DNA of 64,000 nt from Myxococcales bacterium (GTDB taxonomy: Bacteria > Myxococcota_A > Polyangia > Polyangiales > Polyangiaceae). Shown here piece after piece: positions 1 to 64,000 of this stretch (its first letter is position 1; every line of letters starts with the position of its first letter). Where the stretch lies: assembly GCA_025355005.1 (NCBI GenBank), contig JANXLV010000338.1, positions 1-64,000 on the forward strand. Reading direction: 5' to 3'. Under the pieces are notes generated by a model. The model saw only the letters and a program-made list of their open reading frames with translations. It was not told where the DNA came from and did not search any database. The position numbers and the translations under genes were made by a program.

Positions 1-1
1 C

Positions 2-610
2 GTCGGGTGTCAGCGGACGCCCGAGGAGCCGCCGACCAAGCCAGCCGGTTCGGTCGTCGAGGTGCCGCTCGCGTCATCGAGCGCGGCGCTCACGGAGGCT
101 CGGCCCGTCGCGCCGGCCCCGAGCGCGCAGCCGTCGGTGAAGAAGAACGCGGGGTGCATCGCCCCGACACCGGACGCCGCGCCTGGCCCCGTGCCCAGGC
201 CTGCCCTGTCGTGTCCGAGGGATCCGGACGGGCCGTCGATGCTCCCCGTGCAGTCCGTTTCGCTCGACGACGCGCACACCGTCGTGCGCGCGGAGATCGC
301 GCGGGCGCCGCGCGACCTGGAGAAGGGCCTCATGTTCCGGACGCAGATGGCGGAGGACGGCGGGATGCTCTTCCGGCTCGGCGATCGCAGCGTGCATCGC
401 TTCTGGATGCACAATACATGCATCCCGCTCGACCTTCTCTTCATCGATGATGATGGCACCATCGTCGGCATCGTGGAGAACGCACCGACATTGAACGACG
501 AAGAGCGGAGCGTGCCGTGTCGCTCGTCGTTCGTGCTCGAGCTCAACGCGGGGTACAGCCGGCGCCACAACGTCCGCGCCGGCCAGCACGCGACGCTGCC
601 CCCGTCGTAG
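2..610 (+). CDS. DUF192 family lipoprotein (5' end outside window)
   Basis: The frame is open from the first bases of the window, so the gene starts upstream. The first visible codons read V-G-C, which fits the end of a lipobox, so this is probably an outer-membrane or periplasmic lipoprotein. A low-complexity Ala/Pro linker follows. The C-terminal ~110 residues match the DUF192 fold: LMFRTQM, then GMLFRL, then FWMHNTCIPLDLLFID, the family's hallmark segment. DUF192 is a small beta-barrel domain of unknown biochemical role, usually exported. An internal GTG at 62 would give 182 residues but would discard the lipobox, so I prefer the longer, truncated gene. It is followed 39 bases later by another lipoprotein on the same strand. 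Confidence 0.82.
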   Translation, partial: VGCQRTPEEPPTKPAGSVVEVPLASSSAALTEARPVAPAPSAQPSVKKNAGCIAPTPDAAPGPVPRPALSCPRDPDGPSMLPVQSVSLDDAHTVVRAEIARAPRDLEKGLMFRTQMAEDGGMLFRLGDRSVHRFWMHNTCIPLDLLFIDDDGTIVGIVENAPTLNDEERSVPCRSSFVLELNAGYSRRHNVRAGQHATLPPS

Positions 611-649
611 CTTTGGCCGCATGCCGATTTCGGACTAGTGTCCGCGGCC

Positions 650-1411
650 ATGAACACGCAGACGCTCTTCCTGTCGATCGTGGGAACCACGCTGCTCGCT
701 GGCTGCGGCAAGACGCCGGAGCCGGTGAAGGCGGATCCCGAGCAGAGCACACAGACAAGCGCGTCCGACACCAACGGCAACAAGAGCGCAGGGGCGGATG
801 ACACGGCACCGCGGAGCAATACGAGCGGCGATCCGCTCGATGGGCACTTCACGCTGGCCGACGCCCTCAAGGGGATCTCGGGCAGCGGCGCGCTCGTCGC
901 GAAGATCGACACGACGATGGGCGCGATCGAGTGCAAGCTGCTGGAGGACAAGGCGCCCACCACCGTCGCGAACTTCGTGGGCCTCGCGACGGGGAAGCGC
1001 CCGTGGAGGAACGGCGACTCATGGGTGACGAAGCCCGCCTACAACGACACGGGCTTCCACCGCATCATCAAGGGCTTCATGATCCAGGGCGGCGATCCGA
1101 AGGGCAACGGCTCCGGTGAGCCCGGCTACACCATCCGGGACGAGGTGTGGGAGGGCGCGAAGCACAACAGGGCGGGCCTTCTCTGCATGGCGAACAGCGG
1201 CCCGAACACGAACGGAGCGCAGTTCTTCATCACGGACGCTACGGCCCCGCACCTGGACAAGAGCTACACGATCTTCGGTGAGTGCGCCCCCGAGCAGACC
1301 ATCCACGACATCGCCTCCGTGAAGACGGGAATGATGGACAGGCCGCTCACGCCAGTCACCATCAAGACCGTCACCATCGCCCGAGAAAAACGAGCCCCCG
1401 AAAAGAAGTAG
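650..1411 (+). CDS. Cyclophilin-type peptidyl-prolyl cis-trans isomerase, lipoprotein
   Basis: 253 aa. The ATG at 650 is chosen over the in-frame GTG at 638 because it places a short hydrophobic signal directly before the lipobox LLAGC (Cys19). After a polar Thr/Asn/Asp linker the cyclophilin domain spans roughly residues 80-248. It carries GFHRIIKGFMIQGGD (with the catalytic Arg region), GEPGY and NSGPNTNGAQFFIT, all standard for bacterial PpiA/PpiB-type enzymes. It should isomerise Xaa-Pro bonds in periplasmic or surface proteins. It lies in tandem with the DUF192 lipoprotein and may be co-transcribed. The hexamer repeat downstream separates it from the convergent PEBP gene. Confidence 0.9.
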   Translation: MNTQTLFLSIVGTTLLAGCGKTPEPVKADPEQSTQTSASDTNGNKSAGADDTAPRSNTSGDPLDGHFTLADALKGISGSGALVAKIDTTMGAIECKLLEDKAPTTVANFVGLATGKRPWRNGDSWVTKPAYNDTGFHRIIKGFMIQGGDPKGNGSGEPGYTIRDEVWEGAKHNRAGLLCMANSGPNTNGAQFFITDATAPHLDKSYTIFGECAPEQTIHDIASVKTGMMDRPLTPVTIKTVTIAREKRAPEKK

Positions 1412-1413
1412 CG

Positions 1414-1437
1414 CCGTGGCCGTGGCCGTGGCCGTCG
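1414..1437. repeat. Hexanucleotide tandem repeat, about four units
   Basis: Three perfect copies of ccgtgg followed by ccgtcg lie immediately after the cyclophilin stop codon, in the 38-bp gap between convergent genes. No stem-loop with a T tract is evident here. Confidence 0.8.
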
Positions 1438-1449
1438 CCCCCCCGACTG

Positions 1450-2016
1450 TCAGTGCGAGAACGTCCCCGTCAGAGTCCCCTCGGCCAGCAGGTGTCCGTC
1501 GAGCTCGTTGTCGAGCTCCGGCCGCGTCAGTCCCTCTCGTAGGTCCGTCGAGCGATCCACCGCGACCGCCGTGAACCGGTAGCGGTGCACTTCCTGCTTG
1601 GGTGGGCACGGGCCGTTGTAGCGGAGGTTGCCGAAGTCGTTCTTGCCGAAGCGTGCGCCTGCCGACGCGGCGAGGTCCGTGCCGTCGGCGACGGCGTGGA
1701 AGTCAGCGCTCAGGTTGTACGCCAGCATGTGCGTGAAGACACCGGAGGGCGCGTCGGGATCGTCGATGATGAGGACGATCGACTGAGTGCCCGGCGGAGG
1801 CGCGCTGAATGTGAGGTCCGGGATGACGTCGCGGCCGTCGCACGTGTAGTCGATCGGGACGCGCGCGCCGCCGCCGAACGCGTGTGACGTGACGGTGATG
1901 GACTCCAGCGTGTGGCCCGGCGCGACGCGTGGCGTGATGCTGCTGCCGGTCTTCTGGCAGCCGCTCTCCGACATGAGGAGCAGCGCGAGGGCTAGTGGGC
2001 GGGCGAAGACGTGCAT
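1450..2016 (-). CDS. YbhB/YbcL-type PEBP lipoprotein
   Basis: 188 aa. The N-terminus is a short signal ending in a Cys (SESGC), consistent with a lipoprotein although the -1 to -3 residues are an imperfect lipobox. The body matches the bacterial phosphatidylethanolamine-binding protein (Raf-kinase-inhibitor-like) family: PIDYTCDGRDVIPDL, then IDDPDAPSGVFTHML, then YNGPCPP and HRYRF, the conserved ligand-pocket elements. The physiological ligand of YbhB/YbcL proteins is not firmly known. The upstream polytopic membrane gene ends 3 bases before this start, so the two are probably one transcript. Confidence 0.88.
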   Translation of the reverse strand: MHVFARPLALALLLMSESGCQKTGSSITPRVAPGHTLESITVTSHAFGGGARVPIDYTCDGRDVIPDLTFSAPPPGTQSIVLIIDDPDAPSGVFTHMLAYNLSADFHAVADGTDLAASAGARFGKNDFGNLRYNGPCPPKQEVHRYRFTAVAVDRSTDLREGLTRPELDNELDGHLLAEGTLTGTFSH

Positions 2017-2019
2017 GGT

Positions 2020-3480
2020 TCAGTCCGGCTGATAGATGATATCCCGCGCGCTGAAGTAGTAGCTGGCGAAGTCCTGGCGGTCGAAGCTGACGGCGCCGAA
2101 CGCGTTCCACACGATGCCCCATGCCAGAAGCACGAAGAAGAGCTTGCGCACCGGGCGAGCGCCGACCGCGAGCAGCATGAAGAAGATGAGCGCGTAGTCG
2201 TTCGAGAAGCGATAGCCGAACTGCGCCCAGCCCGTGTTCTGGTAGAGCAGGTTGCCAGCGATGCATCCGAACGCGGACACCCACAGCGTGAGGTGCAGAC
2301 CGCCGCGCTTCTTCGGCCACAGGAGCAGCAGGTACAGCGGCGTCACGAACCACAGCGCAAGGCCGTGCGCGTTGATCTGGAACGGAGCGCCGCGCAGATC
2401 GCCGCCCTTGGGAGCCAGGTAGGGCAGGCTGGTCACGACGCAGCCCAGGTTCTTCGCGAGGTAGTGATACGAGAAGAGCCCCCACGCGGCGAGGCGCGAG
2501 CCGCGCACCCACGGGAGGTACTCGTGCCCGAACGCGAACGGCCGCGGATCGCCGAAGCGCGCCTGGTTGTAGGCCGATGCGAGCGCGAATGACACGATGA
2601 GCGGCGCGCCGAACAGCGCGAGGAGCTTGCTCAGCGCGACCTTGTCTACGCGGCGGAGCGTGGTCTCGATGCGGGCAAACAGGCCGCCCTCGATGTTCTC
2701 GAGATCTTTGCATGATGCACGTATCGCCTCGATGACGAAGAACACGGCCACCGTCAGCATGAGCGGGCGCGACGTCCATGCGCAGGCGAGCGCGATACCC
2801 GCGAGCACTGGGCGCTCCGCATCGAGCGAGAACAGGAGGAAGCACGCGAGCGCGCCGACGCCGACGACATGCGCCGCGAACCAGACGGTGCCCTGCACGG
2901 CCGTGAAGAAGTAGACGCTGCCGAACGCGAATGCGATGGAGAGCGCGACGTTCTCCCACTCGACGCGCTCGGTTCGGCCGGTGCGGCGCAGCTTCTCGAG
3001 GACGAGGAAGAGGACCGCGGGGCCGAGGCCCGCGAGCCACACGATGAACTGCCCATCGCGGAAGTTCTCGGGTGAGCCGGCGAGCCAGACGAGCGGGACC
3101 ATCAGCACCGCAGGCATGGGTGGAAAGCTGATGTACGTCTTGCCCTGGAAGTCGGCGAAGTCGTTTCCGCCAGCGTACCCGGGGCCGCCGCGGATGATGT
3201 AGTGCTTGCCGTGCAGCCACGCGTCCGCGAGGTGCGCGTAGTGATTGAACGCGGTGTGCGTTCCCATTCGGTCCGGGCCCGCGACGACCGCGAACACGAT
3301 CACCGTGAGCAAGTAGATCGCCGCGGCGACCAGCAGGCGTCGCTTTCGCGTGTCCCGCGTCATCCACGGCACCGAAGCCTTGGGTGGGCTCTCCGCCTTC
3401 GGCTGGGGGGCCTTTGGCTCGGGGGCCGGCTCGGGGGCTGGCTCTCCAGGTTCGGTCTCAGGCTCGTCCGCCTCGGCCAT
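2020..3480 (-). CDS. Polytopic membrane protein, GT-C glycosyltransferase-like
   Basis: About 486 aa from the ATG at 3480; an in-frame GTG at 3489 adds only three residues. A cytoplasmic Pro/Glu/Ala-rich tail of ~45 residues precedes a first membrane segment near residues 50-72 (LLVAAAIYLLTVIVFAVVAG). A large soluble loop follows with FNHYAHLADAWLHG and ISFPPMPAVLMVPL, then many further hydrophobic segments. This loop-plus-multipass layout is that of GT-C enzymes that transfer sugars from lipid-linked donors, but I see no family-defining catalytic motif. The assignment is by architecture only. It is followed 3 bp later by the PEBP lipoprotein. Confidence 0.6.
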   Translation of the reverse strand: MAEADEPETEPGEPAPEPAPEPKAPQPKAESPPKASVPWMTRDTRKRRLLVAAAIYLLTVIVFAVVAGPDRMGTHTAFNHYAHLADAWLHGKHYIIRGGPGYAGGNDFADFQGKTYISFPPMPAVLMVPLVWLAGSPENFRDGQFIVWLAGLGPAVLFLVLEKLRRTGRTERVEWENVALSIAFAFGSVYFFTAVQGTVWFAAHVVGVGALACFLLFSLDAERPVLAGIALACAWTSRPLMLTVAVFFVIEAIRASCKDLENIEGGLFARIETTLRRVDKVALSKLLALFGAPLIVSFALASAYNQARFGDPRPFAFGHEYLPWVRGSRLAAWGLFSYHYLAKNLGCVVTSLPYLAPKGGDLRGAPFQINAHGLALWFVTPLYLLLLWPKKRGGLHLTLWVSAFGCIAGNLLYQNTGWAQFGYRFSNDYALIFFMLLAVGARPVRKLFFVLLAWGIVWNAFGAVSFDRQDFASYYFSARDIIYQPD

Positions 3481-3656
3481 CGTGAGCACGAGACCCTAGC
3501 ATCTTTGATCGTGGCTGACCCCGCGTCCGGCGGGGTGTGAGTCGACAACGACGGTGCGAAGACTGTTTCGCGGATCGTGTGCGAACGTGCAGTGTTTTAC
3601 GCGTTGCGGCGAGAGCATTTGCGCCGAATTCGAGCCAAAAACCGCCGTCAAAGGAA

Positions 3657-3672
3657 TGGCACGTGACTTGAA
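3657..3672 (+). promoter_or_regulatory. Candidate sigma-54 promoter, weak
   Basis: TGGCACG, four bases, then TTGAA matches the sigma-54 -24/-12 consensus (TGGCACG-N4-TTGCW) except that the -12 GC is GA. It lies 74 bp upstream of the small ORF at 3746. The -12 mismatch is in an important position, so this is a suggestion only. Confidence 0.25.
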
Positions 3673-3745
3673 GAGACCCGGTCCGGTAGCAACGGCTGGA
3701 CGCACCCCAACTCGGTGCTACGGCACTCTGCTCCCCACACACACC

Positions 3746-3934
3746 ATGGCACTACCCTTCGAAGAAGCGAACGGCTCGCGCGATCCCCGCGCACTCTCCA
3801 TCCTCGCGAAGACCATTTATCGCGAGCTTCGCTCCAGCGGTTATGGCGCGCGTGAGGTGATGGTGCTGGCCAGCGAGCTGCTCGGCATGGTGGCCTCGGA
3901 TGTGAAGGGCAGCCGCGAGTCCCGCAAGGGCTAA
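3746..3934 (+). CDS. Small hypothetical protein, 62 aa
   Basis: The ATG at 3746 opens a 62-residue protein that is the C-terminal half of a longer open frame. I prefer the short version because the sequence before it has no protein-like character. The product is soluble and mostly helical by inspection: LSILAKTIYRELRSSGYG is followed by REVMVLASELLGMVASDVKG. I do not recognise the family. No strong ribosome-binding site precedes it. It stands alone between a minus-strand membrane gene and the FHA/CpaF-like gene, so context gives no function. Confidence 0.55.
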   Translation: MALPFEEANGSRDPRALSILAKTIYRELRSSGYGAREVMVLASELLGMVASDVKGSRESRKG

Positions 3935-4227
3935 GCCCGCCTGAGGGCTCCGTCGGGAACCCCCCAGCGCCCCCAAGGGAACTTCTGCACGGATGGCGCT
4001 GGATCGACGCCGCGTAAGGCGTTGCGCGCTTCGTTGTCGCCTGGGCTGGCGGGCTGGCTGTCCCGACATGCTTCCGGACATGCTTGTTTAAGTGTCCCGT
4101 GAATCGTGCCGACAAGATTGACACTTGCGAGCGGATAATTCGACAATTCGAGAAGAAGGATTGACGTCAGGTCAACCCGGCGCGCCCAAGCTGATGTAGG
4201 CTGGCCGCCGCGGCTTCTCGAGGGACT

Positions 4228-6510
4228 ATGTTCTCGATCATCATCAGCGAAAAGGGCGGCGCAGAACGTCGCGAGTCCTTCGACAAGAACGAGATCAATG
4301 TTGGGCGCGTGCAGGGTAACGACCTCATGCTGCCCAAGGGCAACGTGTCGAAACACCATGCTCGTCTCCTCTATCGAGATGGCCGCTTCATCGTCACCGA
4401 CCTCAAGAGCACGAACGGCACGTACGTCAACGGTCGCAAGATCGCGCAGGCGACGATCGTCCGCGAGGGCGACAAGATCTACATTGGTGACTTCGTCATT
4501 CGTCTCGAAGGGCAAGCAGGGGATGCGCCCGCGGAGGCCGCTGCCGGGATCGAGGACGAGTCCATCCGCACGCTCGCGCGTGAACGCGATCAGGTCCAGC
4601 TGCGTCCTGGTGTTCCCGCCGTCACGCTGAAGGCGCCAACGCATCCGCCCGGCGCGCCCATTCCGATGGCGAAGCCCATGAACGCCGTCGTCACCACCGC
4701 GGCTCCACAGCGCGCGCCCGAGCCTCCGCAGCGCGAGCCGACTCCTCCGCCCTCGCCGTCGCCGCCTCCCGCCGCCGTTGACCAGGAAGACTCGAGCCCC
4801 GCGTACGAGCTCGACAAGATGCCGGACGCAGCCGAAGAAGACGGCACGCCGCAGCCGAAGCCGGCACCGCCCGCACCGCCGCGCGCTTCCGTCGCGCCAC
4901 CGCAAGATCCGCCACGTCCCGCAGGTGTCGCCGCACCCGAGCGTCCGGCTCGGCCCCACACGATGCCGTTGCAGGGCATGCCGCCGCGGATCGGCGCGCC
5001 AAACGCCCCGGTGCGAGCGACCATTCCTCCGGTGCCTGGCCCTCCGCCAGCGGCTGCGCCTCCGCCGCGTGAGCCCTCGCGCGATCCGGTCGTGCGTGAA
5101 GCTCCCGCCCGCGAGGCGACTCGTGAATCCAGGGAGGTGCGCGAGCGTGAGCCCGCCCGCGAGGCCGGCCGTGAGTCGGCGCCCAGGGAGACAGCCCCTC
5201 CGCCGCCTCCGCCTCCCGTGAGCAGCATGCAGACCTCGCCTCCGCCGCCTCCGCCGCGCGCGCCGACTGCATCCTCGAAGGAGCAAGCGGGTCGCCGGCT
5301 CGCTCTGCAGATGTTGCTCGGGCGCATCGGTGACGCAACGGATCTCGTGCGCCTCGGACAGAGCGCCATCGTCGCCGACGCGTTCTCCCAGGAGCTCGAG
5401 CGCACGGCCAAGGAACAAGCCGCCGCGATGCGCGACGAGGGCGAGGCTCCCGAGGGCATCGATCTCGACATGCTCGCGCGCGATGCGCACCTCGAGCTCA
5501 CGCAGCTCGGCATCGTCTCCACGTTGCTCGACGACGACTCCGTCACCGAGATCCACATTCCCCGCTTCGATCAGGTCTTCGCCGTTCGCGGCCATGCGCT
5601 GAGCCCCGCCGAGCTCGCGTTCACCAGCGACGAGGCGCTCGCCCGCGCCATCCGTCGCATCGCCGCGCAGACCTCGCATCCCGTCAAGGAAGGCGAGACC
5701 ATCATCGAGCGTCGCCACGCGCGTGGGAGCGTCATCGCCGTGCTCCCACCCACGTCCGCCGCAAGCGTGCTGAGCATCAAGAAGCGTCGTCGTGTGGATG
5801 ACAAGCTCGATGATCTGCTCCGCCAGGGACGGCTCTCCAAGCCCATCGCCGCGTTCTTCGACGCTTGCGTGCACGGCCGCGCCAACATCCTCGTCACGGG
5901 GCTCGCGACGTCGTCAGTGTCTTCCATTCTCGCTGCGCTCGCGGGCGCTGCACCTGCCGGCGAGCGTCTGGCGGTCATCTACGACACGGACGAGGTGCAT
6001 GCACCGCAGGCCCACGTCGTCTCGCTCGCGATCGGCAGCGATCGACGTCACGCCGCCGACGTCGTCCAGGCGACCCGAAAGATGCAGTCTGCACGCGTCA
6101 TCGTGACCGAGATGGGCTTTGGCGTCAGCGCCCCCCTGCTCGAGGCAATCGCAGAAGGCGCGCAGGGCGTCTACGCGGGCATGTCTGCGCCGTCGCTCCG
6201 CCAGGCCGTCTCCCGCCTCACCGCGCAGCTCCTTCTTGCGCGTCCAGGGCTCTCGCAGGACGGCTCGCGCGAGCTCGTCGCCGAGGCGTTCGACATCGGC
6301 GTCGAGGTCCAGGTCGGCCCCGACGGCGTCGCCAAGATCACGCGCGTCGCAGAGCTGAACGGCACGGACCCGAAGGGCGTCGTCCTCCGCGACATCTTCG
6401 CGAGCACTGGCGACGGCGACTTCACGGCAACGGGCGTCACGCCGAAGCTAGCCGGCGAGCTCACCGCCCGCGGCGCGAAGCTCGACACCAGCATCTTCAA
6501 GCGCAAGTAG
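4228..6510 (+). CDS. FHA domain fused to a CpaF/VirB11-like module with a degenerate P-loop
   Basis: 760 aa. Residues 1-95 are a clear forkhead-associated domain: NVGRVQGND, then SKHHARLLY, then STNGTYVNG, which contact phosphothreonine in this family. Residues ~105-350 are Pro/Arg/Glu-rich linker. From ~355 the protein resembles CpaF/type II-IV secretion ATPases, with the N-terminal helical domain (SVTEIHIPRFDQVFA) and the RRIAAQ and IERR elements. Where the Walker A lysine should be, the sequence is GLATSSVSS (residues 558-566), with Val564 in the lysine position and two of the three P-loop glycines lost. It probably cannot hydrolyse ATP and may act as a phospho-dependent scaffold or partner of an active CpaF. 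A purine-rich GAGGGA precedes the ATG. It is monocistronic here. Confidence 0.85.
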   Translation: MFSIIISEKGGAERRESFDKNEINVGRVQGNDLMLPKGNVSKHHARLLYRDGRFIVTDLKSTNGTYVNGRKIAQATIVREGDKIYIGDFVIRLEGQAGDAPAEAAAGIEDESIRTLARERDQVQLRPGVPAVTLKAPTHPPGAPIPMAKPMNAVVTTAAPQRAPEPPQREPTPPPSPSPPPAAVDQEDSSPAYELDKMPDAAEEDGTPQPKPAPPAPPRASVAPPQDPPRPAGVAAPERPARPHTMPLQGMPPRIGAPNAPVRATIPPVPGPPPAAAPPPREPSRDPVVREAPAREATRESREVREREPAREAGRESAPRETAPPPPPPPVSSMQTSPPPPPPRAPTASSKEQAGRRLALQMLLGRIGDATDLVRLGQSAIVADAFSQELERTAKEQAAAMRDEGEAPEGIDLDMLARDAHLELTQLGIVSTLLDDDSVTEIHIPRFDQVFAVRGHALSPAELAFTSDEALARAIRRIAAQTSHPVKEGETIIERRHARGSVIAVLPPTSAASVLSIKKRRRVDDKLDDLLRQGRLSKPIAAFFDACVHGRANILVTGLATSSVSSILAALAGAAPAGERLAVIYDTDEVHAPQAHVVSLAIGSDRRHAADVVQATRKMQSARVIVTEMGFGVSAPLLEAIAEGAQGVYAGMSAPSLRQAVSRLTAQLLLARPGLSQDGSRELVAEAFDIGVEVQVGPDGVAKITRVAELNGTDPKGVVLRDIFASTGDGDFTATGVTPKLAGELTARGAKLDTSIFKRK

Positions 6511-6545
6511 TAGCGGGGCTCGTCTGTCGTAGCGGCAGCGGCGGA

Positions 6546-7055
6546 CTAGAGCGCCTGGGCGTCCTGGCGCTTCTGCATCTTGCGATGCACCAGGCGCTTC
6601 TTCAGCGGGCCGAGATGGTCGATCATGAGGACGCCGTTGAGGTGATCGAGCTCGTGCTGGATGGCCACGGCGAGGAGGCCCTCGGCGTCGAGCTCGAAGG
6701 CCTTGCCCTGGCGGTCCATCGCCTTGACCTTCACCTTCGCCGCGCGGTCGACGTCCTCCGTCACGCCCGGAAAGCTGAGGCAGCCCTCCGTCCACGTGAT
6801 CTCGTCGGCGCGCTCCACGATCTCGGGGTTGATGAAGACACGCAGGTCGCTCGGCGCGTCCGCCTCAGCGATGTCGATCACGAAGATGGCGACGGCCTCG
6901 CCGATCTGCGTCGCCGCGAGCCCGACACCAGGCGCCGCGTACATGGTCTCGGCCATGTCATCGACCAACGCCTGGATTTCCTTCGTCACCTTGTCGACCT
7001 TCTTGCCGACCTGACGAAGACGCTCATCCGGATAGTGGAGGATCGTGCGAACCAT
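6546..7055 (-). CDS. def: Peptide deformylase
   Basis: 169 aa, usual length. It removes the formyl group from the N-terminal Met of nascent proteins in the cytoplasm. All three signature motifs are present: GVGLAATQIG (residues 43-52), EGCLSFPG (90-97, with metal ligand Cys92) and QHELDHLNG (133-141, with ligands His134 and His138 and catalytic Glu135). It is the last gene of the minus-strand run, 61 bp downstream of ribD, and converges with the FHA/CpaF-like gene. No fmt gene is adjacent. Confidence 0.97.
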   Translation of the reverse strand: MVRTILHYPDERLRQVGKKVDKVTKEIQALVDDMAETMYAAPGVGLAATQIGEAVAIFVIDIAEADAPSDLRVFINPEIVERADEITWTEGCLSFPGVTEDVDRAAKVKVKAMDRQGKAFELDAEGLLAVAIQHELDHLNGVLMIDHLGPLKKRLVHRKMQKRQDAQAL

Positions 7056-7116
7056 GCGCTCTCTTCTAGGTTAATCCTTCTTTCACGATTGCCAAAGGAG
7101 CTGACGTAACTAATCG

Positions 7117-8277
7117 TTACCCCTCGGGAAACATGAGGCGGCCGTGGACGTAGGCGTCCTCCCCGCAGAGCTCCCACTTGGGCCTGCCGATGCGCGGCGC
7201 GTTCGTGGGTGCATCTGGACCGGCCCAGTCGACCGCGCCGGGACGGCCGCGTGGGCCGAGCAGGATGGGCGCCACGAAGGCATGCAGCTCGTCCGCGAGG
7301 CGCGCCGCCAGGAAGCTACCAGCGAGCTCCGCACCGCCCTCCACCATCAGGCTCACGATGCCGCGCTCACAGAGCATGCGGAGGGCCGCAGCGACCTCGA
7401 TACGTCCCTCTGCCGAGTGCGGGCAGCGCAGCACGCCCACACCCAGCGCGGTGAGCAAGGACTCGTTCGGCGCGGGCGCGTCCTCTCCGCAGAGGACCCA
7501 CGTGGGGAACTGAGATGCTGTCTTCACCAGACGTGACTCGGTGGACACGCGGAGCTTCGTGTCGAAGATCACGCGCAGCGGCGTGAGGCCCGGCGCGTCG
7601 CGCACGGTGAGCCGCGGATCGTCAGCGAGCGCGGTGCCGATGCCCACGCCCACGGCGTCGTGTTTGGCGCGCAGTGAGTGCACGCGCGCGCGCGCGTCCT
7701 GGCCCGTGACCCACTTGGAGGCGCCCGTCCGCGTGGCAATGCGACCATCCAGGCTGAGCGCCAGCTTCAGAGTCACGTACGGCAACCCCAGCGTGACGAA
7801 CTTCACCCAGGGCGCGATGACCTGCGTCGCCTCTTCTTCGCGCACGCCGATGGTCACGAGGACGCCGGACGCGCGTAGCTTCTCTGCGCCGCCGCCAGCC
7901 ACGTGTGGGTTGGGGTCCTTGCAGCCGATGACCACGCGCTTGATTCCGGCCTTGATGATCGCGTCCGTGCACGGCGGCGTGCGGCCCGTGTGGTTGCAGG
8001 GCTCCAGTGTCACGTACAGCGTCGCGCCCTTCGTGAGATCGCCGGCGAGCTTGAACGCCATGACCTCCGCGTGATCGCCGCCGGCGCGCTCGTGATGCCC
8101 CGTGGAGATGAGCTCATCCGACGTGGCAGAGACGATCGCGGCGCCCACGTGCGGGTTCGGCGAGGGACGACCCGTCCGCGCATGATCGAGCGCGACCGCC
8201 ATCCACTTCTCGTCGCGTACCACCTCTGGGCTCTTGTCGGCGACCTTGTCGCCCTTGTCAGCGCTCTTGTCGCTCAT
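7117..8277 (-). CDS. ribD: Bifunctional riboflavin deaminase/reductase RibD
   Basis: 386 aa, typical of the two-domain enzyme. The N-terminal deaminase carries HAE (69-71) and PC...PPC zinc ligands (Cys94, Cys103) with [13 protein letters not shown]. It deaminates the pyrimidine made by GTP cyclohydrolase II. The C-terminal RibD_C half (from ~170) has [12 protein letters not shown] and [12 protein letters not shown] and uses NADPH to reduce the ribosyl chain. The first ~20 residues are a charged Lys/Asp-rich extension. Its ATG overlaps the nrdR stop by four bases (ATGA), so translational coupling is likely. No FMN riboswitch-like leader is possible in this position and no other rib genes are in the window. 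Confidence 0.95.
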
Positions 8278-8765
8278 GAACCGGGGACCTTCTCGTCGAG
8301 CTTGTTAGCACCGTTTTCGCGCGCCAGCAGGTCTAGCTCCGCGCGGAACTCCGACACGTCCCGGAAGGACCGGTACACGCTCGCGAAGCGCACGTATGCG
8401 ACCTCGTCGAGCGAGCGCAGACGCGACATCACCATCTCGCCGATGCGTGTTCCCGGGACCTCTTTGTCCTGCGACTCGACCAGCTCGCGCTCGATCGAGT
8501 CCACGAGGCCCTCCATCGCGTCGAGTGTCACCGGGCGTTTCTCGCAGGCGCGTCGGATGCCCGAGAGGACCTTCTTGCGATCGAAGAGCTCACGACGGCC
8601 ATCCTTCTTGATGACCATGGGCAGCGTCTCCTCGACGCGCTCGTAGGTCGTGAACCTGCGGGCGCATTTCTCGCACTCGCGGCGCCGACGAATCACGTCG
8701 CCGGCCGTGGAGGCTCGCGAGTCCGTCACTTTGCTTTCTTCGAAGCCGCAGAAGGGGCACTTCAC
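8274..8765 (-). CDS. nrdR: Transcriptional repressor NrdR
   Basis: 163 aa. The N-terminus is the NrdR zinc ribbon, CPFCG at the start and [10 protein letters not shown] near residue 31-40, with RRRREC between. The ATP-cone domain follows with [24 protein letters not shown] cut here to the key part [18 protein letters not shown]. NrdR binds NrdR boxes and represses ribonucleotide reductase genes in response to ATP/dATP. None of its targets is in this window. The nrdR-ribD neighbourhood is common in bacteria. It is separated from rpiB upstream by 246 bp that hold two repeats. Confidence 0.96.
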
Positions 8766-8793
8766 GACGGGGCTGCATTAGCAGGAACCGCGA

Positions 8794-8853
8794 CGTTTTT
8801 CGCCGATAGCTTCGCGCTGGCCGCGTTTTTCGCCGATAGCTTCGCGCTGGCCG
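8794..8853. repeat. 30-bp direct tandem repeat, two copies
   Basis: Two adjacent 30-bp units built on tttttcgccgatagcttcgc are virtually identical. They sit just upstream of nrdR in the rpiB-nrdR gap. With only two units and no spacers this is not a CRISPR. It lies within the probable nrdR leader on the minus strand. Confidence 0.9.
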
Positions 8854-8866
8854 CGCTTTTTCCTCC

Positions 8867-8908
8867 GCGCGGTCGTCACGCACGAAGGTGCGTTCTGGTC
8901 CGTGCTCG
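8867..8908. repeat. Dispersed hairpin element, core copy 1
   Basis: This 42-bp stretch aligns without gaps to cores at 37579-37620 and 57516-57557. Its centre, 8878-8893, is the hairpin acgcac-gaag-gtgcgt. The fourth pair is C:G here, T:A in copy 2 and G:C in copy 3, so pairing is kept while bases change. The right arm ends in the shared tccgtgctcg. The flanks seen in the two long copies are not recognisable here. Confidence 0.75.
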
Positions 8909-9011
8909 GAAGAAAGCACGCCCATCGCTCGCTCTCGACGAAAACCGCCCAGGCAGAGTGCCGTCCTCTCCGAGAATGCTCCTTCTCCACCGTCCCGCGA
9001 GGAGCCGTCGG

Positions 9012-9446
9012 TTACAGTTCGATTTTGGCTACTCGGGTGGCGTGGCGGCTCTCGTCCTTGGAGTAGGGCGTCGCGATCCACCAGTCCACGATGTCCGCGG
9101 CGAGGCCCGAGCCGACCACGCGCTCCCCGAGCGTGAGCACGTTCGCGTCGTTGTGCATGCGCGAGTAGCGCGCCGTGAACGTGTCGGAGCAGTTCACTGC
9201 GCGTACGCCCTTGTGACGGTTCGCTGCGATCGCCATTCCGACGCCGGTGCCGCAGACGAGGAGCCCGCGCTCCGCCGTACCCGCCGCGACCGCGGTCGCG
9301 ACCTTGTGGGCGTAATCCGGATAGTCAGTGCTGTCCCCGGACTGCGTCCCGATGTCGGTGACCTCGTGGCCGGCCTTCCGCAGGCGCTCGACCAGCACGT
9401 TCTTCAGGTTGTAACCGCCATGGTCCGCAGCCGCGATGATCTTCAT
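9012..9446 (-). CDS. rpiB: Ribose-5-phosphate isomerase B
   Basis: 144 aa. It interconverts ribose 5-phosphate and ribulose 5-phosphate in the pentose phosphate pathway. The N-terminus has ADHGG (substrate phosphate/hydroxyl contacts) and the centre has LVCGTGVGM with the catalytic Cys, followed by ANRHKGVRA and ARYSRMHNDANVL, all diagnostic of RpiB/LacAB. Its start is 3 bp after the fabF stop on the same strand, so it is co-transcribed with the fatty-acid genes. The 246-bp gap before nrdR holds the 30-bp tandem repeat and a hairpin element. Confidence 0.95.
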   Translation of the reverse strand: MKIIAAADHGGYNLKNVLVERLRKAGHEVTDIGTQSGDSTDYPDYAHKVATAVAAGTAERGLLVCGTGVGMAIAANRHKGVRAVNCSDTFTARYSRMHNDANVLTLGERVVGSGLAADIVDWWIATPYSKDESRHATRVAKIEL

Positions 9447-9449
9447 GGC

Positions 9450-10724
9450 TCAGCCTTCGAATCTCGAGAGCACGAGCGAGCAGTTGGTGCCGCCGAAGCC
9501 GAACGAGTTGTTCACGGCGTGGCGGATGCGGCGCTCGCGGGCCACGTTGGGGATGTAGTCCAGCTTGCACTCCGGATCCTGGTCCACGAGGTTCATGGTG
9601 GGCGGGATCCGCCCCTCCGCGATGGCAAGCGCGCACACGGCGCTCTCGACCGCCCCGGCAGCGCCGAGCAGGTGCCCCATCATCGACTTTGTGCTGCTGG
9701 TCCACACGTGATCGATGGCGGTGGTCGCGGCGCCGCTCCCGATCTTGGTGGCCCATTCGCCGAAGACGGCCTCGATGGCCTGCGACTCGGCCACGTCGCC
9801 CGCGGGCGTCGAGGTGCCGTGCATATTGATGTAATCTACATCTGTCGGATTGATGTGCGCGTCCTTGAGCGCCATCTTCATCGACCGCTGCGCGCCTTCG
9901 CCGCGCGGGGCAGGCTGCGTCAGGTGGTAGGCGTCGCTGGTGGCGCCATAGCCGGTGATCTCGCAGTAGATGCGAGCGCCGCGTTTCCGCGCGTGCGTGA
10001 GCGACTCCAGGATCAGCACCGCAGCGCCTTCGCCGCAGACGAAGCCGTCACGCCCCTTGTCGAACGGGCGGCTGGCGTGGAGCGGGTCGTCGTTGCGCTT
10101 GGAGAGCGCGAACATGGCCTCGAAGCCGCCGATGCCGACGGGCGTGACCGTGGCCTCTGCGCCGCCCGCGACCATGACCTGGCACCTGCCGCGACGGATC
10201 CACTCCGCGGCTTCGCCGAGCGCGTGCGCCGAGGAGGAGCAGGCGCTGGTGGTGCAGTAGCTCGGCCCGCGCAGGCCGTACTTCATGCTGATCTGCCCGG
10301 CCGCGAGGTTCGAGATGATCGTCGGGATCGAGTAGGGGCTGACCTTGCCAGGGCCCTTCGTGAGAATGACCTCTTTGGTCTTCTCCAGGGAGGCAAGGCC
10401 GCCGAGACCGACGCCGATGAAGCAGCCGGTCTCATCGCGCTCTTCGTCGGTGAGCTCGATCTTCGCGTCGTCGAACGCGAACTTGGCCGCGCCCATCGCG
10501 AACTCGTCGAAGCGATCGAGCTCCTTCTGCTTCTTCTTCTCGACGAACGGGGACACATCCCAGTTCTTCACCTCGGCTGCGATCTTCACGCGGAACTGAG
10601 TGGTGTCGAAGAGGGTGATCGGCGCGACGCCAGACTTTCCCTCCAGCAACGCAGACCACGACTCGCGAGTCCCAGTTCCCACCGGGCTCACGATTCCGAT
10701 CCCCGTAACGACTACTCGCTCCAT
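9450..10724 (-). CDS. fabF: 3-oxoacyl-ACP synthase II
   Basis: 424 aa, a normal KAS II length. It elongates acyl-ACP by condensation with malonyl-ACP. The catalytic triad is complete: Cys in TTSACSSSAHA, His in NMHGTSTP and His in KSMMGHLLGAAG. The C-terminal NNSFGFGGTN glycine loop is present. It lies 61 bp downstream of acpP, the usual acpP-fabF order. The gap between them carries a 25-bp tandem duplication. rpiB follows 3 bp later. A second, much longer ketoacyl synthase at 14016-15890 belongs to the same run and probably has a different substrate. Confidence 0.97.
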   Translation of the reverse strand: MERVVVTGIGIVSPVGTGTRESWSALLEGKSGVAPITLFDTTQFRVKIAAEVKNWDVSPFVEKKKQKELDRFDEFAMGAAKFAFDDAKIELTDEERDETGCFIGVGLGGLASLEKTKEVILTKGPGKVSPYSIPTIISNLAAGQISMKYGLRGPSYCTTSACSSSAHALGEAAEWIRRGRCQVMVAGGAEATVTPVGIGGFEAMFALSKRNDDPLHASRPFDKGRDGFVCGEGAAVLILESLTHARKRGARIYCEITGYGATSDAYHLTQPAPRGEGAQRSMKMALKDAHINPTDVDYINMHGTSTPAGDVAESQAIEAVFGEWATKIGSGAATTAIDHVWTSSTKSMMGHLLGAAGAVESAVCALAIAEGRIPPTMNLVDQDPECKLDYIPNVARERRIRHAVNNSFGFGGTNCSLVLSRFEG

Positions 10725-10738
10725 GCAGAGATCTCTCC

Positions 10739-10788
10739 GACGCTCTTGCGGCGCGTGCCGCTGGACGCTCTTGCGGCGCGTGCCGCTA
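10739..10788. repeat. 25-bp tandem duplication covering the acpP stop codon
   Basis: Two perfect 25-bp units (gacgctcttgcggcgcgtgc plus five bases), differing only at the last base, lie between fabF and acpP. The acpP stop codon (10786-10788, minus strand) is inside the second unit. Either ACP gained its current end by duplication or the extra copy is downstream debris. Confidence 0.9.
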
Positions 10789-11028
10789 CTTCTTCGCGTT
10801 GCGCTCGATGTAATCGATCGCGTCCTGGACGGTGCGGATCTTCTCCGTGTCCTCGTCCGGGATGTCGATCTCGAACGCTTCCTCGAACGCGAGGACGAGC
10901 TCGACGAGTCCGAGCGAGTCGGCTCCGAGGTCCTCGATGAACGTGGACTCGGGCTTGATGTCTTTTTCGTCGACGTCGAGCTGCTCTTTGATGATGCGCT
11001 TGACTTCGCTGGGAATGTCCTGAGCCAT
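10786..11028 (-). CDS. acpP: Acyl carrier protein
   Basis: 80 aa from the ATG at 11028. The frame is open upstream to 11085 and another ATG lies at 11040, but 11028 gives the standard ACP length and an N-terminus that aligns with known ACPs ([13 protein letters not shown]). The phosphopantetheine attachment site is Ser38 in [12 protein letters not shown]. The protein is strongly acidic and helical, ending [19 protein letters not shown]. It carries growing acyl chains for fabD, fabG, fabF and the FabY-like synthase, all in this cluster. 190 bp separate it from fabG, long enough for its own promoter. Its stop codon lies in a 25-bp duplication. Confidence 0.96.
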
Positions 11029-11218
11029 GGGCGTGGTCATAGCCGATTCGCAGAGGGCGGGGGAACCGAAAAAAGCCTCAGGCATCGTTATTTTGCGCGA
11101 ACGTCATGCTTCACCGCGTACAGCGATTCGCGCGTGCTGCGCACGAGCGCACACGACATGGCCGAAAGCCCGCTATCAGACGAGCTGGCGGCCACGATCT
11201 CGGCCGTGCGACGCCGTG

Positions 11219-11965
11219 TTACATGTGCATGCCACCGTTGACGCGCAGCACCTGGCCCGTGACGTAGTTGGCTTCGTCGCTTGCCAGATACACGCAGGCG
11301 GCGGCGATGTCCTTCGCGGCGCCGGTGCGACCGAGCGGGATCAGCTTGTTCAGCTGCTCCTTCATCGCGTCGGTGATGCCGGTCGTCATGTCGGTGTCGA
11401 TGTAGCCCGGCGCGATGACGTTCGCCGTGATGCCGCGCGAGGCGTACTCGCGGGCCACGGACTTGGCCACGCCCATGAGGGCGGCCTTGGTGGCGGCGTA
11501 CGCGGTCTGGCCGGCGTTGCCCATCTCTCCTACGACGCTACCCAGGTAGATCACGCGGCCCGAGCGCGCCTTCATCATGGCGCGCGTGGCGGCCTTCGTG
11601 GCTGCGATGGCGCCCTTCACGTTCACCGCGAAGAGACGGTCCAGATCCTCTTCCTTCAGGCGAAGGAGCAGCCCGTCGATGGCGATGCCCGCGTTGGCAA
11701 CGAGGATGTCCATGCGCTTATGCTTCTCGATCAGGCCCTCGATCGCGGTCTCCACGGCCTTCGAGTCCGCCACGTCGAAGCCGACGATCTCTGCCTTGCC
11801 GCCCTTCGCGATGATGCCGTCGGCGACCTCCTTCGCGGCCGCCTCGCCCTTCACGTAGTTGATGATCACGTGCGCGCCGCTCTCCGCGAGCGCCTCCGCG
11901 CATGCCCGTCCGATCCCGCGCGAACCACCGGTCACCAGCGCTACTTTTCCGTCGAGTCGAAACAT
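11219..11965 (-). CDS. fabG: 3-oxoacyl-ACP reductase
   Basis: 248 aa. The start at 11965 is set by an AAGGAGA ribosome-binding site a few bases upstream and by the family start; the longer open frame to 12070 would run into fabD. It is a short-chain dehydrogenase: cofactor motif TGGSRGIGR (residues 12-20), NAGIA near 91, catalytic Ser143 (LGSVVG), Tyr156 and Lys160 (YAATK), and a C-terminus ending VNGGMHM. It reduces 3-oxoacyl-ACP with NADPH. It follows fabD by 14 bp, so the two are co-transcribed. Confidence 0.97.
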   Translation of the reverse strand: MFRLDGKVALVTGGSRGIGRACAEALAESGAHVIINYVKGEAAAKEVADGIIAKGGKAEIVGFDVADSKAVETAIEGLIEKHKRMDILVANAGIAIDGLLLRLKEEDLDRLFAVNVKGAIAATKAATRAMMKARSGRVIYLGSVVGEMGNAGQTAYAATKAALMGVAKSVAREYASRGITANVIAPGYIDTDMTTGITDAMKEQLNKLIPLGRTGAAKDIAAACVYLASDEANYVTGQVLRVNGGMHM

Positions 11966-11979
11966 GGGGTCTCCTTGTT

Positions 11980-12942
11980 CTAGCTTTGCGTGAGAAAGGC
12001 GTGCGCCGCATCGAGCGACGCTTTGTCGCTCACGCCCACGACCTTGATGTCTTTGGCGATGCGGCGGCACAGGCCCGCGAGCACCTTGCCAGGCCCGATC
12101 TCGAGGGCGGCAGTCACGCCCTCTCTTGCCATCAGCGTCACGCTCTCTTCCCAGCGAACGGGGCCGTCCACCTGCGACACGAGCAGCGGACGCACGCGCG
12201 CGGCGTCCTGGTTCGGCTTCGCGTCGAAGTTCGCGATCACCGGAAAAGTAGGCGCATTCACGGTCACCGCGCCCAGACGCGCGTCCACGATGCGCGCGGC
12301 TGGCGCCATCAATGCGGAGTGGAACGGCGCACTGACCTTGAGCGGGATCACCTTCCCTTTCTCCTCCGAGATCAGCTTGCTCGCGCGCTCGACCGCGGCG
12401 GCGTGTCCTGCGATGACGATCTGGCCTGGTGCATTGAAGTTCGCCGGAGAGACGACCTCGCCCGGCACCTCTTTCTCGGCCTGCGCGCAGAGCGCGGTGA
12501 GCTTGTCCGCGTCGACGCCCATCACGGCGGCCATCGCGCCCGTTCCTGCTGGGACGGCGGCCTGCATGGCCTCCCCACGCGCACGCACGAGGCGCACTGC
12601 GTCCTCGAGCGAGAGCGCGCCTGCCGCGACGAGCGCGGAATACTCGCCCAGCGAGTGACCGGCGGCGAACCGCGGCGGTGGAAGTGCGGGGAACACCTCG
12701 CGTAACGCTTCGAGCGCGGCGATGCTGGTCGTGACGATCGCCGGCTGTGCGTTCGCCGTGAGCGTCAGCTGCTCCTCCGGCCCCTCGAAGATGAGGGTGG
12801 AGAGCTTCTCACCCAGCGCAGCGTCCGCCCGATCGAAGATCTCGCGGGCCGCCTTCGACGAGCCTACGAGCTCCTTGCCCATGCCCACGAACTGCGAGCC
12901 CTGCCCGGGAAACAGCCACGCCAATTGCATGCGCGCGACCAT
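11980..12942 (-). CDS. fabD: Malonyl-CoA:ACP transacylase
   Basis: About 320 aa from the ATG at 12942 (MVARMQ); a second ATG at 12930 is equally possible. The open frame continues far upstream, but that part is Arg/Pro junk overlapping the next gene. The acyltransferase core starts LFPGQGSQFVGMG and has the nucleophile elbow GHSLGEYSAL with Ser97, then APFHSALM with the catalytic His. It loads malonyl units on ACP. A lipoprotein gene lies 58 bp upstream and fabG 14 bp downstream. Confidence 0.96.
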   Translation of the reverse strand: MVARMQLAWLFPGQGSQFVGMGKELVGSSKAAREIFDRADAALGEKLSTLIFEGPEEQLTLTANAQPAIVTTSIAALEALREVFPALPPPRFAAGHSLGEYSALVAAGALSLEDAVRLVRARGEAMQAAVPAGTGAMAAVMGVDADKLTALCAQAEKEVPGEVVSPANFNAPGQIVIAGHAAAVERASKLISEEKGKVIPLKVSAPFHSALMAPAARIVDARLGAVTVNAPTFPVIANFDAKPNQDAARVRPLLVSQVDGPVRWEESVTLMAREGVTAALEIGPGKVLAGLCRRIAKDIKVVGVSDKASLDAAHAFLTQS

Positions 12943-13000
12943 AGCGGAGGCTCTTCTACGAGCAATGCCAAAAAAAACCGCCGCGCGTGGTCTTGCCCTG

Positions 13001-13264
13001 TCAGCCGCCGCCGCCGGAGTCCGTGGCTCCCGCGGTGCCCGCGTCGGTGCCTGCGGTGTCGGTGGCCGTCGCGGTCGCAGAGCCGCTGCCACTCGCAGCA
13101 CCGGTACCGCCAGTCGCGGCGCCGGTCCCGACACGTCCGCCGCCCTGATAGGTGCCTTCCTCGAAGATGCATGCGGGCGCAGCGGCGACGAGCAGCAGGA
13201 GCAGCATGGACGCGCGGCGAACGCGCTTGCGGGCCGTGGCGCTCTTGTCTTGCGGGATGTTCAT
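13001..13264 (-). CDS. Small Gly/Ala/Thr-rich lipoprotein
   Basis: 87 aa from the ATG at 13264, which overlaps the upstream gene's stop by four bases (ATGA); this coupling decides the start. A basic N-terminus is followed by a hydrophobic stretch (SMLLLLLVAAAPAC) ending in a lipobox-like APAC. The remaining ~50 residues are nearly all Gly, Ala, Thr, Ser and Asp, with no recognisable domain. It is probably a lipid-anchored flexible surface or periplasmic peptide. It is translationally linked to the larger lipoprotein upstream, so the pair may act together. The function is unknown. Confidence 0.6.
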   Translation of the reverse strand: MNIPQDKSATARKRVRRASMLLLLLVAAAPACIFEEGTYQGGGRVGTGAATGGTGAASGSGSATATATDTAGTDAGTAGATDSGGGG

Positions 13265-14001
13265 TGGAGCGAGTCGCATTTCCAGTCGCCTCCCGTGAGG
13301 TTCGTTTCGCCCTGCGCGGTCTCACCACCACCGCGGTTGGTGGGGCAGGCGGCGCCCACGGGCGCGTATGAGTCCACGCTGTTCGGAGAGTTCACGAGGT
13401 CACTGGTGCAGGGCACCTGGCACGTGCAGAAGAGCTGCTGCTGGCTTGCTGCGCCGAGCTCGGGGCATTTGTCGCCGAAGCGATAGAAGCCGAAGCACGT
13501 CGCGTTGCCGAGGATCTGCGCGTCCGGGCAAGGCGGGAACTGGATGCTGAACTTGACCGTCTTCTGCTTCTGCCCGTCCAGTGAGATCTGGCACTCGTAA
13601 TCACCAACCTGGTACGGGAGACCGTCGGTCTGCGCGCCCTTGGCGTCTTCCTTGAGCAGCAGCAGCGACTGCAGTCCGCGCCCGGACGGGCCTGGGGCGA
13701 TCTCGACCTCGGTCGGGTATGAGTCGTACGCGACGAGCTGGTTCTGCACGTAGTCGTAGCGAGATACCTGGTGCAGCTTGATGTTCAGCGTCACGTCCTT
13801 CCGGACAGAGGCGAACTCCGCCACGCAGTAGATCTGCGCCGTGTCCGTGAAGAAGATGTTCCGCCTGCGGTCGCCAGATCCGTCGAGCGCCATGTACGCG
13901 TCGTCGACGTTGGCGGTGGCCGTGCACGCCACGGAGAGAACAGGTGATGCGAACAGCAGAGCCCCCCAGAAGATGCCGGCTACGCGAGCTCGATCGAGCA
14001 T
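13261..14001 (-). CDS. Hypothetical lipoprotein, Cys-rich C-terminus
   Basis: 246 aa from the ATG at 14001. Earlier in-frame codons would overlap the upstream synthase and are not protein-like. The signal peptide GIFWGALLFASPVLSVACT ends in a lipobox (SVAC). The next ~130 residues look like a beta-rich domain (FFTDTAQIYCVAEF, VTLNIKLHQVSRYDYVQNQL). From ~165 there are eight or so Cys residues, probably disulfides in the periplasm. I do not recognise the family. It lies between the FabY-like synthase and fabD, yet nothing links it to lipid synthesis apart from position; it may concern envelope lipids. Confidence 0.72.
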   Translation of the reverse strand: MLDRARVAGIFWGALLFASPVLSVACTATANVDDAYMALDGSGDRRRNIFFTDTAQIYCVAEFASVRKDVTLNIKLHQVSRYDYVQNQLVAYDSYPTEVEIAPGPSGRGLQSLLLLKEDAKGAQTDGLPYQVGDYECQISLDGQKQKTVKFSIQFPPCPDAQILGNATCFGFYRFGDKCPELGAASQQQLFCTCQVPCTSDLVNSPNSVDSYAPVGAACPTNRGGGETAQGETNLTGGDWKCDSLQ

Positions 14002-14015
14002 CAAACGAGCATACG

Positions 14016-15890
14016 TCAGTCGCGGGCGCCCGGCCAGCGATGTCGCGCGGCCAGGGCCAGCGGGCTGCCGCGAAGCCTCCGCGCGAGCGCTTCCTCGCGC
14101 TGGCGTGCCTCGCGGATGGCCGGCCACGCGTCCAGGTAAGCGGCGAGGTCTGCCTTGCCGGCGGCGTCGAACCCGTAGCGCGCGATCGCGTCCCTCGTGG
14201 CGCTGCGAACTGCCACCGCGCCGTCGAAGCCGCCGAAGCCCTGTGTCGCCACCAGCGCACCGCCGTCCGCGTTGCCGGCGACGGGCTCGCGCGAGAGGAT
14301 GAAGTGATCGGGCAGGTCGCCGAGCTCGGGGTCTGCGTGGCGCAACGTTGGAATGCCCATCGTGCGCTCGCCAAGCACGTACCGGACGGCCTCGCACAGA
14401 GCCTTGAGGCCGGTCTCGCCCATGGTGTGGCCGTCGCCGAGGGACTTCGGTGCGCTCACCGTCATGGCGGGCATCTTGCGGAGCATGCCGCCATGAGCTT
14501 GCTGGGTGGCGGCTGCCGCCATGCCTGCGCGCGCCGTGGAGAGGTCCGTGCGCGAGTTCGTGCGCGTGCCCGTGGCGTGGGCGACGAGGTGCCCGAAGTC
14601 GGCCGCGCCGTAGCCGTGCGCCTCGTGCGCCATGCGCAGCGCGTGGATGATCGCGTTCTCGCCACCGAAGCCGACCCCCGCGAAATGCCCTTTTCCGCCC
14701 GTCTCGCCGCTCTGTCCCCAGCCCGCGATGATGGAGGTGATGTCGAGCTGGTTCTTCAACGCGAACGCGAGGGTGGTGATCACGATGGCGCTGCCGCCGT
14801 GACCCACGACGGTGCCGTGTGCGTCCGCGTCGAACGGCGCGAGCGAGTCGCGCACGTGGCGCCGCTCTTCCACCGCGCGGTCCTTGTTCATCGCTTCGAG
14901 CTTGTCCTGGCTCATGAGGGCGCCCACACCAAAGCCCTCGAGCACACGCGCATCACGACGCAGCGACGCGTCCGCCGCGACCAGCATCACGAGCTCCGGC
15001 GACACGTGCCCCGGATAGCGGAGCACCATGTTCGCGGCGACGTCGCACAGCGAAACGAGCGCGCTGGCGCACGCACCCATGGAGACCAGCGGCGCCTGAG
15101 GCACGCGCGCGAAGTCGTCACCCTCGCGGCGCAGTCCGGAGAGCAGCGACGGATCACGCATCACCTTCGACAGGTTGTAGCCTGGCGAGAGGAGCGCGTT
15201 GATGAGCGCCGGCCCGTGCGTGGCGAGCGACGTGGCGAGCCTGTATGCGAGCTTGTCGTTCGCCTTGTCGGCCACGCGTTCGAGCTTCGGCTGCATGCCT
15301 AGCGAGAGCGCATCCAGCGCCTCGAGGCCCGGGAAGGCGCAGGCCGCGGCGATGCGGAAGCGGTGCGGCAGCGGCATGAGCTCCGAGAGCGGACGCGGAA
15401 GCGCAGCCAGCGCGGAGAGCCCCGCGAACATGAACAGCTGGCTCTGGAGCGACGGCCCGAGGCGCGGGTCATCCGAGAAGAGGCCGAACATGTCCTTGAA
15501 CGGGCTGTGGCGGATCTCGTCGAACGTGATGCCGGCCTGACGGCGCAGGCCTGCGTCCTCGAGGTCGTGCGGCAACAGCGCCGCGATGTCCGCGAGCACG
15601 TGCGCCGCGACGTGCTCCCGCGGCAGCGCGCGAATGCCCATGTTCGCGCTGAGCTTCTCTCCGAAGCGCGCGCGAATGTCGTCCATGGAAAGCGCATCGC
15701 CAGCCGGGTCTCGAAAGACCGGACTGGCGGCATCCCCCGTGATGTCGAGGAGGCCAGCGTCGAACGCGGCGAAGCCGAGAACGTCCGAGCTCCCGCACGC
15801 AAGCGCGCGGTGTGTCTCGGTGCTGCCCACGGCAGACAAGCTCGCGCCTGTGCCGACTGTGACGAGGACTTGATCGGCGGGAAGCGCCAT
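14016..15890 (-). CDS. Large beta-ketoacyl-ACP synthase, FabY-like
   Basis: 624 aa, far longer than KAS I/II (about 410) but close to Pseudomonas FabY (about 630), which starts fatty-acid synthesis from acetyl-CoA. The thiolase-fold triad is readable: Cys274 in SMGACASAL, His438 in AHATGTRTN, and His488 in KSLGDGHTMGETG with Lys482. The first ~250 residues are a long insertion-rich half with no separate domain that I recognise. It lies 44 bp downstream of rpmF, where many bacteria have plsX-fabH, and heads a run leading to fabD-fabG-acpP-fabF. I infer that it is the initiating condensing enzyme. A polyketide or specialised-lipid synthase is the alternative. Confidence 0.78.
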   Translation of the reverse strand: MALPADQVLVTVGTGASLSAVGSTETHRALACGSSDVLGFAAFDAGLLDITGDAASPVFRDPAGDALSMDDIRARFGEKLSANMGIRALPREHVAAHVLADIAALLPHDLEDAGLRRQAGITFDEIRHSPFKDMFGLFSDDPRLGPSLQSQLFMFAGLSALAALPRPLSELMPLPHRFRIAAACAFPGLEALDALSLGMQPKLERVADKANDKLAYRLATSLATHGPALINALLSPGYNLSKVMRDPSLLSGLRREGDDFARVPQAPLVSMGACASALVSLCDVAANMVLRYPGHVSPELVMLVAADASLRRDARVLEGFGVGALMSQDKLEAMNKDRAVEERRHVRDSLAPFDADAHGTVVGHGGSAIVITTLAFALKNQLDITSIIAGWGQSGETGGKGHFAGVGFGGENAIIHALRMAHEAHGYGAADFGHLVAHATGTRTNSRTDLSTARAGMAAAATQQAHGGMLRKMPAMTVSAPKSLGDGHTMGETGLKALCEAVRYVLGERTMGIPTLRHADPELGDLPDHFILSREPVAGNADGGALVATQGFGGFDGAVAVRSATRDAIARYGFDAAGKADLAAYLDAWPAIREARQREEALARRLRGSPLALAARHRWPGARD

Positions 15891-15934
15891 GATTACGGCT
15901 TACGCCTTATCACGCTTCTGTCACGAGCGCCGGA

Positions 15935-16120
15935 TCAGGCCTTGGTTTTCGCTCGAACTTCGCGACCCTTGTAGTGGCCACAGGACGCGCACGCCCGGTG
16001 CGGAACGGAGGGCTCACCGCAGTTCGCACAGGCGATCAGCTGGGGAGCGACCACCTTGTCGTGGTTGGCGCGGCGCATGTTGCGCTTGGATCGGGTCGTT
16101 CGTCGCTTGGGGACCGCCAC
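15935..16120 (-). CDS. rpmF: 50S ribosomal protein L32
   Basis: 61 aa. The GTG at 16120 is chosen because AAGGAG stands seven to eight bases before it and because the product then begins AVPKRRTTRSKR, the standard L32 start. Longer open frames upstream are spurious. The C-terminal half has a zinc-knuckle pattern, CANCG and CASCG, followed by HYKGREV. It lies 58 bp downstream of the DUF177 gene, the widely conserved yceD-rpmF pair, and leads into the fatty-acid run, also a common linkage. Confidence 0.97.
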   Translation of the reverse strand: MAVPKRRTTRSKRNMRRANHDKVVAPQLIACANCGEPSVPHRACASCGHYKGREVRAKTKA

Positions 16121-16178
16121 GGCGGGGCTCCTTCTGTTTTTGATCGCCGCTGCTGCGGGCAAAGCCGCAGACGTGAGA

Positions 16179-16808
16179 TCACTTGCTTGGTTTGCTTGGT
16201 CTGGCCGCGGGCTTGTTCGGAGCGCTGTCCTTTTTGGGCGTGGTGGTCGACTTCTGGTCGAGCACGATGTCCTTGAGGACTGCAAACCTGGGATCCACCG
16301 GGCGTTCGCCGGGCGGGTCCGTGGGGCCTTGGGGGGAATGGGCTATACCCGGGCAATCCTCCGAGCACAAGGGGATCATCGGGATTTCGAGCAGAAGCTC
16401 GTCGCGAACGAGGTCGTCCAGCACCACAGTATCGCCGTCGTAGGGCAGGGTGTCGGCCTCATCCGAGGTGAACTCGTACTCGTCCGGGGCGTCTTTTCCA
16501 CCAGCCCCTCCCGGTTTCGGCAGCTTCACGGCCGGGACGTAGAGCGCGGTGACCTGGTTGTGAACCGTGAGCGCGACCGGCTTGGTGCAGCGCGCGCACT
16601 CCATGGTCAGGCCGACCGCGAGATCTCCGTGGGCGACGACGTCCGTGTCGCTCTTCGAGAGCCGCACGTTGAGCGAGCCGTCCTTTCCGTCGGTGGTGGC
16701 GTCCGTGCCTTCGAGGATGCCGCGCACCCACGCCGCGCGAACGACGAACTCCTTGGATTTGCCGCCTATGTCGAGATCGCTCCCGGGAACTTCGAATTCG
16801 TGTGCCAT
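16179..16808 (-). CDS. yceD: DUF177 family protein (YceD-like)
   Basis: 209 aa. DUF177/YceD proteins sit upstream of rpmF in most bacteria and affect 23S rRNA accumulation. The hallmarks are visible: an ECARC pair near residue 72 following LTMECARC, the acidic stretch DEYEFTSDEADTLPY, then LLEIPMIPLCSEDCPGI and DPRFAVL. The C-terminal 25 residues are a Lys/Pro/Ser tail. It is the first gene of the minus-strand rpmF-fab run. The upstream gap to the M15 peptidase gene is 85 bp. Confidence 0.88.
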   Translation of the reverse strand: MAHEFEVPGSDLDIGGKSKEFVVRAAWVRGILEGTDATTDGKDGSLNVRLSKSDTDVVAHGDLAVGLTMECARCTKPVALTVHNQVTALYVPAVKLPKPGGAGGKDAPDEYEFTSDEADTLPYDGDTVVLDDLVRDELLLEIPMIPLCSEDCPGIAHSPQGPTDPPGERPVDPRFAVLKDIVLDQKSTTTPKKDSAPNKPAARPSKPSK

Positions 16809-16893
16809 GCGTGAACGGCCCTACCTACCAGGCTCGCGGCGGCTCGTGAAGCGCGGGGAGCGGCGGGGGCCCCGGGGGAAGCGGGGAAGCGGT

Positions 16894-17763
16894 TCAGGGC
16901 GCAGATGCGGTCTGGGCGCCTCCCGCGGTGGCGGGCTCCGTTACCTGCGCCGGATCGCCGAGGAACTCGAAGTGCATCGTGTCCTGAAGGACGTCGTGTC
17001 CGAGCCAGTAGAAGCCGTAGCGCTCGAAGACCTCGACCCACGATTTCGGCATCGCCATGCGCTCGTACACGGTGAGCTTCTTGTTCTTGCAGAGGGGGTG
17101 ATCGGGCCACGGCGCGACGCAGCCGCAGCAGGAGTTCTTGCTGGGCTCGATGTCGAGCGCGATGCCGTAGACGTGGTTCGAGACCTCGAAGCCGCGGTAG
17201 GTGTTGGAGAAGCGAATGCCCCCAGCGCTCGTCGGGTGGTACGCCGTGTCCACGTGCGCGGCCTTGAGCGCGGCCTCGACGCATTTCAGCGCGGGGATCA
17301 CCTTCTCGTTGATCTGCACGCCGAGGCCCATGAAGCTCATCCCCTTCGCGTAGAAGCGCGGCGGGTGCTTGTTCCATGCGGGATTGCCGAAGCCCTCGAA
17401 GTAGCCATACTCCTTCGTGCGGTACTTGATCGCGTCCTCGAGCATCTTGCGCCCGAGGGCCGGGTCGCCCTTGAACCAGTTGCCGCGGATGAGAAACGGC
17501 TGCGCAGCCTGCTCCTTGCAACGGAGCGTCGCGCCGTCGGCCAACGTGATGGTGACCGTAGGTCCAGCAGGTGTTTCGGTCGGGGTCGAGGTCGAGGTCT
17601 GAGACGCTGGGCGCGCAGCGAGCGGCGGCGAAACGGGGGCGTCGGGGGCAGAGCCACCGACCGTAGAGCCCGGGGTCGAGGTCGGCGCGTTCTCGGCGAG
17701 CGCGATGGGCGCTAGCAGCGCGATGGCTGCGGTCAGGGCGAGGGCGGTGCGACGCGACGACAT
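16894..17763 (-). CDS. M15-family D-Ala-D-Ala carboxypeptidase-like protein
   Basis: About 289 aa from the ATG at 17763 (a GTG three codons earlier is possible). A signal peptide of ~24 residues ends near ALAEN. A Pro/Ser/Thr linker of ~50 residues follows, with TSTSTPTET repeats. The C-terminal domain has the peptidase M15 zinc pattern: SNHVYGIALDIEP (His and Asp ligands) and, near the end, DTMHFEFLG (third ligand His). A segment with Cys residues (SCCGCVAPWPDHPLC) lies between. It should trim peptidoglycan peptides in the periplasm. It is probably monocistronic. Confidence 0.85.
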   Translation of the reverse strand: MSSRRTALALTAAIALLAPIALAENAPTSTPGSTVGGSAPDAPVSPPLAARPASQTSTSTPTETPAGPTVTITLADGATLRCKEQAAQPFLIRGNWFKGDPALGRKMLEDAIKYRTKEYGYFEGFGNPAWNKHPPRFYAKGMSFMGLGVQINEKVIPALKCVEAALKAAHVDTAYHPTSAGGIRFSNTYRGFEVSNHVYGIALDIEPSKNSCCGCVAPWPDHPLCKNKKLTVYERMAMPKSWVEVFERYGFYWLGHDVLQDTMHFEFLGDPAQVTEPATAGGAQTASAP

Positions 17764-17835
17764 AAGACCCACATACCAGACGTGTCCCGGCGCGCCAGTA
17801 TTCTAAGGTTTGTGACGACCGTCGAATGAGATGGG

Positions 17836-18465
17836 TCAGCGGAGCGTTGCTAGCATCTTGAGCGGCAGCGCGGCGATGATCGCGTCGATGTCTGCCCTCG
17901 TGGCGTCGCCGTTGAGGACCTCCACGTGAAAGCCATCGAAGAGCATGATGTAGCCGCTGCAGCGTTGACCCGTGGGCAGCTCGACGCAGTCGTAGAAGCC
18001 GCTGCCTGTGCCCTTGGGTAGGTCGAGCGCGATCTGCGGATACGCGGCGGACTCGCGGAGGAAGAACTGTGACGGCTCGCCGCGCGGCGAGAGCTTGAGG
18101 CTGGTGCTTCGCGAGTCCGAGATGGTCACCTCCATCTGCGCGCGCGTGTCCGCGTACGGGCGACGGATGTAGTAGCTGCCGACCTCCACAGGGCCGCCGA
18201 TGAATCGTCCGAGCTTGTTCGGAAGCACCCACGCGAGCGCGGCCCCCGCGTCGGGCGCGCTGCTGTCGATGACCTTGGGCGGCGGAGCGGAGCTCGGCGT
18301 CGCGCTCGGGGTCGACGCTGCGGCGTCTGCGGCGTCTGCTCCTCCCTCCACAACCAACGCGGCCTCTTCCTTCTTGCACGCGGCGAGGGCGAAAAATGCG
18401 ACGAGCACGCTCCATGCGCAGAGCGCGCGTGGTGCCTTGCTCGTGAATCGTGAATGGGTTCTCAT
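17836..18465 (-). CDS. Hypothetical lipoprotein
   Basis: 209 aa from the ATG at 18465; the longer frame upstream would overlap the divergent gene and is not protein-like. The signal SVLVAFFALAACKK ends in a lipobox (LAAC). An Ala/Ser/Thr/Pro/Asp linker of ~45 residues leads to a compact domain with paired Cys (FYDCVELPTGQRCSGYIML). I do not recognise the family. It is divergent from, and its start codon region overlaps the leader of, the gene at 18487, so both promoters must lie in or near the coding edges. Confidence 0.7.
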   Translation of the reverse strand: MRTHSRFTSKAPRALCAWSVLVAFFALAACKKEEAALVVEGGADAADAAASTPSATPSSAPPPKVIDSSAPDAGAALAWVLPNKLGRFIGGPVEVGSYYIRRPYADTRAQMEVTISDSRSTSLKLSPRGEPSQFFLRESAAYPQIALDLPKGTGSGFYDCVELPTGQRCSGYIMLFDGFHVEVLNGDATRADIDAIIAALPLKMLATLR

Positions 18466-18486
18466 CGCGACATCGGAGGTTTCGAC

Positions 18487-19053
18487 ATGGCGACCATTCG
18501 CGTGACCAAGGACGAGCTCGTGATCGAGATGCACGGCATGGACAAGTTCTGGGCCCTCAGGAGCTCGTTGTCGATCCCCCTCGCGCATGTGACCAAGGTG
18601 GAGGTGAGGCCCAAGGACGCCCACGTCTCCAACATGAAAGGCGCAGTCCGCGTGGGCTCGTACGTACCTGGATACGTGCTCGCGGGCTATTACTACATGT
18701 CGAACGGCGTCGGTCCAAACGCGGCGGCCGTGTTTGCGAGCCTCGAGCAGGCAGAGCATGCGATCTCGGCGTGGCCACAGGGCGACGCCACGCCACGCGA
18801 GCCGAGCCATCGCGACAAGGCGCTCGAGCACATCACGCGCGCGACCGAGTCCATGCGCGCCGCCGCGCAGGCCGCGGGCGTCGACCCCGCCGACAAGGGC
18901 CGCGGCTGGGCCTTCTACGAGCTGCACGATCCGGAGAAGACCATCGGGCTCGACATCGCTGGCGAGAAGATCCGCCGCGTCGTGATCGAGATCGAGGGCC
19001 AGACACCCGAAGCCGCATCGCAGGCGATCGAAGCCGCCGTTCGCGGCCGCTGA
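18487..19053 (+). CDS. Hypothetical soluble protein, 188 aa
   Basis: The ATG at 18487 is chosen because GGAGGT ends six bases before it; the earlier ATG at 18454 lies within the divergent gene. The first ~100 residues look like a beta-rich, PH-like module (VTKDELVIEMHGMDKFWALR, then VTKVEVRPKD). A helical segment follows (HRDKALEHITRATESMRAAA) and a final beta section (EKIRRVVIEIEG). There is no signal or membrane segment. The family is not known to me. The FAD oxidoreductase begins six bases after its stop, so they form one transcript. Confidence 0.7.
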   Translation: MATIRVTKDELVIEMHGMDKFWALRSSLSIPLAHVTKVEVRPKDAHVSNMKGAVRVGSYVPGYVLAGYYYMSNGVGPNAAAVFASLEQAEHAISAWPQGDATPREPSHRDKALEHITRATESMRAAAQAAGVDPADKGRGWAFYELHDPEKTIGLDIAGEKIRRVVIEIEGQTPEAASQAIEAAVRGR

Positions 19054-19058
19054 CAGAG

Positions 19059-20483
19059 GTGCGGAAGGTCGTCGTCATCGGTGGTGGGCCCTCGGGGCTT
19101 GCGTGCGCGCATCGCCTCGCGCAGGAGGGCATTGCGGTCACTGTGCTGGAGGCGGAGGACCGGCCCGGGGGCCTCTGCGCCACGTACGAGAAGGACGGCT
19201 TCCGCTTCGACCTCGGTGGACATCGCTTCATCTCGGGCGACGCCGCGCTCGCGCGGAAGGTGCGTGCATGGATGGGCCCGGAGCTGCTCGTGCAGGAAAG
19301 GCGCAGCGCGGTGCTGCACGACGGACGCTACTTCCAGTATCCGCTGGACGCGCGGGACCTCGTTCGCTCGCTGGGCGTCCGCGAGAATGCGCGCGCAGCG
19401 CTGGACTACATGAGGCCACGTCTAGCCCGCTCCGCGCCCGACCGCGACTTCGAGTCATGGGTACGCCGGCGGTTCGGCGATTACTTGTATGATACATTCT
19501 TCGGTCCATACACCGAGAAGCTGTGGGGTCGCCCTGCGCGCGAGATCTCCGCGGACTGGGCGGAGGAGCGCATCGGCCTGCTGCACCTCGGGGACGCGGC
19601 GCTGCGCTTGGTCGGCCTGCGCGCGACGCCCATTCGCACGTACGCACGAAGGTACGAGTATCCGCGCCTCGGCATGGGGCAGCTGTTCGACCGCATCGCG
19701 GAGGATGCGACGGAGCACGGCGCGCGCATCGAGCTCGGCATGCGCGTCACGGGGTTCGAGCGTGAGGGCACGCGCATCGTTGGCGTGCACGGGGAGCGCG
19801 CACAGGGTGGACGCGTCACGTTCGCCGCGGACGCCGTCTACGCGACCAGCGCGCTGCCGGAGATCGCACGACAGCTGTTCGCCGTGAGCGCGCCGCCCGC
19901 GGAGGTCTCGGCCGCCGCATCGCGCCTGCGATTTCGTGGTCTCCGCTTCCTCAACGTGTGTCTGCGCGGTGAGGGCGTGCAGGCGTACACCTGGGTGTAC
20001 GTCGCGGACGGCACGCGCCGCATCTCCCGCATCCAGGAGCCCGCGAAGCGAAGCCCCTTCATGGTGCCGCCCGGGATGGGCTCACTGATGCTCGAGATCC
20101 CGTGCGAGCCCGGCGACGCCCTGTGGAGCATGCCCGACGACGCGCTGCTCGAGGTCGGTCTTGCGGAGCTCGACGCTTTGGGCCTGGGCGTGCGTCCGCG
20201 CGTCGTGTCGTCGTTCACGGTGCGCGTCGAAGCCGGCTACCCCGTCTATCATCTCTCGCACGAGGCAGACCGCGCGCGCGTGCTCGACCATCTGTGCGAC
20301 GTCCCCAACCTGGTCGTGGGAGGGCGACAGGGCCTGTTCCGCTACGTGTTCCTCGACCGCGCCATGCAGATGGGCGACGACGCGGCGCGCGCCATCGCGT
20401 CCGGACAGATGCGTGCAAACTGCACGGAACGCCCGCGCGTCCGCGCAAGTGTCCCGCTCGAGGTCGCCGCGCTGCTGGGCTGA
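19059..20483 (+). CDS. FAD-dependent oxidoreductase, protoporphyrinogen-oxidase/UDP-galactopyranose-mutase-like
   Basis: About 474 aa from the GTG at 19059. The N-terminus is a Rossmann dinucleotide site, VVVIGGGPSGLACAHRLAQ with the acidic end LEAEDRPGGLC. The middle has FGDYLYDTFFGPYTEKLWG and ISADWAEERI, which recur in amine-oxidase-fold proteins near polysaccharide genes. The C-terminus ends VGGRQGLFRYVFLDRAMQMG, the second FAD-contacting segment of this fold. The substrate cannot be read from sequence; heme precursors, carotenoids or nucleotide sugars are all handled by relatives. It is co-transcribed with the 188-aa gene before it. Confidence 0.8.
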   Translation: MRKVVVIGGGPSGLACAHRLAQEGIAVTVLEAEDRPGGLCATYEKDGFRFDLGGHRFISGDAALARKVRAWMGPELLVQERRSAVLHDGRYFQYPLDARDLVRSLGVRENARAALDYMRPRLARSAPDRDFESWVRRRFGDYLYDTFFGPYTEKLWGRPAREISADWAEERIGLLHLGDAALRLVGLRATPIRTYARRYEYPRLGMGQLFDRIAEDATEHGARIELGMRVTGFEREGTRIVGVHGERAQGGRVTFAADAVYATSALPEIARQLFAVSAPPAEVSAAASRLRFRGLRFLNVCLRGEGVQAYTWVYVADGTRRISRIQEPAKRSPFMVPPGMGSLMLEIPCEPGDALWSMPDDALLEVGLAELDALGLGVRPRVVSSFTVRVEAGYPVYHLSHEADRARVLDHLCDVPNLVVGGRQGLFRYVFLDRAMQMGDDAARAIASGQMRANCTERPRVRASVPLEVAALLG

Positions 20484-20494
20484 GCGACGGTGGC

Positions 20495-20524
20495 CTGGCA
20501 GCGTCTGGCAGCGTCTGGCAGCGG
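20495..20524. repeat. 10-bp tandem repeat, three copies
   Basis: ctggcagcgt occurs twice and then as ctggcagcgg, in the 44-bp gap between convergent stop codons. Confidence 0.85.
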
Positions 20525-20527
20525 ACG

Positions 20528-23281
20528 CTACTGGAGCCGGGCGCGCGTCATCTCTATCAGCGGCGGCTCGGTGCCGCCCGCGGCGGCCGCGTAGATCGCC
20601 TTGATGTTCCGGTAGTAGAGGACGGCGTCGAGCTCCGTCGCGCCCGCGGGCAGGACCGAAGGCGCGCTCAGCACGAGCTCCAGCGAGCCCTGCGCCGGGA
20701 TGCGGCGGTCGAAGCGGATGGAGCGCGCACGGGAGAGCTCGTGGAACTGGAGCGCGAGGCCGTCGTCGTCGTTGAAGTCCAGCCCGAGGCGCCCCGGCAC
20801 GGGCGTGAGCGCCCCGCTCAGCGGCGATCCATACCGCGCGATCACGTTGTGCTGCGCGTCCACGGCCTGCATCTCGACCCACGTCTCCTTCACGTCGGCA
20901 ACGCCAGTCGGGAACGAGTGCGCCGCCGTGACGTTCTTCGCCACGACGTGGACCGCGCCATCCGCGCCTCGGGTGGCCGTCAGCGTGACCGTGCCAGAAA
21001 GCCTCGCGTTCAGCACTGCCTTCGCCGTGGAGTCGTTGGTTGCAAGATACACGTTTCCGCCCAGCGCCGCGTGGTCGGCGATGCCATCGGTCTTGTGCAT
21101 GTGGCAGTCGGCGCATGTGGCCTTGCCCACGTACGGGCTGCGCGCGTACTCGCCGTAGGTGTCGATGCCGGTGACGCCAACGCCGGGCACGAACTGCTGG
21201 TGGCAGCCCGCGCAGAACTCCGGCTGACGAAGCAGCGCGAGGCTCTTGATGCCCTCGGCCTTGTGGTCCTGCGTCCAGTCGATGACGGAGCCCGAGACGA
21301 TGTCGGCGTTTCCACCTGCGTGTGTGAGCGCGGTCGTGTCGTGGCAGCCGCGGCACGTCACGCCGTCACCCGTGCTCTTCGCGAGCGCGCCGCTTCCGAC
21401 CTGCTTCGGTGTGTGGCAGCCTTCGCAGAGCCGCGGGAATGCGCCGCCGACCAGGGAGCCCTCGAGGCGCGCGCAGTACGACACCATCTTGTCGGAGCCG
21501 GCGCGCGAGTGGACGCTCTTTTTCCACGCCTCGTACTCCGGCTTGTGGCAGCCGCCGCACCAGGCTCCGTCGTTGTACGGATCGTACTTCGTGGCGTCGC
21601 CGAGCAGCCACGTGGGGCCTAGCGGAAGGTCACGCGCGACCACCGCCGCGAGCGCCGTGGCCATGGTCTTCGCAGCGTCGGTTGGCTTTTCTGGATCGAC
21701 CGCGCCGGTCCTGTCCAGTCCCAACCTGTCGGGCGCGAGGCCGCCTTGCTCCGAGAGCGCCACCAGGATGTCGTGAGGGTCGAAGCCGGTCGGCTTCGGG
21801 TACTCCGGGACGGAGGCGAAGAGATCGCGCAGGCCAGCGTGACCGCGGGCGGCGTCCTTGGACTCCTCCGGCGTCAGTGCGTCGAAGAACACGCTGTTTG
21901 TCTGGCGGAAGCCGTCCAGGTGGCACGCGTTGCACGACATCCAGTTGTTGCCGGTGACCGCGGTGTCGCCCTTGCGGGAGTTGGCGCGGAAGAAGAGCGT
22001 CTTGCCGAGGCGGAGCGTGGGAGCCACCGGATCCTTCGCGACGGTCTTGATGGGCGCGCCGAACACGCGAGCCGCGTCCACCAGGCTGCCGGCGCGCGTG
22101 TCGATGACGGAGAGCTCGTGGGATTCGCTGGCGTACACCAGCGCGCGGGCGCCGGTTCCATCGAGCGCGAGGCCGGACGGGTGATCTCCGGGCAGCGCTC
22201 GCAGCGCGCCCGTGACGATGCCGCGGACCAGATCGAAGGTGAGCAGGTCCTCGCTTCCGCACGCGAGGACGTAGCCCACGTCACCGTTCGGGTGCAGCGC
22301 CGCGGCGCATGGCTGCGAGAAGACCATCGTGTCGCCGGTGGGCTCGAGCACGTTGATCGCATCGAACAGGTTCTTGCGGCCGTCGATCAGACCGGTCGTC
22401 GGATCGGTTTGCACCTCTGCGCGCATTGTGAGGTCCACGACGCTGACGGCAGGAAAGACGACGCTCTGGAACTGGAACGGGTGAGTGGGCGCAAGGAGCT
22501 GGTGCGGCAGCCACACGCCGTCATCCGTGGCGGTGACGGCGATGCCCTCGAACGCGAACGGTCGCCCGTTCGGCACCTTCGGATCATCCGTGCGCGGCTC
22601 GTCCGCCAGCGCGACGTCGGCCACGGTGGGCGCAGCGGGCGCGGGCGCCGACATGTCGAGGATGGAGAGCTTCGCGTCGATGCGATGCGAGACCAGCAGG
22701 GTGGGCGCGCCTTTCGTCATCGCGAGGCCGGTGGGCAACCTGCCTGCGGGGGTGACGCTCGTGCGCGTCCCCAGCGTTCGGTCCACTGTCGCGATGCCCT
22801 CTTCAGTTGCAATATACAACCATCGCGGATCACCGGTGTTGAACACGCAGCCGCGCGGGCGGGTCCCCAGCACGATGCGCCGCGCCACCTTGTGCGTGTC
22901 CGGGTATACCAGCGTGACTGCGCCGCCCATGCGATCCACTGCCGCGACGAACGCGCCGTCGGGCGCGATGCATATGTCGCCGACGTCGATGCCGATCGCG
23001 AGCTCAGCCTTCACCTTGCCGGCGTCGATATCCACCTCCGTGAGGGTCCCCACGTCCCCGTTCCCGACCCACGCCGTTCCGCGCAGGCGATCGAAGGCGA
23101 CGTTCGACGACGACACGCTCTTGCGCGCGTCTGGCGCGATCAGCGCGGGCGGCTTTGCCTCGAGCGGCTGGTCGGACGTGTCGACGGCCGTGCCCGGGAC
23201 TGTCTCCTTCGGGAAGTGCTCCTCGCATGCGAAGACCACCACCGCAGCGGACAATGCGAAGATGAGAACCCACGAGCGCAT
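20528..23281 (-). CDS. Beta-propeller/multiheme cytochrome c lipoprotein, six CxxCH sites
   Basis: 917 aa. The signal SAAVVVFACEE gives a lipoprotein (FAC). Residues ~55-415 are a YVTN-like beta-propeller. Next comes a MauG/cytochrome-peroxidase-like entry, LGKTLFFRANSRKGD, with heme site CNACH at 450. Five more sites follow: CGGCH 575, CEGCH 619, CRGCH 643, CAGCH 690 and CADCH 723, spaced like cytochrome c554/c-type multiheme domains. The last ~170 residues are beta-rich without heme. It should be an outer-membrane-facing electron carrier. It is divergent from an 814-aa lipoprotein 62 bp away, a likely partner. Confidence 0.88.
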   Translation of the reverse strand: MRSWVLIFALSAAVVVFACEEHFPKETVPGTAVDTSDQPLEAKPPALIAPDARKSVSSSNVAFDRLRGTAWVGNGDVGTLTEVDIDAGKVKAELAIGIDVGDICIAPDGAFVAAVDRMGGAVTLVYPDTHKVARRIVLGTRPRGCVFNTGDPRWLYIATEEGIATVDRTLGTRTSVTPAGRLPTGLAMTKGAPTLLVSHRIDAKLSILDMSAPAPAAPTVADVALADEPRTDDPKVPNGRPFAFEGIAVTATDDGVWLPHQLLAPTHPFQFQSVVFPAVSVVDLTMRAEVQTDPTTGLIDGRKNLFDAINVLEPTGDTMVFSQPCAAALHPNGDVGYVLACGSEDLLTFDLVRGIVTGALRALPGDHPSGLALDGTGARALVYASESHELSVIDTRAGSLVDAARVFGAPIKTVAKDPVAPTLRLGKTLFFRANSRKGDTAVTGNNWMSCNACHLDGFRQTNSVFFDALTPEESKDAARGHAGLRDLFASVPEYPKPTGFDPHDILVALSEQGGLAPDRLGLDRTGAVDPEKPTDAAKTMATALAAVVARDLPLGPTWLLGDATKYDPYNDGAWCGGCHKPEYEAWKKSVHSRAGSDKMVSYCARLEGSLVGGAFPRLCEGCHTPKQVGSGALAKSTGDGVTCRGCHDTTALTHAGGNADIVSGSVIDWTQDHKAEGIKSLALLRQPEFCAGCHQQFVPGVGVTGIDTYGEYARSPYVGKATCADCHMHKTDGIADHAALGGNVYLATNDSTAKAVLNARLSGTVTLTATRGADGAVHVVAKNVTAAHSFPTGVADVKETWVEMQAVDAQHNVIARYGSPLSGALTPVPGRLGLDFNDDDGLALQFHELSRARSIRFDRRIPAQGSLELVLSAPSVLPAGATELDAVLYYRNIKAIYAAAAGGTEPPLIEMTRARLQ

Positions 23282-23343
23282 CGGTAACGTTGACTACCAT
23301 AATGGAGTGCGGCGAGTCGGGATCTTCGCTAGGATTCGCTGCG

Positions 23344-25788
23344 ATGCGGAAGCTGCTGGTGTACGGCTCGATGTCCGGCCTCGCGACGCTCCTCGCGCTC
23401 GCGGCGGCGTGCGGCAGCACGACGTATGCAGACGGGCCCGACGCAGCCGTCGACGCGAGCGCGGACGTGCCGAAGCCGGACCGCGTGCTCCCTGCGTTCG
23501 ACGGCGGCACCGTGTCGAACGGCGCGCGCGTGAAGGTCTTCGCGGAGACGGAGTCGCGCACGGTCCCGATCGAGGAGCTGATGTTCGCCGCGGGTGAGAT
23601 GCAGATCTCCGGTGAGCCTTTCGCGGAGGGCTTCGCGGGTCGCGATCTCGGCGGCTACGATCGAACCGCGCTCCCGCCCAACCTCTACATCGTGCGGCCA
23701 GGCACGGAAGAGGAGGAGCAGATCACCGATCTCTTTGGCTACGCCACCGCGGTCGAGTCGTACGAGTACTCGAAGTACCACATGCTCCAGGTGTCGCTGC
23801 AGTCCACGGCCGGCGTGTCACTCGCACGCGGGCCGCTCGTCGCGAAGCTGCCCGGCGCGGATGTGCTGGAGCGCATGCGCAACCAGGGCGCGCTGATCCT
23901 CGGCAGCGCGGGCGCCGACCTCGCGGGTCTTGCCACGGTGCCACCGCCCACCGCGAACCTGCTCAACTACTTCGGCTTCCGCGGCATGTGGCCGTCGTTC
24001 CTTCCCTACAAGAGCATGGAGCCGACGATCGCCGCGGACGGGCAGGTGGTGCGCTCGTGCACGTTCTCCGGCGGCTACGGCGGCATCCCCACCATCGGCA
24101 ACAGCGTGCCCGAATACGAGTGCAGCTACGATCCGATGCACCTCGCCGACCGCGACGCGCAGGTCGAGAAGACGCTTGTGCCCAGCACCATCGGCTTCGC
24201 CACGTGGAAGCAGGCGCTCTGGAGCATCGACTTCGTGAGCCGCCTGCACGACGCCGGGAGCAACCCGGTCAACGACGTGGCGGCGGCGGATCTCGCGCAG
24301 GTCGGTATCTTCGGCAACGCCGTGCTCGCAACAGACCCCATCAACGCAGAGATCGGTACGTTCATCGGCTCGTCTCCCCTCGAGGGCGCGTGGGGCATGA
24401 TGATGGTGGCGAACATGGACAACGCGGCGGAGTACCTGCTCACGTCGCTGCTCACCACCGACGGAAAGACGCTCGTGTCTCCGTTCGCGTCGCGCGCGAA
24501 CGCGCTAGCCTACGACTACGTCACGCCACTGACGTGGTTCCCCGCAGCCACCGCGGTCACCGAAGACGGAACGAAGCTGACGTACGGCGGTCCGGACGCT
24601 GGCGTGAAGGATCCCACGAACGGCGATCCATTCCCGGCCATCGTCAGCACGAAGATCACGGACGGAAGCTCACGCACGCGCGATCTCTCCGCGCTGCTGC
24701 TGGGCCACTCGATGTTCTTCGGCATGACGGACGCACGCAACGTGGGCGTGGGCCAGCGGCTCGGGCTCCGGCTCGCGTTCGACGGCACGCCTTTCCCGAA
24801 GGACAACGGTCTCCCCGATGGTGAGGACACGCCGCACGACCGCGCGCTCGCCGTGATGCGTGTAGCCTTCATCGACCTTGATCGCATCCACCGCGACCCT
24901 GCGGTCCACGTCTTCCACGACACCGCCGCCATCGACTCCACTGGCGCGGTGACGCGCGGCGGGAAGGCGTCCGTTACGGAGCTCGCGCACGCGATCATCG
25001 CCTTGCGGCAGACGCTGCTCTCGCTGAACGGCAAGATCACCCAGTACGGCGCAGCGGATCCCAGCCTCGACGCCGACAACGACGGCATCCTGAACGGGAT
25101 CCCGTTCCACCCCCGTGATGGCACGGAGACCATGAGCGGTCGCGTGCGCAGGCTGATCACCGAGAACGCCGCCTTCGTGCGCGACGTGCTCACCACACCC
25201 GACGGCACCGTGCGCAACTTCGCGAGCGTCGGACTTGGCGTGGCCACCGCGGATGGCGCTCCCTCCACGCTGGAGTCGCAAGCGGCCGCGGTGCGCGCGC
25301 TCACGGACGGCTTCCTGGTCACCCGCGACGAGACCCTTCGCACGCGCGCGCGTGCGGTCGCGTCCCGGCTGGACGTGGTCTTCTACGACAGGGCAGCGCG
25401 CATGCATCGTGGCGTCGCCGGCGGACCCACCGACGTGCGCATGACGCCGTTCCGCTTCGGATGGTTGCTCTCTGCCATGCGCGAGTCCTACAAGGTCCTC
25501 TACGTCGAGGGCGATCCGGTGCTCGATCGCTCGGTGCTCGCGGACCGCATCGCACGCTCGATCAAGCTGTATCTGAACGGCTGGGACGACCTGGACGGCG
25601 ATCAGGTGGTGACACCGGGCGAGTGCCTGGGTGCGCGCATGCAGCTAGGTGAGCAGCCGCTCACGGGCGAGCTCGGTCTGGACACCAGCGGCCTGTCGTC
25701 CGATCGCGACGGCGACTGCGTACTCGAGATCGACGACGCGAAGACCTCCAGCGTGCTCGCCGGCGCCGTCCGGTTTCACGCGAAATAG
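23344..25788 (+). CDS. Hypothetical lipoprotein with Ca-loop-like repeats, 814 aa
   Basis: The ATG at 23344 puts a short signal before the lipobox LAAACG. The body is large, soluble and exported, with no heme motif and no family that I recognise. Three Asp-rich loops look like EF-hand or dockerin calcium loops: DADNDGILNG, DLDGDQVVTPGE and DRDGDCVLEID. A phrase LDRIHRDPAVHVFHD lies in the middle. It is divergent from the hexaheme cytochrome, and converges to within 2 bp of the GT-C-like gene. A role alongside the cytochrome (partner, substrate-binding subunit) is inference from position only. Confidence 0.75.
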   Translation: MRKLLVYGSMSGLATLLALAAACGSTTYADGPDAAVDASADVPKPDRVLPAFDGGTVSNGARVKVFAETESRTVPIEELMFAAGEMQISGEPFAEGFAGRDLGGYDRTALPPNLYIVRPGTEEEEQITDLFGYATAVESYEYSKYHMLQVSLQSTAGVSLARGPLVAKLPGADVLERMRNQGALILGSAGADLAGLATVPPPTANLLNYFGFRGMWPSFLPYKSMEPTIAADGQVVRSCTFSGGYGGIPTIGNSVPEYECSYDPMHLADRDAQVEKTLVPSTIGFATWKQALWSIDFVSRLHDAGSNPVNDVAAADLAQVGIFGNAVLATDPINAEIGTFIGSSPLEGAWGMMMVANMDNAAEYLLTSLLTTDGKTLVSPFASRANALAYDYVTPLTWFPAATAVTEDGTKLTYGGPDAGVKDPTNGDPFPAIVSTKITDGSSRTRDLSALLLGHSMFFGMTDARNVGVGQRLGLRLAFDGTPFPKDNGLPDGEDTPHDRALAVMRVAFIDLDRIHRDPAVHVFHDTAAIDSTGAVTRGGKASVTELAHAIIALRQTLLSLNGKITQYGAADPSLDADNDGILNGIPFHPRDGTETMSGRVRRLITENAAFVRDVLTTPDGTVRNFASVGLGVATADGAPSTLESQAAAVRALTDGFLVTRDETLRTRARAVASRLDVVFYDRAARMHRGVAGGPTDVRMTPFRFGWLLSAMRESYKVLYVEGDPVLDRSVLADRIARSIKLYLNGWDDLDGDQVVTPGECLGARMQLGEQPLTGELGLDTSGLSSDRDGDCVLEIDDAKTSSVLAGAVRFHAK

Positions 25789-25790
25789 GC

Positions 25791-27254
25791 CTATGGTTCG
25801 AGCCGGTAGAACGGCATGCAGGCGTGCTTGCGATCCAGGCGCACCGGTCGGCACACGACTGACCCATGCGGTAGCGCGGCGCCCGGCCCTCCGAGCGACA
25901 CCTCGCCCGTGACGTACGCAACGGTCGGCAGACGCCGCATGGCGCCCAGCGCCAGATGTACGTCGCCCAGATTCTCCGCATAGCCTCCGGGGATATTCGC
26001 CATGATCGCGAACCGCGCCGAGTCGCCTCCGAAGATCGCCACGGCCCCCGCGGACAAACCCGGCTCCTCATGCGCACGATCCACGAGCTGCGCGCCGAGC
26101 GGTGGATGCGCCGTTCTGTCGAGAGCGTCGTTCGCTCCGCGCGCCGCCAGCATGAGCGCGAAGACCAGCGCCGCGAGCGACGGTAGGTTCGCAAGCTTGC
26201 CGGACAGGCGCGGCCACGGCGTCGCGAGCGCAACACCCGTCGCCACGGAGCCCGCGTACACGATGGGCACGACGTGGCGCGGCGACTCGATCACGTTCTG
26301 GAACAAGGTCACGAACACCGCATACGCGAGCAGCGAGATCGGGATCGCGGTCCTTGGCGATAGAGCTCCGTTTGCCCACAGCGACACGAAGCGCGCGAAG
26401 CCGAGTGCCGCGACGACGGAGAGCACGACGCCGAGGCCGGTGCCATCCAACCCGAGGCCGTCAGCCGTCAGATCGCGCGCGAGCGCGGCGAGGTGCCCAC
26501 CCACGTCACCGTCCTGTAGCAGTGTGCGCCCGAAGCGGTGCGCGTGCCCTTCCCCGTGCGCCGCGAAGAGCGCCGCAAGCTTGCGCGGGCCCACGAACAG
26601 CGCGAGAGGGATCGCCCACACGAGCACGCCGACGCCCAGGCTCACGAGAGCCCGGATGCGCGCGCGATTGGCCACGAGCGCTAGCAGTCCGAGGTAGAGC
26701 GGCCACCACGACAGTCGCACCCCCAGCGCGAGGCCACACGAGAGCCCGACAGAGAGCCCAGCGCGAAGCGGGGCTCCGCGATCCGGCCCCATGTCCCCGC
26801 TCTCCCCGCTCTCCCCGGGCTCCCCGGGCTCCGCCAGCGCGACGTGCAGCGCACCGAGCAAGAACGCGAGGCCGAGCGCCTCCGTGCCGACCTGCGACGA
26901 CGCGCGCAGAACGAGCGAGCCGACCGCGCCAGAACATGCGCCAGAGAGGGCAGGGAGCCGGCCAACGCGCGGGGCCAGCATCTGAAAGGTGTAGTATGCA
27001 CACAGTGCGCCGGAGGCCGCGGAGACCACGGCTCCCGCCAGCGCAGCGTCCCGCACGACCAGCGCAACGAGCCGGAGCAGCGCGACGTACACGGGGTAGC
27101 CGGGCGGGTGAGGGGAGAACGCGGCAAGATCGAACGTCTTCACGGACGAGACGAAGCCGAGCCCATCCCAGTCCTCCGCGATGGGCGCCCGCACGAGGAG
27201 CAGGAGGGCAAGGACGGCAAGAGCCAGCGCTGCCCCTGCTCTCCGATGGCTCAA
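25791..27254 (-). CDS. Polytopic membrane protein, DUF2723/GT-C-like
   Basis: 487 aa with about ten hydrophobic segments. The first loop has WDGLGFVSSVKTFDL and FSPHPPGYPVYVALLR; the PPGYP-Y phrase is typical of DUF2723 and related GT-C proteins that act on lipid-linked sugars. A hydrophilic insert of Gly-Glu-Pro/Ser repeats (about residues 142-160, from 9-bp DNA repeats near 26800) breaks the membrane run. The C-terminal ~90 residues are soluble and end MPFYRLEP. The enzyme activity is not demonstrable from the sequence. The GNAT gene ends 18 bp upstream on the same strand. Confidence 0.68.
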   Translation of the reverse strand: MSHRRAGAALALAVLALLLLVRAPIAEDWDGLGFVSSVKTFDLAAFSPHPPGYPVYVALLRLVALVVRDAALAGAVVSAASGALCAYYTFQMLAPRVGRLPALSGACSGAVGSLVLRASSQVGTEALGLAFLLGALHVALAEPGEPGESGESGDMGPDRGAPLRAGLSVGLSCGLALGVRLSWWPLYLGLLALVANRARIRALVSLGVGVLVWAIPLALFVGPRKLAALFAAHGEGHAHRFGRTLLQDGDVGGHLAALARDLTADGLGLDGTGLGVVLSVVAALGFARFVSLWANGALSPRTAIPISLLAYAVFVTLFQNVIESPRHVVPIVYAGSVATGVALATPWPRLSGKLANLPSLAALVFALMLAARGANDALDRTAHPPLGAQLVDRAHEEPGLSAGAVAIFGGDSARFAIMANIPGGYAENLGDVHLALGAMRRLPTVAYVTGEVSLGGPGAALPHGSVVCRPVRLDRKHACMPFYRLEP

Positions 27255-27272
27255 GTCCGGCTCACGTGTGGC

Positions 27273-27830
27273 TCACGTGCGCCGCTCGAACACGCTGACC
27301 TCGCCGAGCGCCTCGTGCTCTTCGGTGCCGGCGCACGTGAATCCGGATTTCTCCAGCACGCGGATGCTGGCGCGATGCCACGGCGGCGTGGTCGCGCGGA
27401 CGATGCGGACGCCAGGCTGCGCGAGCGCCCAGTCCACGGAGGCCCGCGTCCCTTCCGTCGCGATGCCGAGACCCTGCGACTCTGCCTCCACGCCGTAGCC
27501 GACCTCGGCGACGCCATCCTCACCCGGTTGGCCGTGGAAGATCACGCTGCCGATGATCCTGCGCGGGCCCTCGCGCATGATCATGAGGCGGTCACCCCAG
27601 AGGCGCACGTCCGGGTTTTCGCGGATGCGATCGAGCGACGCGCTGAACGCCCGCTCGACCAGCGCGCGGCCCGGCCAGGCCTCGGGCACGCTCGCCTCCA
27701 CCGCGCGCTCGACCATTGCGCGATCACCCGTGAACACCGCCTCGACGATCTCGAGCGTGATCGGCACCAGCGTGAGCCTCGGCGTGAGGAGCGCGGAATC
27801 AGGCACGGGCCCATCGTATCCCCAGTCCAA
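27273..27830 (-). CDS. GNAT family N-acetyltransferase (RimJ/RimL-like)
   Basis: 185 aa. It starts with the typical RimL-type phrase LLTPRLTLVPIT, has RRIIGSVIFHG and EVGYGVEAESQGLGIATEG, the acetyl-CoA pyrophosphate-binding loop (Q-G-x-G-x-A), and ends SIRVLEKSGFTCAGT. RimJ/RimL relatives acetylate protein N-termini or small molecules; the acceptor here is unknown. It is upstream of, and probably co-transcribed with, the GT-C-like gene. It is divergent from marR, with the marR promoter in the gap. Confidence 0.88.
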   Translation of the reverse strand: MDWGYDGPVPDSALLTPRLTLVPITLEIVEAVFTGDRAMVERAVEASVPEAWPGRALVERAFSASLDRIRENPDVRLWGDRLMIMREGPRRIIGSVIFHGQPGEDGVAEVGYGVEAESQGLGIATEGTRASVDWALAQPGVRIVRATTPPWHRASIRVLEKSGFTCAGTEEHEALGEVSVFERRT

Positions 27831-27861
27831 CCGACTTCCAGCGCCCGAAGTGAGAGCCCAG

Positions 27862-27890
27862 TTGACGCACCGCGCGGCGTGCTCTAGAAA
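27862..27890 (+). promoter_or_regulatory. Sigma-70-type promoter of marR operon
   Basis: TTGACG (27862-27867), a 17-bp spacer and TAGAAA (27885-27890) match the housekeeping consensus at five and four of six positions with ideal spacing. Transcription should begin about 27896-27899, immediately before or inside the palindrome at 27895. Confidence 0.7.
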
Positions 27891-27894
27891 TTAC

Positions 27895-27906
27895 TTCGCA
27901 TGCGAA
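27895..27906. promoter_or_regulatory. Perfect 12-bp palindrome, probable MarR operator
   Basis: TTCGCATGCGAA lies 4 bp after the -10 box and would overlap the transcription start. Autoregulation through a palindrome at this place is usual for MarR proteins, and the regulated gene is marR itself. It also contains the first possible ATG (27900), which argues against that codon being the translation start. Confidence 0.65.
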
Positions 27907-27968
27907 ACATTGCGACGGCAAAGACCCAGCGCGGCCCGAGCGCGACCGCATCCGAAGGGAGAAGCACC

Positions 27969-28439
27969 TTGCCCCTAGAGCCCGAGCTCCGCGACGACGT
28001 CGGTCAGATCATCGAGACCATCATCTACCTCTACACGGAGAGCCGCCGCATCACGAAGGAGCTCGCCAAGCGCGCGCAGCTCACGGGGCCGCAGCTCACG
28101 GTAGTGAAGATCCTCGAGACCATCGGCGAGCTCTCGCTCACCGAGCTGTCCGAGAAGATCCGCGCGCAGAACAGCACCGTCACCGGCATCATCGATCGCA
28201 TGGAGCGCGAGGACCTGGTGGTGCGCGAGCGCAGCACGGAAGACCGCCGCGTGGTGAAGATCCGCCTCACACCGAAGGGCCTGGACCTGGCGCGCGACGT
28301 CCCCGTCGAGCCCATGGTCATCTTCCGCAGCGCCCTCGAGGCGCTCAGCAAGGACGAGATGCAGGACCTCCTCAAGATTCTTCTCAAGGTGTCGCGAAAG
28401 GTCAAATCGATCGTACGCAAGGAAGTGAGTCAGCCATGA
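27969..28439 (+). CDS. MarR-family transcriptional regulator
   Basis: About 156 aa from the TTG at 27969, which has GGGAGA a few bases upstream. An ATG at 27900 in the same frame would give 179 aa but would leave almost no leader and no ribosome site, so I prefer the TTG. The winged-helix reads LTGPQLTVVKILETIGELSL, LSEKIRAQNSTVTGIIDRME (recognition helix) and the wing REDLVVRERSTEDRRVVKI. MarR proteins usually bind a small acid or CoA-linked ligand and release DNA. Its stop overlaps the next gene's start (ATGA), so it is coupled to the catabolic genes it probably controls. Confidence 0.9.
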   Translation: MPLEPELRDDVGQIIETIIYLYTESRRITKELAKRAQLTGPQLTVVKILETIGELSLTELSEKIRAQNSTVTGIIDRMEREDLVVRERSTEDRRVVKIRLTPKGLDLARDVPVEPMVIFRSALEALSKDEMQDLLKILLKVSRKVKSIVRKEVSQP

Positions 28440-29395
28440 GCGAAGAGAACAAGCCGAATCCCAGCGCCCAGGACGCCCGTCGCGATCCCGACCTCTGCGT
28501 CATCACCTGCGCCGTCACTGGCGTGCTCGCCAACCGCAAGCAGTGTCCGGGAATCCCGTACACACCCGTAGAGATCGGCGAGGAGGCGAAGCGCGCCTAC
28601 GACGCGGGCGCGAGCGTGCTCCACATCCATGCGCGCCAGGACGACGGCACGCCCACCTTCGCGCCGGCGACGTTCGCGAAGATCAAGGAAGAGATCCAGA
28701 AGCGCTGCCCGATCATCCTGAACTTCTCCACGGGCACCATCCTCGAAGACGTCACGGAGCAGTGCACGTACATCAAGGAGTGCCGCCCGGCGATCGCCGC
28801 GCTCAACATGGGCACGATGAACTATTCGAAGTACTCCGAGACCCGGAAGAACTTCGTCTTCGACATGGTGTTCCCGAACACGTACGGGAAGATCATCAAG
28901 ATGCTCGAGGCCATGAACGAGGCCGGCGTGAAGCCAGAGCTCGAGTGCTTCGACACCGGACACACGCACGGCATCTGGCCGCTGCTCGACATGGGCATTC
29001 TGAAGAAGCCGCTGCAGTTCTCGTTCATCATGAACGTGCTCGGCGGCATTCCCCCGCACGTCGAGAGCCTGCAGCTACAGACGAAGATCATGCCTCCCGG
29101 CAGTGAATGGGAGGTCATCGGCATCTCGAAGTGCGGCTGGCGCATGATCGCCTCCGCGCTGGTGCTGGGCGGCAACATCCGTGCGGGCCTGGAGGACAAC
29201 CTCTACCTGCCCGACGGAAAAATGGCGCGCGGCAACGGCGACCTCATCGACGTGTGTGCACGCCTCGTACGCGATACCGGCCGCAAGGTCGCCACCGTCG
29301 ACGAGGCCCGCAAGATCCTCAGTCTGGACCAGTTCCAGCCCGCAGATGCAGAGGGCAAGGCCCAGGCCGCGCCTGCCGCGCAACCCACGAACTGA
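28436..29395 (+). CDS. Beta-keto acid cleavage enzyme (BKACE, DUF849)
   Basis: 319 aa. BKACE enzymes use zinc to react a beta-keto acid with acetyl-CoA, giving acetoacetate and a new CoA thioester; 3-keto-5-aminohexanoate (Kce) is the classical substrate. Family marks are the N-terminal VITCAVTGVLANRKQCPGIP, the metal-site phrase VLHIHAR, CFDTGHTHGIWPL, and GGNIRAGLEDNLYLPDG near the end. The C-terminus has a Gln/Ala-rich tail of ~20 residues. Translation is coupled to marR by a 4-bp overlap, and enoyl-CoA hydratase follows 9 bp later. The side chain accepted cannot be read. Confidence 0.9.
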   Translation: MSEENKPNPSAQDARRDPDLCVITCAVTGVLANRKQCPGIPYTPVEIGEEAKRAYDAGASVLHIHARQDDGTPTFAPATFAKIKEEIQKRCPIILNFSTGTILEDVTEQCTYIKECRPAIAALNMGTMNYSKYSETRKNFVFDMVFPNTYGKIIKMLEAMNEAGVKPELECFDTGHTHGIWPLLDMGILKKPLQFSFIMNVLGGIPPHVESLQLQTKIMPPGSEWEVIGISKCGWRMIASALVLGGNIRAGLEDNLYLPDGKMARGNGDLIDVCARLVRDTGRKVATVDEARKILSLDQFQPADAEGKAQAAPAAQPTN

Positions 29396-29404
29396 GAAGC
29401 GCCG

Positions 29405-30193
29405 ATGACCGCACGCGCATACTCGAAGATCAAGGTCGCAAGCCACGAGACCGTCCACACGATCACGCTGCACAACCCGGCGCGCAAGAACGCGATCGGG
29501 CCGCAGATGATAAGCGAGCTTCTATTTGCGCTCGCGGACGCGCACGAGGACGCAGCGGTGCGCTCGATCATCCTCACCGGGGAAGGCCATGCGTTCTGCG
29601 CCGGTGGGGACTTCGCGCAGATGACCTCTGGCGCGGACTCGGAGGAGCTTCCGCCCAGCGGTGACTACACGGATCTCATGCTCGCGATGGTGCGGTCGGA
29701 GAAGCCCATCATCGCGCGCGTGAACGGCGTCGCCATGGGCGGCGGCCTCGGGCTCGTCGCCGCGAGCACGTTTGCGGTCGCCCAGAGCGACGCTGTCCTC
29801 GGCACGCCCGAGATCAACGTGGGCCTCTTCCCGATGATGATCATGGCGGTGCTGGGGCGCGTGGTCCCGAAGCGTCGCCTGCTGGAGATGATGCTCTTCG
29901 GCGAAAAGATGTCGGCGGAGGACGCGCTCGCGGCGGGTCTCTTGAACAAGGTCGTTTCCGCGGAGTCGCTGGATGCGGTCATCCACGCCGACTACTGCGC
30001 GAAGATCGCGAAGAAGAGCCCCGCGATCATCGGCCTCGGGCTTCGGGCATTCGCGAAGCAAGCCGATCTGTCGCTCGAAGCGGCCTTGCCGCTCCTTCGA
30101 ACCGAGCTCGGAAACTGCCTCGCAACGGACGACGCACGCGAAGGTCTCATGGCGTTCCTCGAGAAGCGCCAGCCTCACTGGAAAGGGAAGTAG
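29405..30193 (+). CDS. Enoyl-CoA hydratase/isomerase family protein
   Basis: 262 aa crotonase-fold protein. The CoA-binding/oxyanion segments are clear: EGHAFCAGGDFAQM and VNGVAMGGGLGLVAAS, followed by FAVAQSDAVLGTPEINVGLFP. The acidic residues of the hydratase pair are partly visible (the E in TPEINVGL). The substrate is unknown. It lies 9 bp after the BKACE gene and 6 bp before the carboxyltransferase gene, in an operon whose logic is acyl-CoA breakdown or interconversion. Confidence 0.9.
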   Translation: MTARAYSKIKVASHETVHTITLHNPARKNAIGPQMISELLFALADAHEDAAVRSIILTGEGHAFCAGGDFAQMTSGADSEELPPSGDYTDLMLAMVRSEKPIIARVNGVAMGGGLGLVAASTFAVAQSDAVLGTPEINVGLFPMMIMAVLGRVVPKRRLLEMMLFGEKMSAEDALAAGLLNKVVSAESLDAVIHADYCAKIAKKSPAIIGLGLRAFAKQADLSLEAALPLLRTELGNCLATDDAREGLMAFLEKRQPHWKGK

Positions 30194-30199
30194 AAGCCC

Positions 30200-31771
30200 A
30201 TGCCGAACATGAGAGAGCTCGTCAAAGACCTCGAGGCGCGCCAGAAGAAGGTGCGCGAGATGGGCGGCCCGGACAAGGTCGAGAAGCAGCACGCCCGCGG
30301 CAAGCTGACTGCGCGCGAGCGCTTCGCGAAGTTCTTCGACGACGGCGTCTTCTTCGAGATCGGCCTGCACGGCACGCAAATGGGAATGTCCGCGGGCGCC
30401 GGCGGCGACGACAAGCCGGCCGCGGACGGCGTGATCACGGGCTTCGGCAAGGTCGACGGTCGCATGGTCTGCTCCGCCGCATACGACTTCACCGTGAAGG
30501 GCGGCAGCATCGGTCAGACTGGCGAAGAGAAGGTCACGCGCCTTCGTCAGATGGCGCTGCGCGGTCGCTGGCCCATCACGTGGTTCATCGACTCGGGTGG
30601 CGCACGCATCGATCCCGGCTCGTCACACCCGGACATGCTCTCGATGTTCGCGGGCTCCGGACACCTGTTCCGCGAGCAGGTCACGATGAGCGGCGTCGTG
30701 CCGCAGGTCGCTGCGATGGTCGGCCCCGGCGCGGCCGGCACCGCATACATTCCTGGTCTCGCCGACTACGTGCCCATGGTGAAGAACGTGGGCTCGCTCG
30801 CGCTCGGCGGCCCTGCGCTGGTGAAGGCCGTCACGGGCCAGGAGATCGGTGAGCAAGAGCTCGGCGGCTCCAAGGTCCATTCGGAGACGTCCGGCGTCGG
30901 CGATGGCGAGTTCGAGACGGATGACGCGTGCATCCAGGCCGTGAAGAAATACCTCTCGTACTTCCCGTCCAACTGCGACGAGCTCCCGCCGGATCTCCCC
31001 GTCACCGATCCGATCGATCGCCGCGAGGACCTGCTGCTCGACCTCCTGCCCGAGACCACGCGCAAGCCGTACGACATGTACAAGCTCATTCGCGCAGTCG
31101 TAGATCATGGCGACCTGCTCGACATCAAGCCCAAGTTCGCGAAGAGCGTCATCACGTGCTTCGCGCGGATCGGCGGGAAATCCGTGGGGATCGTCGCCAA
31201 TCAGCCGAACTGGCTCGGCGGCATTCTCGACGTGGACTCCGCCGACAAGGCCGCGCGCTTCATCCAGGTGTGCGACGCGTTCAACGTGCCGCTCGTGTTC
31301 TTCCAGGACGTGCCGGGCTTCATGGTCGGCTCCAAGGTCGAGCACGCGGGCATCATCCGCCACGGCGCGAAGATGCTCCACGTGATGAGCGCCGCCACCG
31401 TGCCGAAGCTCACGGTCGTGGTGCGCAAGGCGTACGGCGCGGGCTACTACGTGATGTGCGGCCGCGCGTACGAGCCCGATCTCATCGTCGGCTGGCCCGG
31501 CTCCGAGATCAGCGTCATGGGAGCCGAAGGCATGGTCGGCATCGCCGCTAAGAAGCTCTTCCCCGGAGGCGACCCGCCGCCCGAGGTGAAGAAGGGCATC
31601 GTCGACATGATCCAGAAGAACATCGACGTCTACAAGGTGGCGGGCTGGGGCCTCATCGACGAGGTGATCGATCCGAGAGACACGCGCCGAGTCCTTGCGT
31701 GGGGCCTCGAGCTAGCGCGCCACAAGAAGGTCGAGAGACCCGAGAAGAAGCGCGGAATCATCCCGGTTTGA
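30200..31771 (+). CDS. Acyl-CoA carboxylase carboxyltransferase subunit
   Basis: 523 aa, the right size for PccB/MmdA-type subunits. It has the N-terminal KQHARGKLTARERFAKFFDDG, two crotonase-like halves, AMVGPGAAGTAYIPGLADYVP, the avidin-resistant phrase GGILDVDSADKAARFI, and PGFMVGSKVEHAGIIRHGAKML in the second acyl-CoA pocket. It transfers carboxyl from biotin to propionyl-, acetyl- or a related CoA. No biotin carboxylase or biotin carrier gene is next to it, so partners must be elsewhere. It ends the marR operon; a minus-strand kinase converges 4 bp away. Confidence 0.92.
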   Translation: MPNMRELVKDLEARQKKVREMGGPDKVEKQHARGKLTARERFAKFFDDGVFFEIGLHGTQMGMSAGAGGDDKPAADGVITGFGKVDGRMVCSAAYDFTVKGGSIGQTGEEKVTRLRQMALRGRWPITWFIDSGGARIDPGSSHPDMLSMFAGSGHLFREQVTMSGVVPQVAAMVGPGAAGTAYIPGLADYVPMVKNVGSLALGGPALVKAVTGQEIGEQELGGSKVHSETSGVGDGEFETDDACIQAVKKYLSYFPSNCDELPPDLPVTDPIDRREDLLLDLLPETTRKPYDMYKLIRAVVDHGDLLDIKPKFAKSVITCFARIGGKSVGIVANQPNWLGGILDVDSADKAARFIQVCDAFNVPLVFFQDVPGFMVGSKVEHAGIIRHGAKMLHVMSAATVPKLTVVVRKAYGAGYYVMCGRAYEPDLIVGWPGSEISVMGAEGMVGIAAKKLFPGGDPPPEVKKGIVDMIQKNIDVYKVAGWGLIDEVIDPRDTRRVLAWGLELARHKKVERPEKKRGIIPV

Positions 31772-31775
31772 TCAC

Positions 31776-34625
31776 TCAGCCGGCCGCTAGTCTCATGCTC
31801 GCTCTCGCGGCTGGCGTGTCGGTCACGATCACCACGGGCCGGCCCTTGTAGGGTCCCGCCTCCGATCTCCGGATCGACAGTTCCATGTTCTCGTGATGAA
31901 TGAGCGATGCCACTGCGCGATCCGACGCCAGCGAAGCGGACAGCACGATCCCCGCGGGCGGCGCATCCAGCAGCAGCGATGAGCCTCGGTGCAACGTCTG
32001 CCCGAAGTACTCCGCCTTGTCACCGCGGGTCAGCGCCACGCACTTGCCCTCGTGACACGCGATCTGGATCTTGGCTCCCAGCCCCGCGGCGCGCACCGCA
32101 CGCGCGAGTGAGATCGCCGCCCGGGTCGCCCGTGTCCCCGACGGGAACGCCGCCACGATGAGGTCGAGCGACGCGGGGACCAGAGAGCCCTCCTCCTCTG
32201 CGACGGCCTTCTGCACGGCCTCGTCCAGGCGTGTGAACGCCTCGACCGCGCGCATGTCGCTGAGCTCCTGATACATCGCGTCGCGCCCACTCATGCTGGC
32301 GAACAGGAACGCCATGCGGCTCACCGAGAGGTGCTGCCCATACGCGAGCAGGTCGCCCGCGAACAGCTCGCGGAACGTTGGATGCGTCATGGCGGACGAA
32401 GCGGGTACGCCGTCCTCGCGCGCGCCCGGGATCTCGAGTCGCATGGTCTGCTCGTACTCCGAGTCGTTCACCAGGGTGAGGGTGAGGTGACCGGCGCGCA
32501 CGATGCTGGGCCGGCCTTCGACGCGCTCACCGATGATCACGAGCGCGCTCGACTCGTAGCCGGCAGCGCTCGCCGTCAGCTCCCAGCCGGATGCCACCGT
32601 GGTTCCCGTCACGCGATACGTGCCACGCGGCACCTCGATCTGAATGGTGCGCATCTCGCCGGGGTACAGGATCTGCTGGCAGAGGACGTGAGGCCGGAGC
32701 GCTGGCGCGCCGGCGCAATAGGTCTCCTTGTGCGTGGGCCGAACGCGCGGGTGCGGGCGGAAGACCAGCTCCACGGACTCTGCGAGATCGCGCTCGTACG
32801 AGCTCGAGCACGCCTTGCAGTGTCCCACGCTCGTCAGGTGCTCGAGCGTGGTGACCGAGTCGTGCGCGAGCAGGCACTTTGGACAGATAGTGTCCCACGA
32901 CGGCTCGAGAAGACCCGCGCCGGCTGCGTGCAGGCAGAGGTCGAGCATCTCGTGACGGTTCTCGTGCCATGCATCCGCGAGCTCGAATGGACGGATGCGC
33001 GCGAGCGCCTGTGCGGGGGCCGCGAGCAGGTGCTCCGCGAGGCGCAATCCGAGAGCCTCCTTCGCGCCGAGCTCCCGCGCGATGCGCAGGAGCGCGTCCG
33101 TGAGGTGGCGGCGATCCTCGTCCTTCGGCACGTGCGGGGCCTCGAACGGATCCTCGTCCTTGCCGCTCTGCAGTACGGTATCCAGGTGACGGTAGCTGCG
33201 ATCGATGCCGCGCGCCGCCTTCTGGTTGATCTCCAGGAATGCAGCGACCTGCCCGAGGATGCCACGGGGAAGGATCCAGATCTCGTGCGTGAGCAGCGTG
33301 CCGCCACCGCTCTCCTCAGGCGCTTGCTCGAGCGTGACACGGTTCCACAGCGCAGAAATGGGGCCGCTGCGGTACCAGCGGAACACGCTGTGCTCCTTGT
33401 TCTTCACCCACTCGAACGGAAACTCTTGCCACTCGATCGCCATGCCGAGCGCGCTCATGCGTCCGGTGCGCTCCGTCGACCCCTCTGCCTTCTCCGTGTC
33501 GGTGAAGTCTACGGGCGACAGGCCGAACGCGCGGTTCAGGCGGTCCGTGTTCGATACGTAAGGCCATAGTTTCTCGGGGGGAGTCTTCAGCGTCCACTTC
33601 CAGATGAAGTGCTTCGTCGCGTCCTCGCGCTTCGGGCGGTCCGGCGGCGGCGCGGAGCTCTTCGCGCGCGGCACCCAGCCAGACGAGCGCGGGGCGACTC
33701 CGTCGAGCGAGCGACCTTCGATCACTGCAGACAGCGCCTCGTGGAGCGCGCGACCGTTGGGGAAGCGCTTCTCCATCTCCTTCTCGAGGCAGCGAAGGAT
33801 GATCTCCTCGACGTCCGGATGGACGTCCGGGTTCTTCTTGCGCGGTGGCACGGGCGCTTCCGTTGCGACCGCGAGCAGCAGCTCGTTCACGGTGGGGCGC
33901 ACGAACGGCCGCACGCCCACGAGGAGCTCGTAGAGCATGACGCCGATCGCGTAGACGTCGGTCTGCGGGCCGACCTTCGCACCCGTGATCTGCTCGGGCG
34001 CCATGTAAGGAGGCGAGCCCGCCATCAGCCCCGCGAAGAGGTCCTCACCGGACCGCGTGTTCACCGCGATGCCGAAGTCCAGCACGCGCGCGCGCCCGCT
34101 CGAGTCCACGATCACGTTGCGGGGCTTGAGATCGCGATGGATGATGCCGTTCGCGTGAGCGGCACCGGCTGCGCGCGCGATGTCCGCGGCGATACCCAGC
34201 GCACGAGGCGGTGTCAGCGAGCCGTCTGCGACGAGCGCGGCGAGGTCGGTGCCCTCCACCAGGTCCATCGCGTAGTACGGGCGACCTTCGAGCGTGAAGC
34301 CGACGTCGTGCACGCGGACGATGCCAGGGTCCTGGATCTTCGCGGCCAGGTGCGCCTCCGACCAGAGCTGCGCGACCTCTTCGTCGCTAGCCGTGGAGCC
34401 GTGGACCTTCAGTGCGACCGTGCGATCGAAGCGCTGCTCCGTGGCTTGCCAGACGACGCCCATTCCACCGCGTCCAAGGATGCGCGTGAGCTCGTACCCT
34501 GCGACGCGCGGTGCTGTCAGCGAATCGATTTGGGGGATCGGCGCGCTCGGGAGCGGCTGCGCTGACGGACTGGCAACAGTGACCACATCCTCGGTGGCGC
34601 GCGGGAGCTTCTGCGTGTGGTCCAT
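31776..34625 (-). CDS. Ser/Thr protein kinase with SRPBCC and degenerate adenylate-cyclase-like domains
   Basis: About 949 aa from the ATG at 34625; the longer frame to 34742 would cover the upstream terminator. The N-terminal kinase has LGRGGMGVVW, AVAL-K, HRDLKPRNVIVD, DFGIAV and a full catalytic set, to about residue 320. A SRPBCC/START-like domain follows (FIWKWTLKTPPEKLWPYVSN, HEIWILPRGILGQVAAFLE). A Cys-bearing zinc-like part (CPKCLLAH, CKACSSS) is next. The last ~190 residues resemble class III cyclases (EYFGQTLHRGSSLL), but the first metal Asp is Ser (FASMSG). No TM segment is obvious. It is probably a sensor kinase. Confidence 0.85.
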   Translation of the reverse strand: MDHTQKLPRATEDVVTVASPSAQPLPSAPIPQIDSLTAPRVAGYELTRILGRGGMGVVWQATEQRFDRTVALKVHGSTASDEEVAQLWSEAHLAAKIQDPGIVRVHDVGFTLEGRPYYAMDLVEGTDLAALVADGSLTPPRALGIAADIARAAGAAHANGIIHRDLKPRNVIVDSSGRARVLDFGIAVNTRSGEDLFAGLMAGSPPYMAPEQITGAKVGPQTDVYAIGVMLYELLVGVRPFVRPTVNELLLAVATEAPVPPRKKNPDVHPDVEEIILRCLEKEMEKRFPNGRALHEALSAVIEGRSLDGVAPRSSGWVPRAKSSAPPPDRPKREDATKHFIWKWTLKTPPEKLWPYVSNTDRLNRAFGLSPVDFTDTEKAEGSTERTGRMSALGMAIEWQEFPFEWVKNKEHSVFRWYRSGPISALWNRVTLEQAPEESGGGTLLTHEIWILPRGILGQVAAFLEINQKAARGIDRSYRHLDTVLQSGKDEDPFEAPHVPKDEDRRHLTDALLRIARELGAKEALGLRLAEHLLAAPAQALARIRPFELADAWHENRHEMLDLCLHAAGAGLLEPSWDTICPKCLLAHDSVTTLEHLTSVGHCKACSSSYERDLAESVELVFRPHPRVRPTHKETYCAGAPALRPHVLCQQILYPGEMRTIQIEVPRGTYRVTGTTVASGWELTASAAGYESSALVIIGERVEGRPSIVRAGHLTLTLVNDSEYEQTMRLEIPGAREDGVPASSAMTHPTFRELFAGDLLAYGQHLSVSRMAFLFASMSGRDAMYQELSDMRAVEAFTRLDEAVQKAVAEEEGSLVPASLDLIVAAFPSGTRATRAAISLARAVRAAGLGAKIQIACHEGKCVALTRGDKAEYFGQTLHRGSSLLLDAPPAGIVLSASLASDRAVASLIHHENMELSIRRSEAGPYKGRPVVIVTDTPAARASMRLAAG

Positions 34626-34724
34626 CGCCCTCCGGATGGATAGTAGCGCCGTTCCCGGCAATCGTGCCGAGCCAAAGCCACGCCCTCTCCAACCCACATA
34701 CGCGCCAGCACCTACATTGGTCGC

Positions 34725-34774
34725 ATCAAAAGAAACGGGCACGACTCACTCCCCTCGCGAGAGCGCGTGCCCGT
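34725..34774 (-). terminator. Rho-independent terminator downstream of the HARE-HTH gene
   Basis: On the minus strand, acgggcacg (34766-34774) pairs over nine bases with cgtgcccgt (34735-34743), with a 22-nt loop, and is followed by tttcttttga. It lies 17 bp after the stop of the gene at 34792. Confidence 0.65.
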
Positions 34775-34791
34775 ACGAATCCGCCCTAAAT

Positions 34792-36489
34792 TCAGGCTCC
34801 GCGGAGGGTCTCGAAGAGCTCGAGATCGGGGAGGGCCGTGGTGAAGCGGGTGGTCAGCACGCCGACCTCCTGGTCCTCCATGAGCTTGCAAAAGACCGCG
34901 CCGTCGTAGAGGGCGACGGGCGGTGCGTTCTGCGCCTGCGCCTCTTCGCGTGCGCCGGACAGGACTTGCCCGGTGGTGATGAGCCAGCCGGCGGTTGCGG
35001 GGCCGTAGTGGTGGAGAGCGCCACGGAGATCGCTCACGCGCTCGCGGCCGATCTCGCGGCCGTCCTTGCGGATGACGATCGCCACCTTGACCTCGTCGGT
35101 TTGGGAGCGGTGCGTGCCCGCGAAGTGGACCTCGCCGCCAGGGGAGCCGGCGCGACGGATGCCGCGGACGTTGGTGAGGCCTGCGCGTTCCAGCGCGACG
35201 AGCGCGAGCTCGACAAACGCGTGGCCCGGGAGCTCCTGCACTTTGCGGAGCGTGAGGCGACGAGCTGCCTCGCGGTAGCGCTCGAGCGCCGCGTTCGCGT
35301 CTTGCTCGAGGCGGACGAGGTCTCCGGAGAGGAGCCAGTCGGTGAGCGCGACGCGTTGACCCGCCACGAAGCGGAAGCGCGGGCGCAGCCCGGTGGTCTG
35401 ACGACGCAGCCCGTCGGCGCGCAGCGAAGCAGAGAGCTGCGAGACCGCTGCTGCGAAGTCGCCGCTCATGCGGCCCCGACGCATCAGGCCTTCAACGACG
35501 GTGCGCATGGGCACCGCGCCCTGGTTCTTGTCGAGCCCGCTCATCACGACGAGCGCGGCATCGGCGAGATCACGGCCGGAGAGATCTTCGACCTCGCCTG
35601 CGGGGACCTCGATGCCGGTGGGCGCACCGCCAGCCATGATCTGCTGACGATCGCGGATCATCGGACGCGGCGCAGGCGCGAGCGGATCGCGCGTGCTGTC
35701 GATCGCGCTGTCGCTCTCGACCAGGACGATCGCCTGCGGCTGGATCACGTCACCGTTGTTCGAATGATTGCGTCCGCCGCGATCACCGCGTTCGGCGCGC
35801 TCTCCGCCGGCTGAGCGCTCGGGGCTTCCACGGTCGCCCGGCACGCCAGTCGCGACTCCACCTTCGGTGAAGCCCGGCTCGCCACCACGCCCACGACGAC
35901 GACGGCGACGACGACGGCGACGACCGCCATCCTCGCCAACCACGCCGGTCCCACCCGCGGTACCGGCGGCTGCGCCGGCGACGCTCGGAGAAGACGACGG
36001 TCCGCCGAGGATCGGCTGATCGTCATCGTCTTCGTCGTCGAAGAGCTCGGCGCCGCTGGCCGCGAGATCGCGCCGGAGCGCGTCCTCACCGGAGACCTCC
36101 ACGTCGTCCTCGTCGGAGTCGGCGTCCTCGATGACGACGTCGTTGTTGCGCTGGGCGGCCTCGACCTCGAGCGCGTTCACGTCGGTGCCCTCGCCGTTGT
36201 CGTCCGCGCCATCCGCGCTCTCGGCATCCTTGGCGGCCTTGGCCGCTGCGGCCTTGCCCTTCTTGGTCCAGTTGCTGAGGCCGAAGACGCCCGGCTTGAT
36301 GCGGACGATCGGGTTCTCTTTGTCGTCCTTCTTGATGAGCGCGGCGAGCCGCGAGCCCATCGTCACTTCGGGGCTCTTGCCCACGTGGGAGAGGAGGTTC
36401 TTCTCGATCGCAAGCTCCGTTATCTCCTTGTAGTGGAGCGGCTTGCCCGCAATTCGGAGGACTTCTTCCGCGGCTTCGGTGAATGTCAT
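34792..36489 (-). CDS. HARE-HTH protein with Mrr-like C-terminal domain
   Basis: 565 aa. Residues 1-75 match the HARE-HTH domain (FTEAAEEVLRIAGKPLHYKE, then PGVFGLSNW), a DNA-binding fold found in restriction enzymes, RNA-polymerase delta and ASXL proteins. Residues ~80-270 are acidic then Arg-run/Gly-rich low complexity (GGRRRRRRRRRRGRGG). A central helical domain follows. Residues ~420-560 align with the Mrr endonuclease fold (RVSDLRGALHHYGPATAGWL, ITTG, VALYDGAVF), but the catalytic Q/E-x-K pattern is IRK and the upstream Asp is not obvious. It may be an inactive or altered nuclease that binds DNA or RNA. It stands alone, with its own terminator. Confidence 0.82.
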   Translation of the reverse strand: MTFTEAAEEVLRIAGKPLHYKEITELAIEKNLLSHVGKSPEVTMGSRLAALIKKDDKENPIVRIKPGVFGLSNWTKKGKAAAAKAAKDAESADGADDNGEGTDVNALEVEAAQRNNDVVIEDADSDEDDVEVSGEDALRRDLAASGAELFDDEDDDDQPILGGPSSSPSVAGAAAGTAGGTGVVGEDGGRRRRRRRRRRGRGGEPGFTEGGVATGVPGDRGSPERSAGGERAERGDRGGRNHSNNGDVIQPQAIVLVESDSAIDSTRDPLAPAPRPMIRDRQQIMAGGAPTGIEVPAGEVEDLSGRDLADAALVVMSGLDKNQGAVPMRTVVEGLMRRGRMSGDFAAAVSQLSASLRADGLRRQTTGLRPRFRFVAGQRVALTDWLLSGDLVRLEQDANAALERYREAARRLTLRKVQELPGHAFVELALVALERAGLTNVRGIRRAGSPGGEVHFAGTHRSQTDEVKVAIVIRKDGREIGRERVSDLRGALHHYGPATAGWLITTGQVLSGAREEAQAQNAPPVALYDGAVFCKLMEDQEVGVLTTRFTTALPDLELFETLRGA

Positions 36490-36758
36490 TCTGGTTCTCT
36501 CGCGGCTCTCTCGCCGCCTATTCGGCTGCCCTTTGAGGGCTTTGTGGGGAGACCTTCCGCAGCGTGCACGATGGGGGCGTTATCGCCCTGGCTCGCCCGC
36601 TGATCAGAGAGGTTCTCTTTTTCGTTGTCCGAGAGACTGAGCCGGTCACTCTGGACCCGCACTCATCCCATCTCGGAAACCGGACAGTAGTCCGCCCGCG
36701 CGCGCAGGTCAAACGACGAAATCACGACCCAGAAAAACTGCAAAAATGGGCCTGAAAC

Positions 36759-36780
36759 GAGGCTAGAACGAGGCTAGAAC
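36759..36780. repeat. 11-bp tandem duplication at a stop codon
   Basis: gaggctagaac occurs twice in tandem; the second copy contains the stop codon of the minus-strand gene at 36774. Without the duplication the gene would still end, so it is probably neutral. Confidence 0.8.
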
Positions 36781-37490
36781 GATCCGGACACGCCCAGCAC
36801 GGGCGTCCGCGAATTCTGGGCGTCGCGCACGAAGCTCGTGTTCGGGTGGAGCGTCCAGGTGCTCCGGGGTGGCGTCGCGACCTCGTCGTTCGCGAGCACG
36901 GCGATGTCGATCGACGATGCGCCGAGGATCCCCGCCATCCCGCCGGCGTATCCGCCGAGCACCAGGCCGATGAGCGGTCCGTACCCGTCGCTGTTGTTGT
37001 TGCTGCCGCCGAAGAGCTCGAAGCCGATGAGGGCGCCGACGAGAGCGAGCCCGGTCGGTAACGCCGCGCGGAGACCGAACGAGCCGAGCGCCCGCAATCC
37101 GTTTCCGTGCACCACATGCACGATCGGACCACCCGCGAGATACGCGCCACCACCGACGAAGACGAGCTCGGGTGCCTTCGCGAAGAGCCCGACGTGCGCG
37201 AGCACCACGGCCGAGACGTCGATGGCGAGGATTGGCATTCCGTACCAGACCTTCACGGGAGGCCGCGGAGGCGAAGGGGGAGGGGGGAAGTCGAGCGGCG
37301 AGCTGGAGGTCGGGGTCGAGGTCGGGGTCGAGGTCGGGGTCGAGGTCGGGGTCGAGGTCGGGGTCGAGGTCGGGGTCGAAGACGGATCGGGCGCCGGTAG
37401 CTGTGGGAGATCGTCTGCGGAGGCGACGCACGGAATCGCGGCGAGCGTCAGCGAGATCGCCAGGCCGAGTGCGTGCTTCCGGTTGCGCAT
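36774..37490 (-). CDS. Hypothetical exported membrane protein with Thr-Pro-Thr-Ser repeat linker
   Basis: About 238 aa from the ATG at 37490. A signal peptide ends near CVASADD. The linker has about six TPTS repeats encoded by 12-bp DNA repeats, and a Pro run (PPPPSPPRPP). The remaining ~150 residues have several hydrophobic, Gly-rich segments (VVLAHVGLFA, VGALIGFELFGG, LVLGGYAGGMAGILG) and end VLGVSGSF. The final Phe would suit an outer-membrane barrel, but the helix-like hydrophobic stretches suit an inner-membrane protein. I do not recognise the family. The 12-bp repeat makes it prone to length change. Confidence 0.68.
   Translation of the reverse strand: MRNRKHALGLAISLTLAAIPCVASADDLPQLPAPDPSSTPTSTPTSTPTSTPTSTPTSTPTSSSPLDFPPPPSPPRPPVKVWYGMPILAIDVSAVVLAHVGLFAKAPELVFVGGGAYLAGGPIVHVVHGNGLRALGSFGLRAALPTGLALVGALIGFELFGGSNNNSDGYGPLIGLVLGGYAGGMAGILGASSIDIAVLANDEVATPPRSTWTLHPNTSFVRDAQNSRTPVLGVSGSF
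37309..37380. repeat. 12-bp tandem repeat, six copies, in coding sequence
   Basis: gtcggggtcgag is repeated five times perfectly and once as gtcggggtcgaa. It encodes the TPTS linker on the minus strand. The 12-bp period keeps the frame, so copy number can vary without harming the gene. The same motif occurs once or twice in the M15 peptidase linker near 17580 and 17670. Confidence 0.95.
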
Positions 37491-37977
37491 ATCCAATCAG
37501 TGTCGCCCGCAATCGGGGCCACTGCAAACAGCATCGCCTGGCGCGAGATCCATCCCGCCAGGCTTCGTTTCGAGCTGCGCGCGGTGCTCACGTACAAGAG
37601 TACGTTCCGCTCCGTGCTCGCTCGAAGCCTTGCCTGACGGGCGGCTCTCGCGCCATGCGACGCTGTTTACGTAGAAACGAGAACGGAGATCGTCCTGGCT
37701 TTTGGGGGCGGTGAACACGAGAGGGTGGTGAGTGCCCGCGATGTTCGGCCGGGTGGCGCGGCGCGGCGTCGCGAAGGAGTCCACGCGTGGGGGCGAGCTC
37801 GGACAAAGTCGGAGCGGCGTCATCGGGTCGAACCAACATCGCCAGCCGTCGCGCCCCCGATCGAGTCCACGGCTGCGGACGACGCGCTGCGGCCACAGGC
37901 CGGACATGCGGGCGCTCACCGCCAAACGCGATTTACGGTTCACGTTCAACGCGGATCGAAGATCCGACGAATCATGA
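37491..37977. other. 487-bp intergenic region
   Basis: It lies between the SPFH gene (minus, ending 37978) and the exported protein start at 37490. It holds the ~140-bp dispersed element at 37530-37668. The rest (37669-37977) is GC-rich with no recognisable promoter, terminator or RNA gene. Several open frames cross it, but none has a protein-like composition or a ribosome site. Confidence 0.7.
37530..37668. repeat. Dispersed ~140-bp element, copy 2
   Basis: It begins agcatcgcct and ends atgcgacgctgttt, and aligns along its length with 57466-57605. Shared blocks include ggcttcgttt, gcgcgcggtgctcacg, cgttccg and tccgtgctcg. Its core 37579-37620 holds the hairpin acgtac-aaga-gtacgt (37590-37605). 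It lies within a minus-strand gene run, so it may be transcribed. Confidence 0.85.
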
Positions 37978-39081
37978 TTAGGGTGCCTTTGGGGCGGGGG
38001 GGACGACGGGGATCGCTTGCTGCCCCGTCTGCTGCGGGATGGGGTTCACTGGCGCTGGTTCTTTCGCCTTTGGCGCGCTGTCCTTCAGTAGCTCGGTGAG
38101 GCGCTTCTCGCGCGCGGTCTCGTCCATACCGCCCGCGAGCTTCGACGCGTCGAAGGTGAGCAGCGGCAGCTGGCCGCCTGCGTTGTAGGTCGGCAGCTTC
38201 CCGTCCCAGTGTTCGAGCGCGCGGTACTGCAACACGGCGGGCGACACCGAGAGCCGGATGATCTCGTTCGCTTGTGCCTCCGCGCGCGCGCGGATCAGGA
38301 TCGCGTCGGCGTCGCCTTGCGCCTTCTGACGCGTGGCCTCCGCGCCGCCGGTGGCCTGCGTGACGGCCTGGTCCGCCTCCGCGCGCACCTGGCGCACGCG
38401 ATTCTCGCTCTGGATGGAGTTCTGCGTGGCCTCCATCGCGCGGTTGATCGCGTCGGCCACGTTCTGCGGCAGGCGCACCGCGCCGTTGATGGTGAGCTGA
38501 TCGATCACGACGCCATCCTTGCCGAGCTGGTCGCGCACGCGCGCGGTCACGTCGAGGATCATCTTGCTCTTGCCGGCGCCGTAGATGTCCTGCACGGGCA
38601 TCTTGGACGCGACCTCGTTGAAGGACTCGCGGATGACGTTGCGCATGTACCCGTTCGCGAGCGCCTGCATGTCGTTCTGGCGGAATCGCGCATACAGCTT
38701 TGGCGCGAGCGTGGGCTCGATGTGGAACGACAGACCGATGTCGGCGTTGACGTTCACGCCCTCGCTCGAGGAGAACGTTATCGACTCGTCGATCGCCTTG
38801 CCCTCGTGCGGACTCGCGGTCCAGACCACGTTCTGCACGCTGGTCGGGAAGATCACGACCTGCTCGAGCGCGGGGTTGTACGCGAACCAGCCGGTCTTCA
38901 CCTCCATGTCCTGAACGCCGCGGTCGGAGCCGGCGAGCTTCACGCGGATGCCGACGTGTCCTGCGTCGATGCGCGTGGTGCACGTGCAGCCAGCAATCCA
39001 GATCGCGATGGCGATGACGCCAAGAAGGCCGAAGCGCCGCGCGGAACGGCTGATTTTTGCGGTGTCGAAGGACGTTGCCAT
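37978..39081 (-). CDS. SPFH/prohibitin-domain lipoprotein-like protein
   Basis: 367 aa. The N-terminus has a hydrophobic segment (GLLGVIAIAIWIAGCTC) whose end fits a lipobox (IAGC), although a simple membrane anchor is possible. The SPFH (band 7) domain spans ~30-230, with DAGHVGIRVKLAG, VNVNADIGLSFHI and NVADAINRAMEATQ. An Ala/Gln-rich coiled coil follows (EADQAVTQATGGAEATRQKA), then a Pro/Ala tail. Band-7 proteins form large oligomeric scaffolds for membrane proteases or channels. It lies 43 bp downstream of an MCE protein, suggesting a shared envelope role. Confidence 0.85.
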   Translation of the reverse strand: MATSFDTAKISRSARRFGLLGVIAIAIWIAGCTCTTRIDAGHVGIRVKLAGSDRGVQDMEVKTGWFAYNPALEQVVIFPTSVQNVVWTASPHEGKAIDESITFSSSEGVNVNADIGLSFHIEPTLAPKLYARFRQNDMQALANGYMRNVIRESFNEVASKMPVQDIYGAGKSKMILDVTARVRDQLGKDGVVIDQLTINGAVRLPQNVADAINRAMEATQNSIQSENRVRQVRAEADQAVTQATGGAEATRQKAQGDADAILIRARAEAQANEIIRLSVSPAVLQYRALEHWDGKLPTYNAGGQLPLLTFDASKLAGGMDETAREKRLTELLKDSAPKAKEPAPVNPIPQQTGQQAIPVVPPAPKAP

Positions 39082-39124
39082 GCGCGCAGCCTAGCGCTTC
39101 TCGGACCCGCGTGGGGAGTAGTCG

Positions 39125-40606
39125 CTACCGGGCTGCGCCCAGGCCGCCGGCGTACGGAAGGATCGTCTTCAAGTCGTCGTCCGTGAAGCGAAGCTGGAGA
39201 CCGAGGAAGTAGTCGCGCTGATCCGGCAGGAACACGTGGTCCACGCCGCCGAGGAGCCAGAGGCGCTTGATGAACTCGTAGCCGAGGTACACGCGGTAGC
39301 GAGGCTTGATGTACTCGCCGAAGCCGAAGAAGTCGTTCGTGACCTCGAAGCGGTTCGACAAGAGGTGCAGGTCCATGCCGATGCCGCCGGTGGACTCCTT
39401 GATGCCGAAGCGCCCCGTGAACGGGCCCAGCTTGCGCGCGAACTGGAGCGTGAAGCGGAACGCGTCCTGCGTCGTCGTGGTGACCGTGCGGTAGTGCGAC
39501 GGCTCGTTCGGGTTCGTCGTGTCGACGTCGGTCTGGGTGTAGCTGGTGCGGCCGCGCGGGTCGTCGATGAGCTCGATGATGTAATACTTGTCCTCGCGCG
39601 GTTGCAGCCGGATGGAGACGTAGCTCTTGATCGTGCTGGCGAGGAAGTTGTAGTCCGAGCGGAGGCCAACGACGGTCTGCAGGCGCGTGAGGCGATCGAC
39701 GTAATCGTTCACGCCCTCCGCGACGCCCTGCACCTCGTTGATGAGCGCATCGTCCTTGGTCAGCCTGCCGATGGTGCCTTCGCCTTTGTCGATGCGCTCC
39801 GAGATGTGGTCCGCGTGCTCGAGCGTGTTTTCGAGGCTCTTTGACGCACGGTTCACCCGCTCGATGGTGGACTGGAGCTCGCCCACCCCGCCATCCACGC
39901 CCGTCGCGTCCTGGCGCGCCATCAAGACCCGCACGTCCTCCGTGACCACGCGGACGTTCTTGAGGATCTGCTGGACCTCGGGTCCGCCCTGCGACGTGAT
40001 CTTGTCGATGTTCGCGAGCGTGTCGCGGACCGCGATGCGGTTCTCCTTCACCATCAGGTTGATGGACTCGGTCGCTTCGCTCACGTTCTTCAGGATCGCC
40101 TGCATCTGCTTGCGGCCTTCGTCGGAGCCGAGGGTGGCGGCGATCTGCGTGGCGACCTTCTCGATGAGATCCGCGATCCGTCCGAGCTGGTCCTTCAGCG
40201 AGTCGAAGCTGCGCGCGGAGGGCACCGTTTCGATGAGGTCGCCGTCGACCTTGTCGGGATCGCCGAGCCCCGGCGTGACGAAGATGATGTTCTCACCGAG
40301 CAGCGATGCGCTCTTGATGCCCGCCATCGCGGTCTTGTGGAGCTTCACGTTCTTGTCGATCGCGATGTCGATGCGCGCGTTCTGGCCCTCGAGCGAGATC
40401 TTCTCGACGGTGCCAATGGCGATGCCCGACATCGTGACGCGTGAGTTCGGCACGAGACCGGTCGCGTCGTCGAGGTACGCATGCACGTGGTAGCTGCCGC
40501 TGCGTCCCGTCTGCGGGCCGATCGTCCGATAGACGAGGTATCCCGCGCCCCCCATCACCACGAGGAAGACGCCCACCTTGGCTGCTTGCGTCAGCTTTTG
40601 CGCCAT
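39125..40606 (-). CDS. MCE/MlaD-family protein with beta-rich C-terminal domain
   Basis: 493 aa. An N-terminal anchor (AAKVGVFLVVMGGAGYLVY) is followed by the MCE domain (~35-120: DATGLVPNSRVTMSGIAIG, then SASLLGENIIFV). Residues ~130-290 are helical, the region that forms the channel barrel in MlaD/PqiB/LetB relatives. The last ~190 residues are beta-rich with alternating pattern (FRFTLQFARKLGPFTGRFG, FLGLQLRFTDDDL) and look like an outer-membrane barrel or a beta domain. It should carry phospholipid between membranes. No MlaE/MlaF permease or ATPase genes are near. Confidence 0.85.
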   Translation of the reverse strand: MAQKLTQAAKVGVFLVVMGGAGYLVYRTIGPQTGRSGSYHVHAYLDDATGLVPNSRVTMSGIAIGTVEKISLEGQNARIDIAIDKNVKLHKTAMAGIKSASLLGENIIFVTPGLGDPDKVDGDLIETVPSARSFDSLKDQLGRIADLIEKVATQIAATLGSDEGRKQMQAILKNVSEATESINLMVKENRIAVRDTLANIDKITSQGGPEVQQILKNVRVVTEDVRVLMARQDATGVDGGVGELQSTIERVNRASKSLENTLEHADHISERIDKGEGTIGRLTKDDALINEVQGVAEGVNDYVDRLTRLQTVVGLRSDYNFLASTIKSYVSIRLQPREDKYYIIELIDDPRGRTSYTQTDVDTTNPNEPSHYRTVTTTTQDAFRFTLQFARKLGPFTGRFGIKESTGGIGMDLHLLSNRFEVTNDFFGFGEYIKPRYRVYLGYEFIKRLWLLGGVDHVFLPDQRDYFLGLQLRFTDDDLKTILPYAGGLGAAR

Positions 40607-40656
40607 CTAGAACTCACGGTACGCTAGTTCAGGACTGGCGAAGAATCACGGCGTTT

Positions 40657-41145
40657 CTACAGCGTCGTCATCTTGTCCGGGTACTTCATCTCGAAGTGCC
40701 TGATGGCGAGCTCACCCACACCCATGATGCCGGAGCCCGCGATGACCGCGCGCACCCCCCAGCCAATGACTGGAATCAACCCCACGCCCTCCCGCGCGAG
40801 GGTCCTGAGCGCCATGCCGGCGACATTGAGCGTGGACGCGACGATCATGGTCTCCGCGTGTGAGAGGTCCTCGCCGTACACCTTTGCCACATAGTAGATG
40901 AGGTGCGTCTCCAGCGCGGCGAGCGCAGCGCTGGTGCCTGGTGGAAGCGGGAGCGCGGAGAACGCGGTGCCGAACGCCGCATACTTTCGTGTGATGGCGC
41001 GTGCCTTCACGCGGCAGAGGATCGGCGGCTTTGCGGGGGTGCTAGGCGCGGCGGCGGGCGTGGGAACCGGCGCTGCAGCAGGCGCTGCTTCCTCGGTCTT
41101 GGGCGGCGTGGGTGTCTGGTCCGAGGGGCCGGTCGGGGCATCCAT
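40657..41145 (-). CDS. Hypothetical protein, DUF697-like
   Basis: 162 aa. The first ~45 residues are Pro/Ala/Thr-rich, without a signal peptide. The rest resembles DUF697/YcjF-type modules: a LPLPPGTSAALAALETHLIY helix start, VAKVYGEDLSHAETMIVAST, and Gly-rich hydrophobic REGVGLIPVIGWGVRAVIAG that could insert in membrane. The relation is suggestive only. It stands between the M23 peptidase gene and the MCE gene on the same strand, 50 bp from the latter. Confidence 0.6.
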   Translation of the reverse strand: MDAPTGPSDQTPTPPKTEEAAPAAAPVPTPAAAPSTPAKPPILCRVKARAITRKYAAFGTAFSALPLPPGTSAALAALETHLIYYVAKVYGEDLSHAETMIVASTLNVAGMALRTLAREGVGLIPVIGWGVRAVIAGSGIMGVGELAIRHFEMKYPDKMTTL

Positions 41146-41203
41146 CCTCTCTTGTTAGCCACGGAGCCGCCGTTGTGAAGTGCGGCACCAATGTCATAGG
41201 AGG

Positions 41204-43036
<1,833 letters not shown>

Positions 43037-43178
43037 GGGGAGCCGCCTTTAGCGGGAACGGGTGCGATCCGCAACCGCGCGCGATTTTCGGCGCGCTCGT
43101 TCGCCTTCGGCGCGGCCGTGGCCACGATCCAGGGCGCTCGCGTGTGGGCCGTCCGCGGAGCGCTGAATCTCGCTGGAT

Positions 43179-44360
43179 CTACTCGCGCCGCTGATCGCGC
43201 GGCGGCGGAACCATGTCGTCGTCGAAGACGAAGCTCTCGAAGCGCGGTCGCATCGGCGGTAGGTTGCCGGCGAGGACGGCTGCGGGCGCGCTCTTCGCTG
43301 GTGTCGGCGTGGGCGTCTTCGTCGGCACCGGCGGCGCCTTCTTCACGGGCACCGGCGGCGGCTTTCTCGGAGGCGGAGGCGACGGCAGCGTGGCCTGCGT
43401 CACGGTGTCCACGTTGTTCTCCGGCACCACGCGCTCCGCGCCGAGCTTGCGCGCGGACGCTGGTGGAATGAGTCCGAGCGCGCCCTTTGCCTGCTTGATC
43501 GCGACGTGGAACGTCTCCGCGAGATCGCGCGCGGATTGAAACCGCAAGCCCGCATCCGGCGCGAGGCCGCGTCGCATCCACGCGTCGAGCGGATAGGCCG
43601 CCTCCTCGGAGAACGTTCGCGTGAGCGATGGCGGCGGGCCGCTCAGCGCGTCGATCGCGTCCATGACCGACTCGCCCACGTACGGCACCGCGCCCGTGAG
43701 GCACTCGTAGGCCAGGACCGCGAGCGCGAACAGGTCGGCGCGCGCGTCCGGCGACGCGCCACGAAATACCTCGAGAGGCATGTACTCGTGCGTTCCCGCG
43801 ATCATGCCGACCTCGGTCGGGTGCGCCTGCACGACCTCCGCGATCCCGAAGTCCAGCACCTTCGCGAGCGTGCGCCCGCGATCGTCCTTCGTGAGGAAGA
43901 CATTGGCCGGCTTGATGTCCTTGTGCACGACTCCCATGGAGTGCGCTCGCGCCAGCGCACGCGCGACGTGCACGACGATCTCCTCGGTCTCGTCGAGGCC
44001 GAGCGTCTTCCGTTGCGTGCCACGCTCGGCGCCGTCTCCGTGGATGCGTCGGTCCAGCGCCTCCCCTTCGAGCGCCTCGTACACGATGTACGGGACGTTG
44101 TTCGAGGAGAGGATGCCGTACGAGAGGACGCGGACGATGTGCGGGCTCAGCATGCGCGCGCAGAGCTCGGCTTCACGCTCGAACGCGGCTCGACGAGCCG
44201 GGTCAGGCGACAGCGCCGACCGCATCACCTTCACGGCGACGTCGATCCCGAGCTTGTTGTCGCGGGCCAGCCACACCGCGCCCATCGAGCCCTCGCCGAG
44301 CGTCGATATCAGATGAAAGCGGCCTTCCAGCACCGCACCAAGGCTGAACAAGCTGCCCAT
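43179..44360 (-). CDS. Ser/Thr protein kinase, cytoplasmic
   Basis: 393 aa from the ATG at 44360. The kinase domain spans ~10-280: GEGSMGAVW, VAVKVMRSAL, the catalytic loop HKDIKPANVFL (HKD instead of HRD, the Asp kept), DFGIAEV and the activation segment GTHEYMPLEV, then the APE-like ADLFALAVLAYECLTG. The tail (~310-393) is Pro/Lys/Thr-rich with PPPRKPPPVPVKKAPPVPTK and no TM segment, so it is soluble. The substrate is unknown. It is divergent from the TPR gene and upstream of the M23 gene. Confidence 0.9.
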   Translation of the reverse strand: MGSLFSLGAVLEGRFHLISTLGEGSMGAVWLARDNKLGIDVAVKVMRSALSPDPARRAAFEREAELCARMLSPHIVRVLSYGILSSNNVPYIVYEALEGEALDRRIHGDGAERGTQRKTLGLDETEEIVVHVARALARAHSMGVVHKDIKPANVFLTKDDRGRTLAKVLDFGIAEVVQAHPTEVGMIAGTHEYMPLEVFRGASPDARADLFALAVLAYECLTGAVPYVGESVMDAIDALSGPPPSLTRTFSEEAAYPLDAWMRRGLAPDAGLRFQSARDLAETFHVAIKQAKGALGLIPPASARKLGAERVVPENNVDTVTQATLPSPPPPRKPPPVPVKKAPPVPTKTPTPTPAKSAPAAVLAGNLPPMRPRFESFVFDDDMVPPPRDQRRE

Positions 44361-44551
44361 GATGACGAAAACGTTAGCATGAAGACCGCCGTGCTTCCTC
44401 GCCAGAAAACTCAAGCACATCCGTAGGATTGCCGCGAAATATACGCCCCTCGACCTTGCGCCGGAAAGTGACTAGGCTGCCGCCCCGAGGCTCGCGCCTC
44501 CGTAGCGAAACACGGGCCGTGCAAAGACGCGCCGAGGCGGGAGTTTTTCGG

Positions 44552-45280
44552 GTGAACGAGCGAATCAAACAGCTACTTTTGTTGGGGCGCGAGCACTACG
44601 AGAAGCGCGAGTTCGATCAGGCCGAGCAGCTCCTGCGCGAGGTCCTGAGCGACGCGGATCGGTACGCCGACGTCCACAACATGCTCGGCGTCATCTGTCA
44701 TGGCCGTGGCAACTTCGTTCAGGCCGAGCACCATTTCGAGCGCGCGCTGGAGCTCAACGCGAGCTACACGGAGGCCGCGCTGAACCTGGCGGTCACGTAC
44801 AACGATCGCGGCAAGTACGAGAAGGCGCGCGAGGTCTACGCGCGCATCCGCGTCAGCCAGACGGGCCCCGATCAGGGCCTCGACCCGTTCGCGCGCGGCA
44901 AGATCGCAAACATGCACGCGGAGCTCGGTCAGGCGTATGCCGACGCAGGGCTCGCCGCGGAGGCGATCCACGAGCTCGAGAAGGCAACCGCGCTCTGCCC
45001 GCAGTTCGCGGATCTGCAGACCAAGCTCGGCACCCTGCTTCGCCAGCAGAGCGATCTCGCGGGCGCCAAGGCCCGCTACGAAGCGGCGCTCGCCGCTCGC
45101 CCGAACTACGTGCCCGCGCGCATCCAGCTCGGTGTCACGCTGCTCTCGCTGGGCAACGCGCTCGGCGCGACGGAGGCGTGGCTCGAGGTGCTGACCGTGG
45201 AGCCGGAGAACTCGCAGGCGAAGATGTACCTGCGGATGGTCGAGCGACAGAAGTCGCAGCCGCCCCCGGGCGACCTCTGA
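44552..45280 (+). CDS. TPR-repeat protein
   Basis: About 242 aa from the GTG at 44552, which has GGGAG about eight bases upstream; the open frame starting at 44429 would begin with basic non-protein-like sequence. At least four TPR-like 34-residue units are seen, with patterns such as LGREHYEKREFDQAEQLLRE, HNMLGVICHGRGNFVQAEHH, LAVTYNDRGKYEKAREVYAR and LGTLLRQQSDLAGAKARYEA. It has no signal peptide or membrane segment. TPR proteins bind partners; here none is identifiable. It is divergent from the kinase gene at 44360. Confidence 0.85.
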   Translation: MNERIKQLLLLGREHYEKREFDQAEQLLREVLSDADRYADVHNMLGVICHGRGNFVQAEHHFERALELNASYTEAALNLAVTYNDRGKYEKAREVYARIRVSQTGPDQGLDPFARGKIANMHAELGQAYADAGLAAEAIHELEKATALCPQFADLQTKLGTLLRQQSDLAGAKARYEAALAARPNYVPARIQLGVTLLSLGNALGATEAWLEVLTVEPENSQAKMYLRMVERQKSQPPPGDL

Positions 45281-45458
45281 TCAGACCGCGTGGTTAGGGT
45301 CGTGACGCCCGTGCTCGTCTCCCCGGCGTGCAAATGGTGACGTGCGCCCGAACGTCGCGGGCAAGCCCGTAGTTCAGGCGATCGCGTTCCAGGCGCTAAT
45401 TTCCGCGCGAACGTCGCGCTTGCGCCCGTGAGGCACGACGCTTGCTGAACGGTGCAGC

Positions 45459-46796
45459 ATGCAACTCGGAAGAGCCCTCCTGGGAGCGTCGGGCGCGCTC
45501 GCGATGATCTCGCTCGTCGCATGCGGCGGAAAACAGTCGACTGGCGACGATGCCACCATCGACGACGCCGGTGGCTGCGTCGGCGCGCACTGCATTCCCG
45601 AAGGTGGTGCGGGGCCCATCGGTGACGGTGGTATTCCGACACCGCCGCCCGTGCGCGACGGCGGCAGCGGCACGAGCGACGCGGGTGCTGCGTGCTCCAC
45701 GATGTGCGGCGGCGCGTGTGTATCCGCCGAAGATCCGAATCATGGGTGCGGCACGTGTAAGGCGTGCGCCAGCGTCGCCAACGGCACGCCAACGTGCAAC
45801 GCGGGCGCGTGCTCGACGGCATGCAATCCAGGGTATTCGGCGTGCGACACCGGATGCTGCGCGTGCGGCGACACCCAGTCCGACGCCAAGAACTGCGGCT
45901 ACTGCGGCCACGACTGCGGCAGCGCCGCGTGCAGCAAGGGCATCTGCGAGAACGTGGTGCTGGCAACCGCGCAGGTAGACGCATACGCGGTGGCTGTGGA
46001 CGAGACCTACGTGTACTGGATCGTGGAGGGCACCGGAGGAGACGGCGCGGTGATGAAGCTGCCGCTCAGCGGCGCAGGCGATCCGATCCCGGTCGCGCAA
46101 GGGCTCTCGTATCCTGCCGCCATCACGGTGGACGCGCAGAACGTGTACTGGGCAACGATCGACGCGGTCATGTCGGCGCCCGTCGGCGGTGGCAGCGTGA
46201 AGACGCTCGGCAACATCATGGGCAGCCCCGCTGGCATCGCAGTGGACAAGAGCCAGGTGTACGTGTCGCTCGCGGGGTACTCGCCGATGGACAAGGGATC
46301 GCTCATCGCGCTCCCTCTCACGGGCGGCAGCCAGAAGATCCTCGCGGACAATCTCGACCAGCCGCGCGCCGTCAGCGCGAACGCGACGTCCGTCTACTTC
46401 GCGGATGCGACCGACGTGTTCTCGGTCGCGTCCGGCAACACCCACACGTACGCGTCGCAGCAGTATGCATATGCGATCACGGCGGACAGCACGCACGTGT
46501 TCTGGACGTCCGGCCTGGACAACGGCGCGGTCTTCCAGGGACAGACGAAGGGCGGCCCCGCCATCACGCTCGCGCGCAACCAGTTCTATCCGAACGCCAT
46601 CGCCGCGGACGCCAAGGACGTGTTCTTCACCGTGGGCCAGGGCGGCGGCGGGCACGTCATGCGCGTGCCCATCGGCGGCGGCGCGCCCGTCGCGCTCGCT
46701 GCGGGTCAGGCTTATCCGACCAGCGTCGCCGTGAACTCGACCCATGTGTTCTGGGTGAACTTCGGAACGGGGACGATCAACAGCGTACCTAAGTGA
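45459..46796 (+). CDS. Cys-rich beta-propeller lipoprotein
   Basis: 445 aa. The signal ALAMISLVACGG has a lipobox (LVAC). After a Gly/Asp linker a Cys-rich stretch covers ~80-170 (CGTCKACASV, CSTACNPGYSACDTGCCACG, NCGYCGHDCG), probably disulfide-bonded. The C-terminal ~275 residues form a beta-propeller with repeats such as AITVDAQNVYWAT, GIAVDKSQVYVS, AITADSTHVFWTS and SVAVNSTHVFWVN. Such proteins are frequent in Polyangiales and have no assigned role. It overlaps the lipB end by eight bases on the opposite strand. Confidence 0.82.
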   Translation: MQLGRALLGASGALAMISLVACGGKQSTGDDATIDDAGGCVGAHCIPEGGAGPIGDGGIPTPPPVRDGGSGTSDAGAACSTMCGGACVSAEDPNHGCGTCKACASVANGTPTCNAGACSTACNPGYSACDTGCCACGDTQSDAKNCGYCGHDCGSAACSKGICENVVLATAQVDAYAVAVDETYVYWIVEGTGGDGAVMKLPLSGAGDPIPVAQGLSYPAAITVDAQNVYWATIDAVMSAPVGGGSVKTLGNIMGSPAGIAVDKSQVYVSLAGYSPMDKGSLIALPLTGGSQKILADNLDQPRAVSANATSVYFADATDVFSVASGNTHTYASQQYAYAITADSTHVFWTSGLDNGAVFQGQTKGGPAITLARNQFYPNAIAADAKDVFFTVGQGGGGHVMRVPIGGGAPVALAAGQAYPTSVAVNSTHVFWVNFGTGTINSVPK

Positions 46797-47589
46797 CGGG
46801 CCATGGCAGCGTGGCCGGATCGCCCGTAACGAGGTCTGCATCGAACACCTCTGCGAACGCATTCGTCGCGGCGAGGCCCGCCTCTTCGCGCGAGGGCAGC
46901 GGAGACACGCCGAGCCGCTCGAGCGACGTCACACCCACCTTCGTGATGCCGCACGGCACGATGCGCGAGAACCCGGCGAGGTCCGTACGAACGTTGAGCG
47001 CGAAGCCGTGCATCGTCACCCAACGTGAGAGGCGCACACCGATCGCGCCGAGCTTCCCGAGCACCGGAGCCCTGAGATGGCCCATGAGATCGTCTTCGTC
47101 TCCGTCCTTGATGAGGCCGAGCATCACACGCGCCGCGCGTTCGTCCCAAGCCGTTGGATTGCTCTCGTCGACCCACACACCGATGTAGAGCGGATCGCCC
47201 GGGATCACGCCGGCGGACAGGCCGTACTTCGCGGCGACCCTGATCATCACCTCTGCCAGATCGCGCACGTACTTGCGCACGTCGCGGCGGTCCGGTGACA
47301 GATCCAGGATGGGGTAGACCACCAGCTGACCAGGGCCGTGATACGTCACGTCGCCACCGCGTCCGGTCTCGTGGAGATCCACGCCCAGAAGGGCGCGCTC
47401 CGCCTCGTCGACGAGGACGTGCCCGCTGTCGGCCCCGCGACCGAGCGTGATCACCGCGTCGTGCTCCAGGAGCAGCAGCGTGTCGCCGATCTCCCCGTCG
47501 ATGCGGGCCTTCTGGAGGCGCTCTTGCAGCTCGTGGGCGCGTGCATAGCGCACCTTGCCGAGCTCGTACGTGTGGATGGTTCGTCGCAA
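46789..47589 (-). CDS. lipB: Octanoyl-ACP:protein N-octanoyltransferase LipB
   Basis: 266 aa. It moves octanoyl from ACP to lipoyl domains. Motifs: RGGDVTYHGPGQ (77-88), the catalytic Lys179 in GKLGAIGVRLSRW, and Cys213 in IVPCGI. The protein is ~50 residues longer than E. coli LipB, chiefly because of an insert at ~139-175 (ESNPTAWDERAARVM, DGDEDDLMGHLRA) between the substrate-binding core strands. lipA is not nearby. It overlaps the propeller lipoprotein's stop by eight bases, convergent. guaB ends 20 bp upstream on the same strand. Confidence 0.93.
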   Translation of the reverse strand: MRRTIHTYELGKVRYARAHELQERLQKARIDGEIGDTLLLLEHDAVITLGRGADSGHVLVDEAERALLGVDLHETGRGGDVTYHGPGQLVVYPILDLSPDRRDVRKYVRDLAEVMIRVAAKYGLSAGVIPGDPLYIGVWVDESNPTAWDERAARVMLGLIKDGDEDDLMGHLRAPVLGKLGAIGVRLSRWVTMHGFALNVRTDLAGFSRIVPCGITKVGVTSLERLGVSPLPSREEAGLAATNAFAEVFDADLVTGDPATLPWPVT

Positions 47590-47609
47590 AATCTGGTGTT
47601 GGCTGGTGC

Positions 47610-50745
<3,136 letters not shown>

Positions 50746-50919
50746 AATCAAACCGCGCGATTCGTGGGAGAAAAGACGCGCGGCGTCATTGTAGCCCTCG
50801 CGTGTCCGCGCGGCGACAACCCTTTTGCCACAGCCACGTATGCCTTCCCTTGCCTGGCGCGGCGTGGCCCTGCGTGGCTTGCGTGCGCCGCGTGCGCTGA
50901 CTAGCGTCGCTCGACATCG

Positions 50920-51522
50920 ATGGGCAAACCGGCGCTCGATCCCAAGCGAACCTATGTAGCGGCCGCGTTTCTGGCTGTGGTGGCGAGCCTCGTCTGGATC
51001 GCGCTTGGACACAATCCGTTGATCACGGAGCCCGCGCTCGGGCTGATCCCGGGGCCCGCGCTCGTCGCCCTGTCGGTCGCCCTCGGTATCGTGGTCGCTG
51101 CGATCTCCGTTCGCCTCACGCGCCGGCTCGCGGAGCACGTGGACTGGGCGCGCGAGCTCGCGAGAAGTCTGCGGACGCGTCTATCGGGTACCAGCACCGC
51201 GGAGCTCCTGCGCACGGCTGTGCTCGTGGGCGTGACCGAGGAGATCTTCTTCCGTGGCATCCTGCAGCCCGTCGTCGGGATGTGGGTCGCCGCGTTTGCG
51301 TTCGGCCTGGTGCACGCGGGGCCGGGACGAACGCGCGTCTTCTACGCCGCGTGGGCCGCGCTCACCGGGTTGTCGTTCGGCGCGATCTTCTGGCTCACCG
51401 GCAGTATCGCCGGACCCATCCTCGCGCACGTCGTCATCAACGCAGCGAACGCCCTCTACCTGCGCGATCTCGCCGCCGAGCCTCGCCGCCGCCGCGCCCT
51501 CGGCGGACTGCTTTCTCGCTGA
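50920..51522 (+). CDS. CPBP family intramembrane metalloprotease
   Basis: 200 aa with several membrane segments. The Abi/CPBP motifs are present: EEIFFRGIL (Glu107-Glu108 and Arg), FGLVHAG (His132) and LAHVVINAANAL (His and Asn) near the end. This fold cuts substrates in the membrane, as in bacteriocin immunity and prenyl-protein proteases. There is no bacteriocin gene nearby. A second CPBP protein lies at 60565. Its stop is 1 bp from the convergent gene's stop. Confidence 0.88.
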   Translation: MGKPALDPKRTYVAAAFLAVVASLVWIALGHNPLITEPALGLIPGPALVALSVALGIVVAAISVRLTRRLAEHVDWARELARSLRTRLSGTSTAELLRTAVLVGVTEEIFFRGILQPVVGMWVAAFAFGLVHAGPGRTRVFYAAWAALTGLSFGAIFWLTGSIAGPILAHVVINAANALYLRDLAAEPRRRRALGGLLSR

Positions 51523-51523
51523 G

Positions 51524-54508
51524 CTAGAAGGTCGAGTCGAGGCCGAAGTACGGCACCCAATGCGGATCGATCGTGAGCCGGCGCGCGACGTGAACGCGCA
51601 GCGCCAGCGGCAAGCGCCAGAGCGCGAGCTGCGCGATGGCGGCGCCGCCCGCGGAGGCCGGGAGCTTCGCGCCGTCGAAGAACGTGGCGAGCGTGCCGAA
51701 GCCCTCCAGCGCGAACCCGCGAAGGAAGAAGGACGGGAACAGCCAGAACGACGAGGCCGTGCCCACATCCGTCACGATCGGTATTCGAAGGCGCGCGTCC
51801 GCGGCGCCCATGCGCGCGACGAAGAACGGTCGGTCCTCGAAACCGAACAGCGGCTCGTAGAATCGGATCGTGGGCGGCAGATCGATCGCCCGCGGATCAT
51901 CGAGCGCAACGCGCGCATCCCCCGTGCCGTCCTGCGCATGCACGCCAGTCGCACCGCCGCCGCCCACCTGCAGGAAGCCATCCGTGCTGGGCACGCCGAC
52001 GAGCTGCCGCGTGCGCGCGGAGAGCGCGATGGTGGGGCGCCGCAGGAACGGGACGGGGAGATAGCCGACGATCTGCCCACGCACATCACCCACCTCGGAG
52101 GACCGGCCGGAGATGGCGCTCGGATAGAACGCCCCGCGCGCCGTGGCCACGATTCCGCGTCGCGCGCCCGAGTATGGCGTGGACTCGACGGCTGCATACG
52201 TCGCGCCCACGAACGGGCCCGCTGCGCGAAGCGTGCGAAAACCCGTACGCTCGAGCGCGTCGCCGTTCACGCCAAAAGAGATCTCGTTCGTGAAGAACGG
52301 GCGCGTGACCTTGACCTGCGCGGTGTTCTCGCGTGAGGTGTAGTCGAAGCCCGCCGACGGAGCAGGGAGGGTGAGGTTCTCGCGCGACGCCGTCGTGCTG
52401 AGCTCTGCGCCGATGTGCCAGGGCGCGAGCTCCGCCGTGAGGTACGCGACGCGCGCGTTCGGCAGCGTCGTCTTCACGTTGTAGTCGAAGCCGAGCCCCC
52501 ACTTGTGGAACCCCAGGCGATCACCGCCGCTCGCTGCCGCGGAGATGACGACGCCCGTGTCACCCAGCGACGTGACACCTGCGCCGCGGCTCTGCGGGAA
52601 CCAGATGTGGTCGAGATGCGAGTAGCGTTCGTCAGCGAGCACCTTCGGCGTCGCGTCGTCGGTGGGAAGCGGTCCGCCCGGAAGGCCGCGTGCAGGAAAC
52701 GGGAGAGGTGCGGCGGGTGTTCCGGAATCGATCGCGATCTCGTCCAACGTCCACGACCAGCCAATGCGGTTCATGAAGCGCACGTGCCCGCGCGCCGCGC
52801 AGGGGTTCGTCGCCAGATAGGGCGCGGAGGTCACGCGCGTCGTGGTCCCTGCGCCGAGGTCCGCGCGGAAGATCTGCATGCGGCCTTCGGACTCGGCTGC
52901 GTAGAGCACGTGCCCATCGTCTTGCCACGAGGGGTCAAGCTCCCACGCCTCCGTCTTTCGCGGCGTGACGACGGGCGTCGTGTCCTCCGCGCCGACGTCG
53001 GTGATCTCGCCTTGCCCGCGAGGCAGCTCACCAAGTCGGCGTCCGTCCCTGGCGTCGAACAGCATGATGCGGAAGCTCTGACCGTCGAACACGGTCGCCG
53101 CGAGCCGCTTGCCATCCGGAGACACGCGCGGCGCGGTCGGATAGACGCGCGGCCCCAGATCGTCCAGGTAGTGGGGCGTCTTCGTGTCGATCTCGAACGC
53201 GGCGAGCTCGAAGCGATCACCGTGCGCGCGTGAGAAGTAGTACGTGCGTCCATCCGGCGAGACGGACCCGCCAACGCCGCCCAGGTCCGGGTAGACGATC
53301 TCCACGCGCTTCGCGGCGAGGTCCACGCGCGCAAGCTTCGCGACCTGGGCGATGTCGCCCTGATCGACGATTGTAAAATACAGGTAGTTGCCGTCCTTCG
53401 TGAACGAGAGCCCGCTCACCATCAGCGCCGACGCGTCCAGGATGTGGCGGCCCGGGAGCACGTCCGTCAGGTTCTCCTCGAAGACCGGATCGCCGTTCGC
53501 GCCCCGCACAACCAGCCGCGTCGGCGAGTCGAGGCCGGAGACTATCTCGGCCTCCCGTCCCTCCGGCTCGCAGGTGGTGCGCGCGTACGACTCCAGGCTG
53601 CGGAGCTCCTTCTGGCCATCGGGGCGAGCCTTCACGGGGTACCGGCGCATGGTCTCCGCCGCGAAGTCGTCGATGAGGCCAGACAGATCCTTCGGATACA
53701 CGTTGCCGAAGCGCGGGTTCACGCCGAACGGAAACAGGATCGAGTCACCCTGGTTCGTCACCACCGTCCACAGGCGCTCTTCGCCGTACGTGCGCGCCAG
53801 GTAGTCGATGAAGTGACTGCCAACCAGGTAGTTTGCTCCGTACGGCACCTCGCGCGAAAGCTCGTGCAGCCATCCACCGTTTGGCTTCTTTCCCGCCACG
53901 CCCGCTGCGAAGAGCCCATGCCAGTACGGCGAGCCGAGTCGGCCGACACCGCCCTGCAGCTTGGTCTCGTAGTAGACGGCAAGGCCTTCCCAGAACCACG
54001 AGTCGAGCCCGATCTGCGGCGTGTAGATGCTGCCGAACACGTCATTCACGAGCTTCGGCACGCCCGCATTCTGGTGGCTTTGCACCCAGTGCGTGAGCTC
54101 GTGGCAGCCGATGAACGATGGATCGGGCGGGATGCCGAGCACCTCGAACACCTCTGCCGTCGTGACCGTCGGCACCACGCCGAATGCCTCCACGCCGCCG
54201 GCTGCCGGCGCGACGTACGCGTTGTTGAGCGGCGTGGGCGGCAACACGATCCGCGCCTTCTCGTCGACGTTCCCGCCGTGGATGTGAGCGGCCGCGCGCA
54301 GCCTCCCGAGGCAAGCCTCGTAGCGTGACGCGATCCGGAGAGTCTCGTCTCGCGCCTCTTTCGGGTAGTAGAGCACCAGGTGCTCCGTCTCGAGCCGCTG
54401 CATGTCCGAATGCGCGATCGCCGTCTGCGTGGCCACGTCGAACCGAGCTGGAGCCGTCGCACATCCAGCCAAGAACACCGAGATCGCGACCGGCTTCCAG
54501 ATTGACAC
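51524..54508 (-). CDS. Lipoprotein with HExxH metallopeptidase, beta-propeller and outer-membrane-barrel domains
   Basis: 994 aa from a GTG at 54508. The lipobox is LAGC (Cys16). A zinc metallopeptidase domain follows, HELTH at 136-140 with the third ligand Glu174 in FWEGLAVYYE, the gluzincin arrangement (peptidase MA-like). Residues ~330-590 have PD40/TolB-like propeller repeats (GSVSPDGRTYYFS, PRVSPDGKRLAATV, LDPSWQDDGHVLYAAES). The last ~330 residues alternate like a beta-barrel and end in Phe (YFGLDSTF). It would be a protease displayed at, or anchored to, the outer membrane. A kinase gene ends 7 bp upstream, so they form one transcript. Confidence 0.85.
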   Translation of the reverse strand: MSIWKPVAISVFLAGCATAPARFDVATQTAIAHSDMQRLETEHLVLYYPKEARDETLRIASRYEACLGRLRAAAHIHGGNVDEKARIVLPPTPLNNAYVAPAAGGVEAFGVVPTVTTAEVFEVLGIPPDPSFIGCHELTHWVQSHQNAGVPKLVNDVFGSIYTPQIGLDSWFWEGLAVYYETKLQGGVGRLGSPYWHGLFAAGVAGKKPNGGWLHELSREVPYGANYLVGSHFIDYLARTYGEERLWTVVTNQGDSILFPFGVNPRFGNVYPKDLSGLIDDFAAETMRRYPVKARPDGQKELRSLESYARTTCEPEGREAEIVSGLDSPTRLVVRGANGDPVFEENLTDVLPGRHILDASALMVSGLSFTKDGNYLYFTIVDQGDIAQVAKLARVDLAAKRVEIVYPDLGGVGGSVSPDGRTYYFSRAHGDRFELAAFEIDTKTPHYLDDLGPRVYPTAPRVSPDGKRLAATVFDGQSFRIMLFDARDGRRLGELPRGQGEITDVGAEDTTPVVTPRKTEAWELDPSWQDDGHVLYAAESEGRMQIFRADLGAGTTTRVTSAPYLATNPCAARGHVRFMNRIGWSWTLDEIAIDSGTPAAPLPFPARGLPGGPLPTDDATPKVLADERYSHLDHIWFPQSRGAGVTSLGDTGVVISAAASGGDRLGFHKWGLGFDYNVKTTLPNARVAYLTAELAPWHIGAELSTTASRENLTLPAPSAGFDYTSRENTAQVKVTRPFFTNEISFGVNGDALERTGFRTLRAAGPFVGATYAAVESTPYSGARRGIVATARGAFYPSAISGRSSEVGDVRGQIVGYLPVPFLRRPTIALSARTRQLVGVPSTDGFLQVGGGGATGVHAQDGTGDARVALDDPRAIDLPPTIRFYEPLFGFEDRPFFVARMGAADARLRIPIVTDVGTASSFWLFPSFFLRGFALEGFGTLATFFDGAKLPASAGGAAIAQLALWRLPLALRVHVARRLTIDPHWVPYFGLDSTF

Positions 54509-54514
54509 TGTTGT

Positions 54515-56227
54515 TTACCGGACGGTGGAGACCGCGGCGATGCCGTCGTCTATCGTGCGCACGAGCTCGTGCTGGAGCGAGCGCAGTGCGGAGAGTGAGC
54601 CTTCGAGCGTGCCGGTAGCGACGATGTGCTCGCGGTCGAGCGCCTCGTTCTGTTCGTCGAGCTCCTTCTGTAGCGAGGTGACCTGGAAGCCAAGATCCTC
54701 CACCACGCCGCGGGCGCGCGCCTCCTCCTCCACCAGCGCAGCTTCCTCCCACACGCGCACGTCCGCGTTGCCGCTCACGGGGCCCGATGCGAGGGTCTCG
54801 CGCCGGATGCGCACAGCGTCGAGGTGCGCGCGCTCGCGCGAGCGGTCGCGGACCAGCACGTCGATCGCGTGACCCAGGTTCGTGCGGAACTCGCGGCCGT
54901 GGGCCTCCAGGCGGTCCACCTCCGACTGGAGATCGGCGACAGACCGCGACGCCTTCTCGATGCGAGGGACCAGGTAGCTCGCCACCTCCGCGAGCTCGCC
55001 AGCACGCGCGGCCTGCCCGGTGAGTCCGCGCTTCCTCGCGCGGTTGATGGCCTCCTCCAGCTCGCGCAGCGCGGAGGACCACTTCATCGACATCTCGCGT
55101 GTGACGAGCTTGCCGACGTTCGCCGTGAGCGCGCGGTGTTGGGCGCCCGCGCTCTCGACGCTGACGAATTGACTGACCGCCGCGACGGAGTCGACGAGCG
55201 TGTGCATCTCCTCGCGCGCCTCGCCCACGGGCGTCGCGGGAGGGATCGGCTCGGCCGCGGGGATCTGGCTCGCGCTCCGGCGCGGGGGCGCGGACGTGTT
55301 GTGCGGCTGATAGCGACGCAGGATGTCGATCAATGCATCATGCACGGCATATGCGTCGTGCGGACGGTTGTCCGGCTTGCGCGCGAGCATGCGGAGGATG
55401 AGCGACTCCAGGTCTGGCGGCAGACCAGCGACCTTCGTCGACGGCGGGATGGGCGCCGCAGTGAGCGGCTTCAGGAGCATCTCGGCCTGACCGCGCGCGT
55501 CGTAGGGCAGGCTGCGCGTCACCATCTCGTAGATGAGGATGCCCAGCGAATAGAGGTCCGCGCGCGCGTCGATGGGCACACCTTCCACATACTCCGGCGC
55601 GATGTACCCCGGCGTGCCGAAGAGCTGCTCCGAGAACGTGAGGCTCGGCATGTCTACGAGCTTGGCGATGCCGAAGTCCATCAGCTTCACACCCTCGTCG
55701 TCGAAGGCGGGTACGAGCATGATGTTCTCGGGCTTCAGATCGCGGTGGATCACCTGCATCTGGTGCGCGCGTGCGAGGGCGCTCGAGATCTGGATCGCGA
55801 TCTTCACGGCGCGCTGCCACGGCATCGCCTCGCGCTGGAGCGCCGCGAGCAAGGACTCGCCCTCGACGTACTCCATCACCAGGTACGCGACGCCGTCTGC
55901 TTCGCCGAGGTCCGTGATCTCGACGATGTTCTTGTGGTTGATGCGATTCACCGCGCGAGCCTCGCGCAGGAAGCGCTCGCGGTAGGCTGGATTCAAGCTC
56001 AGATTCTGGTGCAGGATCTTGATCGCCGACATCCGCTCGATGATGACGTGGCGCGCCAGGTACACCGTCGACATGCCGCCGGCGCCGAGGCGCTTGATGA
56101 GGCGGTAGCGCGCGGCGATGGTGCGACCGAGGTAGCGGTCTGTGCTCTTCTTCAGCGTCTGCCCATCCGCCGGACAAAACGAGGCGGTGTCCTCGTAGAT
56201 CTCGCTGCAGGTGGGGCAGACCTTCAC
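54515..56227 (-). CDS. Ser/Thr protein kinase with zinc-ribbon start and coiled-coil tail
   Basis: 570 aa. The first 22 residues resemble a zinc ribbon, CPTCSEIYEDTASFCPADG. The kinase (~38-310) has RLGAGGMSTVYLA, IKILH, HRDLKPENIML, DFGIAKLV and GTPGYIAPEYV. From ~370 the protein is heptad-rich and charged (SALRELEEAINRARKRG, DLQSEVDRLEAHGREFRTN, LGFQVTSLQKELDEQN), a coiled coil probably for dimerisation. There is no TM segment. The upstream DUF2752 gene ends 45 bp away and the downstream metallopeptidase starts 7 bp after, so three genes form one unit. Confidence 0.9.
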   Translation of the reverse strand: MKVCPTCSEIYEDTASFCPADGQTLKKSTDRYLGRTIAARYRLIKRLGAGGMSTVYLARHVIIERMSAIKILHQNLSLNPAYRERFLREARAVNRINHKNIVEITDLGEADGVAYLVMEYVEGESLLAALQREAMPWQRAVKIAIQISSALARAHQMQVIHRDLKPENIMLVPAFDDEGVKLMDFGIAKLVDMPSLTFSEQLFGTPGYIAPEYVEGVPIDARADLYSLGILIYEMVTRSLPYDARGQAEMLLKPLTAAPIPPSTKVAGLPPDLESLILRMLARKPDNRPHDAYAVHDALIDILRRYQPHNTSAPPRRSASQIPAAEPIPPATPVGEAREEMHTLVDSVAAVSQFVSVESAGAQHRALTANVGKLVTREMSMKWSSALRELEEAINRARKRGLTGQAARAGELAEVASYLVPRIEKASRSVADLQSEVDRLEAHGREFRTNLGHAIDVLVRDRSRERAHLDAVRIRRETLASGPVSGNADVRVWEEAALVEEEARARGVVEDLGFQVTSLQKELDEQNEALDREHIVATGTLEGSLSALRSLQHELVRTIDDGIAAVSTVR

Positions 56228-56272
56228 GCGGCGAGCATAGCTCGGGTTTTCTCCGTCGTGGAATCTACGGTT

Positions 56273-56701
56273 TCACACGCCCTGGTCGGGAAGGCCGCCG
56301 AAAAGGCCCCACAAACGCAGGAGCCACACGACGACCGCGAGCAGGACGGTGCGCGTGAGCGCGGACGTGAGAAACGTCCCGACGCGCCCGTCGCCCAGGT
56401 GGCGCAGCGAGCCGTCCCGGTAAACGACCCACACCGCGCGCGCGCCCATCCCGAGCATGAGCGCGATCGCGAGCGGCGCGATCGGGTTGTTGCGCAGCAC
56501 CTCGACTGGATCAAGCGCGAGCAGCGCACGGCCGGCGCGCGACGAGCCGCACCCCGGGCACGGCACGTGGAACAGCCCGTACATGGGGCACTTGACGAGG
56601 CCCGAGCCGAGCACGCCGAAGAACAGCAACACGCCCGCGGCAGTCGTGAGCGTCAGCGGGATGCGGGAGGACAGTGATGGAGAGGGTGAGGTAGGAGGCA
56701 C
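56273..56701 (-). CDS. DUF2752 membrane protein
   Basis: 142 aa, three or four membrane segments. The signature YGLFHVPCPGCGSSRAGRAL is the DUF2752 core, and VLRNNPIAPLAIALML follows as in other members. The function of DUF2752 is unknown. It is first in a minus-strand unit that leads to the zinc-ribbon kinase and the barrel protease lipoprotein; whether they work together is only inference. It is divergent from the CD225-like gene, with 161 bp between. Confidence 0.85.
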   Translation of the reverse strand: MPPTSPSPSLSSRIPLTLTTAAGVLLFFGVLGSGLVKCPMYGLFHVPCPGCGSSRAGRALLALDPVEVLRNNPIAPLAIALMLGMGARAVWVVYRDGSLRHLGDGRVGTFLTSALTRTVLLAVVVWLLRLWGLFGGLPDQGV

Positions 56702-56862
56702 GGCGTTGGGCAGGTGGAGGGCACGGCGTTGCGCAGCGAGGCCAACGGAGGAATGCTGACGAGAGCATAATTATCGTTTTGGCATCCTGTTAAGCTGTGC
56801 GATGCTTTTTTCGCGAGTGAGCGCAGCGTGCGCTCCTCTCTTTTTTCGAGAGGGCGAGACCC

Positions 56863-57462
56863 ATGGACATGCAGAACGGGATCCAGACAGCGGGTGGTTA
56901 CGGTCCCCCCGGCGGCGGCGGCGGTTACGGTGGTCCCCCCGGCGGTGGCGGCTACGGCGGTCCCCCGGGCGGCGGTCCTCCTCCCGGCGGCGGCGGCTAT
57001 GGTGGTCCTCCTCAGGGCCCGCCCGGCGGCTACGGTCCTCCGGGTGGTGGCGGCTTCGGTCCTCCAGGTGGTGGCGGCTTCGGTCCTCCAGGTGGACCTC
57101 CTCCGGGTGGCGGCTACGGCGCGCCTCCTCCGGGCGGCTATGGTGGCGGTCCGCCGCCGTACGGCGCTCCTGGCTTTGGCCCTGGCGGTCCCGGATTTCC
57201 CGGCGGCCCCATGATGCCGGGCGCTGGCGGCGACGTGAACACCACGATCCCGCTCGTGCTCTCCATCCTGCTCGTGTTCCCGTGCTGCAATCTCCTCTTC
57301 GGAGTTCCCGCGCTGGTCTTCGCGATCCAGGCAGGCAACGCGAAGAAGGCGGGTGACTTCGAGACCGCGCGCAGCAAGGCGAAGATCTCGTACATCATCA
57401 TGGGCGTCGGCATGGCCCTTTCGGTCGTCGCCGGTATCGTCCAAGCCGCCATGAACAACTAA
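56863..57462 (+). CDS. CD225/dispanin-like membrane protein with Gly-Pro-rich repeat head
   Basis: 199 aa. The N-terminal ~120 residues are GPPGGGGYGGPP-type low complexity. The C-terminal ~75 residues match the CD225 (IFITM/dispanin) two-helix module: IPLVLSILLVFPCCNLLFG, the double Cys, then FAIQAGNAKKAGDFETARSK and IIMGVGMALSVVAGI. In animals the family restricts membrane fusion; in bacteria its role is unknown. The head is poorly conserved in such proteins. It is followed by the dispersed element and then a strong terminator, so it is a single-gene transcript. Confidence 0.8.
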   Translation: MDMQNGIQTAGGYGPPGGGGGYGGPPGGGGYGGPPGGGPPPGGGGYGGPPQGPPGGYGPPGGGGFGPPGGGGFGPPGGPPPGGGYGAPPPGGYGGGPPPYGAPGFGPGGPGFPGGPMMPGAGGDVNTTIPLVLSILLVFPCCNLLFGVPALVFAIQAGNAKKAGDFETARSKAKISYIIMGVGMALSVVAGIVQAAMNN

Positions 57463-57465
57463 ACC

Positions 57466-57605
57466 AGCATCGCCTCGAACCGTGGGGCATCCCGGGAGGC
57501 TTCGTTTTGGCCTGCGCGCGGTGCTCACGGACGGAAGTCCGTTCCGCGCCGTGCTCGTCCAAAGCCTCGCCTGCCGGGCGCCTCCGGTCCGATGCGACGC
57601 TGTTT
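57466..57605. repeat. Dispersed ~140-bp element, copy 3
   Basis: It begins agcatcgcct four bases after the CD225-like stop and ends gatgcgacgctgttt just before the terminator. It aligns throughout with 37530-37668. Its core 57516-57557 has the hairpin acggac-ggaa-gtccgt (57527-57542). It lies in the 3' region of the plus-strand transcript and in the gap between convergent genes. Confidence 0.85.
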
Positions 57606-57623
57606 CCCCTTTTGCGCGTGAGA

Positions 57624-57663
57624 CCCGTTCGGGAGATCATTCTCTCGGACGGGTTTTGCTTTT
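57624..57663 (+). terminator. Rho-independent terminator of the CD225-like gene
   Basis: A 13-bp stem (cccgttcgggaga pairing with tctctcggacggg, two G-U pairs), a 4-nt loop and the tail ttttgctttt form the strongest intrinsic terminator of the window. The dispersed element is between the gene and this terminator and would be in the transcript. Confidence 0.9.
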
Positions 57664-57668
57664 GAGGC

Positions 57669-60581
57669 TCACGTGATCGCGTTCCAGACGGTGCGGATTT
57701 CTTTGGTCACAGCGAGGTAGCGCCGGAGCAGGCCTTCTTGTGCGGTGCCGCGTGGGCCGTCGCGCATGCCCATTCGTCTTGCGAGGAGGGTGAGGCCGAA
57801 GGCGCCTTCGTCGAGCAGCGTATTGCTCGTGCCGGAAAGCACGCGCAGGCGTTGTTCGAGGCGACGGAGAAAGATGTATCCTTCACGCATCGTCCCCGCG
57901 GCCAGCGCCTCCATGTAGCCGCACGCCTCGAGCGCGAAGAGCGCGTTCTCGGTGTCCGTGGTGCGCACGCGCGGATCCTTGCCGTGCTTCATCTGCAGGT
58001 ACTGCACCGCGAACTCCACGTCCGTGATGCCGCCGTGCCCCAGCTTCAAATCGTAGCGCGCGCGTCCCTTCAGCTGACGTTCGCCTGCCAGCTCCAGCTC
58101 CATGCGCTGGCGCATCTCTGCGATCTTCTCCTTCGGCGGCGCGCCTCCTTCGTACGCCACCCGATGTGCGACCTCGAGCACGCGCGCGCCCAGCTGCGCG
58201 TCGCCGGCCGCGAACCGCGCCTTGAGGAGCGCTTGCCGCTCCCAGTCCTCCGCTCTTCCAACCTGGCCACCCAGGCCGTGATACCGCGCGAACGCATCCA
58301 CCGACACGACGAGGAGGCCCTGGTTTCCGGAGGGGCGCAGCCGCGCATCGAGCTCGTAGCCCGGGCCATCCCCATGTGGCGCACCCAGGAGACGCATCAC
58401 GCGCTGGGCGCTCCGCACGTACGCCTCGGCCTGCTCCTCCTCGCCTTCGTACACGAAGAAGAGATCCAGATCCGACCCATAACCAAGCTCGCGTCCGCCG
58501 AGCTTGCCCATCGCGATCACCGCGAGGCCGCCACCGAGCCCTCGCTCCGCAAGCGCCGCCGCCGTCGCGCGTTCCAGTGTCGCATCTGCGAGCTCGGACA
58601 GCACGAACGCCGCCTCGCGTGTGGTGAGCTCGCCGCCCAGGTCCGCGAGGCCCACCTCCAGCATCACGCGGCTCTTCGCGCGGCGCAGCGCGGTGACCAA
58701 CGTGTCGATCTGATCATCCTCCGCGGATGCCGCGGCGCCTCGCGCTGCCAGCTCCTCCTCCAGTGCCGCGCGCGCATCGCCGGGGCCGGGCGCGCGCCGC
58801 AGGAAGAGCAGGCGATCCATCAGCTCCGGCTGCGCCAGGAGGGACTCCGCCAGGAACGAGCTCGCGCCGAAGAGGCTCACCACGCGTCGCGTCGCGCGCC
58901 CATCCGTTGCCAGCGCGCGCGCATAGATGCTCGGCGTGACGAGCCGCGCGAAGAAGCTCGTGAGCAGGCGTGCGGCCTGTTCCGGATCCGCCGCGTCGGA
59001 GATCGCGAGCAGCAGGTTCTCTGCAAACCCCGGGAACGAGTCCCGCGTCTTCGGTCCGAGCGGAAAATCCGGCCTTCGCGCGAGCACCACGAGGTGCCGT
59101 CCGAGGTCCGGGCCTGCGGCCTCACGCATGCCGGCTGGAAGCGCCGCGAGGACCGCGGCCTCGTCGTGCTCATCCAGCGCCGCGAAGAGCTTCTGGATCG
59201 AAAGGTCAGGCGGCGCGTCCTCCGCGAGCGACAGAGAGGCGAGGAGCTTCGAGATGGTGCCGCGCACGCGCTCGGTCTCCCGCGCGAGCGCCGCGCCGTC
59301 GGCGAGGCCCACGGAGCGGGCCACCACGTCCACGATCTCCGGACCGGGAAACTCGTGCGTCTGGCGCATGGTTGCAAACTGCACGCGATGCTCCAGGCGG
59401 CGGAGGAACACGTAGCCCTCGATCAGCGTGCGCATCTCGCGCTCGGTCACGAAGCCGCGCGAGCGCAGCCTGCGCACGGCTTCGAGCGTGTTCTGCTTCC
59501 GCAGCTCCTCGTCACGACCGCCCCAGATGAGCTGCAGCGACTGTACGAAGAACTCGGCCTCGCGAATGCCGCCCGAGCCGAGCTTCAGATCCGTCTCCGG
59601 TGCGCCCTCCGCGCGTGCGCGCACGACCAGCTCGGTGAGCTCGCGTGCGATGTGCGGATTCACCTCGCGCCGCCACACGAACGGATGCAGGGCAGCGAGC
59701 GCGCGCATGCCGAACGCAAGATCTCCGGCGACAGGCCGCGCGCGCAGCAGCGCCGCACGCTCCCACGTGCGCCCCCACGTCTCGTAGTAGCGCTCGAGCG
59801 CGCCAAGCGAGTTGACCAGCGGGCCGCGTGTTCCCTCCGGCCGGAGCCGCATGTCCACGCGCCAGACGATCCCGTCGTCCGTCACCTCTTCCAGCGTACC
59901 GACCATGCGCTGCGTCGTTCGCGTCATGAGCTCGTGCACGGACAGGTCCGTGGCGCCCGCTGTCTCGTGGACGACCGTGCCGTCGTCGCTCTCGTAGACG
60001 ACGAGCAGGTCCACGTCGCTCCCCGCGTTCAGTTCACGGCCACCGAGCTTTCCCATGCCGATGACCGAGAGCCCGATCGGCGTGCCCTCAGGGGAGATCG
60101 GGCGGCCGAACCGCTTCTCGGCCCAGAGGCGCGCCTCGGACACGGCGACCTCGATGCACACCTCCGCGAGATCGGCGAGCTCACGCGCGGTGGTGTCCAC
60201 ATCCACGTCTGCATAGAGCAGCTCGCGCAGCGCGACGCGCGTCTTCTCCCGCGCCGCAAACTCTCGAAGGCGCTTCTGGACCAGCGCCGCGTTCTCCAGA
60301 TCCGACAGCTGCGAGAAGAAAGCCTTCTTGTAGGTGCGAAGATCGCGCGCGATCTTCGTGCCTCGTGCGAGCTTCTCCAGATCAAGGGCCTTGGTGGTCC
60401 GTGCGAGCTCGGGATACGCGCAGGTGATCAGCGCGCCCAGGTCCCTGGCGTCGTCCGTGACGGAGGCCGCATCTGCACGCGAGAGAAATCGCGCGCGGTA
60501 GCTCTCCGCGTCTGCTCCAGCCAGCGTCGTGAGCAGACGCACGGCCGGCTTCGGCGCGCCCCTGTCAGAAGCTCGGACCAT
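57669..60581 (-). CDS. glnE: Bifunctional glutamine synthetase adenylyltransferase/deadenylase
   Basis: 970 aa, near the usual size. It adds AMP to and removes AMP from glutamine synthetase. Two nucleotidyltransferase domains are seen: deadenylase GMGKLGGRELNAGSDVDLLV (~residues 175-195) and adenylylase AMGKLGGRELGYGSDLDLFF (~690-710), each with the paired Asp (DVD, DLD). The linker regions have the family phrases FLRRLEHRVQF and FLRRLEQRLRV. No glnA is near. Its start overlaps the end of the CPBP gene by 17 bp, so they are co-transcribed. Confidence 0.96.
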   Translation of the reverse strand: MVRASDRGAPKPAVRLLTTLAGADAESYRARFLSRADAASVTDDARDLGALITCAYPELARTTKALDLEKLARGTKIARDLRTYKKAFFSQLSDLENAALVQKRLREFAAREKTRVALRELLYADVDVDTTARELADLAEVCIEVAVSEARLWAEKRFGRPISPEGTPIGLSVIGMGKLGGRELNAGSDVDLLVVYESDDGTVVHETAGATDLSVHELMTRTTQRMVGTLEEVTDDGIVWRVDMRLRPEGTRGPLVNSLGALERYYETWGRTWERAALLRARPVAGDLAFGMRALAALHPFVWRREVNPHIARELTELVVRARAEGAPETDLKLGSGGIREAEFFVQSLQLIWGGRDEELRKQNTLEAVRRLRSRGFVTEREMRTLIEGYVFLRRLEHRVQFATMRQTHEFPGPEIVDVVARSVGLADGAALARETERVRGTISKLLASLSLAEDAPPDLSIQKLFAALDEHDEAAVLAALPAGMREAAGPDLGRHLVVLARRPDFPLGPKTRDSFPGFAENLLLAISDAADPEQAARLLTSFFARLVTPSIYARALATDGRATRRVVSLFGASSFLAESLLAQPELMDRLLFLRRAPGPGDARAALEEELAARGAAASAEDDQIDTLVTALRRAKSRVMLEVGLADLGGELTTREAAFVLSELADATLERATAAALAERGLGGGLAVIAMGKLGGRELGYGSDLDLFFVYEGEEEQAEAYVRSAQRVMRLLGAPHGDGPGYELDARLRPSGNQGLLVVSVDAFARYHGLGGQVGRAEDWERQALLKARFAAGDAQLGARVLEVAHRVAYEGGAPPKEKIAEMRQRMELELAGERQLKGRARYDLKLGHGGITDVEFAVQYLQMKHGKDPRVRTTDTENALFALEACGYMEALAAGTMREGYIFLRRLEQRLRVLSGTSNTLLDEGAFGLTLLARRMGMRDGPRGTAQEGLLRRYLAVTKEIRTVWNAIT

Positions 60582-61257
60582 AGAGCCGGAACATCATGAT
60601 CACGCACCAGTCGACGAGAGCGTGGGAGATGATCGCTGGCCACAGGCGCCCCCAGCGCCGCGTCATGTAGCCCCAAACGAGGCCCGCACCAAGCGCTGCC
60701 GCCGGAAGCAACGGGTTCCAGCCGGCCCCGGTGCGGAGCGCGATCGCCGTGGGCAGCTGCGCGGCCGCGAAGAGCACCGCGCTGTAGATCCACGCGCGAC
60801 GAGAGCCGAGCATTCCCTCGAGGAGCGCCGGCACCACGCCGCGAAAGACCAGCTCTTCGGCGATCGCTGCGAGCGCCATGGCCACCACGACGGCAGGCAC
60901 GTGGTCCTTCAAGATCTTCGGGTCGCCGATCTGCAGGTACACGCGGAGCAGCCAGCTTGCGCGGCTCGAGGTGAGCGGCATGAAGAAGTGCGTTGCCGCA
61001 AAGGCCGTGGCGAAGATGCCCAGCGCGGCGAGGAACCCGCGCGTGAAGTCACCAGGGCGGAACGTCACCAGCGGAATGAGGAGCTCTTCGCGATGTAGCA
61101 GGTACGCGCCGACGATCCCGACGGCCAGCGTGGGCCCGACACCGAGGAGCGCCACGCGTACCGTGCCTGCGATCTCCTCGCTGCAGGCGAGGTAGCTGGC
61201 GATGGCGACAACCACCACCGTGAATCCGACGAAGCCGAGGTTCCTGAAGCGATCCAT
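60565..61257 (-). CDS. CPBP family intramembrane metalloprotease
   Basis: About 230 aa from the ATG at 61257; the 61329 start would run into the kinase gene's end. It is polytopic, with EELVFRGVVPALLEG (Glu-Glu and Arg), QLPT after a short helix and SHALVDWCVIM (His and Asp/Asn place), the Abi/CPBP motif set. The substrate is unknown. It follows the kinase gene by 13 bp and overlaps glnE by 17 bp, so kinase, protease and glnE share a transcript. Confidence 0.85.
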   Translation of the reverse strand: MDRFRNLGFVGFTVVVVAIASYLACSEEIAGTVRVALLGVGPTLAVGIVGAYLLHREELLIPLVTFRPGDFTRGFLAALGIFATAFAATHFFMPLTSSRASWLLRVYLQIGDPKILKDHVPAVVVAMALAAIAEELVFRGVVPALLEGMLGSRRAWIYSAVLFAAAQLPTAIALRTGAGWNPLLPAAALGAGLVWGYMTRRWGRLWPAIISHALVDWCVIMMFRLYGPSF

Positions 61258-61270
61258 CAAAGCGTCCGAT

Positions 61271-63307
61271 TCACTGCCACACGATGATCTTGGCCGCGAG
61301 CAGCAGCTCCACGGCGCGGAGCACATCACCCGCGCCCACCTGGCCAGGCTTCACGATCGAGAGCAGCAGATCGCGAAGCGACACCGCCCTGACCGTGCCG
61401 ATGATCACCGACTGGACGACGGGCGGCCAGACCAGGTTCTCCGCGAGTGGATTCCTGGGCGTCGGGAGCAGCGTGCGATCCAGATGCGTGCGATAGCGCT
61501 CCACAGGCGAGTCGGTGGGCTCGCGCGCCTCCAGCCCAGCGAGGATGAGCGTGGGCAGCTCCTGATCGAGCGGGAACTCCACGTGCGGCGCCTGCTGACC
61601 GCGGTAGAAGGTGATCTTGCCCTGCTTCCAGAGGAAGAGGTCGGTCACGCGATCGCGCCCCTGCTCGCGGATCGCGCGGAAGATGTCCACGGGCCCAACG
61701 AGGCCGAGCGAGATGAGCGTGTCGCCCATGCGGCCGCCGTAGCGCGGGAGGACGGCGAGCGCGAGATCCAGCTCCTCGCGCGCGAGCTTGCCGCGGCGGA
61801 CCAGGTACTCACCGAGGAGCTCGCTCGCGTTGCTGGATGCGACGTGATGGAGCTTGCCGCCAACGAAGTAGAGCTCCTTGCGTGCGGCGTCGCCGTGGTC
61901 GTCGCGTGCGCGCTCTGCGAAGAGGACGCCGGTCTCGCGGTTCAGAAAGACGCGGACGAGCACGTCGGCCATGCGGCCGCTTCCGTCGCCCCCTGCGCCC
62001 AGGTCGTCGAGGAAGTCCGGCGCGCCAGGGCCCGACACTTCGTTGGTGGTCGCGCCGCCCGCGGTGACCGGCGGGAGGAAGCGCGCGAGGTCCTCGATGT
62101 CGGCGAGGTCCTTCATGGGCGCGCCCATGTACGCGACCTTGTCGCCGCGACCGATGGTGCCGGTCGCGAGCGCCTCCATCAGACGCGCAAACGTCCACGG
62201 TCCGTGGCGCACGCCTTGTGTCGTCTCCACGAACGACGGAAGGAGACCGTACTCGCCGGTCTTCTGCTCGTCCTCGTCGTCGTCACCGGCGACGGCATCC
62301 GGTGGGTGAATGCTGGAGGGCGGCGCGCCGGAGCGCGGGTCCTCCGCGTTGACGGCGAGCATGGAGTCCGTGGACGTGAGCTTCTGCACGCGGCGCACGT
62401 GATCGGCGAGGTCGGCGCGGGCCACCGAACCACTCGCGGCGAAGGGCGCGAGCATGGAGGCAAACTCCGCTGCGTCCTTGTAGCGGTTCGTCGGCTCGCG
62501 AGAGAGCGCGCGCTCCACCACCTCGTAGAGGCCGGCGGGGAGCTTGCCGCGCACCTCGGCGAGCGCGCCGATATTGCAGTCGCGAATGGCGAGCAGCACG
62601 GCGAGCTGTCCGCTGCCCGGAAATAGCGGCTTCCCGAGCAGCATCTCCGCGAGCACGGTGGCGAGGCTGAAGAGGTCTGCGCGCTGGTCCGCAGTCTCAC
62701 CGGCGACCTGCTCGGGTGCGAGGTAGGCGAACTTGCCCTTGATGACCTGGCCCTGCTCGCTGCGAAGCGTGATGCGCGAGAGCGACCGCGCGATGCCGAA
62801 GTCGCCGAGCTTCACGTGCCCGTCTTTCGCCAGGTAGATGTTGGAGGGCGAGATATCGCGATGGACGATGGTGAGCTCGCCGCCCTCTGGATCCTTCGCC
62901 GCGTGCACGGAGGTGAGCGCGCGCAGCACCTCCTGTGCGATCCACACGGCCACGCCCACGGGCAGGAGCAGGCTGTCCTGGCGCATGCGGCGCAGGAGGC
63001 GGTAGCCGTCCACGCCGTCCACGTATTCCATGGCCAGATACGGCTCGCCGCTGTCGTCCACGCCGGCGCGGAAGACCTTCACGACGTTCTCGTGGCGGAT
63101 CGACTGGTGGAGCTTCGCCTCGCGCTCGAACATGGTCCGACCCTGGGCGTCGCGCGCGAAGTGCGGCAGAAGCCGCTTCACGATCACGCGCGCGGGCATG
63201 CTCGCGTCTGCTTCGATGGGCCGGGCGAGGTAGACCTCGGCCGTACCGCCGACAGCGATGCGCGCATCCAGGTAGAAGGGGCCGAATCGGTTCGAGGGGA
63301 GGGTCAT
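61271..63307 (-). CDS. Ser/Thr protein kinase with GYF-like and DUF4388 domains
   Basis: About 678 aa from the ATG at 63307; the frame up to 63559 overlaps the divergent lipoprotein gene. The kinase (~8-285) has IAVGGTAEVYLARP, VIVKRLLPH, HRDISPSNIYL (HRD kept, Ser for the usual Lys), DFGIARS and KFAYLAPEQVAG. A GYF-like part reads GPWTFARLMEALATGTIGRG. The final ~200 residues resemble the DUF4388/PATAN domain (ELYFVGGKLHHVASSNASEL, LGLVGPVDIFRAIREQG). The His-Arg-Asp-Ile-Ser loop may change metal or substrate handling. It is first in a unit with CPBP and glnE. Confidence 0.88.
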   Translation of the reverse strand: MTLPSNRFGPFYLDARIAVGGTAEVYLARPIEADASMPARVIVKRLLPHFARDAQGRTMFEREAKLHQSIRHENVVKVFRAGVDDSGEPYLAMEYVDGVDGYRLLRRMRQDSLLLPVGVAVWIAQEVLRALTSVHAAKDPEGGELTIVHRDISPSNIYLAKDGHVKLGDFGIARSLSRITLRSEQGQVIKGKFAYLAPEQVAGETADQRADLFSLATVLAEMLLGKPLFPGSGQLAVLLAIRDCNIGALAEVRGKLPAGLYEVVERALSREPTNRYKDAAEFASMLAPFAASGSVARADLADHVRRVQKLTSTDSMLAVNAEDPRSGAPPSSIHPPDAVAGDDDEDEQKTGEYGLLPSFVETTQGVRHGPWTFARLMEALATGTIGRGDKVAYMGAPMKDLADIEDLARFLPPVTAGGATTNEVSGPGAPDFLDDLGAGGDGSGRMADVLVRVFLNRETGVLFAERARDDHGDAARKELYFVGGKLHHVASSNASELLGEYLVRRGKLAREELDLALAVLPRYGGRMGDTLISLGLVGPVDIFRAIREQGRDRVTDLFLWKQGKITFYRGQQAPHVEFPLDQELPTLILAGLEAREPTDSPVERYRTHLDRTLLPTPRNPLAENLVWPPVVQSVIIGTVRAVSLRDLLLSIVKPGQVGAGDVLRAVELLLAAKIIVWQ

Positions 63308-63392
63308 CGGACGGACGAGCGACCCCACTTCACTTAGCAAAGAACGGTCTCGTTTACGAGGCACGGAAATCGTCTTATACAACACTCGAATC

Positions 63393-64000
63393 GTGGTTCC
63401 CGAACGCGCACACCGCTCCATCTGGGCCCTCTCGGCCCTCTCGCTCTGCTCCGCCTTGTCGTTCGCCGCGTGTGAGGGCTGCAAGGGCGGCGGCTCGGTC
63501 GGGACCAACACGCCCAATGGCAACGGCCAGAATGCCACGCAGGACAGCGGGCGCCCCACGCTGCGGCTCTACCTGGTGTCGAACCTCGCGGGCGCCCTCG
63601 AGCCATGCGGATGCGTGAAGGACCAGCTCGGCGGGTTCGATCACTTTGCAGCGCTGGTGGAGAAGGAGCGGGGCGGCGCGGACGCGACCGCTGTCCTCAC
63701 CGCAGGGCCGACGTTCTTCATGGATCCGGATCTCACGCCCGACAAGAAGGCGCAGGACGTGACGCGCGCGGAGGCGCTCGCCGCCGCGCTGAAGCAGGTG
63801 GGGCTCGTGGCGCTCGCGCCCGCGAAGAACGACTACGCCGCAGGGAATGCCGAGCTCGACAAGCTCGTGACGCTGAGCGGCGGCTCCGCGCTGTTCGCGA
63901 ACCGCACCGCGCCTCCGTCGCCCGTCACCTCGCGCGTGTTCGAGGCGAAGGGCATCAAGGTTGGCGTGATCGGCGTGAGCGGCCTCTCTGCTGATTTCTC
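63393..64000 (+). CDS. UshA-like 5'-nucleotidase/metallophosphatase lipoprotein (3' end outside window)
   Basis: A frame opens at the GTG at 63393 and is still open at the window end, at least 202 residues. The N-terminus has a hydrophobic signal ending SLSFAAC-like (ALSFAACEGC), a lipobox. After a Gly/Asn linker comes LVSNLAGALEPCGCVKDQLG, the EPCGC-QLGG phrase of a group of UshA-related lipoproteins, and VALAPAKNDYAAG at the place of the metal-binding turn. The catalytic half is mostly beyond the window. It should hydrolyse phosphate esters in the periplasm. It is divergent from the kinase gene; 85 bp separate the starts. Confidence 0.72.
   Translation, partial: MVPERAHRSIWALSALSLCSALSFAACEGCKGGGSVGTNTPNGNGQNATQDSGRPTLRLYLVSNLAGALEPCGCVKDQLGGFDHFAALVEKERGGADATAVLTAGPTFFMDPDLTPDKKAQDVTRAEALAAALKQVGLVALAPAKNDYAAGNAELDKLVTLSGGSALFANRTAPPSPVTSRVFEAKGIKVGVIGVSGLSADF

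Follow-up and report, generated by a model that had tools for sequence, protein, structure and literature searches.

The window, that is, the whole 64-kb stretch of Myxococcales bacterium GCA_025355005.1 analyzed here, carries the same 42-bp core without gaps at 8867-8908, 37579-37620 and 57516-57557, and the question is what kind of element these three copies belong to. The initial annotation had reported these cores, each centered on a 6-bp stem whose fourth pair is C:G, T:A and G:C in the three copies, respectively. Re-reading of the window sequence bore out both the placement of the cores and the three pairs, with the stems lying at 8878-8893, 37590-37605 and 57527-57542, and the similarity among the cores is far above chance level. 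The core hairpin is therefore real, but only its tip had been seen, since each 42-bp core is the apex of an imperfect hairpin of 105-145 bp, about three times longer than described. The features of the three copies, designated A, B and C, are as follows.

57460-57462, + strand: TAA stop of the gene upstream of copy A (199-aa CD225-domain gene, 56863-57462)
57464-57606, + strand: copy A, full imperfect hairpin of ~143 nt, CCAGCATCGCC...GCGACGCTGTTTC
57499-57567, + strand: conserved core of copy A (covariance models R1/R2)
57527-57542, + strand: apical stem of copy A, acgGac-ggaa-gtCcgt, read from the sequence
37527-37670, + strand: copy B, full hairpin of ~144 nt, AACAGCATCGCC...GCGACGCTGTTT; member of the youngest subfamily
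37562-37630, + strand: conserved core of copy B (covariance models R1/R2)
37590-37605, + strand: apical stem of copy B, acgTac-aaga-gtAcgt, read from the sequence
37671-37770, + strand: right-hand extension of copy B, gtagaaacgagaacgg... gggcggtgaacacgagaggg..., common to some sister copies
8826-8945, + strand: copy C, hairpin of the second subfamily, TTTTTCGCCGATAGC...GCTCTCGACGAAAA
8850-8918, + strand: conserved core of copy C (covariance models R1/R2)
8878-8893, + strand: apical stem of copy C, acgCac-gaag-gtGcgt, read from the sequence

Copies A and B are 78% identical by blastn and, folded over 143-144 nt, gave z = -7.2 and z = -10.6, respectively; copy C gave z = -0.7 over a mis-framed stretch of 146 nt. 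The subfamily of copy C consists of hairpins of ~105-120 bp (three members were folded) that have the same tip and different arms. A direct duplication of ~30 bp, tttttcgccgatagcttcgcgctggccgcg, was also seen in the left arm of copy C (window 8797-8855). The broad covariance model, R2, matched the three window copies at E = 5e-19, 2e-18 and 4e-10; since these copies are among, or related to, the sequences from which the models were built, the independent evidence lies in genome-wide counts. A further, weak R2 match (21.7 bits, E = 0.002) was observed at 43382-43459, where it overlaps predicted ORFs.

A genome-wide search that recovered the three window copies alone would have spoken against the initial annotation. 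The element is instead abundant in its own genome (8.68 Mb in 380 contigs), where we found 47 blastn matches and 37 matches at E < 1e-6 with a 69-nt covariance model, i.e., at least 37 copies. Of the 60 same-family genomes searched, 27 had matches, several of them with 40-80 copies, and presence was patchy across the host phylum (14 of 113 genomes). When 84,980 species genomes were scanned for the pattern, the matches listed included Nitrospirota, Nitrospinota, Alphaproteobacteria, Gammaproteobacteria, Desulfovibrio, Polyangiaceae and Bacillota, Listeria newyorkensis among the last. Viral contigs, scanned likewise, gave 20 matches. Pattern scans and covariance models together also located the tip in relatives of L. 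newyorkensis, in other Bacillota MAGs and in prophages. Because a single pattern match is weak evidence, whole genomes were searched with the broader model. This yielded 149 copies in Nitrospirales NPIRA03, 135 in a Nitrospinota MAG, 94 in L. newyorkensis, 83 in Gluconacetobacter tumulicola, 58 in Phyllobacterium trifolii, 25 in Desulfovibrio A2 and only 3 in Sorangium So ce26. Each of the nine genomes in the L. newyorkensis genus group was positive, with 8-85 copies, and the hairpin was also present on alphaproteobacterial plasmids (Sphingobium, Shinella, Phyllobacterium, Agrobacterium, Ensifer and Rhizobium). No Rfam family scored above its gathering cut-off for the hairpin; MIR8788 matched a single copy at 45 bits against a cut-off of 124, a match that reflects generic long-hairpin shape and scant identity of sequence. 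Taken together, this is a real, widespread, structured repeat family that is REP-like in its behavior.

Copies are 105-150 bp long, and it is the tip that is conserved, with the sense-strand consensus GTGCTCACG-N-AC-nnnn-GT-N-CG[CT]TCCGC, while the arms drift yet stay complementary. Selection for structure had been proposed from the single varying pair of the three window cores, with independent change of the paired positions as the contrary outcome. The larger data set strongly supports the proposal. In an alignment of 80 copies that was fitted to the structure, 19 of the 22 core pairs had changed on both sides with pairing kept, and 89.6% of core cells were paired, versus 64.7% in shuffled and 31-45% in slid controls; an unfitted alignment of copies from the host genome likewise showed double changes. 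Nearly every pair in the arms covaries, including in stretches without other conservation, and the same internal loops recur across phyla. At the orthologous dak and fabG sites of Listeria, 9 and 10 of 47 pairs, respectively, had at least two Watson-Crick types, and because these compensatory changes occur at orthologous sites, pairing is kept at fixed places. The left end of the element is sharp (CTAAACAGC...) and the right end reaches varying lengths. Among young copies, compared at window 37671-37770 and at five loci elsewhere, some share a right extension of at least 100 bp (GGGCGGTGAACACGAGAGGG...), and others have a module of ~50 bp whose end, CTGTTTAG, inverts the left end, CTAAACAG.

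Beyond what had been annotated, copy A begins at a stop codon, the foot of its hairpin lying 1-2 nt after the TAA of the CD225-domain gene. To place this in context, random positions in the same loci were used as the expectation for 136 non-redundant, non-viral copies and ORFs of at least 100 codons. The foot was at the stop of a same-strand gene in 78 of the 136 copies (7.4 expected), and the mirror position on the other side showed little, being occupied in 20 (7.3 expected). Within the host genome, the proportion was 16 of 18. Orientation of the element is locked to that of the upstream gene, and the upstream genes are diverse and include housekeeping functions (EF-G, RecR, DnaB, Ffh, FtsH, formate-THF ligase and others). 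Copies B and C have no same-strand stop at the foot: copy B is flanked by a Band-7 gene and a 240-aa gene that are encoded on the opposite strand, and copy C sits in the nrdR/rpiB interval. A separate, terminator-like hairpin was recognized by eye downstream of copy A (57623-57658), and likewise at the pfl locus.

The blastn search gave ten copies that match copy B at 93-97% identity along almost the entire query. In nine Listeria genomes, the element was present, absent, truncated or partly replaced at the pfl, fabG and dak loci, and is thus gained or lost at orthologous sites; remnants and nested replacements occur there, and the empty sites show decay, not clean insertion. In three of the orthologous Listeria loci, other repeats interrupted the tip or took its place, e.g., GCAAAGCGAATTAGAGCC...ATGCAGAGGAAC. 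Tandem arrays were found in Gluconacetobacter and Listeria. Mobility is indicated by the near-identical subfamilies, by presence or absence at orthologous sites, by the patchy distribution and by the tandem arrays. The copies defined neither a target-site duplication nor a sharp, common right end, and the search for a mobilizing gene found none; ORFs between paired copies at two loci, viewed as candidate transposases, proved on inspection to include no transposase.

The hairpin is itself a target. In the host genome, all strong ends of one multicopy IS fell within a hairpin loop, the count for one of its two ends being 8 of 8. The distinct junction contexts listed were all at C-nnnn-G; both orientations of the IS occurred, and a 6-bp repeat (e.g., CAAGAG) accompanied the insertion. 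In sister copies of copy B, the corresponding C-loop-G hexamer of the apical stem is the place of IS4-type insertion. The N-terminus of the IS product resembles the DNA-binding domain of Tn5-type transposases, in a match (E = 0.0055) that falls short of the curated cut-off. Many copies in the genome, a feature also missing from the initial annotation, are split in this way, and IS-split copies account for many contig ends; such junctions were recorded on 19 contigs of the host genome, covered by three runs of 17, 8 and 9 consecutively labeled loci, and every junction examined lay in the loop. The ends of this IS4/Tn5-like element (TCTCACGAT...) have the motif CTCACG in common with the hairpin tip.

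The two strands of the hairpin are not equivalent. When copies were folded without G.U pairs and the 1x1 mismatches in the arms were counted on the gene strand, A.C outnumbered G.U by 132 to 21, and C.U outnumbered G.A by 108 to 7; the template strand thus bears G.T and G.A in its arms. The direction was identical in every clade group, with small counts in Nitrospirota and Nitrospinota, and was the same after reverse-complement folding and with a strand-symmetric aligner. Consistent with this, the antisense strand folded better in most clades and was the more stable in 142 of 181 copies, whereas in Nitrospirota the two strands were nearly equal in energy (13 of 26 copies). The conserved core is opposite to the arms, with wobble on the gene strand (99 G.U versus 8 A.C), most of it one fixed T.G, and since the core wobble lies on the gene strand, the strand inference rests on the arms. 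Considering that G.T and G.A are mismatches tolerated by nucleic-acid helices, the template, or bottom, strand looks like the constrained fold. Replication direction was rejected as the cause of the asymmetry, because head-on copies kept its sign in 6 of 7 cases, on one Listeria chromosome with dnaA at its start and few independent loci, five of the seven copies being a single tandem array.

Of the options offered by the initial annotation (a REP-like element, a small RNA domain or a protein-binding DNA hairpin), the data favor the REP-like element with the template strand folded, and a sense RNA domain is the poorer fit, given that the arm mismatches on the sense strand are A.C and C.U, not G.U. 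Our leading, albeit tentative, explanation is that of a widespread family of long, imperfect, REP-like palindromes that act as bottom-strand, single-stranded DNA hairpins served by a trans-acting enzyme. The acting form would be the single-stranded bottom-strand hairpin, whose tip would be recognized by an enzyme supplied in trans and used to copy or move the element, by analogy with the bottom-strand attC hairpins of integrons. By inserting, or by surviving, directly behind a stop codon, the element would occupy a harmless place between coding sequence and terminator. We read the family as RAYT-independent, REP-like mobile palindromes that probably act as single-stranded bottom-strand DNA. 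Against this explanation stand the search for a mobilizing gene, which found none, the copies' failure to define a target-site duplication or a sharp, common right end, the gene-strand wobble of the core, the nil energy difference in Nitrospirota and the location of window copies B and C (37527 and 8867) away from a same-strand stop. A bolder version, by which pan-bacterial selfish repeats spread as bottom-strand, single-stranded DNA hairpins and settle at stop codons, attC-like without integrons, by means of some recombinase or transposase that has so far had no known tie to repeats of this kind, seems to us doubtful.

Among the alternatives, a cis-acting RNA element at the 3' end of mRNA, like the REPs of E. 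coli, is a serious though rather unlikely one. Such an element would stall terminating ribosomes, block 3' exonucleases or set mRNA levels, with selection for pairing in the sense RNA. A foot only a few nucleotides from the stop, the sense-locked orientation and the position ahead of a separate terminator-like hairpin at copy A and the pfl locus all suit it, as does the report that REPs within 15 nt of stop codons lower translation (PMC12306157). It would also accommodate a predicted 'miRNA' in a Thalassospira small-RNA paper, TTCGGTGCTCACGTACTTTTAG, which matches the sense 5' arm of the tip as compared with the window core at 37579-37620 (PMC6413936). However, sense arms carrying the destabilizing A.C and C.U, with G.U and G.A left to the other strand, are the reverse of what sense-RNA pairing predicts, and the hairpin has no Rfam family. 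The bottom-strand preference could instead reflect an antisense RNA, a template-strand hairpin transcribed from downstream. Better folding of the antisense strand and its G.U and G.A mismatches would follow, but a promoter would be needed downstream of scores of unrelated genes, and terminator-like hairpins lie on that side at both loci looked at, which leaves this origin quite improbable.

If the copies were junk, MITE-like palindromes whose arms are restored by template switching (quasipalindrome correction) and not by selection, covariation of nearly all arm pairs, even in otherwise unconserved sequence, would be expected, and the copies are indeed mobile and decaying. Correction should, however, remove mismatches, and internal loops nevertheless persist unchanged from phylum to phylum; it should be strand-symmetric, and the mismatch types are not; and both the tip and the placement at stop codons show conservation. 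We therefore consider an origin by correction improbable. Classical REP/BIME elements moved by RAYT (Y1 HUH) transposases share with the hairpins a high copy number, extragenic palindromes, use as IS targets and some tandem arrays. However, PF01797, the Y1 transposase domain of RAYTs, was absent from 9 of 18 element-bearing genomes (divergent RAYTs could escape), among them G. tumulicola with 83 copies, L. newyorkensis with 94, P. trifolii with 58, Desulfovibrio A2 with 25 and four others. Its presence does not track the element, and elements of 105-150 bp lack the short, GTAG-headed REP unit. A RAYT is accordingly unlikely as the mobilizing enzyme, and we hold the classical RAYT-REP explanation to be very improbable. 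Integron-type attC sites or gene-cassette remnants would share the place after the stop, the gene orientation, the imperfect hairpin and the better-folded bottom strand. Yet the R boxes GTTRRRY and RYYYAAC occurred in 1 and 2 of 181 copies, respectively, and both in none; the hairpin conserves its tip instead of its base, and its copies are dispersed, without cassette arrays, behind unrelated core housekeeping genes, which disqualifies these genes as cassettes and makes an attC origin exceedingly unlikely.

Known repeats resemble the family in part. REPs are often near stop codons, are hot spots for IS elements and occur in clusters (PMC12306157, PMC2817692, PMC1525189). The REP/BIME elements of E. 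coli, Pseudomonas and Stenotrophomonas, associated with RAYTs, are likewise high-copy, extragenic, imperfect palindromes, but the present hairpin is 3-5 times longer and its tip is common across phyla; a GTAG/GGAG-type head, as in REP hairpins of 20-40 nt, was not seen in the copies read (by inspection, uncounted). ERIC, RUP and Correia/NEMIS are MITE-like, palindromic repeats of 100-150 bp with a co-transcribed position and proliferating subfamilies, as here. To our knowledge, they are restricted to few genera and mostly have terminal inverted repeats and target-site duplications, unlike the present family with its tip common across phyla and no target-site duplication found. In Sinorhizobium meliloti, ISRm22, of the IS4 family, inserts into REPs in 100% of cases, at the palindrome axis and with 6-bp direct repeats (PMC1525189), much like the IS4-type element of the host genome. 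Identity of the hairpin with rhizobial RIME or the S. meliloti REP was unsupported by a search of 300 kb of pSymB, which gave no R2 match. These comparisons do not place the family in the RAYT-REP class, RIME or attC. Parts of the family may have been described before, e.g., as rhizobial repeats; in our limited literature search, the Thalassospira paper was the only relevant match to the tip sequence.

In practical terms, the element accounts for contig breaks and for a number of small-RNA or 'miRNA' calls that are spurious, and it marks hot spots of IS insertion. If our reading is correct, one structured repeat with a conserved tip, absent from Rfam and placed directly behind the stops of housekeeping genes, is common to several bacterial phyla, and would provide a concrete substrate for finding a new hairpin-recognizing enzyme as well as a comparison case for how attC-like hairpins come to adjoin stop codons. 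In some prophages, the element follows the major capsid gene, and other phages carry unrelated long palindromes there. Across a run of 80 labeled loci from sphingomonad-type prophages, many unrelated long-palindrome families were observed after the HK97-type capsid gene, e.g., CCCCCACCT...AGGTGGGGG and GTCATCCCGGC..., as if any long hairpin were favored at that position.
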